Positions 1 through 64,000 of a DNA stretch of 64,000 nt are shown piece after piece. How positions within the stretch are numbered: the stretch's first letter is position 1; each line of letters starts with the position of its first letter. The position numbers and the translations under genes were made by a program. The stretch lies in the NCBI GenBank assembly GCA_025617745.1, contig CM046859.1, positions 23,064,006 to 23,128,005 of the forward strand. The letters run 5' to 3'. The notes under the pieces were generated by a model. The model was given only the letters and a program-made list of their open reading frames with translations, was not told the DNA's origin and ran no database searches. The DNA is from Heliocidaris erythrogramma. Taxonomy: Eukaryota; Echinodermata; Echinoidea; Camarodonta; Echinometridae.

Positions 1-2
1 GG

Positions 3-185
3 GGGGACAGACAAGAGTTTATCAAGGAGCAATTGCTAGCTGATGCGACTTGTACGAGCATGCACAATCAATACCAAGCTCGTCTACGACTGCTGCGGGA
101 GAGATGCAACGATCATCATCGCATACCCGTTTCAGTTCCCCCCAAAGCAATTAATGCGGCATTCTTGTATCCACTCTCCAAGTAA
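3..185 (+). CDS. Terminal coding exon of an upstream gene, product not recognised
   Basis: The frame starting at base 3 is open from the window edge to a TAA at 183-185, about 60 codons. It reads as a charged, helix-prone stretch (for example EFIKEQLLADA and YQARLRLLRERC) ending in AFLYPLSK. The other two plus frames hit stops at 37-39 and 41-43, so only this frame can be continuous with coding sequence further left. Two AATAAA signals follow, which fits a last exon. I do not recognise the family. A competing 84-codon frame starting at the ATG at 43 overlaps it. That frame has an in-frame stop just upstream and would have to start in this exon, so I prefer the open frame, with moderate doubt. 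Confidence 0.42.
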   Translation, partial: GDRQEFIKEQLLADATCTSMHNQYQARLRLLRERCNDHHRIPVSVPPKAINAAFLYPLSK

Positions 186-845
186 AGGCGGCACTAAAGC
201 CACTAAGCGCAAACTAAGAAGATCACGTCTGAAGAGATTCGCTGAACTGTTCAACAGTGCTGTGCGATGGCCGCTTCCTCAAGCAGGAAGGTTCTAGTGT
301 CTTGTCTTGCAAACATTTTGACATTTTGTAAACATTCAAACCGCACCGGAAGCGCACGTACAATGTACATAGTTTAAACGTCTCAAAAACATTATCTTTC
401 ATGTTGTCATGAAGTATTTGTTTTTCAAGATAAGATGTGTTATTAGCAATGCCTAGAACAAATAAAGTTGTTCCTGTATGATGAGATACGGCTTAATATA
501 GGAAATATTTAATGTTGATGTTAGGCTGAAGTGCATTTATCCTGTCCTTTTAGAACAAGATCCAAAGTTACTTGTCCTCACAGAGTATTTATCTGAAATT
601 AAATGATGGTAACTATCTGAAATTTATATTGAAAACAAGATATCAGATTTTTTGTATATTTTATAACTGTATGTCAGTTATACCAAAACTGGCATCGAGT
701 TGTAAGCAGCCTTAAGCATTAACAATTCATATTGAACATCTGGGGAGTATTTTCATTTTAATACTAATGTTTGGAAACGTTTGCAGTAGTAAAAAGTGAC
801 TATACTGTATATTGTTTCAAAATAAAGACAAAAAAAGTTTCATTA
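186..845 (+). other. Probable 3' UTR of the upstream gene
   Basis: AT-rich sequence follows the stop codon and has no long open frame. Canonical AATAAA hexamers lie at 461-466 and 821-826, and the second is followed by an A-rich and T-rich stretch. Two alternative polyadenylation sites are therefore plausible. The boundary is inferred from the second signal only. Confidence 0.4.
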
Positions 846-944
846 TTTGAATGCTCTGTAATACTGTGGAAAGCAAATGATCTGCAACAACCCAGTATCA
901 AATGCATGAGGTAGCAGTAATGCACCATACTGTTTGCACTTCCC

Positions 945-1371
945 AAAGCAGACAGTCAGACCCAACTTCGGAAAACCGAGCACAAGTTTATACTCCGAAA
1001 ACGGCGTATAAAGCAAGATGAATATAGAGCCCTCATCGTTCAGGCATGGGGAAAATTCTGCAATGTTGACCTGCTGTTGAAAATATAATTTTCAAAAATA
1101 ATGCTGCGGATATATTTATTTCAATTTGTTTGTCATTTGAAAGTTATTACATATGGCGAATCATTCACAGATTTTGAAGGTAATGGACATGCAGCATTAT
1201 TTTTAAGAATATACATATCATTGGCAGGTTGACTTTGCAAGATTTTCCCCATGCCTTTTGTACACACTGCCTCACACTGAACGATGAGGGCTCTATATTC
1301 ATACGCCATATACCTGTGCTTGGTTTTCCAAAGTAGGGTCTGACTGGCAGAGTGCATTTGATTTAACACCA
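945..1371. repeat. Imperfect inverted repeat (fold-back element)
   Basis: The left arm at about 945-1110 is the reverse complement of the right arm at about 1180-1371. Shared blocks include AGAGCCCTCATCGTTCAG, GGCATGGGGAAAAT and CAGTCAGACCC. The left arm lacks about 23 bases present in the right arm. The arms differ by scattered substitutions, so this is an old fold-back copy. I could not define clean termini or a target duplication. Confidence 0.6.
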
Positions 1372-4300
1372 GAGGGGTTTAATTAGTTTCTTGAAGATGA
1401 ATACTACCTGATCTCAGCAACCAGACAATGCTGACTGATTAAGCCTCTTTACAACTTTCTCTGAATTTGAAATATTAACTAGCTTGATGAGTGTATATTT
1501 TCCATCATTCTCAAAACCTCTTGTGCTTCCTAGATAGTTTTGCAGTCCATGCACTCGTTCTTCTCGAGTGATGAGATTATCAGTTGCCATGGTAATCAGA
1601 ATATACAAGGCACTTGCACAATAAATTGCAGCTTTTCACTGCTGTAGGAAATAAGGAGACCTATATAAAAATATTCAGATCTACTACTTACTACCTAGAT
1701 TATATATCTTTTTTATTTTTTTCTATGTTTGCTTATATTGCCACCTCATCTCCTGCTACCTGTGATTCTATTTCCACTTTCCACTCTAATTCTATTCTAC
1801 TATTAAATTCTGTTTCTGTTTCTACGTTTGCTCCCACTTTTAAATGTACTACAATTTTTTTTTTACCCGTAAAACTACTACTTTCTATCATGAGAACAAT
1901 ATACTTCTACATTTTCAGTTACTAGCTTTAAGTGGTCAGCTACTATTTCTACATCTTCTGCCGATTCTCCTGTTCCTAATACTTAAGGACTTCTCTACTA
2001 TCTACATTTACATCTTTATAATACATCTGCTAATAAATTGACTACATCTACCATGGTGCATTCTTTACTGCCTTGTTTTTGCCTCTGATTCTTTCTTACC
2101 ATCCTCTTTTTTTTTTTTTTCTCATTAAATGCTCCTCCTGATTCTCTTTTCTCAGCTTTGAAATCTTAGAGATGGGTAAACGAGAAGATTTTAAGATCAA
2201 CACACTAAAAACCTTTGTGGAATTTTCACCAACTCCCAACTCGCCTTCTAATAGCAGTTTCCCCAAGCTTCTGGGTTGATGTGGTCACTGTTGATAACAT
2301 TGTACCTGGAGGCAATGCGTGCTGTTATCCAGTAATGGTCTCTCAAGAGCATTTGCATAAACACAACCGAAATATTCCGCCCGCTGCGAGGGGCTCCCTC
2401 GCCTGCCAATTGCAAGCATATTTATGTTTACTTTCAGGCTCGTCATGTCGTTGCGATGTCTCACGTAAGTGTTCCCCTTCACCTGCTTAGCGTGGGTTCA
2501 CACCTGAATGAAACGCTGTGAGAAACGCTGTTCTGGCATGAAAAATGTGTAATGTCAGTCTTATGAAGAATTTGAAATGGAAATTCACATTTGTTGATCA
2601 TTAACACTTCCTGTGCCAAGGGGTTTAGCTCTCTTCAAAATTTTACCAAAATGTCATAAATGCTGGCTTTTTGAATGTCTGAACTTCATTTACCATCTGT
2701 TATTTCACAAAATATTGTGTACAAAACTTGTAGGAAATTTATTACCATTTTTATGATACCAAACATTATTACTTTACCCAACTTTATGCACAAGAATTAT
2801 CAAAAATTACATTTGAGTTTCTTTTTTGTGTCCATTATATTTTGGTTTCTCATTTGTTTACTATTGATCAATATTGAAATAAGGTATTGTCTTTTTTTAA
2901 ATCTGAAATTTTGCTCTGAAATTTCTGTGGTAGCATATAATTATAATCATATATTTAGAATGCTTGATTCATGCTCAAAATTTTGATATACATTGACCAC
3001 CATATCCATCCCTTTCCATCCCTTTCCTGTGGTCGAGCAATTGATGAATGAAAAAGACATATCTGTCACATATACGTACTATCGGCACTGAAAGAGTTAA
3101 ATGGCAGTATCATCTTGTTTGGAGTTATTTGCTCATATAATTTCATTTGTTACAAAATCAATTTTTTTTTCTTGTACACTCAAGCTGTGCTTGAGTTCAG
3201 CTTATGTTTGATCTTCAATTGCATCTTCTAATTCTAGCACTTCTTTTTATTGATTTTGTTTTGCATTCATTTTGTTTTCAATCCACATAAACTTAGGGTT
3301 TTTTATGTTGCCTAGTTTCAGTTTTACTCTTTCCGTAAGTACATTAAAACTGAGCTTGAATTTCAAACTAGTTTTATTTTATAATTTAAGGATTTATAAA
3401 GCGAAACCAACTGAGCTTTAAAGATTGATAGCCAGATCTCTTCACTGGAGTGATGAGAGTATTTTTGGGTACAAGGCAATTAAAATCTCTGCTATGTAAT
3501 ACATGGCCTAAGGTCCTGTTGGTGAAGACATGTCTGTGGCGATTATTATTCCTCCATTAGCTGTTTCAAGTAAATAACGTTTTCTCTAAAGTGAATTTGT
3601 AGGGTAATAGATGGTGCAGAAATATCCTCTCTTTAATAGTTGACAGAATTCCAATTCCATTTGGCTTGAGTTGGGTCAGGTTTGACAAGTCATAAAGAAA
3701 AACACGTTGAATGGTTATTTAGAATTGGACTTCTTTTAGTACTACACACCATACACATTATCCCATCAATAGTTTTTTTTTCTTGTTTTTTTGGGGGGGG
3801 GGTTCTTCTGGGGTAAAGAAAATCAGCAGAAATAGTGCATCTTGTGTAACATGAAAAGTTCACTGGTTTGTAGCTCTTGACACTCATGGCATCCTGTGAG
3901 GGTAATACTGTAATGTACAATGTATTCGCTATAGATTACATTTCCTAGTTCAGGACATTTCATTGCCTCAAAGTCTGTTTATTTGTTTGTCATTTCACAC
4001 TTGGCTAAATCCACCTTCGTTTATGTTGAATTACTCATTTATATTAAAATCTGAGTTTGTGTGCAATTACCAAAGGTGAAATTGTGTTGATTTATGCATA
4101 TATAGAATTTCCCTAATGAGTGGTACTGGCAAATTATGGTAACAATTCTTTTTCTAACTTTTACCTTCTATGTGTAATATATATTTAACATCAGTCCTCC
4201 TACCTCTGTTAAAGACACACACATGAGACAGTCATCAGCTTAGAAAGGAGCATAATTAGAGTTGACATTAACATGTTTCTTTCCCACTCCGAACTGACAT

Positions 4301-6469
4301 CTAACAGCTCTCATTTCATCCTGCTCTGCCACATGCTTTAATAGAGCGTGAACCCTTTGTGGTAGGGTCCTAGATGGCACCATCTCTAAGGTGAGAATGC
4401 AGCAATGTCGTTTTGGTGCGATCCAAGGGAGGTCTACTACCATCCACAATGCCAGACCGCTGGATCACCTCTTGTGGGTGCTCCACATGAGGTTTAAGCA
4501 ACTTACCACTTGCTAGATGGCCATCTCTATGTGCTATGAGTGCTATGATAGATCCCACTAACCACTGCAGGTGTGCTCCCAGCAGGTGCCAGGGGACCTC
4601 CTGGTTGAAGCCATGGTTCGCTCCATGATAAGGAGATGGTCCAATTTTGTAATGAGAACAGGGTCTATTTGTGGTGGTGAATGGCGAAGAGGGAGCTGCA
4701 TGGGGGAGAAGGGGTAAGAGAGTTGGGGTGAGAGAGTTGGGGGAAGAAGATGGTAGTTCTCTGGGGAGAGATAGAAAAGGGATGTTGTTATGCCATTCGG
4801 GGAAGGGGTTTGGAGAAATATTGTGATTCTAGAATAGGGGCATGGGATACCATGTTTCTGTGGGTAGAGAGGGAAATGAAAAGAAAAATTGTGAGGGAAG
4901 AGGGAGGTTACCTCCTTTTTCATATTTCTTTGTAGAAAGATATACATGTAGTTTTCTTTACGGATATAGAACTTACTCAATTTGAGTAATGCTCTCTGCA
5001 AGGAAACTTCTCTTATGTTGTTCTCGTAACCTCACGGAGGCACCCCCACACAAGCATGATACATATTTGCACTGGCCTGTCATTTAGATTGTCGCCTGTG
5101 GTGTCCAGCTATATTTACCCATGCCACTACTAATTTACAGTAGACGACAACTTTGTTTAAGCGAACAGAATGTATGCAGACTGCATCTGTCGGCAAGTCG
5201 GCTTGTCAGTTTGTATTAGTAAACATTTCAATTTATATGACAGTATTGTGAAGACACTTAGCAGATTTTAGAAAAATGATTTTCCTGTCAGATTATTTGT
5301 GAACTTGCGAATTGAACATCACAAGGTGGATATTTTGACACTAACAAGGATCAGTGTGTGAAAGTAAAATTTTATCATATTGGTTTGTTTGGGCATCAGG
5401 ATTGGAGTAAATGAATGAATTTTCATCTTATCTTTTTTTCGTCTATTCTGCTCTTTTCCTTCATACCTCATCATAATTTATCACTCTCTTTTTCTCCATT
5501 CTGTCTTCATTTAATTTTACTCCTAGCAAACATTTGTGTTCTGTCCAACATCTTGCGGACTTGATCAAGATTAATATCTAACACAAATAGGGACAAGTGG
5601 AGAGCTAGAAGCTGTCATGCTTATGATCAAATATTTGTGGAGATGAGTCCCTCAGTCAGGAAGTCTTAGTAATTAGACCATATGGTCTCCACAGGAAGTG
5701 GTTTGTAAGGTCAATAGTTTGCAGGTCGCTTAGGTCATGGTGAAATGAGAAATAGCGAAGGGTCATGAACTTTGAGACTATTACATGCTTATTCATCAAG
5801 AGTTGTTAATTTATTAACTGCAGAGCTCACTTGACAAAATGCCAGTTTCATTCATCAGTCATTTTATGCATATAAAGCTGGTTATCTGTTGATTGAGTAT
5901 TATGCTAACAGTTGAAGTTACTTTAACAAACTTTGAATCATAGAAGTTGATTTGGTAGTAGAAAATGTCTTGGATGCTTGACAGTTTTCATAGTGCAAAG
6001 AAAAGGAGTGATAGTAAAGAGGTCAGATATTAAATCTACATTAGATATGGAATCACTATTATAAATGTTTTCTTTTACAATTTTTTTTGGGTAAATGACG
6101 TATTACAACCCATTCCAGTTGAAATTATAAATGCAGTCATACATTTTTTAAATGACTACAAGCATACTTTCATGTGGTTTGATACAGGTTTTAAAACACT
6201 AACCATCAGTCTTATTAATCGATTTCATATTGCATTTATAATACACAATTGACGTCACTGTTCAGTACAGCACAGTCTGTGAATTTTGAGATAATTTTGT
6301 TATTTGAAAGAGGAAAGCTGGAGCTAAAAAGATAGACATTGAGAGGAATAATTCATGGCCCTTGGAGATGAATTTTGCATGATATTGTCACGGTGAGGCA
6401 CTTGAAACGGGCACACTTCACTGTAGTGTCACTAGGAATACTCACTGAAGATGGTCTACTTCTTTTACT
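1372..6469. other. Intergenic DNA, no gene seen
   Basis: This stretch holds only short chance frames. Parts are strongly T-rich (1,650-2,160 and 2,680-3,000), and there is a purine-rich patch at about 4,650-4,920. A perfect CRE octamer, TGACGTCA, lies at 6250-6257. No exon-like segment with splice sites and coding character was found. Confidence 0.5.
6250..6257. promoter_or_regulatory. Consensus CRE octamer TGACGTCA
   Basis: This is a perfect palindromic cAMP-response element, the known site for CREB/ATF factors, 4.4 kb upstream of the first well-supported PDE4 start exon. The match is seen directly; function is only inferred. An 8-mer is expected by chance about once in this length of sequence. 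Confidence 0.25.
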
Positions 6470-7340
6470 AAGTCTATCTCTCTGTGTCTCTCTCATTCCA
6501 TGTCTCTCTGTCTCTTTTTCCCCTCTCATTTCTTTACTCCCCCCTTCTCTCTGTCTCTCTTTCTCTTCCCCTCCCCCTATCTTTATATCACGTTATCATT
6601 CTCTGTTTGGAGCCAGAAAAACTCGGTTCTTCAACAGAGAGTTAACGCCCTTCTGTCGCCAAACTATCGCTATGTTATTTTCATATCATTTCCCTGTTTT
6701 ATTTTCTCCTACCTCTCTCTCTTGCCATCTCTTTTATGTTCTTTATCATTGATATCATATTCATTTGTCTAGGATGCCTCTCTTACAAAAATCTTACTTT
6801 CTCATTTACTTCCTCATATTTCTGTATACATGATCCCTATCAAAAGCAAAATGAATCTTGGCATTACAGGAAGCACTATCTCTTCCTTATTCTCTCTGTG
6901 TCTCTCGCTTTCACTTTTCTCTGTCTGTCGGTCTCTCTCCCTCTCTCTCTCTGTCTGCCTGTCTCTCTCTCTCTAACTCTGTATCTCTGTCTCTGTCTCT
7001 ATCTCTGTCCGTCTCTCTCTCTTTTCTTGCTTTTCTCTTTCTGTATATATTTCTCTGTCTCTGTCTCTCTTTCTCTCTTCTCTTCTCTTCTCTTCTCTTC
7101 TCTTCTCTTCTCTTCTCTCCTCTCCTCTCCTCTCCTCTCCTCTCCTCTCTCTCCTCTCCTCTCCTCTCCTCTCCTCTCCTCTCCTCTCCTCTCCTCTCCT
7201 CTCCTCTCCTCTCCTCTCCTCTCCTCTCCTCTCCTCTCCTCTCCTCTCCTCTCCTCTCCTCTCCTCTCCTCTCCTCTCCTCTCCTCTCCTCTCCTCTCCT
7301 CTCCTCTCCTCTCCTCTCTTCTCCTCTCCTCTTTCCCTTC
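6470..7340. repeat. Long polypyrimidine microsatellite, (CTTCT)n then (CTCCT)n
   Basis: A CT/CTGT-rich region passes into pure pentamer arrays: (CTTCT)n at about 7,076-7,115 and (CTCCT)n at about 7,115-7,335. One strand is almost entirely pyrimidine for more than 350 bases. The long open frames seen here in several phases on both strands come from the pentamer having no stop codon and are not genes. Confidence 0.95.
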
Positions 7341-9098
7341 TCTTTTGATTCTCCGGATGACAATCAATCTAGTGAAGATGAGAATTCATGTCCTGTAGTA
7401 CTTATCCCCAAGGGTACCTGGGTGGTTGCATGAAATATTGCCCCCTTGGATTAAAAAAATGCACTCCACCAATTCAACTCAATTTTGTCCTCTGATCCCA
7501 TAGGCCTGTCGTAGCTGAGTAGATTAGGTGAATGCGTCTTCCCAGCTCTGGCTGCATAATCTGTTTATCATAATTTTGATAAAGGTGTATTACATTATGC
7601 TACACCAAGAAAGACTTACTTTAAAAGCCCATCGATGTAACAATATGCCAAGGTAGGAATTTCCTTCCTTGTAATATTTTTATCCTCAAGGCTCAAATTA
7701 GCATTAGATATAGGAAACATGTTGTTGTTGTGTTTTTTTTCTTTCTTATGGGTGGTGATTAAATACAAAAATAGATATATGTAAATTTTATAAACCACTT
7801 TAAGGGCATTGACATGTAGAACATTAATGTTGCATTATTTATGATATTGTATGAAATATCTCGGTTACCAAACCTCAAGTGGCCTTGAATGTGTACACGC
7901 TTTTATTTGCATATATGTTACTGGCCATGTCAAATGCTTCCTGGTACATTCTGCCAACTCACAGAGGACTGTCAAAGTACTTGTATAGTCAGAGAGATCT
8001 TGTGATTTCTTAGCCAAAGCATTAATCACCGTAGGGTAAGACACTTTCTCTGTCGTGCGGGACAAGTTTTCCTACGACGAGTAGGCGCCTTTGAGAGCCG
8101 AGGACCCTTAACTAGATAGGAGCTGTAAAAGTCAAACATTTCCTGCTAACAGTTATTCAGGGGCCGATATGCGCATACTCCTGTATGTAATAATCGGAGT
8201 CCCCCCCCCCCCCCATTTGTTTAATTTCCTTCTGAGGGAAAGATATCTGAAAATAGCCCCTCCTTACCTTCGTGGAGATTGCAGATTCGGTATGAGTGTA
8301 TAAGTGTCAGTTTAAAACTAATCACCAGCCTCAATTTGCATTGGATGGTCAGTGCTCTTGATGTATTTCAATTTAGTGCTTCGCAAAGAATTAAGCAGTG
8401 GGTGTGCATTACTATCCAACCCAGACTGATTGGCTAAATTAGAAACTGAGAATAGCCACGCTCTAGATGAGCCAATCGACCATGCATGGCAGACTGCAGA
8501 TCAAGCAGGGCAGCCACAATCTAAATATATTTTATTGCTGGTAATGTAGTAAGCAGGAAGTAATGCTGTGTTTGGATTGTAGAGACGCTGTTTTTATTAT
8601 GAATATGACACAGTGATTAAGGCATAACAGAGCCGCCGCCTGACATAACCACCATTGATGGTAGAGGACGCCTGGTATATTTGCATTAACATTATTTGGT
8701 GTGTGAACTGGATGTTTATTGCTTGCGACTGTATTATATGGTGGATGTATGAGCTGGATTGTATGTTATAGTCGTCAACATCATTATAAACACCTGCTGA
8801 GTCAATCGAACTATGTGCGAACATGGATTGTTAGCGTGTATATTTCTGCCTTCCTGTGTAAATTCTAGTCAAAATATATGAGACATGAACAACTCTATTG
8901 TTGAAGTTGTGTATATTTCAGGCTTCCTTTGTATATTCAGTCAGGGGAGAAATTCTTTTGCTAGCTGTTAATAATTTTGAGAGAAGGCACAAGAAGTGTG
9001 TTCCATCCTTCTTTGGTTGGTACTGTCGGGAGACTTTGAACTTAAACTGTCAGTTTAGTCCCACATGGACATCAGTTGTCATAATCTGTCCACTCTCA
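7341..9098. other. Intergenic DNA, no gene seen
   Basis: Ordinary AT-rich sequence with a poly-C run at about 8,201-8,214. I saw no convincing exon, RNA gene or bounded repeat. Confidence 0.45.
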
Positions 9099-9099
9099 G

Positions 9100-9328
9100 G
9101 GGATCGACTTACTCCAAGCGAGGTGTCCTTCTCCAATTCCTTACTGATTCAAGCCTCTAAATGCAGCATTAGGGAGGAAGGTGAGGAGGGCACAGAATCC
9201 TGTGGCACTAGCCCCGTCACCGCCGATCAGAAGCAGGGGCTGAAACGGACACTGACAGTTCGTAGCCCCCTCGGAAACCCACTCACCGTAAACACTAGTC
9301 GATACCGAGCCGCCGGTGATTACTCAGA
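9100..9328 (+). CDS. Candidate upstream coding exon, possibly a further 5' exon of PDE4
   Basis: A GC-richer open segment follows a good acceptor (pyrimidines then CTCTCAG, AG at 9,098-9,099). It reads as a plausible hydrophilic protein, for example REEGEEGTESCGTS and KRTLTVRSPLGNPL, until a TAG-free donor candidate AGA|GTAAAC at 9,329. If that donor is used the exon ends in phase 2, the phase required by the shared UCR1 exon at 47,905. The frame is open back to an ATG at 8,898, so it could instead be one long first exon. The donor is weak and the peptide matches nothing I recognise. It could belong to another gene or be chance. Confidence 0.3.
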
Positions 9329-10676
9329 GTAAACGAGCCATTTAGACAAATCCTCACTGCTTTTTTAAAACCGTTGTCCCAGCAGTCATCTTTCATCACG
9401 GCGGGTGTCATCAAGCACCGCAAACTGCAGAGGAGGGGCAGATAGATCATGATCCATTGGCTGAATACCTTTTTGGAAAGACCATGTCCATGTTCTTTTC
9501 TCTCCTAAATGCATGGTCGGAGTGCACATCTTGAAAACTGCTTTTTGCCACCTGCGTCATTTTAACGTCATACTTAAAGGTGCTATTGAACTTAAGCTTG
9601 TATGGGAGCAATGCAGTAATTTTGTTCTTACATGCATCAACCTTCCAACCTGGTATACTTAGCTTCTATTCAAAGCAGTCATACCAGCAAAGCTTCGCAG
9701 ACACAAAATTAGCGGTATTCCCTTACGCTGTGCTTTCCAAGAGATAAGCGGCAAGTGTGGACTGAAGTGTTGTATTTTAGATTGTGATACCATCTTCTCA
9801 AATTATCTGTTTAATGGAAGAAAGGGGCTGAGTTTGCCATCAATGGGGAAAAGAGTACTCTTTACACAGCTAAGTTAAGACAGTGGTTAAGTTGATTTGA
9901 AAGTTCTGTGACGCAAGTGAAAACTTTGGTGCCGAGATTTTGATCAGGAGCATCTAGCGATAACATTCCCCATAGAACATTGAAGACAGCTGTTTATCTA
10001 CACTCCCCCAATTCACGCTTTTTAATGATGTAGATGAGCTGATTGTGCTTGTTATAAAAAGCCTGAATAACTCTTGTGGCAGATTTAATTGCTACACCGC
10101 AGCCAACACCACCAGGGATATAACATCAGTAGACAACCCCCTCCAGGATGGCAGAGCTGTCTGTGGAATCAAGTGCTTTGCTCATAAATCTCAGATTGTA
10201 GGTGATCAGAAACAGTTGAATTTATCGCATTTCATTGAGATTACAGAGCGTACAAAGTGGATTAGAGAGGTATTGGAAATATCAATTGAAGCGCATTTGT
10301 GCTGGCAACCTAAATAGATGACTACCATAATAGATGTCTCATGTCTTTGTGAAATTAATTGTATTGTTGCTTTTCAACCTGATTTTTTTTTTTGCCTGTT
10401 GCCAGCAAGCCCAGGTACTGCACTCTTCAATTATCTGGACTGAATAATTCTTCCTTCATAAATGTGTCACTGTGAGCAATTGATCAAAAACATGTATTTT
10501 TAATGTTGGCAGCTAGTGAGGAAGCTCAGTTTTGTTCACATACCTGCTATTGAGATATCCCAATGTGATTTATATTCAGAGAAAGTAGCCAGTGCAAGCA
10601 ATCACTTGGAAAAGTTCATTTTCTTGTTGATAGCCATTTACGTTGCAAAAGGCTCTGGATTTGTTAAGACATAAAT

Positions 10677-10888
10677 ATGACATCACCAATACCGATCAGC
10701 GAAAGAAGCGACTCCAGAGGTACCATGGATGTACTTCAAGAGGATGAAGAGTTGCCTGCCGATTTCCATCCGGGGCACCGCTACCACGGGCCCCCACCCA
10801 GGTCCAGTTCGGACTCGGTCAGTGCTGCGCTGCAGTTTCGTCGTCACTCCTATGCGAGCTTCCTGGTGACCCAGGCTAATAAGAAACG
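10677..10888 (+). CDS. PDE4: PDE4 alternative first coding exon A (long-isoform N-terminus)
   Basis: The ATG at 10,677 opens a 70-codon hydrophilic, Ser/Pro-rich N-terminus. An in-frame TAA lies 12 bases upstream. A second in-frame ATG in very good context (ACCATGG, 10,725) could also be used. The exon contains LQFRRHSYASF, resembling the FRRHSW PKA site at the N-terminus of mammalian PDE4D3, and ends in NKK before a strong donor (AACG|GTAGGT). The end is phase 2. Joining to exon 2 completes an Arg codon and gives KKR-FDVENG, like the RRFDVDNG junction of mammalian PDE4D4. The 37-kb intron that follows contains two other start exons. The UCR1 acceptor phase, coding character and PKA-like motif support the call; transcript evidence is lacking. 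Confidence 0.75.
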
Positions 10889-11655
10889 GTAGGTTCTGTT
10901 AACTTTTTTGTTAAACCCTTTCATTGCTGCAGATGATTTAAACTGCCCATAATAGTAATAATGATATTAGTATGTCTCGTTACCCAGGTTTGCCTCATCA
11001 TTAATTAATACCCGAGGGCCTGCATGGCCTGCAGTCATATCAGTACCCCCAACTATAGCACGGCTGCCATGATAAAGCACTGAACCATTCAAGGAATTTC
11101 TTCCTGCAGGGTACTCGTTTACTGCACCTGGGTGGAGAGTGGCAAATGTAGATTAATGTCTTGCCAAAGGACATAAGTGACATGGCATAGACTCTGATAC
11201 TGATATTGTATGTGATATCTTTTATGGAGAAAAGTGTGTCATTCTTCTTGTGATTAGAATGGGCTTGTGATTCGTGAATTATCAAGTCGAACCAAATTGT
11301 ACCAAGATGAATGAGCACTGGAAAGTCAAAATGATTTGAAGCTTATCTCATAAAATTTCTGTAGTGTGATCTGTTGCATGTGATCAGGATCACTGAACTT
11401 CCTTCTGTGGTAAATCTATCTATATGCATGGCCTTTAACATATAAGTCAGTAGAAAAGGCTTGTTCTATTTTGATTGAAATGTTTTTGACACTGGAATTA
11501 CAGGTTCGTGATTGTGAAATGTGTGCCCTTTCGTAATGGAGTTGAAATACCGGCTTTATATTTTGTTAACTCCCTTCCTCTTTGTGTTTACCAAGTGCTA
11601 TTCTTTGGAGTGGTGATCAGTGCTCAGCTTAGGATTACTGATATGTCTTAATTTG
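10889..11655. other. Start of PDE4 intron with a SINE-like fragment
   Basis: Mostly featureless. At about 11,030-11,150 a fragment (TTCAAGGAATT, CTTCC, then CTGGGTGGAG) resembles the one at about 48,247-48,315. I take it as a truncated dispersed repeat. Confidence 0.4.
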
Positions 11656-11659
11656 GTCG

Positions 11660-12136
11660 CGTTTATCATCTTTCCCCAGTTTGAAACGGCTTTCCAAAGC
11701 CCTTTCCAAAGCCCTTTGGAAACGGCTTTCAAAATACGTTGCGTTTATCATCTCATCGACAAGTCGAAAACCGACGTTGTCACTGCGCAGATGCATTGCG
11801 CAGTTTGACCCGAGGAGAAGGGGTCTATACGGCGTGCGCTTTTTTGTTTTGGCTATCGCTAGTATAGTGCAGCGTACGTAGCTAGTGTACTCTGTGGAAA
11901 CACGTCCGTATAAAGTCGTTTCAAAACAGCTTTGCGTTTATCTCGCTTTTTGTAACCTGTTTCTGTAACCTGTTTCGGAAACCTGTTTCGGAAAGCACAA
12001 ATTTGCGACTTTCAAAAAGGCTTTCCGAACCCCATAATCAAAACAGCTTTGCGTTTATCATCTCTAAAAAAATCACTGAAAGCCCTTTGGAAAACCTGTT
12101 TCTGCCGAAAGAAAGAGTTGATAAACGCACCCTTAG
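11660..12136. mobile_element. Non-autonomous inverted-repeat element with subterminal GCGTTTATCATC repeats
   Basis: GCGTTTATCA begins the left end and its complement TGATAAACGC closes the right end. GCGTTTATC recurs inside the element near 11,740, 11,935 and 12,050, along with repeated GGAAACCTGTTTC and CTTTCCAAAGCCC palindromic blocks. Many dispersed subterminal motifs are typical of non-autonomous DNA transposons. Target duplication is unclear, so superfamily is not assigned. Confidence 0.55.
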
Positions 12137-12173
12137 TCTTTCTCTGTCTCTTGCTTTCACTTTCCCTTTCTTA

Positions 12174-12586
12174 TACCCCTTTTATATCGAGCCATTATAG
12201 CAGAATCCAAAGTGCTTTGGCCAGATAACGGTTTTTTATGTGAAAAGTTAGTAAGTTGGATATTCTGCTATCGACATGGAAGGTCTGTGACTACATCGAG
12301 AGGTGATTTTGAAAGTGCTATCGCTAGCCAAAAGCGGTATTGATAGTGCTTTGGTTTTTTATGTGAAAAGTCGAACTGAATAAAGCAGAATGAAGGGCTA
12401 AAGAACAATGCATTGTGCAGATGACGTACTTCCGCTCTTAGCATCGTGCTCTATCCCGCATCCATGAAATAGCGGTATCTTTTGCTTGATGTGAAAGCAA
12501 AGCGATGCGAAGTGCTTCCAAGAAAGGCAGAATGACAGTGGAATCAATAGCAGGATGAGAAGTGCTTTGGCAATCTGAAAGGGGTA
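12174..12586. mobile_element. Small TIR element with TACCCCTTT termini
   Basis: The left end TACCCCTTT is mirrored by AAAGGGGTA at the right, flanked by TTA and TAA. GTGCTTTGG recurs internally, including a palindromic CCAAAGTGCTTTGG and two copies of TTTTTTATGTGAAAAGT. The same termini bound the larger element at 17,886, so the two probably belong to one superfamily. No transposase is present. Confidence 0.6.
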
Positions 12587-12890
12587 TAAGACACATACAG
12601 CCATGGAAAAAATATTATTAGACCAAGAATGGTTACTGATAGTGTTGTTTTTGTGGTAAGAAGGAAATAGAATATCATAAAAGTAAGGTACATGTATGAT
12701 TACTGGAATTTGTTATTCATTCAAAGAAATACAAAGAAAAATCATGTTTGTTAGTTTGTATGCATATTAGAGTACCCTTATTACAGAAGCTTGGTCTAAT
12801 ATTTTTTTCCAGGGCTGTACACAGTTTCTTTCCCCTTCTCTTTCCTCATTAAATTAATGTCCAGTTATTCATCTTTCACAATGTAATCCC

Positions 12891-12892
<2 letters not shown>

Positions 12893-12921
<29 letters not shown>
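12893..12921. repeat. (CT)n microsatellite
   Basis: A short pure dinucleotide run in an intron. Confidence 0.9.
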
Positions 12922-12929
12922 CCACACTT

Positions 12930-15163
12930 TCTCTTTCACTGTCTGCCAGTGTGTTTGCACAAATTAGGATATGCCCTTGCCAGTGTAAGCTTTCCTTTGT
13001 TAATTTTTTTTTAAAGAAATAAAAAAGAAATAAATGCATTTTGTACAGCAAAAGTAAGATGTAATTCTAGACATATATATTTAATACCAGGAGCATCTGG
13101 TTTGCATGCATGTAACACCACACAACATTTACTCCTGAATTAATGAGGTACATGTATGTAATTTAACATCACATTGTATAAACAATTAACAGAGTAGTCG
13201 GATGGCTTTATATGGTTGCAGAAGGATATAGTGTGCATGTCTTTGTATTGTTATGATTTGTTATACATGTATTGCCACATAAATACCATATCGTGTAACA
13301 AAGTTCAAGGCTTGTTGGGATATACTTGTTTCTACTTGGTACTTGAATAGTAAACTTGGATAGAATATATAAGACACTTATTTTCAGACGAAAACAAAAA
13401 GAATCATGATTTACAACTTGTTCCATGAAATCTTATTTCTTGTACAATTTGTTTGAGAGTCAGAAGGGTCATATACTTTAACAGAGAGTTACTCCCTTTT
13501 GGCACTCAATAGAGCTGTAAGGATTAAATAGGAATAATGAGCATCAAGTCATGTGATTTTGTGAAGTCGTTATAGTATCTGACTCATATATTACCTCAGG
13601 GAAAGAAGCTTCTCCTAACTTCCTTAATGATATTATTATCTTTCATATTTTATGTTGCCTTGAAGAATTTGAATAGGTTCTTTTACCCATAACTGTCAGC
13701 CTGACTCATACTCAGTGCTGGCAACATTGCAAAGATTGACAGGTCTACAAAGTAGGAAACATTGATCATATTTCTTGTGATCCATCAAACATCATACAAT
13801 AGGCAATAGTCCCTCTTATACTAAGATCTATGAATAAAAGCAATTTAATTGTTTAAGGCCTAGTTATTAATGATTGAATGACTTTATTATTAAATGATAA
13901 ATGTAAATTGCAATGATTAAAGTCTACTGGCCAATGTTACATCTGGTAGATAAACCTTAATAGGGAGATTTGATTGGCTAATGGAAAAATTGAATCTTTT
14001 CGTATTTACTGGTCTCAATGACATTGTATTTTTCTTTTCATTGAAAATTGTACAAATTGGAGATGGGTGATAATGATATTCTAATACTCAGTGTTGTTGA
14101 CTAGTTCCTCTCTTTTACCAGAATGATAGTAGCGTGGTTTTAAAGTAGTTTAACATCTTTCTTGCTTCTATTAGATGACATGTGACAATGTTTGATATGT
14201 GCCTTTAAGACCTAAAAGGAAGGTCTGAGCTTAAATGCTTGCTTGAGCACAGGAACTGTGCTGGGCTGAGTGTATCATGTGATATCAACAAACACTCACA
14301 TGATTATCAAAACTATAAACAAAACATGATGGGCCCTGTACATATGTAGGGCCATTCTTTGTAAAGTGAAACTTTCGGTTTCTTATTTTGCCTCATTGCC
14401 AGAAAATCAGATTACATTTTATTGATATTTTTGTATTACCAGTTTCTTACGTGAAAAAGATTTCCTTTTCTTTGACAAGAAAAAGTCATTTCCCAACCAT
14501 AATTTATTTAACGGAGGCATTAAAAAAATGCCCTTTCTTGAGTGGTCACACACACGACCGACACAATTTTTACTTCTAAAAGAAAGAATGTTCACTAATT
14601 TATGGAAAATTGCTTTCAAACTGTTCAGAGCAATCCCATCATACAGCAATGAAAAGTGGAAACTGGCACTCCAAGGGAAATACAAGAAAAGTAGGTTTGA
14701 ATACCTACAAGTAAGACCCTTTTTCGTGCGAGTGACCGACCTATTGTTGACCTCTGACAGAAAATGATATACTCTCATTTAAAAGTATTCACCCTCCTTC
14801 GGTTGGGGTAAGATTGTTATTCAAATATCCAAAATGAGATCGAGACTTCTACTACAAGACACATACTAGAAAATTGGGTTTAAATTAGCTATTTTTCAGG
14901 ATTTTAGTGACACACGTGACTGAGAATGGCCCTGTAATATTAATTTTGTATTCATACTGCGTGATGTTGAAGTTAAAATTTGCATCCATGGTTGGATGGA
15001 ATATGTGCTCCAAATCTGCTTTCCATCTAGAGGCTTTCCCTACCATGTGAGTCAACAAAAATGCAACTCTGTTCAATAGTTCGCTGTTTACAAATTATAT
15101 ATTTTGATGCCATTTTTGTGTACTATCTTTTCATGGTTAAATAAATGGGGGACAAGTGAAGAG
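12930..15163. other. PDE4 intron sequence, nothing bounded seen
   Basis: AT-rich intronic DNA. A 79-codon frame at 14,528 has a phase-0 donor-like site and no acceptor partner in PDE4, so I did not annotate it. Confidence 0.4.
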
Positions 15164-15303
15164 ACCTGGGCCCTCTTGTTCAACACAAGTCAAAAAATTA
15201 AACGCAACTTGATTTTCAACCAATCAGGATCGCGTATTTGGGACTTCCGTTTAATTTTTTGAGTTGCATTTGACTTTTTATGCAAGAAGGCTCAGGTCAA
15301 AAC
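15164..15303. mobile_element. Small palindromic element, CCTGGGCCC/CTCAGG ends
   Basis: A perfect 15-bp inverted pair (TCAAAAAATTAAACG at 15,190-15,204 with its complement at 15,248-15,262) sits inside weaker outer arms (CCTGGGCCCTCTTG against CCTGAGCCTTCTTG). The loop carries CCAATCAG, as does the element at 57,938, which has similar GGGCCC ends. They look like members of related fold-back families. Confidence 0.6.
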
Positions 15304-17885
15304 TACCTGGGCCAACTACAGCAAGGCATTGCCAGAGGAATGCTGCAGCGTGCTGAGAAGTGTCTGGAGAGGCATGGTGGCCAGATGGAATATTCAATAA
15401 TCGCCAACTTGAAAATAGCATATCATGCTATAAACATTTTACAGCAAGGCATGCAAGTAAAACTGTTTTGATAAACAGGCTTGAAACGTATTCACACTTT
15501 GACCGACTTTAACTCGGTCACAATCACTACCCCTATTATGTCATCGGTAGAATAACAACTATCAAATATGGTATCAAACTCATCCAAGAGTAACTCTACC
15601 ACACCATGTCACCTACAGCTATATTGAAAACGTTGAGGGAAAAAAAATTGAAAAAGTGCTGCATTTTTATTGACTTGCACCGTATGTATATAGTCACCAT
15701 GAGGACATTTCATAATGCTTTGAATGTAAAATTAACCTTTCCAAAAACCTTGTGGATATTTCGCTGAAAGTGAGTAGCATGCTCTGCAAAGGGATAAAGA
15801 CCGTGCATTTCTCATTATACCTTTCTCTTGGATAATGTACTTGTCAGGATTAATTGTGTTGGTTATGTTTGGGAAAGATCAATTTAGACAGTGGATGGGA
15901 TCAGAAGAGGAAGTTGTTGATTAAATGTTAGACATACAGCTTGGGCCTGCATTTCCGGCTCATCCATCAATTCTGATGTGTGTTGAATGTGTGACTGGAA
16001 TATGTAGATAGAGGAGAAACTAGCCGGGGTGAGGAGTAGAAAAGATGAAAGATAACTTGGTGTAACTGTAATGACAAGAAATCAAAGATGCATACTTACC
16101 GGATATTGTGCAATTTATTATGTAACAACAATATAAGAAGCAGAAAAATTAAAAACTTTAAAAGTGGTAAGGACCTGATTTGTTGTGTAGTATTTGTCAC
16201 AGTTAGTCGCTAATTATATACATACATGTAGTGTACCACTCTCATTTTAGCAGACAGTTTTCAATGCTCAGATAGCAAATTTCTTGAAGTAATATAATAG
16301 ATTTTCATGTAAATAAAAATCCCATTGAGTAATGATACAGACAGTGCTTTTAATACACATTTTTAGCCATTGGTGTACCATAGGTAATTTGCTGTTGTTT
16401 TTCTTCTTCTTATCTATGTACAGATAATTATAAGCTGGATGCATTGTGGAAAAGAAAGAGGATTAAGAGAATAATAAAACATAATTTTGTTACACTCTAT
16501 TAATCCAGCTTAAGTAAACTATCAGAGCATGCAATGGACCACTGTAGTCAAAATTATTTCAAAAATTTCAAAATTTCAAAAATTATTCCAACAAAGAGTG
16601 ATTATAAATGGTAGATAATACACCCAACAACTTGATAGTGCAGTGATTCATCTTCCAGGAACTCCGTAGAGAATTATGTGGGAAGGTGATGAGAGAATAT
16701 GAACTTTAAGAATGATACACCATGAACCAGATAATGAAAGGATGTGAGACAAATAGCAACCAAGGAGAGAAATCAATAAAGATAGAATTGAGGCTGAAAA
16801 ATATAAATGAAAGAAGAAATTACCAGCTTCCGGCCTCGATCCTTACCCTTTTGTATGTAATATCCAGCAAGTGTGTGACTCGAGGGCTATTGGTCTTACA
16901 GGAAACAAGATTCTCGTTAAAGAGTCAAAAGAACAAGAAAATAATATCCTTTATACAGTATTCTTAACACCTCTAGTGAATGCCCTATCACTTGTTGATC
17001 TGCATCTTCGCTTTTGAAACTTCTCATTAATACTGAAACATGACGATATTGCTCAAAACGTTTGAGGGCATAAATGCAATCACAAGATTAAGTAGACACT
17101 CATTGATTGTAACATGTTTCATGATTTCCTTGAATTAGAAACTGACTCCCAAGTTCTTTATTCGATGCATCTACGTTATTTGTTTTTCCTTCAGCTAGTG
17201 TCTCTTCACTTGGAATATTGACAAAACACATTGGTTCTCTCCGGAAATTAAAATCTTATATTTCCTTGTAAATTTTTGTCTTTATTCTCTTCAATGGAAA
17301 TGTTGTTGTCAAGGTCTTGATTGTAATTATGACACTTATTCTTCTTCTTTTTTTAGCGTCAATGCAGTGTGGGCCAGGAATTGTTTGGAATCAAAAAACC
17401 TTTTATCAAACAAATCTCAAATTTCTGGCATATGCAGTTATTGTAGACAATATTGGATGAAAGCTGGGGGATGAAAGGTATGTTGACTAACAAGTGATGT
17501 GACGTGTCAAGTAGCAAGTATTCATATACGATAACTTTCTTCTCTATTTCTGAAAAAAAAAACTTATGAAGTGAAGGAAATTTGATTTTATTTTCTACCC
17601 TGCTTCCTTTGAGTAATGTTTACCTGGCCTTTCGATGAAGAAGCATCACATTGGTGTTCTCCTTGTCTGTATGTGTAGGATTTGTTTTTTCTCAGATGAA
17701 AGTTTAATGTGCTCACCTTGTAATTATTCATGAGGGATATTGCCTTTGATTGGTAGTATCTTGAGACATTTGAATTGGGAAATCAATTTTAGTTTTAATA
17801 GTGAACACTTTTTATGTATAATGTCAATTGAATTTAACTGACTCAGTAAGTATTAACCTCGGAAGTGTGTTATGTTTGTGTCTAT
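15304..17885. other. PDE4 intron sequence, nothing bounded seen
   Basis: No supported exon, RNA gene or defined element. The 63-codon frame at 15,280 overlaps the neighbouring fold-back element and lacks any other support. Confidence 0.4.
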
Positions 17886-18691
17886 TACCCCTTTCCCACT
17901 GCCGTCCAAATTTGGTCCGCACCAGGTCCGGACCAAATTATGTCCGTCGCAAGTGCTTTCACACCGCCGTGAAGATTTAGGCCGGACCTGGGCCGGACCT
18001 GGGCCGGACCAAACATATCCGTCGCAGTTGCCACGGAAACCACTTACCCCCCTCCATAGCCCCCCTCATGAAGCGCGCGACATCTGGAACCGGCTAGCTA
18101 GCTAGCTTCGCGCGAAACCCTCGCTCGCTGCTCACGATCACGTACGTACGTGTACGTATGTTTGTGTAAAGGGGACTTGTTTTGATTGTGTTCTTCTTCA
18201 TCATGAAAAGTTTACTCGAGCTGATTTTTTTCAGTGCTTTTACTAAACACTGTTCGATGCAGACAAGTTATGACTGCTTTAGATCAATCCTTCCATAGAG
18301 AAGTGAAAAGGAAGAGAGTGCTGTTTGCTCTTGCTCAAGAAGAAGGGAGTCGCTGGCGTAGTCATTCTCGCCGAAGACTGCTGATGATGATGTCGTACCT
18401 CGATGTCGTACCTCGATGTCGTACCTCGATGTCGTACCTCGATGTCGTACCTCGATGTCGTACCTCGCTGCAGTATATGCAATGGGCAGTACAGCTGACC
18501 GACGTATTTGGTCATTTGACAGGTATCATCATATCATCCATTTGGTCCGGACCAAATTCTTTGTGCTTTTCACACCAAATTTGGTCCGGACCTGAAACAC
18601 CTCTTGGTCCAGACCAAATGCTTTCACATCAAGATTTGGTCCGGACCATGTCCGGACCTGGTCCTGACCAAAGCTTGATGTGAAAGGGGTA
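17886..18691. mobile_element. 806-bp TIR element with 3-bp TAT target duplication
   Basis: The element starts TACCCCTTTC and ends GAAAGGGGTA, flanked by TAT at 17,883-17,885 and 18,692-18,694. The flanking quarters are filled with palindromic GGTCCGGACC-type motifs (TTTGGTCCGGACCAAA). A 3-bp duplication fits PIF/Harbinger-like elements. The interior has a short basic open stretch (REVKRKRVLFALAQEE then RRRLLMMM) that could be transposase debris, though this is weak. It also contains a six-unit 13-bp tandem repeat. It is GC-richer than the intron around it, suggesting a fairly young insertion. Confidence 0.75.
18389..18466. repeat. 13-bp minisatellite, six units of GATGTCGTACCTC
   Basis: Six perfect, uninterrupted copies lie inside the 806-bp element. 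As 13 is not a multiple of three, the array keeps frames open in a cycling pattern and produces spurious ORFs on both strands. Confidence 0.95.
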
Positions 18692-19069
18692 TATGATTGA
18701 TTTCTCTTTTGTTTCTTTAATACTTTGTAGTTAAAAGCTTTTTATTTTCCTTCTTCTTCTTTAAATGTTTCAATTGAATTCTAAAATATAAAATGATTAT
18801 GTTCCTTTTGGCTAGAGTTTTAGGAAGGAAATTAAAGGGTGAACAAAAAGTTTCTGCCTTGTGAGATCTCTTTTTTTAGAACTTGCTGCATTTCTTTTCC
18901 TGCACTTAATTTATACAAGTGTCTGATATATAATTATCGGGACCAAATCCCCCAATTATTTCCTTTTCAGAATCTAAGATGCTTTCGGCTTGGTGGTCTT
19001 TTGTACCCGTATGTTAACCTGTTCTCCCACCCTTGACATAATCCTGTATCAATAGGGATTAAGATTCAT

Positions 19070-19150
19070 TTAACCTGTTGACTACTGAATTCTCTCATTC
19101 TCATAGTCTTAATACAGGGATGAAATGGTTCCTCTTAGGCAAGGGGTTAA
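19070..19150. repeat. Dispersed ~80-bp repeat, TTAACC...GGTTAA ends (copy 1)
   Basis: Core shared with 51,538-51,615 and 60,293-60,377: TGTTGA, ACTGAATTCT, CTTAATACAGGGA, then GGTTCC and TAGGCAAGGGGTTAA. The ends are inverted (TTAACC with GGTTAA), suggesting a very short palindromic mobile unit. Confidence 0.7.
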
Positions 19151-19212
19151 GAGGATAGGTCTCAATGACAAGGTCAAACTGATCAATAAGATGCAAGTCT
19201 GTGAAGAGTTGT

Positions 19213-19260
19213 GATTATTATTATTATTACTATTATTATTATTACTATTATTATTTATTT
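19213..19260. repeat. (ATT)n microsatellite
   Basis: Imperfect TTA/ACT trinucleotide run, probably the tail of a degraded SINE-like copy. Confidence 0.85.
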
Positions 19261-19465
19261 GGCATTTCATCTAATTATACAATACAAGGATAAAATGAAA
19301 TACAAAGTGAAGACATATGATTCAGAGCCTCCCCTTATGCGCCCCCTGAAGTTGCCTGGAAGGAAAAATGGAATGCGGAATTCTTGTGACCCTTGGGCCT
19401 TTCCCTAACAATAACAATGACCTCTTGTTCTTAGGTGTTTTAGCTTTTGTTCCATGGTCCATCAG

Positions 19466-19885
19466 CCTTTTCACATGAGGGTATGGAAAGCTTATTAGTT
19501 TAAAGCTTATTAACTAATTAGCCCTAGAGCAAATTTTCCGTGTGAACATCGATCTATATACGATGTTCGTACAGATACGAACTTGCGATCTAAAGACGGG
19601 TCAGAGCAGCCTACAGATTCAAAGTTCATATGGAGGAGGCAAGAGATTTTGTGTATGAACGGATATACGTCTCTAACTGGGCGGAGCTAAGACCAGACGC
19701 GCGCTTTGATTGACATGACCTGCTATTATTATGGGCAATGGCCCTACTGCGCATTTAATCAGCAGTGAATCTCGAATGATCGCACCAAAAATTTTTTTGT
19801 GTCAATGACATCATATGTGAAGCTTATTAGTTAAAGCTCTTTAAACTAATCAGCTTTACAGAATTTTACCCCTGTGTGAATGCAG
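19466..19885. mobile_element. Degraded TIR element, AAGCTTATTAGTTTAAAG arms
   Basis: The left arm (TTCACATGAGGGTA, then AAGCTTATTAGTTTAAAG) resembles the reverse complement of the right arm (TTCACACAGGGGTA, then AAAGCTGATTAGTTTAAAG). Arms of about 65 bp flank a GC-richer interior. No clean target duplication was found. Confidence 0.45.
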
Positions 19886-21575
19886 AGCATATTCAACCAC
19901 TTCAATATTATCCTGGATCGATTGATTCTGAGACTTTCCAGGATGGGTATCAATGACAAGGTCAAACTGATGAATAGATGCGCACTGTGAATGATTAGTA
20001 ATCAATAACGATAACCTCTTATATAATCAGCACATGAATATAGTCTTCTGATCCAGTCCCTGTACTGTTTAATTATATTATATTCATAGTTCATAAATTA
20101 TTAGCCCCATTCAGTGCAATGGAGATTATGCTTTTCATCATTAATCTACACAATCAGTATTTACAATATTTATATAACATTTTTCTGTTTCAAAATTTAT
20201 GTTCATGATTTAATATAGGTTGAGTTAATGTGTTATACACACCATACATAGTTTAGGAAATGGGTATGATCACAATGATATTTGTGTCAAAAGGACAGTC
20301 GGTTGGTCTATCTGACACTTGAGCTAGTGATCATGATTAAAAAGGACCTGCTCTATGACTTATTCAAGAACATATTTTACCTGTACACCTGACACCCAAC
20401 CAATACCGGTATGTTTCTGAACCGCAACAGATCAGTTACTTGGCCTTCAGTAAAACCAGGTCTGCACTCACAACTAATGCTCGTATACATAACAAATGAG
20501 ATTACAACAAGTTGAATAGACTTTATTCCATGTCAGTGAATTTCCTGTGCCTTTTTTCTCTCAGCTTGATAATAAACAAGATCAGACTTTTTATATGGGT
20601 CATGAGCAAAAATGCAAACAAATGCAAATGGAAAGTGGGGTAACAGCACTTTTAATTGGTAGCACAAAGGGATTGATACAATGCTGTAATACTCTGCATT
20701 GCTGGAAGCTTAGTGACTAAACTACTAGTACTACTGAAACTTCTTTGGAATTCATAGATCTAAGAGCCTTACTAATATATTGTCTTGCAAGACCTGCATG
20801 GTATAGATGGGGCTTACAGTTAAGTTAGCCCACTCAGAAATTCCAATTGGCAAATATGTAGTGGAAAAGAAAGCAGCCTTTCACATTTGACTTTTTGCAA
20901 GTGTATTGTGGATGTGCAAGTCCCTGATTTGGTGCCTCTCTGGTCGAATAAGGAGACAATGTGAGAGGACTTGAATGTGTTGGATTGATAATAGAAGCAT
21001 CTGCATAGTGGGAAAATACATCAGAACATTGTCCACTTTGCTTTGAATTACACTCTACATGTTGTTGCATATTCCATCAAGATATTCAGTGAAACTGAAG
21101 TGGAATGGAAGAGAGGACCATCTGGAACTACAATCTTGAGAGAACATTTCATTGATGATTCAGAGGGGCAACTTGCAGATGAGGAAAGTGGAGACGTAGT
21201 GCCTCCCAAAGGAACGACAGGCTGCATGTTGCTGTGAATTCAGATGAATGAAAAGTTGGGCAAGGTTTCTTCTCTTTCTGCTAAGTACTGCTGAGAGTAC
21301 AGTCCTCAAGCCTCGTGGACCTGTTTCACCAAAGTGATGTTACCAGGTTCACAGTTGTGTGATGTGGGGAAACATCTGGAGATAAAGAGAGGTGGAATGG
21401 CGGTAAATGTGCGCAGGGATTGAATACGTAATGGAATGATGTACTGAATCTGCTGCCAAAGTGTGAGAATGCTCTACTAGACTTGAATATTGAGTAGCAA
21501 GGGAGATTCTCAGAGTTCTTAAACAGAGGAGGCCCTGTCTGGGAGAAAGATAGGTCCTCTACCATTCCCTGTAGA
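19886..21575. other. PDE4 intron sequence, nothing bounded seen
   Basis: Ordinary AT-rich intron. No exon candidate with phase-2 donor was found here. Confidence 0.4.
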
Positions 21576-22497
21576 CTAAGCCTGAGTCATATCGATTATT
21601 TCATAAACCGGGATTCGACGGCTTTGATTCGATCGAATACCGGTTAATCGATAAATGATGTGCGGTGAAAACAGAGTTGCACACAGTTAAGTTGCACGCA
21701 GTGCATGCACCATGCACCGGTGACCGGTCCGCTGGCATCGCGGGCATATGTATGGGCTCTCGCTGCTCGAAATTAACGATAGCCCGCTAGCCAATGGCTA
21801 GTAAAAATCACAGCGGACGAGCCAAAATCTTAAGTTTCTAGTCCGTATGGCTAGCCAAAATATCACTAGTGTCGCACGAAGCGATGCTCATTGTCGACAC
21901 ACCCGACAATGATTCAAATTCAAAGAATTAATAATCTTACTTTGTCTTTGGAGAGCTGAATGGAACACGTTTGTTCGATGCCAAAAAAAAAAAACAATAT
22001 GAAATAAATATAGACTCGACTTCATTCAGCTTCAGAGATCATTCAGAAGTAATTGCCAATTTGATGAGAGTGTGATATTAGTTATTGCGAATTAAGTAGG
22101 AACACTCGTACTCATGCCCGTATTTATCATGTTCAATTATACAATTGTCAAATTGACAATGCAGAGAGAGTGCAAGAAAATTATTGTAAACTTCAGTTCG
22201 TAACGACAAAACGATTTTTCCATAGAGAAAGCACAGGTAAAGCGCGACGTCCTCCGCGAGCGAATTAGCGAAAGTTAATTAGCCAACAGTTTGAACTTTG
22301 AAGTCGCCTTCACGTTCTCTGCTAGTATATATGCTGTACGTTACGGCGTTTCTTTTTTTATTTGATTTTTTCATGGTGGCTACGGTAGTCAAAAATCTGG
22401 CGGACTACAAATCGATGCACCGAATTTGCCAAAACGTATTCGGGATTCGATGTCTTCGATCGAACACCGGCTAACCAATCGATTCGACTCAGGCTTA
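21576..22497. mobile_element. ~920-bp TIR element, AAGCCTGAGTC termini
   Basis: The left end TAAGCCTGAGTC and the right end GACTCAGGCTTA are exact complements. The inner arms share ATCGATT, ACCGG and TTCGATCGAA motifs. CTGTAGA flanks both sides (21,569-21,575 and 22,498-22,504), suggesting a 7-8 bp duplication, although a TA duplication cannot be excluded. The interior is GC-richer than the flanks and has no long frame. Confidence 0.7.
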
Positions 22498-22986
22498 CTG
22501 TAGACAGTCCGGAGAAGATGATGAAGGAATACTAAGCAGTTTTATTTTTTGGAGGAGAGCATGATCTTATAGACAATTCTGTTTGACAATTGTATTGATA
22601 TTCAAAGGAAGATTCAATAAACTGTGAGCTCCATTTACCAAATTGATAGTGTAAATCATTTGTGATTTAATTTGTAATAAGTCAGGAGATGAATGAGGAA
22701 TATTTTAGTGGGATGAGATTCTTTTTCTCAGGCATCTTAAAGACACCTCTGCAGTTCACCTCTGCAGTTCCTAAAGATGATTGATTTTGCAAAATAATGC
22801 AGTAATAGTTAAGTCCCTACCTTTACAAATGGATATAGAATAGACTTTTACAATACATAATTAAATTAATAAATTTAAAAATATAAATATCATAAAAATA
22901 ATTGTTAAATCTGTATTCCAGGAATAATTTATGTAGAGAAAGATTTATTGTGAATGCCCTCGAACCCCGGCCACTACAACTTCACG

Positions 22987-23156
22987 ATGAATTCCTGGCC
23001 TGGTTCAGTTGGAACGCTATTACAGTATCTGTTAGCCCCTATGAGAGGTAAACGTGAACCAGTGGGGATAGTTGTTATAGAGGAGCCTGATGATGATGTT
23101 AATGATGACAAAGTGAACATGGACGCTATCCTGGAGAAGCCAAGAAGATCAGTCTG
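22987..23156 (+). CDS. PDE4: PDE4 alternative first coding exon B
   Basis: The ATG at 22,987 has A at -3; another in-frame ATG at 22,954 has a poorer context. The frame encodes about 56 residues: a short hydrophobic start (WPGSVGTLLQYLLAP), then an acidic segment (EEPDDDVNDDK) and a basic end (EKPRRSV). It closes at a consensus donor, CTG|GTAAGG, in phase 2. Joined to exon 2 it yields RRSVC-FDVENG, which matches the Cys-FDVENG/FDVDNG junction of several mammalian PDE4 long isoforms (for example VAHTCFDVENG). This residue match at the junction is strong independent support. The N-terminal peptide itself is not one I recognise. Confidence 0.72.
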
Positions 23157-23636
23157 GTAAGGAAAACTAGATTGTTGTTTGATTTGGCCAATCTATCTAT
23201 CAGGAGCGGATCCAAGATTTTGTATGGGGGTAGGGTCACTACTCGAAAATAATATCTGTTAAGCAGATAAAAAGGTTTTTTATCAGCCTTTTTATTCAGG
23301 TGTCTGTTGGGTCGCAAATTTGAAAGGTGGCAGGGCACATCTTTTGGGTTGTATACATGTACTTACGGTATAAAGCCAATCAGGTTTCAAGGGGGGAGGT
23401 ACATGGACACAAGGGGTGTGCCACAAGTGCATGTGTGACTTACGTTTTGTTTTGTTGTCGTTGAAAAAGGGTATGTGCCAGCCTGCCAGGTACCCACGAT
23501 ATTTATATTTGTAGTTCAGTAAGTTGTAAAATTATGTGTCATATAATGGTAAGTCAGTGATGTTGAAGAGTGTGTGTGTGCTGACTCCAAATCGCATCCT
23601 CCCACCCATGCTGCTGTTCTTGGAGATGGGTAAGGG

Positions 23637-24378
23637 TAGCCAGGATTAGCTTCGTGAATGTAGAAAAAAAAAATGGCTATACGCCTTCTACACACGAAGC
23701 TAGGCGTTATTACCCAGCAATCAGATTCCGCACGGGGTAGTACGACATGAAAAATGCCCTGAAATCACACTTTTCTGATAGTTTCCGCGACCCACAGACC
23801 CTTCCCCACAGCGTTTCCTCCTAGGGAAACGTTTGTAATGACAATTTTTTTTTGATTGACTCTAATTTTGGAAATATATCCATAAAAAGATGATAAAAAT
23901 TTCAGAAAACTCACCAGCGTTTGCGTATCCATGCCTCCGAGGTCATGCAGATCAAAATGGCGGCACGATCGCCGTAATCGAAATCATGAAAACTATTAGG
24001 CGCCGTTTGTAAATTTATTATTTAGCTCAATTATTTACATATAATTCACTATTTAGCTCTTTTCTACGATTATTATACGATAAAATGACATAAAGGATAC
24101 AATGTTTTATAAATAATGAATTTTGCAATTTCCATAATATTTGATATATAATGAATTTGTGAAATCATTATTTATAAATAATGGAAACTTCAAAATTCAT
24201 TATTTATATATGATGAATATTGTAAAATCATTATTTAAAAAAAATGGAAATTGCAAAATTCATTATTTGTCTTACTACCCCGTGCGGAATCTGATTGCTG
24301 GGTAATAACGCCTAGCTTCGTGTGTAGAAGGCGTATAGCCATTTTTTTTTTCTACATTCACGAAGCTAATCCTGGCTA
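23637..24378. mobile_element. 742-bp hAT-like MITE, 106-bp terminal inverted repeats, 8-bp duplication
   Basis: The left arm at 23,637-23,742 and right arm at 24,273-24,378 appear to be perfect complements over 106 bp, starting TAGCCAGGATTAGC. The 8-bp GGTAAGGG flanks both ends (23,629-23,636 and 24,379-24,386). An 8-bp duplication is characteristic of the hAT superfamily. The interior is AT-rich, with repeated CATTATTTATAAATAATG-type palindromes and no transposase. Intact arms suggest recent insertion or recent correction. Confidence 0.9.
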
Positions 24379-24386
24379 GGTAAGGG

Positions 24387-26230
24387 AGGGGAATGTTTGA
24401 TTATTCTTACTGTCTGATACAAGCTTGCTATCTGATATATGTTCACCTGTTTACACATCAGCTAATGGAGCTTCACATATACATTTCCCTTCTTCAGACA
24501 TGTTTAAACAACATTTGTGACATCTTTTGCCAAGTCTTCTTTCATATCAGACAATTACTCTAATTGGGAGGGAGGTAATGCAAGCAACGTGGATGTGATA
24601 ATCAATCAAACCAACTTGTCATGTTTACATTTCTCAAGCTTTGTGCTCTCATTTATGGAAATAGTTTCACTTTCAATTCAAGCTTCTTTCAGCTAGTTGG
24701 GGGCACAGGCTCCATTTTGACACTGAATTCAAAGACGACATGTTGAAATAGGCTTTAAAGTGGTTGTCATATATTAATGTCTATGTATAAACTCAGCTGT
24801 AAACATTTGGACTTTTAAAAAAAAATATAAAGAGCATTTTGAAAAGAAAGTTGAAAATGCCTCCACCTCACACTGAATTAAGTCAAACATGTTGCAGTGT
24901 AAAAATCACTTTTGACTTCACTTCGACCTTTTTTGTATTTTACTATAGTGAAAATAAGATTTCTTCTGTAATTGTACTTCTATTTTTTTTATATAGATAT
25001 ATCACAGATTTATTTTCCAGAGCTCTCTTTAACAGAGCTTTGCAAAGAAATATTACTCACTACTTCTAAGTATTTTTGTCATGTTAACAAACCTTTGTAA
25101 ACAATAGAACCTAGGAAACTATCAGTTAATTTACCAATTCCTTTTTATGGACACATGTACATTTTGTGCAACTCTCTGTGAATGTAATTAGAGTAGTTTT
25201 ATTTGTTTATCAATCCATCTCGTAAAGTACTCGTATCTCATCGCCTGTCTCTGTGGAGATGGAATGATGTACTTTGTTCAATATCCCTTCTGCATGTCGT
25301 TGTAGCAGAGGTATGGACCCATGATATTTAGAAACATCACACTATTTGTATCCCTGTCTCCTTATGTAAACTGAAGCCTCCATAATATTTAGAAAGTCCT
25401 AGGTCAACTCATCCTATCTGTGTTTGGCTGAGTAGCTTTATCTAATCAGCCGTTACTCTTCCGTAATGATGTGTTTTATGCTGAACTGCTGGAGGTGCCA
25501 ATTAATCCAGGGTATGTATATTTTAGACAGGATTCACCAGGGTTTCCTCCTTGGTAGAAGTGTAAACACTGCCCTCTATAGTCATAGCATGTACTCAAAT
25601 TAATATTGGAATACTCCCAACGAGTTGTGACAGATGGCAACACGGGCGATAGGTTTGTGAAAATAATATTTCCTTTTGCACATGATTCTTTTGGAAAATT
25701 TGATATGCTGTTCACCTCCCCCACCCCCCTTTTTCACAACAGTGATTTCCATACCCTGTAAGACCTTGAAAATGATAACTGTGGTAATCTAAATGGGTTA
25801 TTCTCACAATTTAAGAATTAATTTGATTTACACATTTCTCGAAAAATATGACAAAATGAATATCTTCATGAATTTATTCAGGAAACAGAATATTCCTGTT
25901 GAAATTTTCAGAGAAAATGCACAGCTTGTCTATCAATCATATATTTTCTAGCATTCTCTTCTCACTGCTTATATTCATGAACACCTGTCAGCTGCATGCA
26001 CTATCAGGTGGCTTCTAATGCATATAAATTCTGGGTAAATTTGATTTACTTGCCAGGTCTAGAAAAAATTATATGATTCCTTTTCATCTGTCAGTATGTT
26101 TTCATCCTGTGCAAAGTACATGTAGTGCTTATTAAAATTTCCATCATTCTATTTCTCTTTAACCCATTGTGTACAGGAGTTGGGTGGTTCCTGTATTAAT
26201 TCTATTTTCCCCATCTTATCTTATCTTAAC
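24387..26230. other. PDE4 intron sequence, nothing bounded seen
   Basis: AT-rich intron without supported features. Confidence 0.4.
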
Positions 26231-26235
26231 TATTC

Positions 26236-26359
26236 TCCCCCTCTCTCTCTCTCTCTCCCTCTCTCATCTCTATCTCTATCTCTCTTTCTCATATCTCTCT
26301 ATCTCTCTCATCTCTCTCGCTCTCGTCTCTCACTCATCTATCTCTCTCTCTTTCTCTCA

Positions 26360-26410
<51 letters not shown>

Positions 26411-26432
26411 TATCTCTCTCTTCTCTCCTGTC
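26236..26432. repeat. CT-rich microsatellite
   Basis: Imperfect (CT)n with CATCT and ATCTCT interruptions. Overlapping Ser/Leu-rich frames are artefacts of the repeat. Confidence 0.92.
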
Positions 26433-26572
26433 TCTCACCTTCAAAAGTTTTCCATCTCTGTGGCATTCATTCATACTCTAGTTTGCCCTCTGCAGGCAAT
26501 GGCCTTAATATATTTAGAATCACCAAAAATAAATATTGAAAGTCGGACTGTCAATTTCTCATCTGATGAGAA

Positions 26573-26619
26573 CCAGAAGGCATTAACTTGAATCTTACTC
26601 TGAATTAATGCCTTTCTGG
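26573..26619. repeat. Short palindromic dispersed element, CCAGAAGGCATTAA arms
   Basis: CCAGAAGGCATTAA pairs with TTAATGCCTTTCTGG across a short loop. A second palindromic copy is at 47,680-47,726, and half-copies (AGTTAA, CGCCCTTCTG) lie at about 6,640, 35,727 and 48,895. Confidence 0.65.
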
Positions 26620-27864
26620 CTCTCATCTGGCATTGACTCACACAGCTTTAATGTCATTCTGGCTCCAAACAGATGATGTTTATCATCATGCCTCACTGTA
26701 ATTGGAAAGTATTGGCTGTTCTCCACATTCATGTAATGATATATGTCAAGAAAACACAGAATGTTCGAAGGTGGTAACTGGGACAGACAATTTAAAATTT
26801 GGTTCCACTTCACATCTTACACAACACCTCTCATCCAAACTATAGCCTCCCTCTCCCACCTTTGACAGGGCAGGGTCCGAGAAAGGTGCCAGAATTGTCA
26901 CCGTCCCAACTGCTGCCCGGAGTAACAAATCGATGGGAAACATTCCCCCAAATGAGGCTGTCAAAAGTCGGGAGGCTCCAGGCTGTAAAATGTTTACAAC
27001 ATTTAGAAATGTGAAAGAAAAGGTAGCTGAAATTAGATTGGTAGGGTTGACAACTGACATTTTATTACCTTTTCACCTCGTAAAGTTTGATTGCCATGTT
27101 CTCAATTCCAGCAAGCCTCATGGTAGTCTTCATGATAGTTTATGAAGAATAACCTCCAAAGACATGTACAAAGATTTAATGCAAGCATCCATGCATTCAC
27201 GAGATTCTCTGAAGAAAGAGATATTCAAAGACTCCATGCGTCTGTGATTAATGATTCATAACATTTTATTTATTTTTCTTTGCAGTTGCAACTATAGTTT
27301 TGTTGTTTAGTTCTATGTCTTTATTTTTTGTTGAACATAATTTCCTAAAAATATTTCAACTGAAAGGAATGCCCTTGTCATGATTATAACTTGCACTGCA
27401 TATAGTAGACACTGCAGATTGCTAGTACTGATGTATAGAGATTCTACTTTACCATGTTCTGAATAGAATTCAGTCTATTTTTTACTTTAAAAAAACCCTA
27501 TAAAAATGGTCACATCATGAGAACTTATCCTCTACTGTTTTCTCCAAAAGAGGGCAGTAAACTATCTTTCATGATGGCAAGCATCTTCATCTGTTGGGAA
27601 AAACATTCAAAGTAGTCACCGCAAAAAAATGCTTGAGTGAAAAAGCTTGGCGTGAAAAGCTCAGTGTAAGTAATACTCCCCGAGACGCTCGGCCCTCATG
27701 CATATGTTTCGTTTGTCCCCTCTCCCTGACACTTGGTCCTTCCGAAGCACATTCAGGGATGCCCTGGATGAGGAATGGATGGTGAATAAAAATGAGGAAG
27801 ATGGTGAATATTTTGAAGTGAGATGTCCTGGGAGAGAGCACACCCATGCATCCAAAGAAGGAGG

Positions 27865-27879
27865 GGTTGCTAGGCAACC
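27865..27879. promoter_or_regulatory. Perfect palindromic X-box-like site (RFX consensus)
   Basis: GGTTGCTAGGCAACC is an exact inverted repeat with a 3-base centre and matches the RFX X-box pattern known from ciliary gene promoters. It lies in a locally GC-richer stretch inside a PDE4 intron. No adjacent ciliary gene is visible, so function is speculative. Confidence 0.4.
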
Positions 27880-27895
27880 ATCTGCTCATTCATGA

Positions 27896-29164
27896 TCAAT
27901 ATTCCTCTATATGTAGACCAGGGCACCAATTCATACAATTTTTTTTTTTTTTTATTATTTATGACACCCCAAGCAAAGAAAAGACTTTTTTATAACCCTT
28001 TTTGAGTTGAAAGAAAACAAAGTTCATTCCTGGATAGCAGACCACTGCGCACATAATATTTCTTGTTAAATTTGTAGTTCCTGCAGCATTCGTTTCCCCA
28101 ATGGGACTGTAGGCCCCCAAGACATTGACATGACAGTTTTCTCCTTTCTTCCCTCCATCTACTTTTGTATAACTATTGGTTTTGCCATTTTTGATTATTT
28201 TTGTCAGTAAGAGGGGGGGGGGGGGGGTGGTTATGGGAGAGGGCATTTTTATGTGGTAACATAATTCATATTGTTCTGCATTTTTGATTTGAAAGTCATG
28301 GTTATCAAAACAAAAGGTCTTGTCCAAAGAGTATAAACTCACAGACTACATCTTTCACGGTCTTAAATAGTTTCTAGGATTGTGTCCTCCCATGGGTCAT
28401 GTTCTGAAATGTGTTGGCCATGCCCCAGAATTCAATCGCAGTCTTTCAATATATTTTTAGTTTCTTCCTTGTTTCTTGACGCTTCCCCTGCTGATACACC
28501 TAGCTAACGGCAGAATAAAAACAGATGACAGTCGATTGTTTGGACAGTAGGACTCTCGGATTGGATTGCGACCAAACTACAAGTGAAGTCGGTCGTCCAC
28601 ATTGATATTCTGCTTCTCATCATTGGACAAACTGTTGTTCACTTCTTTGCTTCAAATTACTTTTTGTGTGGGCTCAGTTGTTTTGGCAACATTGGAATGC
28701 ATTTATTGTGATTTGATGGATTTGAATAGATACAGCATAAGCTTTGGGATCAATGATCAATCTTCATATTGATTTCGTCAAGTAGATGCTATGTGAGTTA
28801 TGTGCTTTGATTGGCTCTTGTCTGTAAGTGACATCACAGCAATAGAGATATGATGGATTTACCATATCAACTAAAAATGCGTCAGGGAGCAGCCACACTT
28901 CTGCGCAAATCTACGTAGTCACTTTTTGATGTGTAATTGGATTTTGTGTTGTGGTCAGGTTGGATACGAGCTTTGGATACATTTTTTTCCAAGTTCATGA
29001 AAAAAGACCTGCAGCTCAGTTGAAAGGATGCCTCGTTTTTGCAAGGGGGTGGGAGGTAGCGCTATTGTAAAGAAATATTTTATTGCTCATAGTAGCTCTG
29101 TTAATGGTTTGCTGTTGGAAAAAGTGAGATTTCCTCTTACAAATTTTTGGATAATTTATTACTT
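27896..29164. other. PDE4 intron sequence with homopolymer runs
   Basis: Contains poly-T (27,940-27,953) and poly-G (28,213-28,227) runs. No exon or bounded element seen. Confidence 0.4.
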
Positions 29165-29184
29165 TTTTATGCCTCTGCCCACCA

Positions 29185-29860
29185 AAGGTGCGTCCGTCCG
29201 TCCGTCCATCCATCCCGCTTTCTCGTTCTAGCGATATCTCAAGAACCACATGTGGTATGAACTTCAAACTTAGTGCTAGTATGTATCACCATAGGAAGAC
29301 GATCTGATTAGATTTTGGTGTACGTAGGTCAAAGGTCAAGGTCACAGAGGCCAATTCCTGAAATTTCAGGTGTTAGCTTCGTTCTAGCGATAACTCAAGA
29401 ACCATTTGAGGTATGAACTTTAAACTTGGTACTAGTGCATGTATGTATCACCATAGAAAGATGATCTGATTAGATTTTGGGATACATAGGTCAAAGGTCA
29501 AAGGTCATAGAGGTCAATTCTGAAATTGCAGGTTTTAACCTTGTTAACTTGATATCTCAAGAACCATTTGATCCATTAACTTCAAACTTGGAACTAGTAT
29601 GCATCACCATAGTGAGACGAACTGATTAGATTTTTGTTCACGTAGGTCAAAGGTGACAGGTCAGGTGTATGTGAAATTAAAGTGTTTTTTTTTACCTTTG
29701 TTATCACCATATCTCAACTATTCTTTTTTACCTTATTTATCCCCATATCTCAACTATGTTGTATTCATGATTAGGAGGAGATAAAGTGATCAGACTTATG
29801 GGTTATAAGGTGTAAGGTCAAATGTCAAAGAGGTTATTAACATGTAATTAGAGGCTTTTT
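29185..29860. repeat. Degenerate ~160-bp tandem array with AGGTCA direct repeats
   Basis: Three to four diverged units share ATCTCAAGAACCA, GAACTTCAAACTTGG, TATGTATCACCATAG, CTGATTAGATTTT and TAGGTCAAAGGTCA. It is preceded by (CGTC)n. Direct AGGTCA-A-AGGTCA repeats occur at 29,326-29,338 and 29,488-29,507, with a degenerate one at 29,644-29,656. The first two are spaced 162 bp, the next 156 bp. Confidence 0.8.
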
Positions 29861-32800
29861 ATTCTGGCTCAATCAAAATTTAAAACAAATGAAGATGAAT
29901 GTGTGATATATTTCTGATCTGGCAAGGGCAGAGCCATAAATTTTGACTGTGCGCAGTCAAGAATTAATCTAGTTACCCTGAAGCTCTTTTCCCCCCTGCT
30001 TTTTAAAATAACTTTTTCAAGAGGTCTCTGAAAGTTTCCAAGAGCTAAATCGCTTGCCACTCCTATGGAAAGTTGGGAATAGCTGAGGAATGTTCTGTTT
30101 ACTTGCATACTTATCCTTCTAGCTTTATATCTGGAGGGCAAGATGATTCTACACCACTGTTGGATCAAGTAATGGTGTGTATTTTTTGTTTGGAATTAAT
30201 TAGCCCCAATAGTGGCTTACAAATCTACATGAAAGTATATTGATATGCAAGGAGTATGGTTTGTAGTTCTTCCATTACGGATTCTGTTCCTACTTTGGTG
30301 TAATCTCTACTTCTGAAGTTCTGACCCACGAACTTCTATTGAGTATAGGAGTACCTATGGCCTACATGTATGTGTATACATTACAAAAGCATCTAGACAA
30401 GCATATAAAAAAGGCACATTAATCCACCCGTTTCGAGATCGAAGTGTTATGTCAGAAGAATTAAAATATAGGAACGTGCTGGATAATGAGGACTTCAAGT
30501 GCAAATCTTTATTCACCTTTGAAATCTTGTACTTTTATCGCCATGCCAACAGTAATCATGGGCTTTGACGCACTCCATCTAAGTGGGATTTTGGACAAGG
30601 AATTCTGGCAAATCTTGTGCTTTTACTGACATTTAAATGCAGCTTCTCAGCTTTGTTCGACTTTATCAAAGCAGAATTTCATAATGCAAGAAACAAATGG
30701 ATCACCATGGTATTTGGTGGTTACTGAATCCTTTGGCATTGCTTTTGTTCAGTTTTTTTCTTTAGCTCACAAGGTGTAGGGCTCCAAAGCTGTCATAATT
30801 CACACCTTCGGTATTCTCCAGTTTCCTTTTGTCTTTATATGAATTCCCAAGTACAGCGGTTGAATTTTGATTGCTTCGAGTGTCTTTCTTTGGTACATAT
30901 GGCATGCTTTACTTGATATTTCAACGTATTAAGGAATGTGCTTAATTATTGTCATTCGTCATCAGAGAATTGTAGAAAGAACTATATGTCTAGGATAACT
31001 GGTAGCTATATGAGCAAGTGTACTCATTGCCAGTGGCAAATACAGTCATTTTCCATATTTAAAGATTGCTTTGTGTTTTAATCATCAGTTGTACCTGAAG
31101 TGTGAAATGCAGTATAACATGAATTTGTTGGTATTTATAGACACTCTTTCATTTTTAAGATGACTCCCATTTATTCCTTGTTTCTTGGTTATCATCTTAA
31201 TTTGTTGTTATCTTGGTTTATCCGAGTTGGTTTCGTTGATGTTCATACGATAGATTAATATCTAAGATAGATAGATATATATATAGCCATGCCACTCAAC
31301 TTAACCTCTTATTATGGAAACTTTACATTTCATTTGGTATTTCATGTCACCCCCCCCCCCCCCCGGAAAAAAAAACCACTGCTCTCCATCACATTTTTTC
31401 TCTCTCCTTGAAATGCCACTCCATCCACTCCATTTTCAATCCTCCCCTATCCTTGTTCCTCAAACTGTCCTCTCTTTCCTTTGCCATTTGCCATTTCTCC
31501 AAATCCAACACCTAACTCAAACCATGCATACCCCCAAATCCAAATATAACGTACACCCCTCGTAGCTGTACTTCACCATCGTAGTGTGCAAGCATTCGAA
31601 ACCCACTCGAGCGAGCTGGGGCCCATGTGGGATTTATGCATGTTACACGGTAAAGCTAGGAAGCTTGGGTTTCAGCCTCCTGTCGTAGCTCTCGACACAC
31701 CGCATACTCTACGCCAACAACAAGCACAAGCACAAGCAAATGCTCGCTTTGGAGACTTCACATATTTTTGATGAGCATGATTGAAGTTCAGGAGTTGACA
31801 AAGGCACTGTCTTGCCAACATGTAACGTCCCTGTATCTTCCCAATAATTTCATCCTCTTTCCATGATACCAAAATTTGTGAGAGGTTTATCCAACATAGC
31901 AACTCAAAATTAAATTTTGTGACCAGTATTTGAAGGGTAACAGTAACAGAAATAAGTGGCAAACCAGCTTAGGCGGGTACAGCCCACCCCTACCTCCTTC
32001 CAAAACATCATTTAAAAACTAACTGGCAAATCCTAAGTAAAAAACAAGCATGCTGCCTTCATTATATATGCACATGTACATGTGCCAAAAGTCAGATGTG
32101 TGATGTATTTTTGTATGACAGGTTGATTTAAATGGAATCCTGGGATGAAAGAGTTTGTTGACCCCATGACCTGACACTGAGACGGAAGTAGAATGCAAAT
32201 TGATCAAGATCTAGCCTTTCACCATCCTGAAAGAATGAGAAACACTCTGCTGTTTTTCTTGATAAGTGTGTTCATAGAGAAGCAATAATGACAAGTTCCC
32301 AGCATCCCCTCCCCCTCCCCCCCCAAAAAAAAAAAATTAAATAGAGTTTGTATCTAGACTAGCCTCCAGGCTGAAAACAATTGGGGGGGGGGAGGTTTCT
32401 GTTTGTTGCGAGAATGTAGGTTACAATGTTATGAAGATTGACATATTACATTTTCCAATATAATGTGCATTCACATCATGGACTCAATGTCTCAACTTGT
32501 CTAATAACAAATATTTTGCTCCTAAACAGGCTTCACATATATAATTTTCAACAGCAACACTTTAAGAGTTAAGCAACCTGATAGGGCGTGAAAGACAAAT
32601 TTAAACCAGCCATCCGTAAACCCTTGCTTCCCGACGATGACGACAACAGTGCAATAATTTAGTTCGGGGACACCATCTTGATACACATTGCAGCAATCGA
32701 TGAGCCCATATAGCAAAACATAAAACCACGTTGCTGAAAGCCATTAATCTTCGTTGGCTCCCTAATTCTCGTTATTCTTGATTTACGGTTGGTTTCATCC

Positions 32801-34200
32801 CTCTGCGCGATGTCTCCCCTGCTGCCTGCTCTTCTGTGCTGTTCATCTTGGTGCATATTATCCCAGTATTTTCCTCCCATATTTCTCTCTCTGCGTCATG
32901 AATAATTGATTTGATGACACTATGAGCTTGAACAAGCATTTTGATTGCATTAAAGTGGGGTGTCTCCATGTGAGCCAGACCATGCAAATATATGATGTAC
33001 CATATCTTGAAAATTAGGGCACAGCCAACTTCATTTTAAATGGATGACTACACCAAAAAAAAATGGACTACAACATGGGTACAAAGCTTCAGTAAATTTC
33101 AAATTCCTTGCCAGAGAAAATACGATTTGATTGTGAAAGAGGAGATTTTAAACATTTACTTAAAAGGTTTTTCAGCAATCTACAACATTTACTTAAAAGG
33201 TTTTTCAGCAATCTACAACATTTTGTGATCTACGAAATGCTAAATTTTAAGACATACTACCGTCTGTTAAAGAGCAGAAAGTCCAATCTAACTATCCTAA
33301 TTAAAGGGAAATTCAGTCAGATTGTGGACGTATTTATGCTGCAAGAGGGCACTGTGTTCGTTACATGATTATGCCGTATAGCCCGGCAAGGCACGAACTT
33401 TGGACAGACGTCGCTGCGCAACATGCACCCTCAGCCTGGGCTCGAGCTCTTGTGTGAGATTCGGTCAACTTTTTGCAGTCTGAAATTATTCCAACGGACT
33501 CGTTTGAAGAGCAAACTTTGTGTATGAGTGAATGGGGCTCTACGCAATTCTGACTTTCCCCACGGCCACGTGGTGTCATGTCCGTTTTAGTCTTTTTGGA
33601 TCTGAAGGCATATTGCTTTCATCCTCTGTGTGCATGTAGAATTAAGACAGTAGCATAGCATTGTGATTCTTCATGAAGCAGTGTGAGACCGAGAGATAGA
33701 ACATTAGAAGATTTTTTAAATCACGTCAGGCCTAAAAAGCAGCTTGCTGAAAGTTCAAGTTGAACTTTTTGAACTTCGGGTTGGTAGCTCAAGCCATACG
33801 TGACAAGTGACGATTTAATTTATACACCTGTGAAGGAATGCGATTTTGTGCAGCACAAATCAGGCAAATAGCAGCTTGTTGAGGCTTACTAGCTCATTAT
33901 TTCTACATGAGAGGCTCTAAAAGTAGAATTACTTCTGGCATTCTATCAGAAGTCAGAAGTGAAAAGCATAACTTTTAAAATAGCAGAGCATATTGAGTTT
34001 TTTGTGAAACAAGTATTTATGCTTCCAAACTGGTGGATGTTTATTTTTTTTCATCCTTTCCTTTCTCCCTAATTTAATTTTTCCCCGTTCTGACAATTTC
34101 TTGTCTTGATATTTTGCTTAGTCCTCAGACATACATGTATCCCCTCTCCTGTGTTTTATTTCTTTCTTCTCAAAATGTACATTTACAGGCATATCAAATC
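29861..34200. other. PDE4 intron sequence with minor repeats
   Basis: Includes a poly-C/A junction at 31,350-31,375, a similar run at 32,315-32,336 and a perfect 33-bp tandem duplication at 33,151-33,216. Frames at about 31,586 and 32,659 (minus) have no splice or homology support. Confidence 0.45.
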
Positions 34201-34203
34201 ATA

Positions 34204-34472
34204 GACCCCGTTCTCATTACGATATTGGAAAGTGGATCGCACTATTGAGGGGCGCACCGGGGAGGTCCGCTTGCACGACGTGGGTCTACACCTGCAGAGG
34301 TAGCACGATCTATCTTGGCACTCGCACAGTAAACTGTGAATAGGCACACTCTAGATCGCGCTATCAGAGCACCATGGAGCGCGCCAAAACTACGTCGCTG
34401 CGTTCTCACCTTAGAGGTGGCGCGATCTAGCGCGTGCTAGAGAGATCTATCCCTTGTAATGAGAACAAGGTC
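34204..34472. mobile_element. 269-bp TIR element with 3-bp ATA duplication
   Basis: The termini GACCCCGTTCTCATTAC and GTAATGAGAACAAGGTC are complements with two mismatches. ATA flanks both ends (34,201-34,203 and 34,473-34,475). The interior is GC-rich, with repeated GATCTAGCGCG-type motifs. A 3-bp duplication fits PIF/Harbinger-like MITEs. Confidence 0.8.
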
Positions 34473-34685
34473 ATACAGACTACTTGTAAGAAGGCGAAAC
34501 AAAGAAAAATATGAGTCGTATCTCTCCTTCTCCACAATTAAATCATCCAGACATTTTTGCCTGAAGATCTGGGAGGAACCTGTGATTACTAATAATTAAT
34601 GTCACATTCGTGTCTTCCCACCTTTAATTCGAAGCAGATGGGGACCCTTATTCGAGCAAGATTATCGATTTGTTCTCCATCCCCC

Positions 34686-35570
34686 TCTTAAAGAGAAGGT
34701 AGAGTTCTGGGAGAGGTGAGAAGGAATTATGAACTTTCTCATTTCTTTTATGTCAGCTTAGAAAAACATTAGCCATGTCTCCTGAAAAGGATTGCTCTTC
34801 AAATGCCCTCATATTCAAAATATGACAAGAAATACATGCAGAACATTTATGCCACGTGTGTGCAGTCCCATACTCATCTCTGTGTGCAGTGCATGTGCTT
34901 TTCAGCAAGATTCGTTCAATTTCTTAATCATTTTGAGAATTCCAAAACCTCACAGTACCGTAATGTCACCAGTCGTGGCGTGGTTTGACAGTTTTAGGTT
35001 AATAATTTTCAGAAAATACCTTATTTGTTGAGGAATCACCACCATTCAATGCTGAAAATGCTTGTGAATAAAATCCACTTTATATCCCAAGTATTTTTCT
35101 TGCAAAAAATTTGTTTTGCCAACATCTATGGAACTTTAAGCTCTGCTACATCAATAAACAGAAAATATGGTACAGATTATTTATTTTGTTTCAGTTTGCT
35201 AAAGAGGAAGTTCTTGTTTTACAAAAAAAAAAAAGCAAGAACATAAAAAAGCCCGGTGGATAATTCTCTTTGGAAACAAACTTTGCCTGCCACCATTCTT
35301 TGTGCAATAAGCCGCATAGTTGTTCCTTATTTATTTTGGTACAATATCTGCTAACCAATCGCATCCATTCATGACTGACCAGAGAAACTGAAGCAGTTGA
35401 CACTGGTTGTTGCAGCAACAAAGCTGTATTAAATGGGTGCGCCTCAACTGATGACTGTAGGGTAGACACCCATTCTTATGTAGACATGATCAACCTTCCC
35501 TAATTGGTTTGAGACAGTTTCTTTCATCATTTAATTCCATGACAAAAACTCAACTTTATCTTTAATCTTG
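34686..35570. repeat. Dispersed repeat copy, empty-site counterpart of 44,131-44,830
   Basis: Matching blocks include CCTGAAAAGGATTGCTCTTC, AAATGCCCTCATATT, TGCAGTCCCATA and ATGTAGACATGATCAACCTT. This copy lacks the 301-bp hAT-like insertion seen in the other but contains about 480 bp (34,975-35,462) absent from it. Confidence 0.75.
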
Positions 35571-36100
35571 ATGCCAATTGAGGTTTAGGTTAGCTGGAAG
35601 GGTGACAGAATTTGAGACGAAGCAATCTACTTGTCAGTCTGATCAGGTGTGGTTTCTTGTCATGACATACATAGGTGTTATCATCCATTGAGAGATAGAA
35701 GGTTGTTAAAGGGGATGAGTTATATGCCCTTCTGGCTCTCAGCAGACATCATGTAGAAAACACATTCAAATTTGGGACCTGCTGTCATTAATGTAATCAA
35801 AACATAGGCCCTTTTTACACTGATCTGATTGAAAAAAAGAGTTACTTTCTTGCGATGAAATGTGAACATCAAGGCCACTCCTGCACTAAACTGAACATAG
35901 TTTAAGTTTTTATTGCACCAAATTAATAAATTGATGTAGTGGCTCTTCATAACTGCTATGCAAGATACCATGGCTACATGAGTGTGCTGCTATGGCAGGT
36001 TGAAGACAATCTGAGGTAATACAGGTACAATCTTCATCGACATTTCAACATTTGCCATGCAGATTTTATCACCCAAGGGATAAGGATGACAAGATACATA

Positions 36101-36461
36101 TAGGCTTTTTACACTTGCAAAATTGTGCTTCAATAAATAATCCTGTATTATCGGTGGGGCTAAACAAGCATTTAGCCCCAATGATAGTACAGGACTTAGC
36201 TTAGCCCACTTTCTGTTCATATTACATTTTACCAAAGTGGGCTAACTCCACAATAGTAGGATAATTTTAGCCCTGGAAAAAAAGCATGGTTAGCACCAAC
36301 AAAAGTACATGATTCTAATGTCAAAAGGTGGGGCTAATTAAGCGCTCTGGCTAGGGAAATAGTACTGGACTAAAACTGCAAATGAGAACAGCGAAAATAC
36401 ATGTATAGTCTGGGGTTAAGGATATAGCATGGGTTAAAAAAAATCAAATGTAAAAAGCCTA
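36101..36461. mobile_element. 361-bp TIR element with 3-bp ATA duplication
   Basis: TAGGCTTTTTACACTTG at the left matches the complement of CAAATGTAAAAAGCCTA at the right. ATA flanks both sides (36,098-36,100 and 36,462-36,464). The interior repeats GGGGCTAA/TTAGCCCC and CCCACTTT/AAAGTGGG palindromes. No coding capacity. Confidence 0.8.
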
Positions 36462-37340
36462 ATACTTGCGTAAGAGCATGCTTAAATGCACACATATAAA
36501 GAAATGCTGTCACCATCTACAAAGTATTGTTTTGATGATTCATTTTCTTGTCAACTAGTTCATCTTTTGCGGTTATTTTAAAATATCCTGCAGCTACATA
36601 AACAAGTTTAAGAAATGTGTCGTGATATGAGTCTTGCAAAGTTATCTTCACATTGATGTATAAAGACAGATAGTGATTAATGCATTGTGTGAGGGACTTT
36701 GCCCTCATCAAAGTTAATGCGGTTGACATAAGATCCAGTATATTGTTTCCCTTATACCTATTTGTTATTGACTTTCCCACTCCATCTTCAGCTACAGTTT
36801 TAATTTGATTGCAATTTGTAATAAACCTCCCAGGTATATGCTATGCGATATCGCACCTTTCAGTTTGTGGCTTTACAAAGGTTTTTGGTGGTTTTTGTTG
36901 TTAGTTTTTTCCTTTTCTTGCAAGGAAATTATCAAGGGAAATACCAAGTTGGAGGTGAAAAACCTTTGTCATTATGTCCTAGATTGTGTCTGTGCGGCTG
37001 TTCTTCATAGCATGATTCAATCGTAAGGAGGTTCTATTCATCAACAAGTCCTGCTGGGAATTCGCCGTTGGGCGTGTGTATTCTTCCGTGACAATAGCGA
37101 TCGAGAAATTCAACTTTCATAGTGGTTTTGAGAATGTCTTCATCGTATAAAACACTAATATACTCCATCAGGAAGAATAGACACATAATCCTCGTGGTGT
37201 ATTAAAGTGCTGAATAGAGCAAATGCTCTGCACTTATCCTCTCCGTCATGACAACCCTCACGCATCGCCAAAGAATCACTTTCTCTTTAGGCAGAAGCTC
37301 AGAGTGTTGGGGAAGGTGAGAGAGAATCAACTTGCTGCTT
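36462..37340. other. PDE4 intron sequence upstream of start exon C
   Basis: No bounded element seen. It may contain regulatory sequence for the promoter inferred at 37,358. Confidence 0.35.
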
Positions 37341-37357
37341 CGTCAGAACAAACTCTG

Positions 37358-37366
37358 TATATATAA
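37358..37366 (+). promoter_or_regulatory. Candidate TATA box for PDE4 start exon C
   Basis: TATATATAA lies about 390 bp upstream of the exon C start codon. The stretch between is GC-richer than the surrounding intron and would be 5' UTR. The distance is compatible with an alternative promoter, but TATA-like strings are common in AT-rich DNA, so this is tentative. Confidence 0.3.
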
Positions 37367-37753
37367 TGGTGCTGTCTTAGAGGAGCCCCTGCACTTGCTT
37401 CACATCTCAAAAGCTGCTTCAGCCATTCGCAGTCTAGAAATCAATTTTTTTACAAGAAATGTGACTTGTTTTCTAATTCAGCCAACTAATCCTCGGTGAA
37501 TGTCCGCTTGCAGACGTCGTGTTATTTTAAGGGGCATAGTAGGAATGTATTCACTCCATGTTTCTCAGAAGCGATCGACCAAAGGTGACAGTACGATGAT
37601 GATCATATTGCATTGTCGTCCGGGAAACCGTCTATTTTAAAATTACATGGATATTGTTGCGATAGCAGACAATAATCTTCCTTCCTCAACTTCGATCACC
37701 AGTGAATATCATTGATGATAAAAGGGAAATAAGCTGACTTTCATTGTGCTAAA

Positions 37754-37827
37754 ATGGCAAATTTGAAGAGTCCAACGTTCTGTTACCGTGTGCTGAAAAT
37801 TCGCAAGTTATCTGAACCAGTGTTCAG
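37754..37827 (+). CDS. PDE4: PDE4 alternative first coding exon C
   Basis: The ATG has an excellent context (AAAATGG). It opens 24 codons with a basic, amphipathic peptide (MANLKSPTFCYRVLKIRKL, then SEPVF) and ends at a consensus donor, CAG|GTGAGT, in phase 2. Joining to exon 2 completes a Ser codon and gives EPVFS-FDVENG, similar in form to the YSFDVDNG junction of mammalian PDE4D8. The short basic N-terminus is the kind of isoform-specific targeting segment found in PDE4 long forms, although its target cannot be read from the sequence. It starts 10 kb upstream of exon 2. Confidence 0.75.
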
Positions 37828-39930
37828 GTGAGTTATTGAATTACTGTACAACAGAAATTCTCGTATCAATTTCATAATACTCTCAATATTTTGAGTGATT
37901 ATTTTGTTCATTATGATAATTTTAAAATTACATGAAGCTGATATTTTTTTCCAAACTTGAAATTAATTTATTCAGTTGATCTGCTACACATTTAAAAAAA
38001 GATTTTGTAATCTACTTCCACATCCAGACTGAAACCATGTTTATGATTTTTGTTCCGCTTTTGTTATGTTTGGGCCAATGATATGAAACATTGTAATGCC
38101 ATTAAAAAATTATATGCTTTCTGTTTTTTTATTAGCCTGAATGTTGAAACATGTCACTGTTTCACTGCTATATTGCTTCATTGAAAATGTCAGACTGCAT
38201 TTTCATTTCTCTTTACTGTGATAATACCTTGTATTTGGATAGACATACCCTCTATTCTGAGTTTGTTTGAATTTGTAGCATTGTTCATTTCTTCAAACAA
38301 ACTTTGTGTATGCTGTACATGCATTCTACTCTGCTTTTTCTTCTTTTTCTTCTCCATATTCTTTCTATGTACAATTACTGATGGCCTTACCATTCACCTT
38401 CAACGTTGTCATGAAAGTTGGTACAGGTGTCTGTAATTGATTGATTTGTTCCCATGGAGCAAATCAGTGACGTTGGCCTTCATAAAATCTCTTATTTTGG
38501 TCTGAGATATTAATCTTTTTCTAGCTGACCTATTACCCAGCAAGCAATGGCATAGATCGCACTGACATAAAAACAAAAAATCTTGCAGCGTTTCTCAAGG
38601 TGCTTTTTTTTCTCACTTGTGCAGATACTAGACATTGTGTGGTCTCTGTTTGCAAAGCATTTTTCATTTGAAAAATCAGAAATGTTGACATCTCTCTTGC
38701 AGCTCTAACGCTTGTCACATAATTTGGTCATGTTTGTTCTTTTTTGTTTACAATTATAATTATATCATAATGCCTAATAGAAAATGTTCTGCCAATGGCA
38801 CATTCAAAGTTTTATTTTCTCCACATACATCATGTAATAACAAACAAAATAAAAGATAAGATTACTTCAAATATTTGCGTCTTTCATAAATCACCCAATT
38901 ATGCCTTCATGATGCTGCTTTATATCTCAGTGGTACTTTTATATAACTCTTTTGGTACTACAACTCAAATAGTCAAACCTGCTTTAACCACCACCACCTG
39001 TCTATAAAGACCATGATTTTTGTTTCCCTTGAAATTTGTTTCTCATTGAAACATGTATTAAAGGAACCTGTACATAAATACCACCTGCTCATAAAGACCA
39101 CTTTTCTTCTATCCCTTGAGCGGTCTTTATAGACAGTTTCACTGTATTTCCATAATTGGTGCTGACAAGGCAAATGATGCAACTCAGAATATTTCAACGG
39201 CTACTTTCAACTGAGTTAACAGAAACTTCATTAAATCGCAATCCATTTTCAAAATCATCCCAATCACTGGTATGAAAGTGTAGATCAGTGGTCAATCGAC
39301 TTTCTTGAACAGGGCCATTAAGTACTGCCATTGACAATACATGCCTGTTATAAAATAACTGTGGGAGGGTAGCTGATGGGTTTGTCTGTTGACCCAGACT
39401 AGTAATGATATTCAGATGACCTCAATTTTTTTTTAACACCAGACTGCACAAAAATTTCTCCTCCCTTGTATTTATTTGATCAGTGTATTGAGAGAGCTTG
39501 CACTTCTTCTTCTGCTTCGTCACTGAACTAAAAGATTTCTTGCAGAGAGAGGACAGATGTTAACCAGGCTAAATCTTGCTTCCTCTTGCTTAAAAGTTCT
39601 TTGGATCATCGTTAAAATTCCCCTGATTGCAGTTATTAAACTGCAAGTTGATCAATGCGAAGGGTTGCTGCCCTTTCTAGCTGAGCGGAAAGGTTTTTTA
39701 GCACCTCAAAATAGGGGAATAATTTATCATTAAATATGCATTTCTAGTGGCTTTGATGAGAATGATGCTTATAAAGTATGCAATGGCTTGAAATAGGCTA
39801 GGCACTGGTCATGCAGCATAAAAACCCATTGATCTCCTTTTGACTTGCTTGATAGTTCCCTTTTGAAATTTTTCATTTCAGATGTGTCATGATTTCCTTT
39901 CTTTTCTATTTCATTCTCCTTCATCTGTAT
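37828..39930. other. PDE4 intron sequence, nothing bounded seen
   Basis: AT-rich intron. A CCACCTG/ATAAAGACCA motif recurs at about 38,990-39,015 and 39,080-39,100 but I could not define an element. Confidence 0.4.
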
Positions 39931-39933
39931 ATC

Positions 39934-39987
39934 CCCTTCTCTCTGTCTTTCTCTCTGTCTCTCTCTGTCTTTCTCTCTGTCTCTCTC

Positions 39988-40020
<33 letters not shown>

Positions 40021-40057
40021 CTGTCTCTCTCTCTCTCTCTGTCTCTCTCTCTCTCTG

Positions 40058-40091
<34 letters not shown>

Positions 40092-40094
40092 TCG
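39934..40094. repeat. (CT)n/(CTGT)n microsatellite
   Basis: Long polypyrimidine run with regular CTGT interruptions. A second short (CT)n lies at about 40,246-40,265. Confidence 0.93.
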
Positions 40095-40269
40095 CTCTTG
40101 ACTATAATATTTCTGTCTTTCTATATTTCTCTCTTTCTCCCCCCCCCCCTCCCATTCATCATACTCTTCATCTTCCAGCCCCTCAATTCTCAATCATCTT
40201 CCAGCCCTTCAGTCCTCAATCATCTTCCTTGTGCTCTTGCTGTGTACCTCTCTCTCTCTCTCTCTTTGT

Positions 40270-42982
40270 CGGTCATCTTTTATGTTCTCTCCTTCTACTG
40301 CTTTGCTGGCCTTGCATGGCAGGTGATGTCCCACATACCTGATGAAATGTAACCTTTTGAGAAGTAGCTTGTGGGCTTGGCTAACCAAAATATTTGTTAA
40401 GCTCTTCAGATTGCCTTTCAAACGTTACCACCATGAAGTATTATGTCACATAGCAACAATTTAAGGCCTGTCAATCAAGCTTCCGAATGTGTTCCCTTTC
40501 TGAGATTTGGAAAATAGTGAAGTACTTTCATGCAGCTAGTTTCTCTTTTAAATGTTAGGAATTCAGAGAACATTCTGTTATATTCGTGCAGGACAAATAT
40601 TATAGGTACTTGAAACAGATACTGTAAGCAATTTATTGTTGTTGTTGTTGTTGTTGATAAGCTTGCTTCTTTGTATGAGATGTGCCAAATCTTCTGGTGT
40701 ATTTGTATGTCAGATCAGTGATGCTAACTATACATGTAGGTCTATAGGCTTACCTAAAATTAGGCCTAAAGAGTTGTACACCTTAGGAGCTCACAGGAAA
40801 AATCACATAAAGATATAATATGTAAAGAATTTCATTGACAACCATATTTTGAAAGATGTATACACATCATATACATGTAAACACATGTTTTGAAAAGTAA
40901 CTTCTTTGGAGGAAGTGCTCAGTCTTTTACATTGATCATACTCATCGTTTGGGTGACATACAGTAAGGGCATTAATTAGCGCATGCCATTAAGAATTTTC
41001 AAATATGGCAGGGATTTCTCTCTCCATCAACTGATATAAAGTAGAAATAGATTGTAATATGAGTAGTTTGGTATCGAATAAGCACATATTTTTGAAGTTA
41101 TAGGTATTTTAATGCTAATGACCTTCTACTTTAAACACAATAGTGCGCGTCTGCGTTTAGTGCGCGTCTGCGTTTAGCAGAACGATGCAACGCACTTACG
41201 CCCTTCTGCAGTCACCACGATGCTATACATTTAGACAGGGAGTCCACCCTGTTTCTGCAAGAAATGATGCCCAACCATCCCTATGTTCATAAACATCCCC
41301 ATAAAACAATTGCTACTTCAGCTTAAGAGGGATGAAATGTTTAACTTTGGACGTCTGAATAGGGGGGGGGGATGGTGGTAGATTGTATTGATGTTTTCCA
41401 TCTCTTAGTTCATGGTTTCTAGGATGTGGCATTCTATCAAGTGGTACATTAACCTTTGGAATTGTGGGCAAGGATGGACAGACAAGATGTCGATATTGAT
41501 GGCAAGCAAGAGGGGCATGTATCCGGTTCTTTCCATGGCACCTGCCAATAATGCAGCCCTGATTCGTTCAGTGATTGCCACGAATCGGCTAATAATGTCG
41601 CTAGTCTGATGCCCCCTGTCATGTGGCCGGGCCCCCCTGTAGTTGACTGTTCCCATTGACATGTGGTACGTTGCAATTGACTTGTGGTACGTCCCAATTG
41701 GCTCGGCAGTGTAAAATACAGTAAATGTATAGGCTTCTAAACCTGTTGTTATCATCATTTCAAATCATATTTTAGTATAGTATATCTTCTGATGATTAGG
41801 TTTGTCCTCATGTACATGTAGTCCTTTTTTTTCCCCCTATTTTACCTGGGGTTTTTTGAGAAATAATTGAAAAATATCTGTACGAGTCTAAAATGAAAAA
41901 TCTGATCTGTATTTAAGAAGTCTATAATTATATTGAGGGATGAATCACTACAAATTTGTACTCATGAAATTGGAAGTTTAAAAATAAGTCATGAAAGTAT
42001 TTTATTTTACTCTCTTACTTAGTACTTTGTAGGCAGTGAGAAAGTGACTTGAAATCCAATTTTAGGAGGATTGGTCTGTCCATACTCAAAATCTAGTGTC
42101 TCTCGACCAGAGAGATCACCGAAAATGTTCAAAGACGCTTGTGAAAATGCTCTGCATATTTACATACTTGTTGAGGTCCTGTCATAGAAAAGGGGATGAT
42201 GGACTCTACATCGGTTCTGAAGGGAATTCCAGAGATAAAGAAAGTCATTGTCTGCCTCAAGAGAATAATTCTATCTGTCACGACTGATAATACCCTAAAA
42301 TGAAGCGATGTCATCTACCTCAGCTTTGATTCTGTGTTTAGATCTCAATTTTCTAGTTTGTTGTTTCATCCTGGGGGGGGGGGGGTTCATTTTTTTTTTC
42401 TGCATCAATATTTCTTTTAACTCCTTTACATATTTATTCTGTTATGACTTGTATGATAGATCCTCACAGTTTTATGTTCTTTTCTTTATTCAATTTTTAT
42501 CTTTTCCTTCCCCTCTTGCTTCTCTTTTCTTTTTCATCTAACACTCTGTCTTTCTCCCTCTCTTCCCTCTCTTTATCTCTGTCTTCCTCTCATCTCTTCT
42601 TATCTCTTCCTCTTCTCATCCTCTTCTCATCCCTTCTTAACTCTTCCTCTTCTCATCCCATCATGTCCCCTTCTCCGTAATGTTCATTCTATAGAGTGTC
42701 GAGTTCCTCTTTTCTTCACCCAAGCTTGGGATAGAATTAGTCTCGAACATGTGTCTTTTGAGAGACATCGAAATATTGAATATGTGGGACCAGGGGGAAA
42801 TGCATAATTCTCCATGTTTTGACACCAACCTGTCACTAAGCTGTCATTGTAGGGAAGGGTTAAGGGGAAGACTAGTGCCATCTCCCTTGCATGCAGAAGC
42901 TGAGAAATTTCTTGCGATGTTCATGAAAAAGAGTAAATTTACATGTACAAGTATATTAGGAGGAGCTTTTATCATCATCATC
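40270..42982. other. PDE4 intron sequence with minor repeats
   Basis: Contains a two-unit 17-bp repeat at about 41,144-41,177 (TGCGCGTCTGCGTTTAG), a poly-G run at 42,373-42,386 and a pyrimidine-rich tract at 42,480-42,670. No exon candidate. Confidence 0.45.
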
Positions 42983-43512
42983 AGTGGTGGATTTAGGGGG
43001 TTACAAGGACTTGTGCCATGTAGCAAGGTTTGGTTGGGTTTTGTGGTTTCTCTGCTTCAGCTTGTGTTGTGACAGCACATTTTTAGCCATACCTGGGTGA
43101 CCTTAAAAGTTTGATGAACTTGTAATCAATATCTTTGTTTATATACACCTACCACATATTTTGAACTAGAAAATTGCTTTGTAAAAATATGTTTAAAGCA
43201 AAGTTAGGCAATTCATCTACTGGTAAATATTGTTTTCATAATGAATGAGTGGCAGATTTAGGGGGGAACAAGGACTTGTGCCATGTAGCAAGGTTTGGTT
43301 GGGTTTTGTGGTTTCTCTGCTTCAGCTTGTGTTGTGACAGCACATTTTTAGCCATACCTGGGTGACCTTAAAAGTTTGATGAACTTGTAATCAATATCTT
43401 TGTTTATATACACCTACCACATATTTTGAACTAGAAAATTGCTTTGTAAAAATATGTTTAAAGCAAAGTTAGGCAATTCATCTACTGGTAAATATTGTTT
43501 TCATAATGAACA
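42983..43512. repeat. Near-identical 265-bp tandem duplication
   Basis: Copy 1 (42,983-43,247) and copy 2 (43,248-43,512) are almost identical over the full unit. The only differences I see are at the start (GTGGTGGATTTAGGGGGTT against GTGGCAGATTTAGGGGGGA). This is either a very recent duplication or an assembly artefact. Confidence 0.93.
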
Positions 43513-44130
43513 TCCTGAATGCGTGTTTTGTTTACTGGCAAATGAAATAAATTCCTGTTTTAGTAGAAGTTTATGATGACTGTTCCAAATATACCCCTTT
43601 TTATCTTTAAAAAAAAAATTACTTCCTAATGATTTCTGACAAGATTTTTGTGTTTAATGTCATATATTGAGCTTTTTCATATAAATGGCTTTGAATGTCA
43701 TTAACAAATGGTTATCATTTTAAAATGTTAATATTTTCTCCTGTGTAATATATAACATGTATGTTTTTGTGTAAAAGGCTTTTAACAGACATGTATATCG
43801 ATCAGATATTATTCACTTGCATTTTATTCTCCTTCTTCCGTCAATATAAATATGCTTGGAGAAATCTAAATGGCCAGTTAGAGTTGTATGGTATTCATAC
43901 CTCATAACCTTATCCTATCTCATTTTGAACGATAGTCGTCAAATTATCTGCAAATGATCAGCAATTCTTTGTGGACCAATTAGATAGGGATGTTAACGAG
44001 CAGAGAGATTCATACGGGTGATTAGTTTGCTGTGATTAGAATTGGAAATGCATTGCTTCTCCAAAAAACAAACTTGAATAAAATATTAACTTCAACTTCA
44101 TTTTTACAGAGCTGCTGTCATTAAAGAGAA

Positions 44131-44830
44131 GGTTGAGTCCTGGGAAAAGTGAAAAATAATTTGTGAACTTCAGGGCTGCCAACCTTGAGTGAGAGTTTAG
44201 AGAGACATTGCGAGGGAGCGAAGCGACCGAGAGGGAAAGGTTTGGAAGGGGGTGTCCCCCCTTCCACGGAAAGGAGCTTTGAAAATTTTACAGCATTAAT
44301 GTACTAAATTGAATTGAATTTGGAATATCAGATTTTTGGAGAATTTTTTGGTTTGTTTGTTACTTTCTACTTTGGGGGTTCAGCTTGAGAATTCGTTTAT
44401 TTGAGTGAGACAGTCAGAATTGGGTAAATTGCGTGAGTCTCGCGCTCAATGCGTGAGAGTTGGCAGCCCTGGAACTTTCTCTTTCCTTTTATGTCGGTTT
44501 AGAAGAATATCATAGTAGAAATGTCCCCTGAAAAGGATTGCTCTTCAAATGCCCTCATATTAAAAAAAACGACTAGAAATAGCTGAAGTGTTCAGGCCGA
44601 ACATTAATTCCACATGTATGTGCAGTCCCATATACCCATTTCTGTTTGCAGTGCATGTGCTCTTCAGTGAGATTGGGTCAATATCTTATCATTTTGATGA
44701 TTTCAAAACCTCACACTATACACCCATTCTATGTAGACATGATCAACCTTTTTTCCAATTGCTTTGAGACATTCTTTCACAATGTAATCGCATGACTAGA
44801 ACTCAACTTTTTCTGTAAAGTCAGTGTTGG
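44131..44830. repeat. Dispersed repeat copy carrying a nested hAT-like insertion
   Basis: This is paralogous to 34,686-35,570 (shared blocks listed there). The alignment is interrupted here by the 301-bp element at 44,171-44,471. Confidence 0.72.
44171..44471. mobile_element. 301-bp hAT-like element, CAGGGCTGCCAAC termini
   Basis: The termini CAGGGCTGCCAAC and GTTGGCAGCCCTG are perfect complements and have the CAGGG start usual for hAT elements. GAACTT is duplicated at both sides (44,165-44,170 and 44,472-44,477). The paralogous locus at about 34,725 has a single ATGAACTTTCTC, giving direct empty-site evidence. The element has no coding capacity. Confidence 0.85.
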
Positions 44831-46648
44831 CAATTTTTTTTTTTTTTAGTTATAGGAGTTACAGTTATAGGAGATCAAGAATAGAAAGTAGGTCTGCCTG
44901 AATTTCTCTTATTGCCTTGCGGGAGTTCAGGAGACTCTGAGAAATAATTGAAATTGAATATTCAGGTGGTATGGATGGAAGGAGTAATTTGGTTGATTTG
45001 AAATTATTATCCCCTTTGTATTAATTATGTTGTGTGTGTGGGTTTGACCTGATTTTTAAAGGTGACAAAGATTGAAAATATTCAGTAATTACTGCTTGCA
45101 GAATATTATTGTCATCGTATAATAGAGAGAGAGAGAGTAGATTTGAAGAGGTTTTACAAGTAATTATGTTCTCACAACCTTTGCTCAAGAGTGTCATTTG
45201 ACTCATTTCATTACCACTTATCCTTGCATTTATAGTGAAATAGGTAGTGTAAAGGGCTGGTTACATTTCTCTGATAATGATAACTATAAGATATTTCATT
45301 AAAGGTCCACCCTAAACCTGTCCTACTATTAACAGACATGAGCATGCTCAAATGTGCATAAACCGTGAAGTAAGGTGTACCTTTAATTTAAAAACTTGTT
45401 ATCGTTATTGTTATCGGGCAAATGTGACCTGCCTTTAAGTGTTTTGTTTTTTAGAGTAAATCATCTCCATCTCTGTTTTGCTTTCTATTTCCTGTCTTTA
45501 CTTCCTTCTCCCCATATCTTTTGAATTGAATTTAGTCCTTGCATAATAGGGTGTTTATATATTGATTTTTATTGACATTTTATCATTGAAAAATGAGAAG
45601 AAAAATCCATTGCCTATATAAATTACAGGTGTATAGGAAAATAATTTTCAGTTGGTACATCATTCTCGAGAAACTTACAAGTGCATACTTAACAAAGTGT
45701 TTGTGTTTTGGTTACATTCAACATTTCCTGAAGAATAGCCAACTTTGCAAAAAGACAAATTTGAGAAGTTTTGCTGGTAGGCAGATTTTTCCCTTGATGT
45801 TTATGAGTGACTTCAAGTTATTTTGGATACATTTGAAATATGACATGTATGAGCTACTTGAAAATGCACTTTTCATCTCAAATTAAATTGATACTTCAAG
45901 CTAGATAGACAAATCCGTAATGGCAATTCTTGAAAATCACTTTTTATTGAAAAAAGAAAAAAAAAATCATTGCCATTGGTGAAAGGAGAAAACTCATTTG
46001 TGCAATATCGAATCCTGTATCCTTGGTGAAAGAATATAAGTTATTCTGAGATACAACAGTCATTTTGATCCCAGATGCTGTATAGAGGCCCTACCTATTT
46101 ATTTATAAAATCTGGTGTCCAAGCGGAAAATGGTATTAGACAGAAGTGGAGCGTAGCTAATCCCCGACACAGTAGATCCTTCGATCATGATCTAACATCA
46201 AAGATCGGCCAGGTTCAATATACATAGCCATTTTGCATGACCTTGGCATTCAGTGCACGTATTAGATATCCCTATTATAGTTCTATTCTGCACCGTCACC
46301 AATACAAATATATTTACCCATGGTTCAAGCTAACCTATGGAGTTTACAGTTCTTGTCTAACATTATGAGAATGACAAGAGAACATGCTCAAGAATCAAAA
46401 TAACAAATAGAAACAAACACTGAGTGAATAATGAAAAGATCTACAAAGCGCTTTAATAGAGACATAATGGGAATAACTTTTTTGGAGACCTGTTCACATT
46501 ATGGACTTAACCAGTCCAACTTGGCAAAGAATACAATGTCTAAACCCTTTCACATTCTAACTGTAAGTGTTGTTCAACTCGATTAGAGAAGGCTTTCCCA
46601 ATACGTGATAGCATTTTCACATATCAAGAAACAACAAAATAGTGGTGC
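44831..46648. other. PDE4 intron sequence, nothing bounded seen
   Basis: AT-rich intron. A 97-codon frame at 45,593 is low in coding character and unsupported. Confidence 0.4.
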
Positions 46649-46740
46649 TAAAAACTGTCTGATGCTACATCACTGGTAAACTAACATATTCTAGTGAGAA
46701 TAAGGTAGTTTAGCAGTGATGTAGCATCAGACAGTTTTTA
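46649..46740. repeat. 92-nt near-perfect hairpin
   Basis: The left arm 46,649-46,675 pairs perfectly with 46,714-46,740 over 27 bp. After one G-G mismatch, 7 further pairs follow. The 22-nt loop can itself form ATTCT/AGAAT. The size resembles a miRNA precursor, but near-perfect pairing is equally typical of a tiny fold-back repeat. I do not recognise either arm as a known miRNA. Confidence 0.85.
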
Positions 46741-47293
46741 TTGCGATATGAGACTGGATGATTAAAGAGGTTCATGTATTGAATTCACCAATAAATCACA
46801 CACATACGTGCATCTCCCTGACAAAATATTAATAACGGTTCCTTGTTTCATGGAGGACCATATATCACTTTTCTTTGCCAATTATGATGATGTGATTGCT
46901 TGTTTTGATTTCAACCATGATACTATTCATGGAATGTGAAAGCACTGTGCAAGTCATAACAAATCTTGTTTTGAATATGCCTTCCTCTTCTTTCCTCTGA
47001 AAACTGAACAACAATCATATATTACAATTTTTTTAATTGGATCTCAGCAACAATTGATATACCTATATATTTGTACACACTTGTACACACTTGTAGAATG
47101 TAAAAGGATTACTAAGAGAATCCGATATTATGTCCACTTTTATTTACCAGGTAAAGGTAATTTCAGCCATTTGAAAGTGATCATCATTCAAATCAAATCT
47201 TAACTTATTTCAATAAAAATTCCAGTTCTTTCCTCCTATATTTTTTCTGTTTATTTACAGTATCAACAACAACTTGTATTGCGTTATTCTTAA

Positions 47294-47478
47294 GGGCGAT
47301 TCCATTTAGACACATGATATTTATCCATATATTTCATCCATAAATGAAAAATCTCTTGATATGACCATGACTATAGGTGGTGATACCAGAAAACACTGTT
47401 ATTCAATATCAAGAGATCTTCATTTTTGGATGAAATATGTTGGAAGTAGACATTTGTTGTACGGGACACTGTTCGCCC
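47294..47478. mobile_element. 185-bp fold-back element with TTAA target duplication
   Basis: TTAA at 47,290-47,293 and 47,479-47,482 flanks GGGCGA and TCGCCC termini. Inner arms pair over ATATTTCATCCA, AATGAA and ATCTCTTGATAT. TTAA duplications are characteristic of piggyBac-type elements (also Kolobok). Non-autonomous. Confidence 0.75.
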
Positions 47479-47679
47479 TTAAGTGGAATTTAGTGCCGCA
47501 ATGTAGGCTACGTGCGGCACTCTTGCAGAAAATAATCTGGTTGCCGATGATATGCACATGTATATGTGCATGTACCTCATGTGTCTTCAATTCCCATATA
47601 CTTTACATGTGCCTCCATGCAAAATTGCAGTGATTCTGTGTTTTCTTTTTTATCCAAACTTATATTATTTGTTGAGAGA

Positions 47680-47726
47680 CAGAAGGGCATGAAGTCATAA
47701 CTTTTCACAGAGTTAATGCCCTTCTG
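47680..47726. repeat. Short palindromic dispersed element, CAGAAGGGCAT arms
   Basis: CAGAAGGGCAT pairs with ATGCCCTTCTG over a 25-nt loop containing GAGTTA. Related to the copy at 26,573. Confidence 0.65.
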
Positions 47727-47904
47727 GCTTTAAAAAGATGGTATCATCATGATATTGTCCTATCCATCTGGTTTTGTTTTAAATATTGTTTTTCAGATAT
47801 AAAACCTCATTCTGTCAGTTATGTCAGATGAAATCTTATTACACTTGACACATCATTACTTACGATCCATCTCCCCTTGCTCTGTCTTTCTCTTTCTCAT
47901 GCAG

Positions 47905-48084
47905 CTTTGACGTTGAAAATGGCCCGTCGCCGAGCAGAAGTCCAGGCCTGGAGGCGGCTAGCCCCTCGTCCGGCCTGGTGCTTAACTTTCCCCAGAGGAG
48001 GGAGTCCTTCCTCTATCGCTCGGACAGCGAGTTTGACCTCTCACCAAAGTCCATGTCCAGAAATTCTTCCATCACAAGTGAATC
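47905..48084 (+). CDS. PDE4: PDE4 exon 2: long-isoform common exon with UCR1 start and PKA site
   Basis: The acceptor (CTTTCTCATGCAG) and donor (AATC|GTAAGT) are both strong. The first base completes the codon from any phase-2 start exon. The 180-bp exon encodes [14 protein letters not shown], then [18 protein letters not shown] and [12 protein letters not shown]. This is nearly residue-for-residue the region in human PDE4A/B/D where UCR1 begins. RRESF holds the conserved PKA phosphorylation site that activates PDE4 long isoforms (Ser codon 48,005-48,007). Exon end is phase 2. Its presence makes any transcript using it a long form. Confidence 0.95.
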
Positions 48085-48468
48085 GTAAGTTTTCAATTCT
48101 TTTGCCATATTATTTTTTTTTCTCATTCTAAGAGGGTAACAATAATAATAATAATGGATAACGATATTCATATTGCGCTCATATCTATCAAGCAAGGTGC
48201 TTATACGGTGTTTCAAATAATATTACCACAGCTGTGGTATGGCTACTGATTGTGGTGCTCACGGCATTCAAGGAATTCCTTCCCACCAGGTACAACTGGG
48301 TAGAGAATTGCAGAAGAAATAATAATATTCTGGATTTATATAGTGCCTAATACATCTACTATGTCCCTAAGCACTTTACAGATATATTATTAACCTGGTC
48401 ATGGGATGAAGAATAGGAAATCATCCCCACAGAGCTGTATAATATATTCAAATAGTTAATGATTAAAC

Positions 48469-48830
48469 GGTAAGCACTATATAGGCACCAATCCTGTAGC
48501 TCTCATGAATATTCATATCAGAAACCCCTTTTTTGAAGACTTTGAAAGATACTACAAGTTTCGGACTTGTATTTTCTTACTCGGTCACCTTATTTTTAAA
48601 TCAGCAAAAGAAAATTTCGTTCGAACTCGTGGTCCTTTCACCAAGAGAGGACTGGATTATCCGATTGCGCCACACAGAACAGCTGCTCGATGCCCTTGCT
48701 CGCTACAATTCGTTTTCATGAATATTCATGCCGACTAGTTTTGACGGAATAAACCGTATTATGAGCAATTTGACGCGATATGAATATTCATCAGCTCAGC
48801 TGCAGGATTGGTGCCTATATAGTGCTTACC
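48469..48830. mobile_element. 362-bp TIR element with 9-bp duplication and tRNA-like core
   Basis: The left arm begins GGTAAGCACTATATAGGCAC and is mirrored at the right end. Arms extend about 45 bp through ATGAATATTCATAT. TGATTAAAC is duplicated on both sides (48,460-48,468 and 48,831-48,839). A 9-bp duplication suggests a MULE-like element. On the minus strand the interior has an A-box-like TGGCGCAATCGG (48,661-48,672) and a B-box-like GAGTTCGAAC (48,619-48,628) at the spacing found in tRNA genes. Confidence 0.82.
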
Positions 48831-49344
48831 TGATTAAACAACATAAAAAGAATAAATGATTCTTTATTAAGGCCCACTTGGAAGTTATATCAGAGTTAAC
48901 TTCCTTTTGCCAAATTTTATTTAGGGATATCAACCAATATTCCAAAATTACTTTTTCTTTTATGTAGAATACTGTTTTAATATTCAAACTTGAAATATCT
49001 CTTTACAGAAGGAATGTCTATAGCTAACATTTTGAACATAGGTTACCGGAATGGAACCTAACCCCAGATATTCAGCGCAAAAGAATTGCTGGCAATTGGT
49101 CCTCTTTAACACTTACAATACGAACCTGATTGGTTAGTCACGGACAGGCATTTGACAAAGTTCGAAAGTTTGAAGGCATGTAGAAAATAAGTATTTAATT
49201 GAAGCAAGCTATTTTATGTTTCATTGTGAAGGGTATAACTGAAGGAGTTAAAATTTAATAATAAAATTTGGTTGCCATGGTAACCTAAAATTATAATCCA
49301 TAAAATATTCAGTGTCACGGATGTACAAAATGCCTACTCTTAAT

Positions 49345-50802
49345 CAGGGGCGGAGCAGCGGGGGGGGGGGGGGGGTGCACAGTGCCCCCCCCCCACTTTT
49401 TAAGTACCCCAAAAGTGCCCTTTTTATTTCTGCAAAAATGCCCCTTCCTCTCTGATAAGTGCCCTTTTTTAATACTAAATGTGCCCCTTTTCCTTTCTAA
49501 TAAGTGCCCTTTCCCCTTCTCATAAGTGCCCTTGTTTTCCTTCTGAAAGTGTCCCTTTTCAAATCAGATAATTGCCACTTTATCTTTCTAATTAGTGCAC
49601 TTTTTCGCTTTCTGAAAAGTGCTCCTTTTCAAATCTGGTAATTACCACCTAATCTCTCTAATAAATGCATTTTTACTTCTGGTAGGTGCCCTAAGTGCTC
49701 ATTTTCCCCTTCTGATAAGTTCCCCCTTTTCACTTCTGATAAGTGCCCCCTCTTTACTTCTGATAAGTGCCCCCTCTTTACTTCTGATTAGTGCCCCTTT
49801 TCAAATCTGATAATTGCCACCTTGTCTCTCTAATAAGGATCCTTTTCTCCTTCTGATAAGTGCTCCTCATTTTTCGAATCTAAATATTGCCCCTTTTTGT
49901 TCTAATTATATATGCCTTTTTCTCCTTTAATAAGTGCATTTTTACTTCTGATAGGTGCAACTTTTCCATTCTAATATGTGCCCTTTTCCTCTTCTCATAA
50001 GTGCCCCCTGTCACCTCTTATAAGTGCCCTTTTCAACCTCTGATAAGAGCCCTTTCCTCCTCTGAGTGCCCCCTTTTGCCTATATTTCCAACTGTTTGGG
50101 TTTTACAAAAAGAGCCATATCTAGCTTCAAAGAATCAGTGCAGCTTTACAGGTACCCATATTACTACAACTTCAAAGTAAGGGAGTGGACCTGGAGACAA
50201 AAGGGGTACAATGCCCACTCCCCTCTCCCAGCAAAGGATTTCTCATTCCGCTCACTCGAATGTGCCAATAATTTACACCAAGTAAGGGCAATATTTTATA
50301 AAAATGTCTCCATGACTCGCTCGCTCTTACATTATATAATGAAATCAAGTAGATTGCATAAAGTATATTGGCATTATCCTAAAGAAAACGACAGGGTCAA
50401 TGTACAAATTAAAAGATCATACGACATTCCCCAAAATGAATTTGCTGTTTTTTTCATTATATCCTGTAAATAAGGACTTCAGCATTAGAAAAAAAGTCTG
50501 AAAATTTTTGCTCGCTCGCTCACACATGAATCCGACCATTAGGGCCTACACACAACTGCTGAATTAGGGAAGCTGAATTAGGGAAGCTGAAGTAATGACC
50601 AGAACCACAATAAAAAGGAAGAAGGTGATGCTTGATAATAACTATATTAATTAGACTGTATAGGGTAATACCAATGTCACAAAATAGTCCTTTTTCGCTT
50701 TATGTTCACCCCTTATAGGTGACCCTTCCCCCCCCATAAAAAATTGCCCTTTTTTGCTGGTGCCCCCCCCCCCCCACTTTGAAAGACGCTACGCTGCCCC
50801 TG
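49345..50802. mobile_element. 1,458-bp hAT-like element with internal AAGTGCCC minisatellite
   Basis: The termini CAGGGGCGGAGC and GCTGCCCCTG are hAT-type. CTCTTAAT is duplicated exactly at both ends (49,337-49,344 and 50,803-50,810). The left half (about 49,390-50,080) is a degenerate tandem array of 25-35 bp units built on TGATAAGTGCCCCTTTTC. Subterminal poly-G and poly-C runs pair with each other. A 135-codon frame at 50,066 shows no transposase motif that I recognise. Confidence 0.88.
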
Positions 50803-51537
50803 CTCTTAATCGATCAAGCTCATACTTCTCTATGTGTCATAAAATGATATGGCATGTCTTTCCAGTGGGCACTTGCATGGTTCACTTTTACAGATGTATG
50901 TAAACATCAATCATGCCACAATATGCGCAAGAACCCTACTTGCATGTATGGAAGCACTATCTATTAAACATGGAGAGATTATAGATTGATATTTCCAATT
51001 TACCAAGCAGTTTCAAAAAATTGACTTCAAAGATTTCCTAATACATTTTATTATATAATGGTATTTTTTGTATGAATATGGAAGATTTATTTTGTTCTTT
51101 AATATAAGAAATATAGGGAACCAGCCTAAATTGTCTACAAAGTGATCCTTTTGATTGATCAAAAAATCACTCTCTAAGCAATTTCCAATTATATTAGAGC
51201 TTGAATCTTTGCTCCAATTAGAAGCTCATATTTGTTGCCTAGCAAGAAGTGACGCCATGATCCATATACCATTTTGATATCATTTCCTCCTTTTCAGAAA
51301 GGGCAAATATTATGTCTACAGGGGGTTGTTTCATTAAAAATCTTTACTCCTATGTGCAATTCTTGTTAAAAGCCCAATACAATCTTAAGCCGCGTACTTT
51401 GAACTTGTTGGTTGATTGACGTGTTATGTAAGGAAAGCAGATCAGGGAACCGGTGATGAGGTTTTCCACTGATTATTTAGCATGATTATTGAAGGTGATG
51501 AAAGACGTCACTGTTTGGCTACCACACCTGAGCTCTC

Positions 51538-51615
51538 AACCTGTTGAGTACTAAATTCTTTAATTCCCATTGGCTTAATACAGGGACCGCCCGGTTCCCG
51601 TAGGCAATGGGTTAA
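51538..51615. repeat. Dispersed ~80-bp repeat, AACCTGTTGA...GGGTTAA (copy 2)
   Basis: This is the clearest copy of the family at 19,070 and 60,293: TTGAGTACTAAATTCT, GGCTTAATACAGGGACC, CGGTTCCCGTAGGCA, then GGGTTAA. Confidence 0.72.
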
Positions 51616-52769
51616 CCGTACCCACATTGAAAATGAAATTGAAAATTGAGTGGTATATTGTTCAAAAGGGAAGCTGTAGATTTATTTTAATGCAGAAGCA
51701 GAACTGAATAAAGATATCTTCATATGGGTTCCAGTAGTAGAATGTATTTTGTTTGTGCATCGTAGTACAAGTATTACTTACATCTACGAAATAAAGAAAT
51801 ATCAGCCCTTAATCCTTTAACCCTTTCAGGAGAGAACTCCACATTCTGTGGTTTGGCTCAATAACTTTTCATTCGGAGCCCTAAGAAATATACCAGATGC
51901 ATGAATATAAAGAGCAAAAATTTCTGCACACACTGTGTCCATTTCTGTTGCATGACCATATTGTATTTGATGCCAGGAATTTTAAAAAGGAAAATAAGTA
52001 TTAAAATCCCTAAATTGGCAAAACTTTGAGAAGTTTTAAATTATTGCTTTTTATCAAAATTGGCAATTTTTTCAACTTTTCTACAAACTTCCTAACCATG
52101 TATATTATTTTCACAGACATTTAATCTTATTAGAACCATAGAGCACAAAAATAAAAATATTGTTGTTGCCAATTTGAAGAACAAAATGTGATCAATTTAG
52201 CCTTTAAATAATTCCTGTCATGAAAGGGTTAATTTGACCCATTGTTCCTCCAAAAGATAATCAGAAACTTAACATTACATTGATATCAGGACTGCAAATG
52301 AACACAATAAGCTAGTTCCTACCCCCATAATCACTAATTTATTTTCTATAAAGAAAATATTCAATCAAACATGTACCTTAGATATAATCATTACTCATAT
52401 GTTTTTACACAGAACCTGTTTGAAACAAATTTATTCCTTCATCAAACACAAAGAAAATGGAAAAATTTATGAGATTTTCTGTACAAATAGGAGAGGAGCT
52501 CCCAAGATACGTCACAGAGTTGCCAATTTGTGTTTGCTCGATTACAACTTCAAAAATGCATAACTTTATCTTATCGGATTTTGCTCAAACTTTCACTAAT
52601 CTGGTTCTCTCATTTTTCTTTATTTATTAAAATCAACTTAATATCAGGGTGAACTTTCCCTTTAATCTCTTTTGTATGTAAATATCAATTTTAAAATGAA
52701 TTGAATTGATCTAATTGATAAATAAATCAAACTAAATTGAAAAAGTATGTTTCCTTTCTCCAACTGCAG

Positions 52770-52880
52770 ACATACACAAGAAGACATTATCGTCACACCG
52801 TTCGCCCAGATCCTTGCCAGTTTACGAAATGTACGGAAGAACTATGTTAATCTTACGGGTCTACCACAAAATGCACCAAG
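52770..52880 (+). CDS. PDE4: PDE4 exon 3: UCR1
   Basis: The 111-bp exon lies between CTCCAACTGCAG and AAG|GTAAAG. The A at its start completes the Ser codon left by exon 2. It encodes [18 protein letters not shown], then [18 protein letters not shown], the UCR1 core found in all PDE4 long forms (human DLIVTPFAQVLASLR). UCR1 interacts with UCR2 to regulate and dimerise the enzyme. The exon ends in phase 2. Confidence 0.95.
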
Positions 52881-53436
52881 GTAAAGTACCCTAACTACCC
52901 TCCTTCCATCCTCTATGCTTGATTTTGGTTTTTTTAAAGAAATGGCTGTTTAAACAGTAATTATGTTTTTTTAACTAAGTGGAACATTTTTTTTCTTTCA
53001 TAACATGATGATTTTTATGAGTCGTGTCACACCATACAAGATTACTTGTTATTAATATTACAACTTTTTGTTAGGGAAGGGGCTGCCACACGCTAAAAAC
53101 TTCAAGTGAACATTTAAAAGGGCCAAGGAGTGAGAGCATGTTCAAAGTAAATCTCACTATTTATATTGCTGGATCGAACATTATACAGGTACATGTAGCA
53201 TCCAGTAGTTCCGTGTTAAATCTATCATTTTGAAAACTCTGTAACCCCTTTACAACTTTGAATACTGAATACCCCTACTGTTTATGTAACCACTTTATCA
53301 AGACCTTGCTCTACTTAACGATTTTGATGGCTCTTTTTGATTCGTGCAGATGAAATAAAATAAACCTTGGAAAGGTCCATTTACAGATTCTATCATCAAA
53401 AGGCTATTTTTGTTCCTCACATTTTTGTTACCAAAG

Positions 53437-53623
53437 CAACAGGCAATCTCCCAGAAGTACTCAGGCAAACAAGCAGTCATCGACGCAATCATCGACAGGG
53501 TCATCGACAGACGAGAACTCGTCCAAGATGGCGACAGACACGTTAGAAGAGCTGGACTGGTGTTTAGACCAGCTTGAGACGATGCAAACGCATCGGTCCG
53601 TCAGTGACATGGCAACAAGCAAG
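53437..53623 (+). CDS. PDE4: PDE4 exon 4: linker 1 and UCR2 start
   Basis: The 187-bp exon encodes a Ser/Thr/Gln-rich linker ([16 protein letters not shown]) and then [32 protein letters not shown], the start of UCR2. Two acceptors six bases apart (CAAAG at 53,436 and CAACAG at 53,442) are both in phase. The first gives APSNRQSP, matching PSNKRSP of mammalian PDE4A, so I chose it; the second omits two residues. The donor is AAG|GTAATA, phase 0. The in-frame ATG at 53,528 (AAGATGG) could start a short isoform lacking UCR1 if a promoter lies in intron 3. The exon is followed immediately by an inserted repeat. Confidence 0.93.
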
Positions 53624-53639
53624 GTAATAACAACAACAA

Positions 53640-56434
53640 ATATAATACTAGAATTGCAATCGTATCAGAACGATGTGCATAGATTGATGTCTGTATTTTG
53701 CATGTCATTGAACAGTAAAATAAAAAGCATCTCTTAAACTATCTATAGCAATTTGTTTGAAGTCTGTAGCATCTAGAATAGTGGAGATAGGCCAAATCGA
53801 ACAAAAGGTACGAAACACGGACAAAATGGCGCCTGGACGGTCATGCATGAGTGATTTTGGAAAATGAAGAAATATCTTCGCGATGACGTCATCGATTTCA
53901 ACCAAATTTGGTTAACAGTTGTCAAATACGAAAATACACATACCCACCAAATTTCAAAGACGTACGATGAATGTTCACAAAATTAGAGCAAGTTGTCTTT
54001 ATTTCGGCATTTATGCAAATATTGTGATTTTCAAGTGCAATTTTCTCAAAGTCGGTCAGTGATGAGGTATATATTGTTTTATTTGGCTGAAAAGGGTATA
54101 TCTTGAAGTATCTAAATCCAAAAAAGGGTACGGGTTTACCCAGGTACGACGGAGATACGGCCACATGAAGAGAGCCATTTTGAAAACTTTAGAGGGCGCT
54201 GTTTATATAATGCGTAGTCAGAAATGCATGTAATTTGGCAGACATGTGTGCAACGACAAGACCAAGACATGGTAAAAGTTTGGGACAAAAATCAATTCAT
54301 ATGACAAAGTTATAGGAATTTTTAATATTCGGGAGTGAAAATTTCAAGAAATTTCGCATTTTTCAATATGGCGGATTTCGGACTTAAATTTACAGTGTGA
54401 AGATGGCATTTTTCGTATTAATTTTTTTATTAGAATGTAAAAAGCAACTCCTGGACTATCTACAGGAATTTGTTAGAAGTCTGTAGGATGTAGGATAGCT
54501 GAGATAGGAAAGGAGAACAAAAGGCATGAAAATGGCCCCAAAAAGGCATGAAAACGGACAAAATGGCGCCTGGATGGTCATGCATGAGTGAGTTCGAAAA
54601 ACGAAGACCTCAGTGACCTAGAAGGGATGCCAAGGAACATGCATACGAAATTTGAAATGAAATGGACAAGGGGAAAGGACCTAGACAGAGCTCACAAACA
54701 CCCTGTGCAAAACGAATGGGGTCTGAGGAAGAAGAAGAAAAAGAAGAAGAAGAAGAAGAAGAAGAAGAAGAAAAAGAAGAACTAGAATTGCAATCGTATC
54801 AGAACGATGTGCATAGATTGACGTCTGTATTTTGCATGTCCTGGAACAATAAAATAAAAAGCATCTCTTAAACTATCTATAGCAATTTGTTTGAAGTTTG
54901 TAGCATCTAAAATAGTGGAGATAGGCAAAGTCGAACAAAAGGTACGAAACACGGACAAAATGGCGCCTGGACGGTCATGCATGAGTGATTCCGGAAAATG
55001 AAGAGTTCAGTGCATTACATGGCATGCCAAGGAACATGCATACGAAATTTGAATCGAAATGGACAAGGGGAAAGGACCTAGACAGTGATCACAAGCACTG
55101 CATGCAAAACAAATTGGCCACAATGGAAAAATTGCCCGGATGGCATGCCATAGTTCCTTGGTAGTGGCATCTATGCAGGATATAAAATTGCGATTAAAAC
55201 AAAGCGCTTGATAGATATTAAAAATCTGGCTTCGAGAGTCTCTTCATTTTGCCTCGAAGCATGTACCTGCAAAATTTCAAGAAAAATAAAAATCGTTCAG
55301 GGGGCCAAATGAGGGAAACCGATTTGCCCCATAGACAATACGTGTAATACATGTGCAGGATCCGTATAATGACCCGACTTCAATCGCGATTTACTCAAAA
55401 TATTCTGTGAGACCATATATCTTTTTTTGCATCCCTGACGAGGGAATTTCATTGCGGTCATTGTGAGCCTACTGCGACTAGCGCGCCATTTAAAATAAGC
55501 ATATTATGCAATATTATGTAATGCATAGTAAATTAAGGTTATTACGTAATATCTTCGCGATGACGTCATCGATTTCAACCAAATTTGGTTAACAGTTGTC
55601 AAATACATAAATACACATACCCACCAAATTTCAAAGACGTACGTTGAACCTTCACAAAATTAGAGCAATTTGTCTTTATTTCGGCATTTATGCAAATATT
55701 GTGATTTTCAAGTGCAATTTTCTCAAAGTCGGTCAGTGATGGGGTATATATTTTTTTATTTGGCTGAAATGGGTATATCTTGAAGTATCTAAATCCAAAA
55801 AAGGGTACGGGTTTACCCAGGCATGACGGAGATACGGCCACATGAAGAGAGCCGTTTTGAAAACTTTAGAGGGCGCTGTTTATATAATGCGTAATCAGAA
55901 ATGCATGAAATATGGCAGAAATGTGTGCAATGGCAAGACCAACACATGGTAAAAGTTTGGGACAAAAATCAATTGATATGACAAAGTTATAGGAATTTTT
56001 CATATTCGGGAGGGAAAATTTCAAGAAATTTAGCGTTTTTCAACATGGCGGATTTCGGACTTAAATTTACAGTGTGAAGATGGCATTTTTGGTATTCACT
56101 TTAAAAAAAGAATGTAAATAGCAACTCTTGGACTATCTACAGGAATTTGTTAGAAGTCTGTAGGATGTAGGATAGCTGAGATAGGCCAAGAGAACAAAAG
56201 GCATGAAAATGACCCCAAAACGGACAAAATGGCGCCTGGACGGTCATGCATGAGTGAATTCGAAAAACGAAGACCTCAGTGACCTAGAAGACATGCCAAG
56301 GAACATGCATACGAAATTTGAAATGAAATGGACAAGGGGAAAGTACCTAGACAGAGCGCACAAACACCCCGTGCAAAACGAATAGGGTCTGAGGAAGAAG
56401 AAGAAAAAGAAGAAGAAGAAGAAGAAAAAGAAGA
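53640..56434. repeat. Two head-to-tail copies of a kilobase-scale dispersed repeat joined by (GAA)n
   Basis: Copy 1 (about 53,646-54,780) and copy 2 (about 54,781-56,434) both start GAATTGCAATCGTATCAGAA and both end in CAAAACGAAT, GGGTCTGAG, then (GAA)n. Copy 1 lacks about 540 bp present in copy 2 (about 55,005-55,548). Both carry GGACAAAATGGCGCCTGGA twice, so the unit has an internal duplication, and both contain TGACGTCA (53,884-53,891 and 55,561-55,568). The open frames here are low-complexity artefacts. Confidence 0.88.
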
Positions 56435-56537
56435 ATAAGAATGCAGAACGCGAACGAGAATAGAAGATTGACTGACGTCAATCTAATAAGAATGCAGAAC
56501 GCGAACGAGAATAGAAGATTGACTGACGTCAATCTAA
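56435..56537. repeat. Perfect 51-bp tandem duplication, each unit with a CRE
   Basis: Two units start TAAGAATGCAGAACGCGAAC. Each contains AGATTGAC-TGAC-GTCAATCT, with a consensus TGACGTCA at 56,473-56,480 and 56,524-56,531. They directly follow the (GAA)n end of the larger repeat. Confidence 0.9.
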
Positions 56538-57149
56538 ATATACAAGTATTTCTAATACACCAACTCAACATAACTAATGATATAAGTAGTAGCCACCTTT
56601 TACACTGGATACAAAGGGCTTTGAGATAATATCCATGGTCAGCATTGGACTTGAAATATCAACAATATTCCAAGTAATGACACTTTTCGTTCAGTGATTG
56701 CAAACTGTATCAGAGGTGGTATGTCTTCAGTCACAGTATTAATGGCAATAATTTAAGACAAAGAGATCTTAAAGTAGAGGTAACACAGTGTAACCATCAG
56801 TATTGATCCTCAGTCCTACCCCCCTTGACCCATTAGGCATGTTTTAGCTTGTAGATACCACAAATAGAAGTACATGTATGTGGTATGAAGTCATTAGAAT
56901 TGTTTGCTATTGGTAACAAGACGCTTCATTAGAATAAACTCTTTGAACCTGTGTATGTTTGTCCATAACACGGTCATTGGAACTTTTGCAATTTGTGGAA
57001 ATTGGAGAGTAGCCTATATTGCTTATAAATCTTCTTGAGACACCCTTGCTTTTTCAAAAGCTCATTTAATGATAGAAGTAGATACATTTAAGTAGTTGAG
57101 AGGCTGTATCTAGCCAAGATTTTTATGCAAGACATTTATCAACATTTGC
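56538..57149. other. PDE4 intron 4 sequence, nothing bounded seen
   Basis: AT-rich intron between the kilobase repeat array and the SINE-like element. Confidence 0.4.
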
Positions 57150-57345
57150 CACTCTCCACCCAGGTGTAGTTAAGGGCTACTTTAACCTGGAATCTTGTAG
57201 GAAATTATTCCCTGAATGCTTTCAGTGCCTTAGGGCAGCTGGGCTGGGAAGAGTAGTACATTGTAGGTGCCTTGAGCTACCACTTGGATAGATATTTGTG
57301 CATTATAGGCCTAGATGTAGCTATTATTATTATTATGTTTTTGCA
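57150..57345 (+). mobile_element. SINE-like element with (ATT)n tail
   Basis: Shares CTGAATGCT, TCAGTGCCTTAGGGCA, GCTGGG, a GGTGCCTTGAGC block and a terminal GATGTAGCTATTATTATT with the copy at about 63,505-63,655. A 3' simple-repeat tail after a conserved body is typical of a SINE. The 5' end was not defined and no clear A/B boxes were seen. Confidence 0.65.
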
Positions 57346-57419
57346 TAATAGTTTGGATAACATACAAGCGATATTTATCGCAAAGCTGATGCTTCACTCT
57401 CTGTTTCTTGGTCACACAG

Positions 57420-57513
57420 TTCAAGCGGATGTTAAATCGAGAGCTATCAGCATTCTCAGAAACAAGCAAATCAGGGAACCAGATCTCAGAATACCTCTAC
57501 AACACATTTCTTG
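57420..57513 (+). CDS. PDE4: PDE4 exon 5: UCR2 core
   Basis: The 94-bp exon starts in phase 0 after GGTCACACAG and ends in phase 1 at TTG|GTAAGT. It encodes [17 protein letters not shown], then [14 protein letters not shown], almost identical to the UCR2 helix of mammalian PDE4 ([25 protein letters not shown]). This helix can fold over the active site. The gating position is Tyr (SEY), as in PDE4A/B, not the Phe of primate PDE4D. The frame is easy to miss because another frame is also open across the exon. Confidence 0.95.
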
Positions 57514-57937
57514 GTAAGTGTTGCCAATTTGAGAGTTGTTTTGCTAGAAGATGTTTGGTATGGATTTATGTTCTTAATGGGATGTAATGATGGAGATGGA
57601 GATGGTGATGAGAGCCAGAGTAAAAAGAATACGAAATGCAGTCCTCGAGAAATGTTGCCTATGGTTGTGTAATATATGCAGTTAATTTTTAATGTGGATT
57701 TCTGTTCATGTTAGAAATAATCGTAAAAATGATAAATAGAATCGATCCAACTGAGGCATCTAAAAAAAACCCTGAGGTGCGGATTTCCTGCCCCTTTTTA
57801 ACAAAATAATGAGCCATGCTAATCAACAATCAATATTCTATCCAGGATCTAGCTAGCTGGGGCAAGCATCCATCAACGTCCTTATTATTACTTCCGGTGC
57901 ATACCTGCCTAGGGGGCAAGGTGACTGTTGATTGACC

Positions 57938-58085
57938 TGGGCCCCATTCATAATGCTTATTATCAATAACAACTGCCCCATTTCTGTGACAAATTCACAC
58001 TTAGCCAATCAGATTCAAGGATTTCAGTAGCTTATAACAATTATTGTAACTTGTTATGATAACAAGTTTTATGAAATGGGGCCCA
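57938..58085. mobile_element. 148-bp fold-back element with TGGGCCCC termini
   Basis: TGGGCCCCATT, then CATAA at the left pairs with TTATGAAATGGGGCCCA at the right. The inner region also pairs (TTATTATCAATAAC against GTTATGATAACAAG). The CCAATCAG loop motif is shared with the element at 15,164. Confidence 0.7.
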
Positions 58086-60036
58086 GATGCTTTCCTGTGT
58101 TACAAAGCTCCAGGAAAGATGCGCCACAGATTTTCATGAGATGCCTTAGTTCAAGCGATGATCTAGACAAGATATGAACACACTTAATGAAAGAATGGAA
58201 TCCTTCAGTGTGTAATTCTTTGATTGTATAGTAACCCCTTTCTGGCTGCGGGCAGTAAATCACGCCCAAGAATAAGAGTTTTGAACAATTTGTTTAGACC
58301 AAGAATTGTTTTACTTCCCCCCCCCTCCCTGAATCAAAAAATGGTAGCCTCATTGTGAAGTTATTTCCTAAGGAATGTATTTGAAGCCCAATCTTATATT
58401 GAAAATTTTAAGTCAAAACTGTTACACTTGAAATTCATTTCTGAGAATTGTTTAAAACTTGGTGGGTAAACCCAACATTTAAAATGTTACAAATTACCTG
58501 TATAATATTTGTTTACTTAAACAGAAAGACAACATATGTTAGCACACAAGTTATTAAGTCCTTTTGTGTTGCACTACAAATTATTATTTAGTGGATATAG
58601 TAATTCAGTGGAATAGAGTGTTCAAACCACAAATATTTCCTGTTTGCAGAAATTTGCCCCTAGAATTCTTGAAGTTGCATGTCCCCATGTTTCTCCTCCG
58701 ACAGAGTTATTGTAGTAAGAAACGAATTTAGCTTCTCAGGCTTGAACACTGTCGCTTGGTTGTACAGACTAAACAAGAACCATTCAAAACAAGATATCAA
58801 ATTAGCCACCAAGATATATTTATACATGTCAATGGAGCTGCATTGAAGTGTGCTTCTCAGGGGTGGCCTCTGAGGTTTCCAAGATAAATCCTTGATACGA
58901 ACGTATCAGAAACAATCGAGAGGGCACAAGAGGCATCATGGGATCACGAGAGAGGCTTAGTGAGGGGAGCCCTCTACTTGGGCTAATTACTCTCTGTTTG
59001 CTTTATTCGCACAAGATACAACTGGAGTGAATTGAAGAGCTTTCTCGCCCAGACAGATGGTGATTCTGGGATTGCATTTGTCTGTTTATATGCTTTATGA
59101 TTTAAGGGATTCAACAAAAATTATGTCAGAAATTTGATAGAATGCTATGGCCTCTTTCTCCTGGGACTGTTGTTGAATTTGTATTCATTGTAAACTCAAC
59201 AGGGTGTATATTTGACCTAGATGTTGATCCACATGTTGATCCACATGTGTTTGTGTTTTCCCTCCCCACCTAGAACCTCTCGTTTTTCATTTTTCCATGA
59301 AAGGCAAGGATTTGGGGTTGTTTTGATATTCCATTTTTCATTTATAAATGTTTTTCTCAATTACATGTGTTTTTAAGCTTTCTGACTGTGTAATATGAGA
59401 GGCTCTTTTAAGTTCTGTATGTTGTCTGTTTCAGCATCAATTCTTTGAAAGGTTCTCACTTTTTGTCTGTTTCTGCATCAATTCTTTGAGAGGTTCACGG
59501 ACTGTAGCATCTGTAATGCAAGAATCAAAGATTGGTTCAGCCGGCCTTCATCTGAAGTTTTACTCCTCAAAGTTTGAAGTGTTTGCAATATTGAGAAAAT
59601 AGAATAGCTCTTTTCTTAAGAGTGTATTATGATAGTCATCCCTTTCAGGGCAATAGATGGTTCAAATTTTTCAAATCATAATAGAATATATGTTATATTT
59701 TTTGATGAGGGAAGGCTTATCTTTCTTTTTGAATTTCAAACTAGGTGCATTAATTGTAAAGTTTGATAGATATAATGGGATAGTGTTTGTATCAGTATCA
59801 GTTACAAAAACAGCATTATGATTTCAATTTTGTTCCACAAAGTTTCATTTCATAATCTTGAAGGCACCCTAAAGGTTGAATAACATAGTATTTAAAGTCT
59901 TCATTTTCTAGATCAACCATCAAATGCTGGATTACTTAAGCTTTCATTGAATATTTAATATCCGCAAAATTTTTCTGTCTTGCTTTGTTTTTAATTTTTT
60001 GACATGGCCCTCATTATTATGAAGCAATCTTTCTAG
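58086..60036. other. PDE4 intron 5 sequence
   Basis: Includes a two-copy ~50-bp repeat at about 59,424-59,497 (GTCTGTTTC, AGCATCAATTCTTTGA). No exon seen. Confidence 0.4.
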
Positions 60037-60541
60037 GCTAAATGAGGGATGTTTGTGAGCAAGCATGCATCATTAACTCTACATGACAGGGTCCATGTTT
60101 ATAAAGAGAGTAATTGTCTTGTATAAATGTAACACAACCCATCTCCAGAAGTCATGTGTCTGTAAAAACTGACATTTAATACCTTGGAATTGGAGTGGGT
60201 ATGGTATATAGTCCTTCTGTCTTCAAGGCATATAATTTTCCCTGTCTCTGTCTCGTGAATCAACATTTAGACCATCATAGACCTTGTCATTTTAAACCAT
60301 TGACCACTGAATTCTCTAACTCTCACAGGCTTAATACATGTACAAGGACCACCGGGTTCCCATAGGCAGTTGGCTAAATGAGGGATGTTTGTGAGCAAGC
60401 GTGCAGCTTTAACTCTACATGACAGGGTCCTTGTTTATCTAGAGTTATCATCTTGTATTAGTGTAACACAACCCATCTTCAGAAGTCTCGTGTCTGTGAA
60501 AACTGAAATATAATATCTTGTAATTGGAGGGGGTATGTGCC
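60037..60541. repeat. Diverged direct duplication, ~170-bp units spaced 336 bp
   Basis: Units at about 60,037-60,205 and 60,373-60,541 share GCTAAATGAGGGATGTTTGT, AACTCTACATGACAGGGTCC, TGTAACACAACCCATCT and AGAAGTC with scattered substitutions. The third copy of the TTAACC repeat (60,293-60,377) sits between them and overlaps the start of the second unit. Confidence 0.8.
60293..60377. repeat. Dispersed ~80-bp repeat (copy 3)
   Basis: TTGACCACTGAATTCTCT, AGGCTTAATACA and ACCACCGGGTTCCCATAGGC match the family at 19,070 and 51,538. This copy contains an extra TGTACAA. Confidence 0.7.
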
Positions 60542-60959
60542 AGTCTGCTTGCTAGATCTAGACAGCCCTTCAAGCGTGTGACAAGAAATACTCTATTGGG
60601 AACACCATGTGGGTTACCATCAGCTAATGACATGCAAAACTTAATAATGTGGCGCCTGCGGTTTTCTAGAACAGAAGTAGATGTTTAAATATACTAATTT
60701 GGGGACTGTTTGTCTTTATTATGTTTTATAGAAAACAGATGAAGATGACTTATTTTTAAATGATGCTGGATGTCATTAGATATTAGAGCAGAACACATCA
60801 AGGTATAGGCAATGCAATTTCTCTGATTTGGAAAGGAATTTAAAACTTTGTCTTGAAAATTCATAATGCATTGTAAAGCTTAAATCTGATTAAGTGTAGA
60901 AACCCAATGAAGGCATAATTAACTTTTCTCTTTGTTCCCCTTCTCTTTCTCTCATCTCC

Positions 60960-61085
60960 TTTTTGTGTCTCCCTCTTACTCTCACACTCGCGTTCTCTCT
61001 CTCTCTCTCTTCTTATGAATATAAACTCTACCTCCTCTCTCCCTCCCTCTCCGCTCTTTCTCTCTCTCTCACGCACACACACACA
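60960..61085. repeat. (CT)n and (CA)n microsatellite forming the exon 6 acceptor tract
   Basis: CT-rich tracts pass into CACGCACACACACA directly before the AG used by exon 6. Confidence 0.92.
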
Positions 61086-61086
61086 G

Positions 61087-61331
61087 ATAAGCAACAAGAA
61101 GTTGATCAGCCAGTACCCCTGTCGGCGAGGGAACTTGCACCCTCGCCCTCACCGCTCAGCAAGGCGCCAGCTTCAAAGAAGCTGCTTAAGGCCAACGAAC
61201 TGATGAAGATTAAGGGTGTCAGCTCGTGCATCGTCAACAAGCCCAAGCACAACAATAATGCCATCAGTGGTGAAATTGTCAAGAAGTTTGGGGTGCCTGT
61301 CAAGAAAGAAAAGGAGGAAGACTTAGAAAAG
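61087..61331 (+). CDS. PDE4: PDE4 exon 6: UCR2 end and linker 2
   Basis: The first two bases complete the Asp of NTFL-DKQ, continuing UCR2. The 245-bp exon encodes DKQQEVDQPVPLS, a Pro/Ser/Ala-rich linker (APSPSPLSKAPASKKLLK), then MKIKGVSSCIVNK, a short Asn-rich part and FGVPVKKEKEEDLEK. The human equivalent is SQISGVKKLMHSSSL, then RFGVKTEQED. The GV and FGV anchors are kept but the stretch between is clearly divergent. The exon ends AAG|GTGAGG in phase 0. Downstream exons 7 to 10 follow within 2.5 kb, much tighter than the 5' half. Confidence 0.92.
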
Positions 61332-61944
61332 GTGAGGGAGATACATTAACCACTAACTCCTTCCATGCCGTGGGCGCCAAATCCTGCCCAAGAATTTGAG
61401 TGTCAAACATCTCGTTTGGACTCAGATTTGGACCATTTTTTAATTCTTAAAACTGGAAAAGTGACCGTCTTTGTAAGATTTATTTTGATGCAATGTGCTT
61501 TATGCCCAATTCACCTACCTGTCTTAAACAACTCTTTGTTAACCTGTACGCAACTGTTGGGAGTTCATTTATGACATTTGCTCAAGAACTTGGTTGCATC
61601 ACACCCCATCCAGAGAACCTACCCTTGACAGCGGATATCCTAAACTAATCCTCCTTAACTTTGTCCACACATAGAGTGCTAAATGATGACCTCTTTGTTC
61701 CTACAATTCTTGTACAAGATGAAAAGATAGAGAACGTCATTTAGTTGTGAAAGTTGTAGCTGTTGCCTGTTACCATCAGTTTTGATTGGTTTCTTGCTCA
61801 TAAATCAAAACTCTGAAGAATAACTGAGGAACTATGTGTATCTTTTACACAAATTACAAGCTAACATCATATTTTCTTTCCTTAAATGTGGTTCATGTAC
61901 CAAAGCATGCTTCATGTTACAATTGACTTGCACTTTATCAACAG
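61332..61944. other. PDE4 intron 6
   Basis: No bounded element. A short GGGC, CCCAAGAAT segment at about 61,370 resembles one at about 58,260. Confidence 0.4.
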
Positions 61945-62043
61945 GAGCTGAGGTTACTTGATGCATGGAGTATCGATATATTCAAGATTGATGAGATAAC
62001 GAGCCACAGACCCCTCACAGCCGTCATCTATAGATTGTTTGAG
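61945..62043 (+). CDS. PDE4: PDE4 exon 7: start of catalytic domain
   Basis: The 99-bp, phase-0 exon encodes ELRLLDAWSIDIF, then KIDEITSHRPLTAVIYRLFE. It aligns over its full 33 residues with human ELEDLNKWGLNIF, HNRPLTCIMYAIFQ. Acceptor TTATCAACAG and donor GAG|GTAAGT are strong. These helices form the N-terminal part of the class I phosphodiesterase fold. Confidence 0.94.
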
Positions 62044-62341
62044 GTAAGTTATTTGATTGTCGTCTTGTATGTCTTGATTTTATCTTCTCAGGAACCACTA
62101 GATACAGAAACAAGTGATATCTTTATCTGCAGTTTATCCCCAAATATAGATTAGTCCTTGAAAGAAAATAAGAGTATTGTACATGTTACACAAGATTTAA
62201 AGCATTTGGTCATATTTCCTCCCGATTATTCACAAACTTGGGCTTTTATATTCCTGTGATTTTTCTGGGGATGACGTTGTACACTTCAAAAACACATAGA
62301 AATATTATTTCTTCCTTTTTCTTCTCTCCTTTTTTTTGCAG

Positions 62342-62506
62342 GATCGAGGTTTATTAAAGACATTTCAGATTCCTGAGAAGACTTTCTTAATATACATGAT
62401 GACGTTGGAAGACCACTATCACAGAGAGGTTATATACCACAACCAAACCCATGCAGCTGATGTCGTACACTCCACGCACTTTCTCTTGTCGGCTCCGGCA
62501 CTCGAG
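62342..62506 (+). CDS. PDE4: PDE4 exon 8: catalytic domain with YHN-HAADV motif
   Basis: The 165-bp phase-0 exon encodes [20 protein letters not shown], then [21 protein letters not shown] and [13 protein letters not shown]. The YHN-X-X-HAADV motif holds the catalytic His (YHN) and the first metal-ligand His (HAADV) of PDE4; both are present. The usual ERDLLK reads DRGLLK here, a change from Asp to Gly. Acceptor has a long T tract; donor GAG|GTAAGT. Confidence 0.95.
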
Positions 62507-62545
62507 GTAAGTGGGCAGGGATGGTGGTAGTTGTAGTGGTAGTGT

Positions 62546-62790
62546 ATCAATGATGATGATGTTCATTCATGTTCATAATGATGATGATGATGATGATAAT
62601 GATGGTGATGGTGGTGGTGATGATAATGATGATGATGATGATGATGATGGTAATGGTAAGGATGAGGATTAGAATGAGGGTGATTATAATGATGAGGATT
62701 AGAATGATAGTACGATGATGATGATGATGATGGTGATAAGGATGTGGAGGAGGAGGATAAGGAGGATGATGATGGTTATGATAATCATTA
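62546..62790. repeat. (GAT)n-type trinucleotide microsatellite
   Basis: GATGATGAT with AAT, GGT and GAG variants. Met/Ile-rich frames here are artefacts. Confidence 0.92.
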
Positions 62791-63018
62791 TAATGAGGAC
62801 GAGGAGAAGATTTTGTGGGCTGGTCATAATGATGATGCTGTTGTACACTGAAACACTGTCTTCCCAGCTACTACACTCAAAGAGTTTAGTATTGAAGGAT
62901 GATGGTAGGATTCATTCCAACATTGCAGTTACATTGATGATTTTGTTCTTTGGTTCATAGACATACATGTATTATTGAGTTCGCCATTCTTTTTTTTTCT
63001 CTCTCTTTGTGATGGTAG

Positions 63019-63118
63019 AATGTGTTCACAGATCTTGAGATCATGGCCGCATTGTTTTCAGCAGCAATACATGATGTTCATCATCCGGGTCTTAACAATC
63101 AATTCCTGTGTAATACAA
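63019..63118 (+). CDS. PDE4: PDE4 exon 9: HD metal-binding motif, with an unusual His
   Basis: The 100-bp exon (phase 0 to phase 1) encodes [18 protein letters not shown], then [15 protein letters not shown]. The His-Asp pair of the HD motif, known metal ligands in PDE4, is intact. The next conserved acidic residue of HDVDHPG is replaced: the codon at 63,079-63,081 is CAT (His) instead of an Asp codon. The acceptor is GATGGTAG with a pyrimidine tract about 10 bases upstream. The donor ACAA|GTAAGT is followed by an overlapping GTAAAT, but only the first keeps the frame with exon 10. Confidence 0.94.
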
Positions 63119-63504
63119 GTAAGTAAATTCTTTCTCTCTCTCCCTCTCTCTGTCTGCCTGTCTGTCTGTCTATCTATCTATCTGCATTCTCTCTCTCTCA
63201 AATATACGCACCTGTAGAGAGGAGTGAATTATAACAACTTATCACTGGTTCTCCACAATAAACTATATTAATGAATCCTTCAATGATGTGACAAATATGA
63301 TATTTGTCATTCCATTATTTGATGATATACATTTCTTATGTCGACCTATCAGTAGTTGCCTCAAGTATTAGAATCCCCCTAATTCATGAAGTTGATTTGT
63401 CACTGAAGTGTGGATCAAATGTTTATGGTTTGAGTCCCAGCTGTGGCACTTATGTCCTTTTTCTTATTCTCATTTTCAAGTGTAATACATATACTGTAGA
63501 TGTC

Positions 63505-63655
63505 TGGTAGAAGGTATTTCTGTGAATGCTCTCAGCGCATTAGGGCATCTTTGCAGCTAGGTCGCCAGGGTAGAGGTGCATTGAGCATCTCTCTAGGTAG
63601 ATACTGTATGTGTGCAATACAAATGTAGCTATTATCATTATTATCATTTATTTCC
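63505..63655 (+). mobile_element. SINE-like element with (ATT)n tail (second copy)
   Basis: Matches the 57,150 copy: GTGAATGCTCTCAGCGCATT, AGGGCA, GCTAGG, GAGGTGCATTGAGC and a terminal ATGTAGCTATTATCATTATT. It ends about 25 bases before the exon 10 acceptor. Confidence 0.62.
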
Positions 63656-63681
63656 CTGCCTACTTATTATTATTATTACAG

Positions 63682-63836
63682 GTGCAGAACTAGCAATACT
63701 ATACAATGATGTCTCTGTCTTGGAGAATCACTCCCTCGCCGTCGCCTTCAAACTCCTCCAAGAGGACAACTGCAATATCTTTGAGAATCTCACCAAGAAA
63801 CAGCACCAAACCCTCAGGAAAATGTCCATTGACATG
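63682..63836 (+). CDS. PDE4: PDE4 exon 10: catalytic domain, last exon in the window
   Basis: The 155-bp exon completes a Ser codon and encodes [20 protein letters not shown], then [16 protein letters not shown] and [15 protein letters not shown], closely matching human PDE4 ([28 protein letters not shown]). The second His of ENHH is Ser here (codon 63,732-63,734). It ends ATG|GTAAGG in phase 0. The following exons, which should carry the final metal-ligand Asp and the purine-binding Gln, lie beyond the window. The acceptor AG ends a TTATTATTATTACAG run. Confidence 0.95.
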
Positions 63837-64000
63837 GTAAGGCCTTCTCTCTTTTCATCATCTTTTCCCAATTTCAAGATCACCGCTTGAACCTGAGTGA
63901 TTTGCACCTATGAATCTCAAAAAAATAAGAAATATGTTTCATTTTATGATCTATAGTAACTCTTAGTGTGTCTTTAGTAGTTGATGCATTAGAAAAAAAA
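63837..64000. other. PDE4 intron 10, cut by the window edge
   Basis: No further exon before the end of the sequence. Confidence 0.6.

What the first reader, a model, noticed from the sequence alone, without database searches (positions are those of the whole stretch)
63067..63093. Asp-to-His substitution in the HD motif of a PDE4 (HDVHHPG instead of HDVDHPG)
Seen: codons at 63,070-63,087 read His-Asp-Val-His-His-Pro. Known: in PDE4 the motif is HDVDHPG, and other class I PDEs that I know keep Asp or Glu at this spot. The metal ligands themselves remain. Inference: replacing a conserved acidic residue beside the binuclear metal site could change metal affinity, activity or substrate preference. 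The change needs only one base (GAT to CAT), so a sequencing error or allele must also be considered.
Basis: partly seen in the sequence, partly recalled or inferred. Interest (0 to 1): 0.72.

Follow-up and report, generated by a model that had tools for sequence, protein, structure and literature searches.

The report
PDE4 gene with altered catalytic histidines
An animal gene for the cAMP-degrading enzyme PDE4 carries the reported Asp-to-His change, which is probably mild, plus an unreported His-to-Ser change at a neighbouring active-site position that is the same in the human and worm enzymes, so its activity deserves a test.

Summary
Window 63070-63087 reads CAT GAT GTT CAT CAT CCG (HDVHHP), inside a cleanly spliced exon (63019-63118). 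The visible gene is an unbroken long-form PDE4: nine exons, all ag..gt, joined into 445 open codons; Pfam PDE4_UCR E=2.5e-49. The Asp is reported as acidic in all human class I PDEs, but it is the free 'x' of PROSITE PS00126, is not among the 17 residues unanimous in 21 human PDE genes, and is Gly in the active Giardia enzyme. The Pfam profile scores Gly 0.7 bit below Asp, though His 3.6 bits below.

At 63732-63734 the next exon reads VLENHS where PDE4 reads VLENHH. That His is unanimous in 21 human and 6 worm PDEs; TCC differs from either His codon by at least two bases. Of 12 unanimous residues visible, 11 are kept. Published work pairs the Asp with the immediately preceding His as a salt bridge across the H-loop, so both changes touch one small cluster. 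Most likely this is a genuine PDE4 with a remodelled H-loop and metal second shell; activity is untested. New variant of a known kind, interest moderate.

The parts
47905..48084 (+). PDE4 exon upstream of and entering UCR1 ([19 protein letters not shown], containing the RRES site)
   Evidence: tblastn with human PDE4D (recalled), 68% identity; ag..gt borders; aligned with PDE4B 4wzi
52770..52880 (+). UCR1 exon
   Evidence: Pfam PDE4_UCR PF18100 on the joined protein, residues 68-191
53437..53623 (+). UCR1/UCR2 exon
57420..57513 (+). UCR2 exon
61087..61331 (+). linker exon between UCR2 and catalytic domain, longer than in the PDE4B chain 4wzi
61945..62043 (+). first catalytic-domain exon
62342..62506 (+). 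catalytic exon with YHNQTH (proton donor His and first metal-ligand His kept)
63019..63118 (+). catalytic exon holding HDVHHPG
63079..63081 (+). flagged codon CAT (His) where human PDE4 has Asp (PDE4B position 277, PDE4D position 203; by count from named neighbours)
63682..63836 (+). next catalytic exon (AELAILYND...VLENHSLAV...)

Best explanation
[quoted passage not shown] Inferred: the Asp-His bridge is replaced by a weaker His-His contact, so the H-loop is held less firmly. Ser, a shorter hydrogen-bonding side chain, replaces His in the second shell of the metal site. The enzyme most likely still hydrolyses cAMP, with altered turnover, Km or metal dependence, because the visible direct ligands and the proton-donor His remain and the rest of the visible protein looks maintained.
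For: In-frame codons and splice borders. 445 open codons over nine exons, with UCR and PDEase_I domains matching Pfam and PDE4B 4wzi at E=2e-132. PS00126 matched exactly: [12 protein letters not shown] (pattern as printed). Giardia PDE, with Gly at the Asp position and Ala at its partner His, complements PDE-deficient yeast (section title seen) and hydrolyses cAMP, Km 408 uM. Pfam column scores at the flagged site: D 147.0, G 146.3, E 145.5, Q 145.3, N 145.1, R 145.0, S 144.9, A 144.4, H 143.4, Y 143.2. At the second site Ser (143.4) is the least disfavoured of six non-His residues tested: A 142.7, D 142.7, N 142.4, Q 142.1, T 142.1. The Asp and Arg of the catalytic dimer ion pair, whose Asp lies in the H-loop (PMC4371794), are both kept by count (YND and LRKM). 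The regulatory exons match human PDE4D at 50-68% identity, as expected of a gene still in use.
Against: The second His is unanimous in 21 human and 6 C. elegans PDEs, so a working enzyme without it would be unusual; setting it back to His raises the Pfam score 3.3 bits. Giardia PDE keeps that His (His-1176), so it is no precedent for the Ser, and its Km of 408 uM is high. From recall only, mutating this His in rat PDE4D abolished activity. The last part of the catalytic domain (Thr, Asp, two Glu and Gln of the unanimous set) is not in the window, so intactness is not shown. No related echinoderm sequence could be examined, so fixation in the lineage is not shown. No structure was measured, so the spatial link of the two sites rests on the literature.
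Confidence: 0.5

Rival explanations
1. The gene encodes a catalytically dead or very weak PDE4-like protein (pseudo-enzyme or relaxed paralogue) kept for its UCR, scaffold or cAMP-binding roles.
For: Loss of a unanimous metal-pocket His together with the H-loop acid. His at the flagged site scores ninth of the ten residues tested in the Pfam column.
Against: Eleven of 12 visible unanimous residues and three of four metal ligands are kept. Frame and splice sites are intact in the window, and both substitutions avoid the direct ligands. An enzyme in decay would be expected to lose ligands as well.
Confidence: 0.3
2. The flagged Asp-to-His is an allele of one individual or a base-call/assembly error, GAT read as CAT.
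For: One base suffices. No reads, second assembly or transcript could be consulted.
Against: The second substitution in the same cluster (His to TCC) needs at least two base changes in a different exon, so that one is not a single error. Frame and splice sites are otherwise clean.
Confidence: 0.1
3. Ordinary lineage drift: Asp-to-His is a neutral change at a tolerant position with no functional meaning, and the Ser is likewise tolerated because the hydroxyl takes over the hydrogen bond.
For: PS00126 leaves the position free. Gly occurs in an active enzyme. Over the two exons 20 of 84 residues differ from human PDE4A anyway.
Against: The position is described as acidic in all human PDEs and His is disfavoured in the Pfam column. 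The second site is unanimous in the 27 enzymes of PMC12346295 Table 2.
Confidence: 0.1

Closest known systems
Human PDE4A/4B/4D (class I cAMP phosphodiesterases, long forms with UCR1 and UCR2)
   Same: UCR1, UCR2 and catalytic domain order; YHNxxH, HDVxHPG, E-N-H; 64 of 84 residues identical to PDE4A over the two exons concerned
   Different: Asp to His in HDVDHPG, His to Ser in ENHH, Ile to Cys in FLINT, longer linker between UCR2 and catalytic domain
Giardia lamblia PDE (GlPDE, PMC5617230)
   Same: Has also lost the acid of HDxDH (Gly-1146) and so the proposed H-loop salt bridge
   Different: Lost the partner His as well (Ala-1175) but keeps the metal-pocket His (His-1176). The window protein does the reverse: keeps the partner His, loses the metal-pocket His. 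GlPDE is 21-32% identical to human PDEs by that paper and no UCR is mentioned in the passages read

Membership tests
Class I cyclic nucleotide phosphodiesterases | PROSITE PS00126 HD[LIVMFY]xHx[AG]xx[NQ]x[LIVMFY] | tested here: met
   [12 protein letters not shown] found in the joined protein; pattern from PMC6436744 and PMC5617230
Class I cyclic nucleotide phosphodiesterases | Pfam PDEase_I (PF00233) above cut-off | tested here: met
   141.1 bits, cut-off 24.8, profile positions 1-109 of 238; the rest lies outside the window
Class I cyclic nucleotide phosphodiesterases | 17 residues unanimous in 21 human PDE genes | tested here: inconclusive
   12 of 17 visible; 11 of 12 kept, second His of ExHH is Ser (Y212, N220, G265 and A279 read from the joined protein); 5 of 17 beyond the window
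Class I cyclic nucleotide phosphodiesterases | Second His of ExHH (metal pocket) | tested here: not met
   TCC, Ser, at 63732-63734. The family models and the signature are nevertheless met, so this lowers the claim 'active PDE', not the homology
Class I cyclic nucleotide phosphodiesterases | Four direct metal ligands (PDE4B His238, His274, Asp275, Asp392) | tested here: inconclusive
   Three visible and kept (ligands named); the fourth is outside the window
PDE4 | Upstream conserved regions (PF18100 PDE4_UCR) | tested here: met
   167.4 bits, cut-off 26.9, full profile 1-119
PDE4 | Closest solved relatives are PDE4 chains | tested here: met
   All 43 distinct PDB sequences at E<=1e-60 (a threshold I set) carry PDE4 names
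PDE4 | cAMP-specific hydrolysis, rolipram sensitivity | not testable with these tools
   needs enzyme assay; the Gln and later pocket residues are beyond the window

The most novel reading that the evidence does not exclude
The two changes are a compensated histidine exchange. The acid of the H-loop clamp became His, the metal-pocket His became Ser, and the imidazole count of the cluster stayed the same. The new His-His clamp would titrate near physiological pH, or let a neighbouring imidazole serve the vacated second-shell place. That would give an active PDE4 whose cAMP hydrolysis responds to intracellular pH or to a different second metal. If the animal is indeed an echinoderm, this would fit a group in whose sperm cAMP synthesis is reported to be controlled by pH (PMC12867704, search listing only).
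Probability: 0.07. Interest if true: 0.7.

Novelty: new variant of a known kind. Interest (0 to 1): 0.38.

Why it matters
Published comparisons list the second His of ExHH among the strictly conserved residues of class I PDEs. A natural, apparently maintained PDE4 without it, and with the neighbouring H-loop acid turned into His, is a ready-made test of which second-shell residues of the bimetal site are really needed. If the protein is inactive instead, it would be a natural pseudo-PDE4 with intact regulatory regions.

Tried and rejected
Alternative or mutually exclusive catalytic exons in the window: searched with the catalytic exons as DNA and protein; only the exons themselves and matches at chance level were found. 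Pseudogene by frameshift, stop or lost splice site within the window: not supported. Viral-contig scan for relatives: 9 stretches matched a pattern, none encodes a relative. Genome-contig scan with an alignment of class I PDEs: 1 confirmed locus of 55 stretches, L001, which by eye looks like an animal PDE9-type gene in a spirochaete bin; it keeps HDLDHPG and ENHH. The window's own genome by the genome search: nine requests, none answered. Papers: no paper of the held library has HDVHHPG or HDVDHPG as text (figures are not held). For sea urchin or echinoderm PDE4, one search found 98 papers, of which I saw 20 titles and abstract starts, and one search found 2; none of those titles or abstract starts concerns an echinoderm PDE4 sequence. 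PMC12346295 did put S. purpuratus PDEs into a tree, but only the figure legend is held. Mutagenesis of the ExHH histidines: searches, of whose listings (15 of 38; 15 of 26; 10 of 16) I opened the likely ones; nothing found. The two papers citing Jacobitz cite the 1996 domain mapping, and PMC4371794 deals with another H-loop salt bridge, that of the dimer. Structure prediction was not run: only the first half of the catalytic domain is in the window, and I judged that a single-sequence model would not resolve side-chain contacts.

Papers, what was seen: PMC5617230 passages, abstract part and some references; PMC6436744 passages; PMC12346295 passages, section 7 and section 45 with Table 2; PMC11820465 passages; PMC11559988 and PMC10650832 passages; PMC7720076 and PMC10865986 passages; PMC12823826, PMC9502408 and PMC4371794 passages; PMC12867704 search listing only. 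Terry 2003 was seen only as a reference in PMC5617230. Recalled, from no call: the rat PDE4D mutagenesis (Jin, Swinnen and Conti 1992), the binding of metal-bound water by the second ENHH His, and which YHNxxH His is the proton donor. PDE4B 277 and 307 and PDE4D 203 are counted from neighbours named.

Full report
Observation. The bases at 63070-63087 are CAT GAT GTT CAT CAT CCG, His-Asp-Val-His-His-Pro, as reported. They lie in an exon from 63019 to 63118 with ag before and gt after it. Nine such exons (47905-48084, 52770-52880, 53437-53623, 57420-57513, 61087-61331, 61945-62043, 62342-62506, 63019-63118, 63682-63836) all have ag..gt borders and join into 445 codons without a stop. The joined protein matches Pfam PDE4_UCR (2.5e-49) and the first 109 of 238 positions of PDEase_I (6.2e-41). 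It matches human PDE4B 4wzi at 2e-132; all 43 distinct solved sequences at E<=1e-60 are named PDE4. So this is a long-form PDE4 gene that is unbroken as far as it can be seen and runs off the right edge of the window.

How unusual is the flagged change? In the alignments that were printed the residue is Asp in PDE4A, 4B, 9A and 10A. PMC5617230 calls it a totally conserved acidic residue of human PDEs. First, PROSITE PS00126 has 'x' here, and the window protein fits the pattern exactly. Second, the position is absent from the 17 sites unanimous in the 21 human PDE genes (PMC12346295 Table 2). Third, Giardia PDE has Gly here (Gly-1146) and hydrolyses cAMP with Km 408 uM. Scoring the protein against Pfam with ten residues at this place gives Asp 147.0 bits, Gly 146.3, Glu 145.5, Gln 145.3, Asn 145.1, Arg 145.0, Ser 144.9, Ala 144.4, His 143.4, Tyr 143.2. 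So the place tolerates change, but His is ninth of the ten tested. Ten of 20 residues were tested.

The change that was missed. The next exon reads [10 protein letters not shown], where PDE4A and PDE4B read S-V-L-E-N-H-H-L-A-V. The second His is one of the 17 unanimous sites, kept in all 21 human and 6 C. elegans PDEs. [quoted passage not shown] The codon is TCC at 63732-63734, two bases away from CAC and three from CAT, so one wrong base cannot explain it. Restoring His in silico adds 3.3 bits, restoring Asp adds 3.6, both together 6.9. Ser is the least disfavoured of the six non-His residues tested at this second place. Of the 12 unanimous sites encoded in the window, 11 are kept and this is the only loss; the other five lie beyond the edge.

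The two changes belong together in space, by the literature. [quoted passage not shown] The window protein keeps that first His (63729-63731, CAC) but has lost its acid partner and the next-door metal-pocket His. Giardia shows the opposite pattern: partner His lost, metal-pocket His kept. PMC4371794 describes the H-loop of PDE4 as highly organised and that of PDE2 and PDE5 as mobile and able to fold into the catalytic pocket, which makes a looser clamp a plausible route to altered activity. The dimer ion pair of that paper, an H-loop Asp and an Arg of helix 11, is kept here by count.

Mechanism. Three of four direct metal ligands (PDE4B His238, His274, Asp275; the fourth is Asp392; named in PMC11820465) and the YHNxxH segment are present. 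I infer an enzyme that still binds both metals and hydrolyses cAMP, with a less firmly clamped H-loop and a Ser in place of His in the second shell of the metal site. Confidence 0.5. The main rival is a catalytically weak or dead PDE4-like protein (0.3). I recall, without a source seen here, that mutating the equivalent His of rat PDE4D destroyed activity, which speaks for the rival. A base-call error or private allele at 63079 remains possible (0.1), as does plain neutral drift (0.1).

What could not be done. The window's genome could not be searched. The other genome collections at hand are prokaryotic, viral or plasmid, so echinoderm relatives, reads and transcripts were out of reach. The viral scan found no relative. 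The prokaryote scan found one, an intron-broken PDE9-type gene in a spirochaete bin, with HDLDHPG and ENHH kept.

Verdict. New variant of a known kind, interest 0.38.

Noticed in passing
   Followed up: yes
L001 1-1476 (MPNH01000015.1): A contig filed under a Spirochaetaceae bin carries a PDE9-like gene split by an intron-like gap (HDLDHPGYNN in one ORF, [23 protein letters not shown] some 500 bases on in another); by eye it looks like animal DNA mis-binned into a bacterial MAG.
   Followed up: partly
window 52770-52880: The UCR1 dimerization motif RNN of human PDE4D long forms (RSN in PDE4A and 4C; PMC4371794) reads RKN here ([11 protein letters not shown]), a charged residue in the middle.
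   Followed up: no
window 62540-62840: The intron just before the HDVHHPG exon is filled with a long degenerate GAT/ATG microsatellite (seen by eye).
   Followed up: no
window 61087-61331: The linker between UCR2 and the catalytic domain is longer than in the PDE4B chain 4wzi and of different sequence (gapped).
   Followed up: no
window 1-64000: No gene other than PDE4 recognised, by a limited look: 10 of 60 ORFs of 90 aa or more (9 of them left of 47900) gave no Pfam match, no tRNA, no Rfam family at gathering score.
   Followed up: partly
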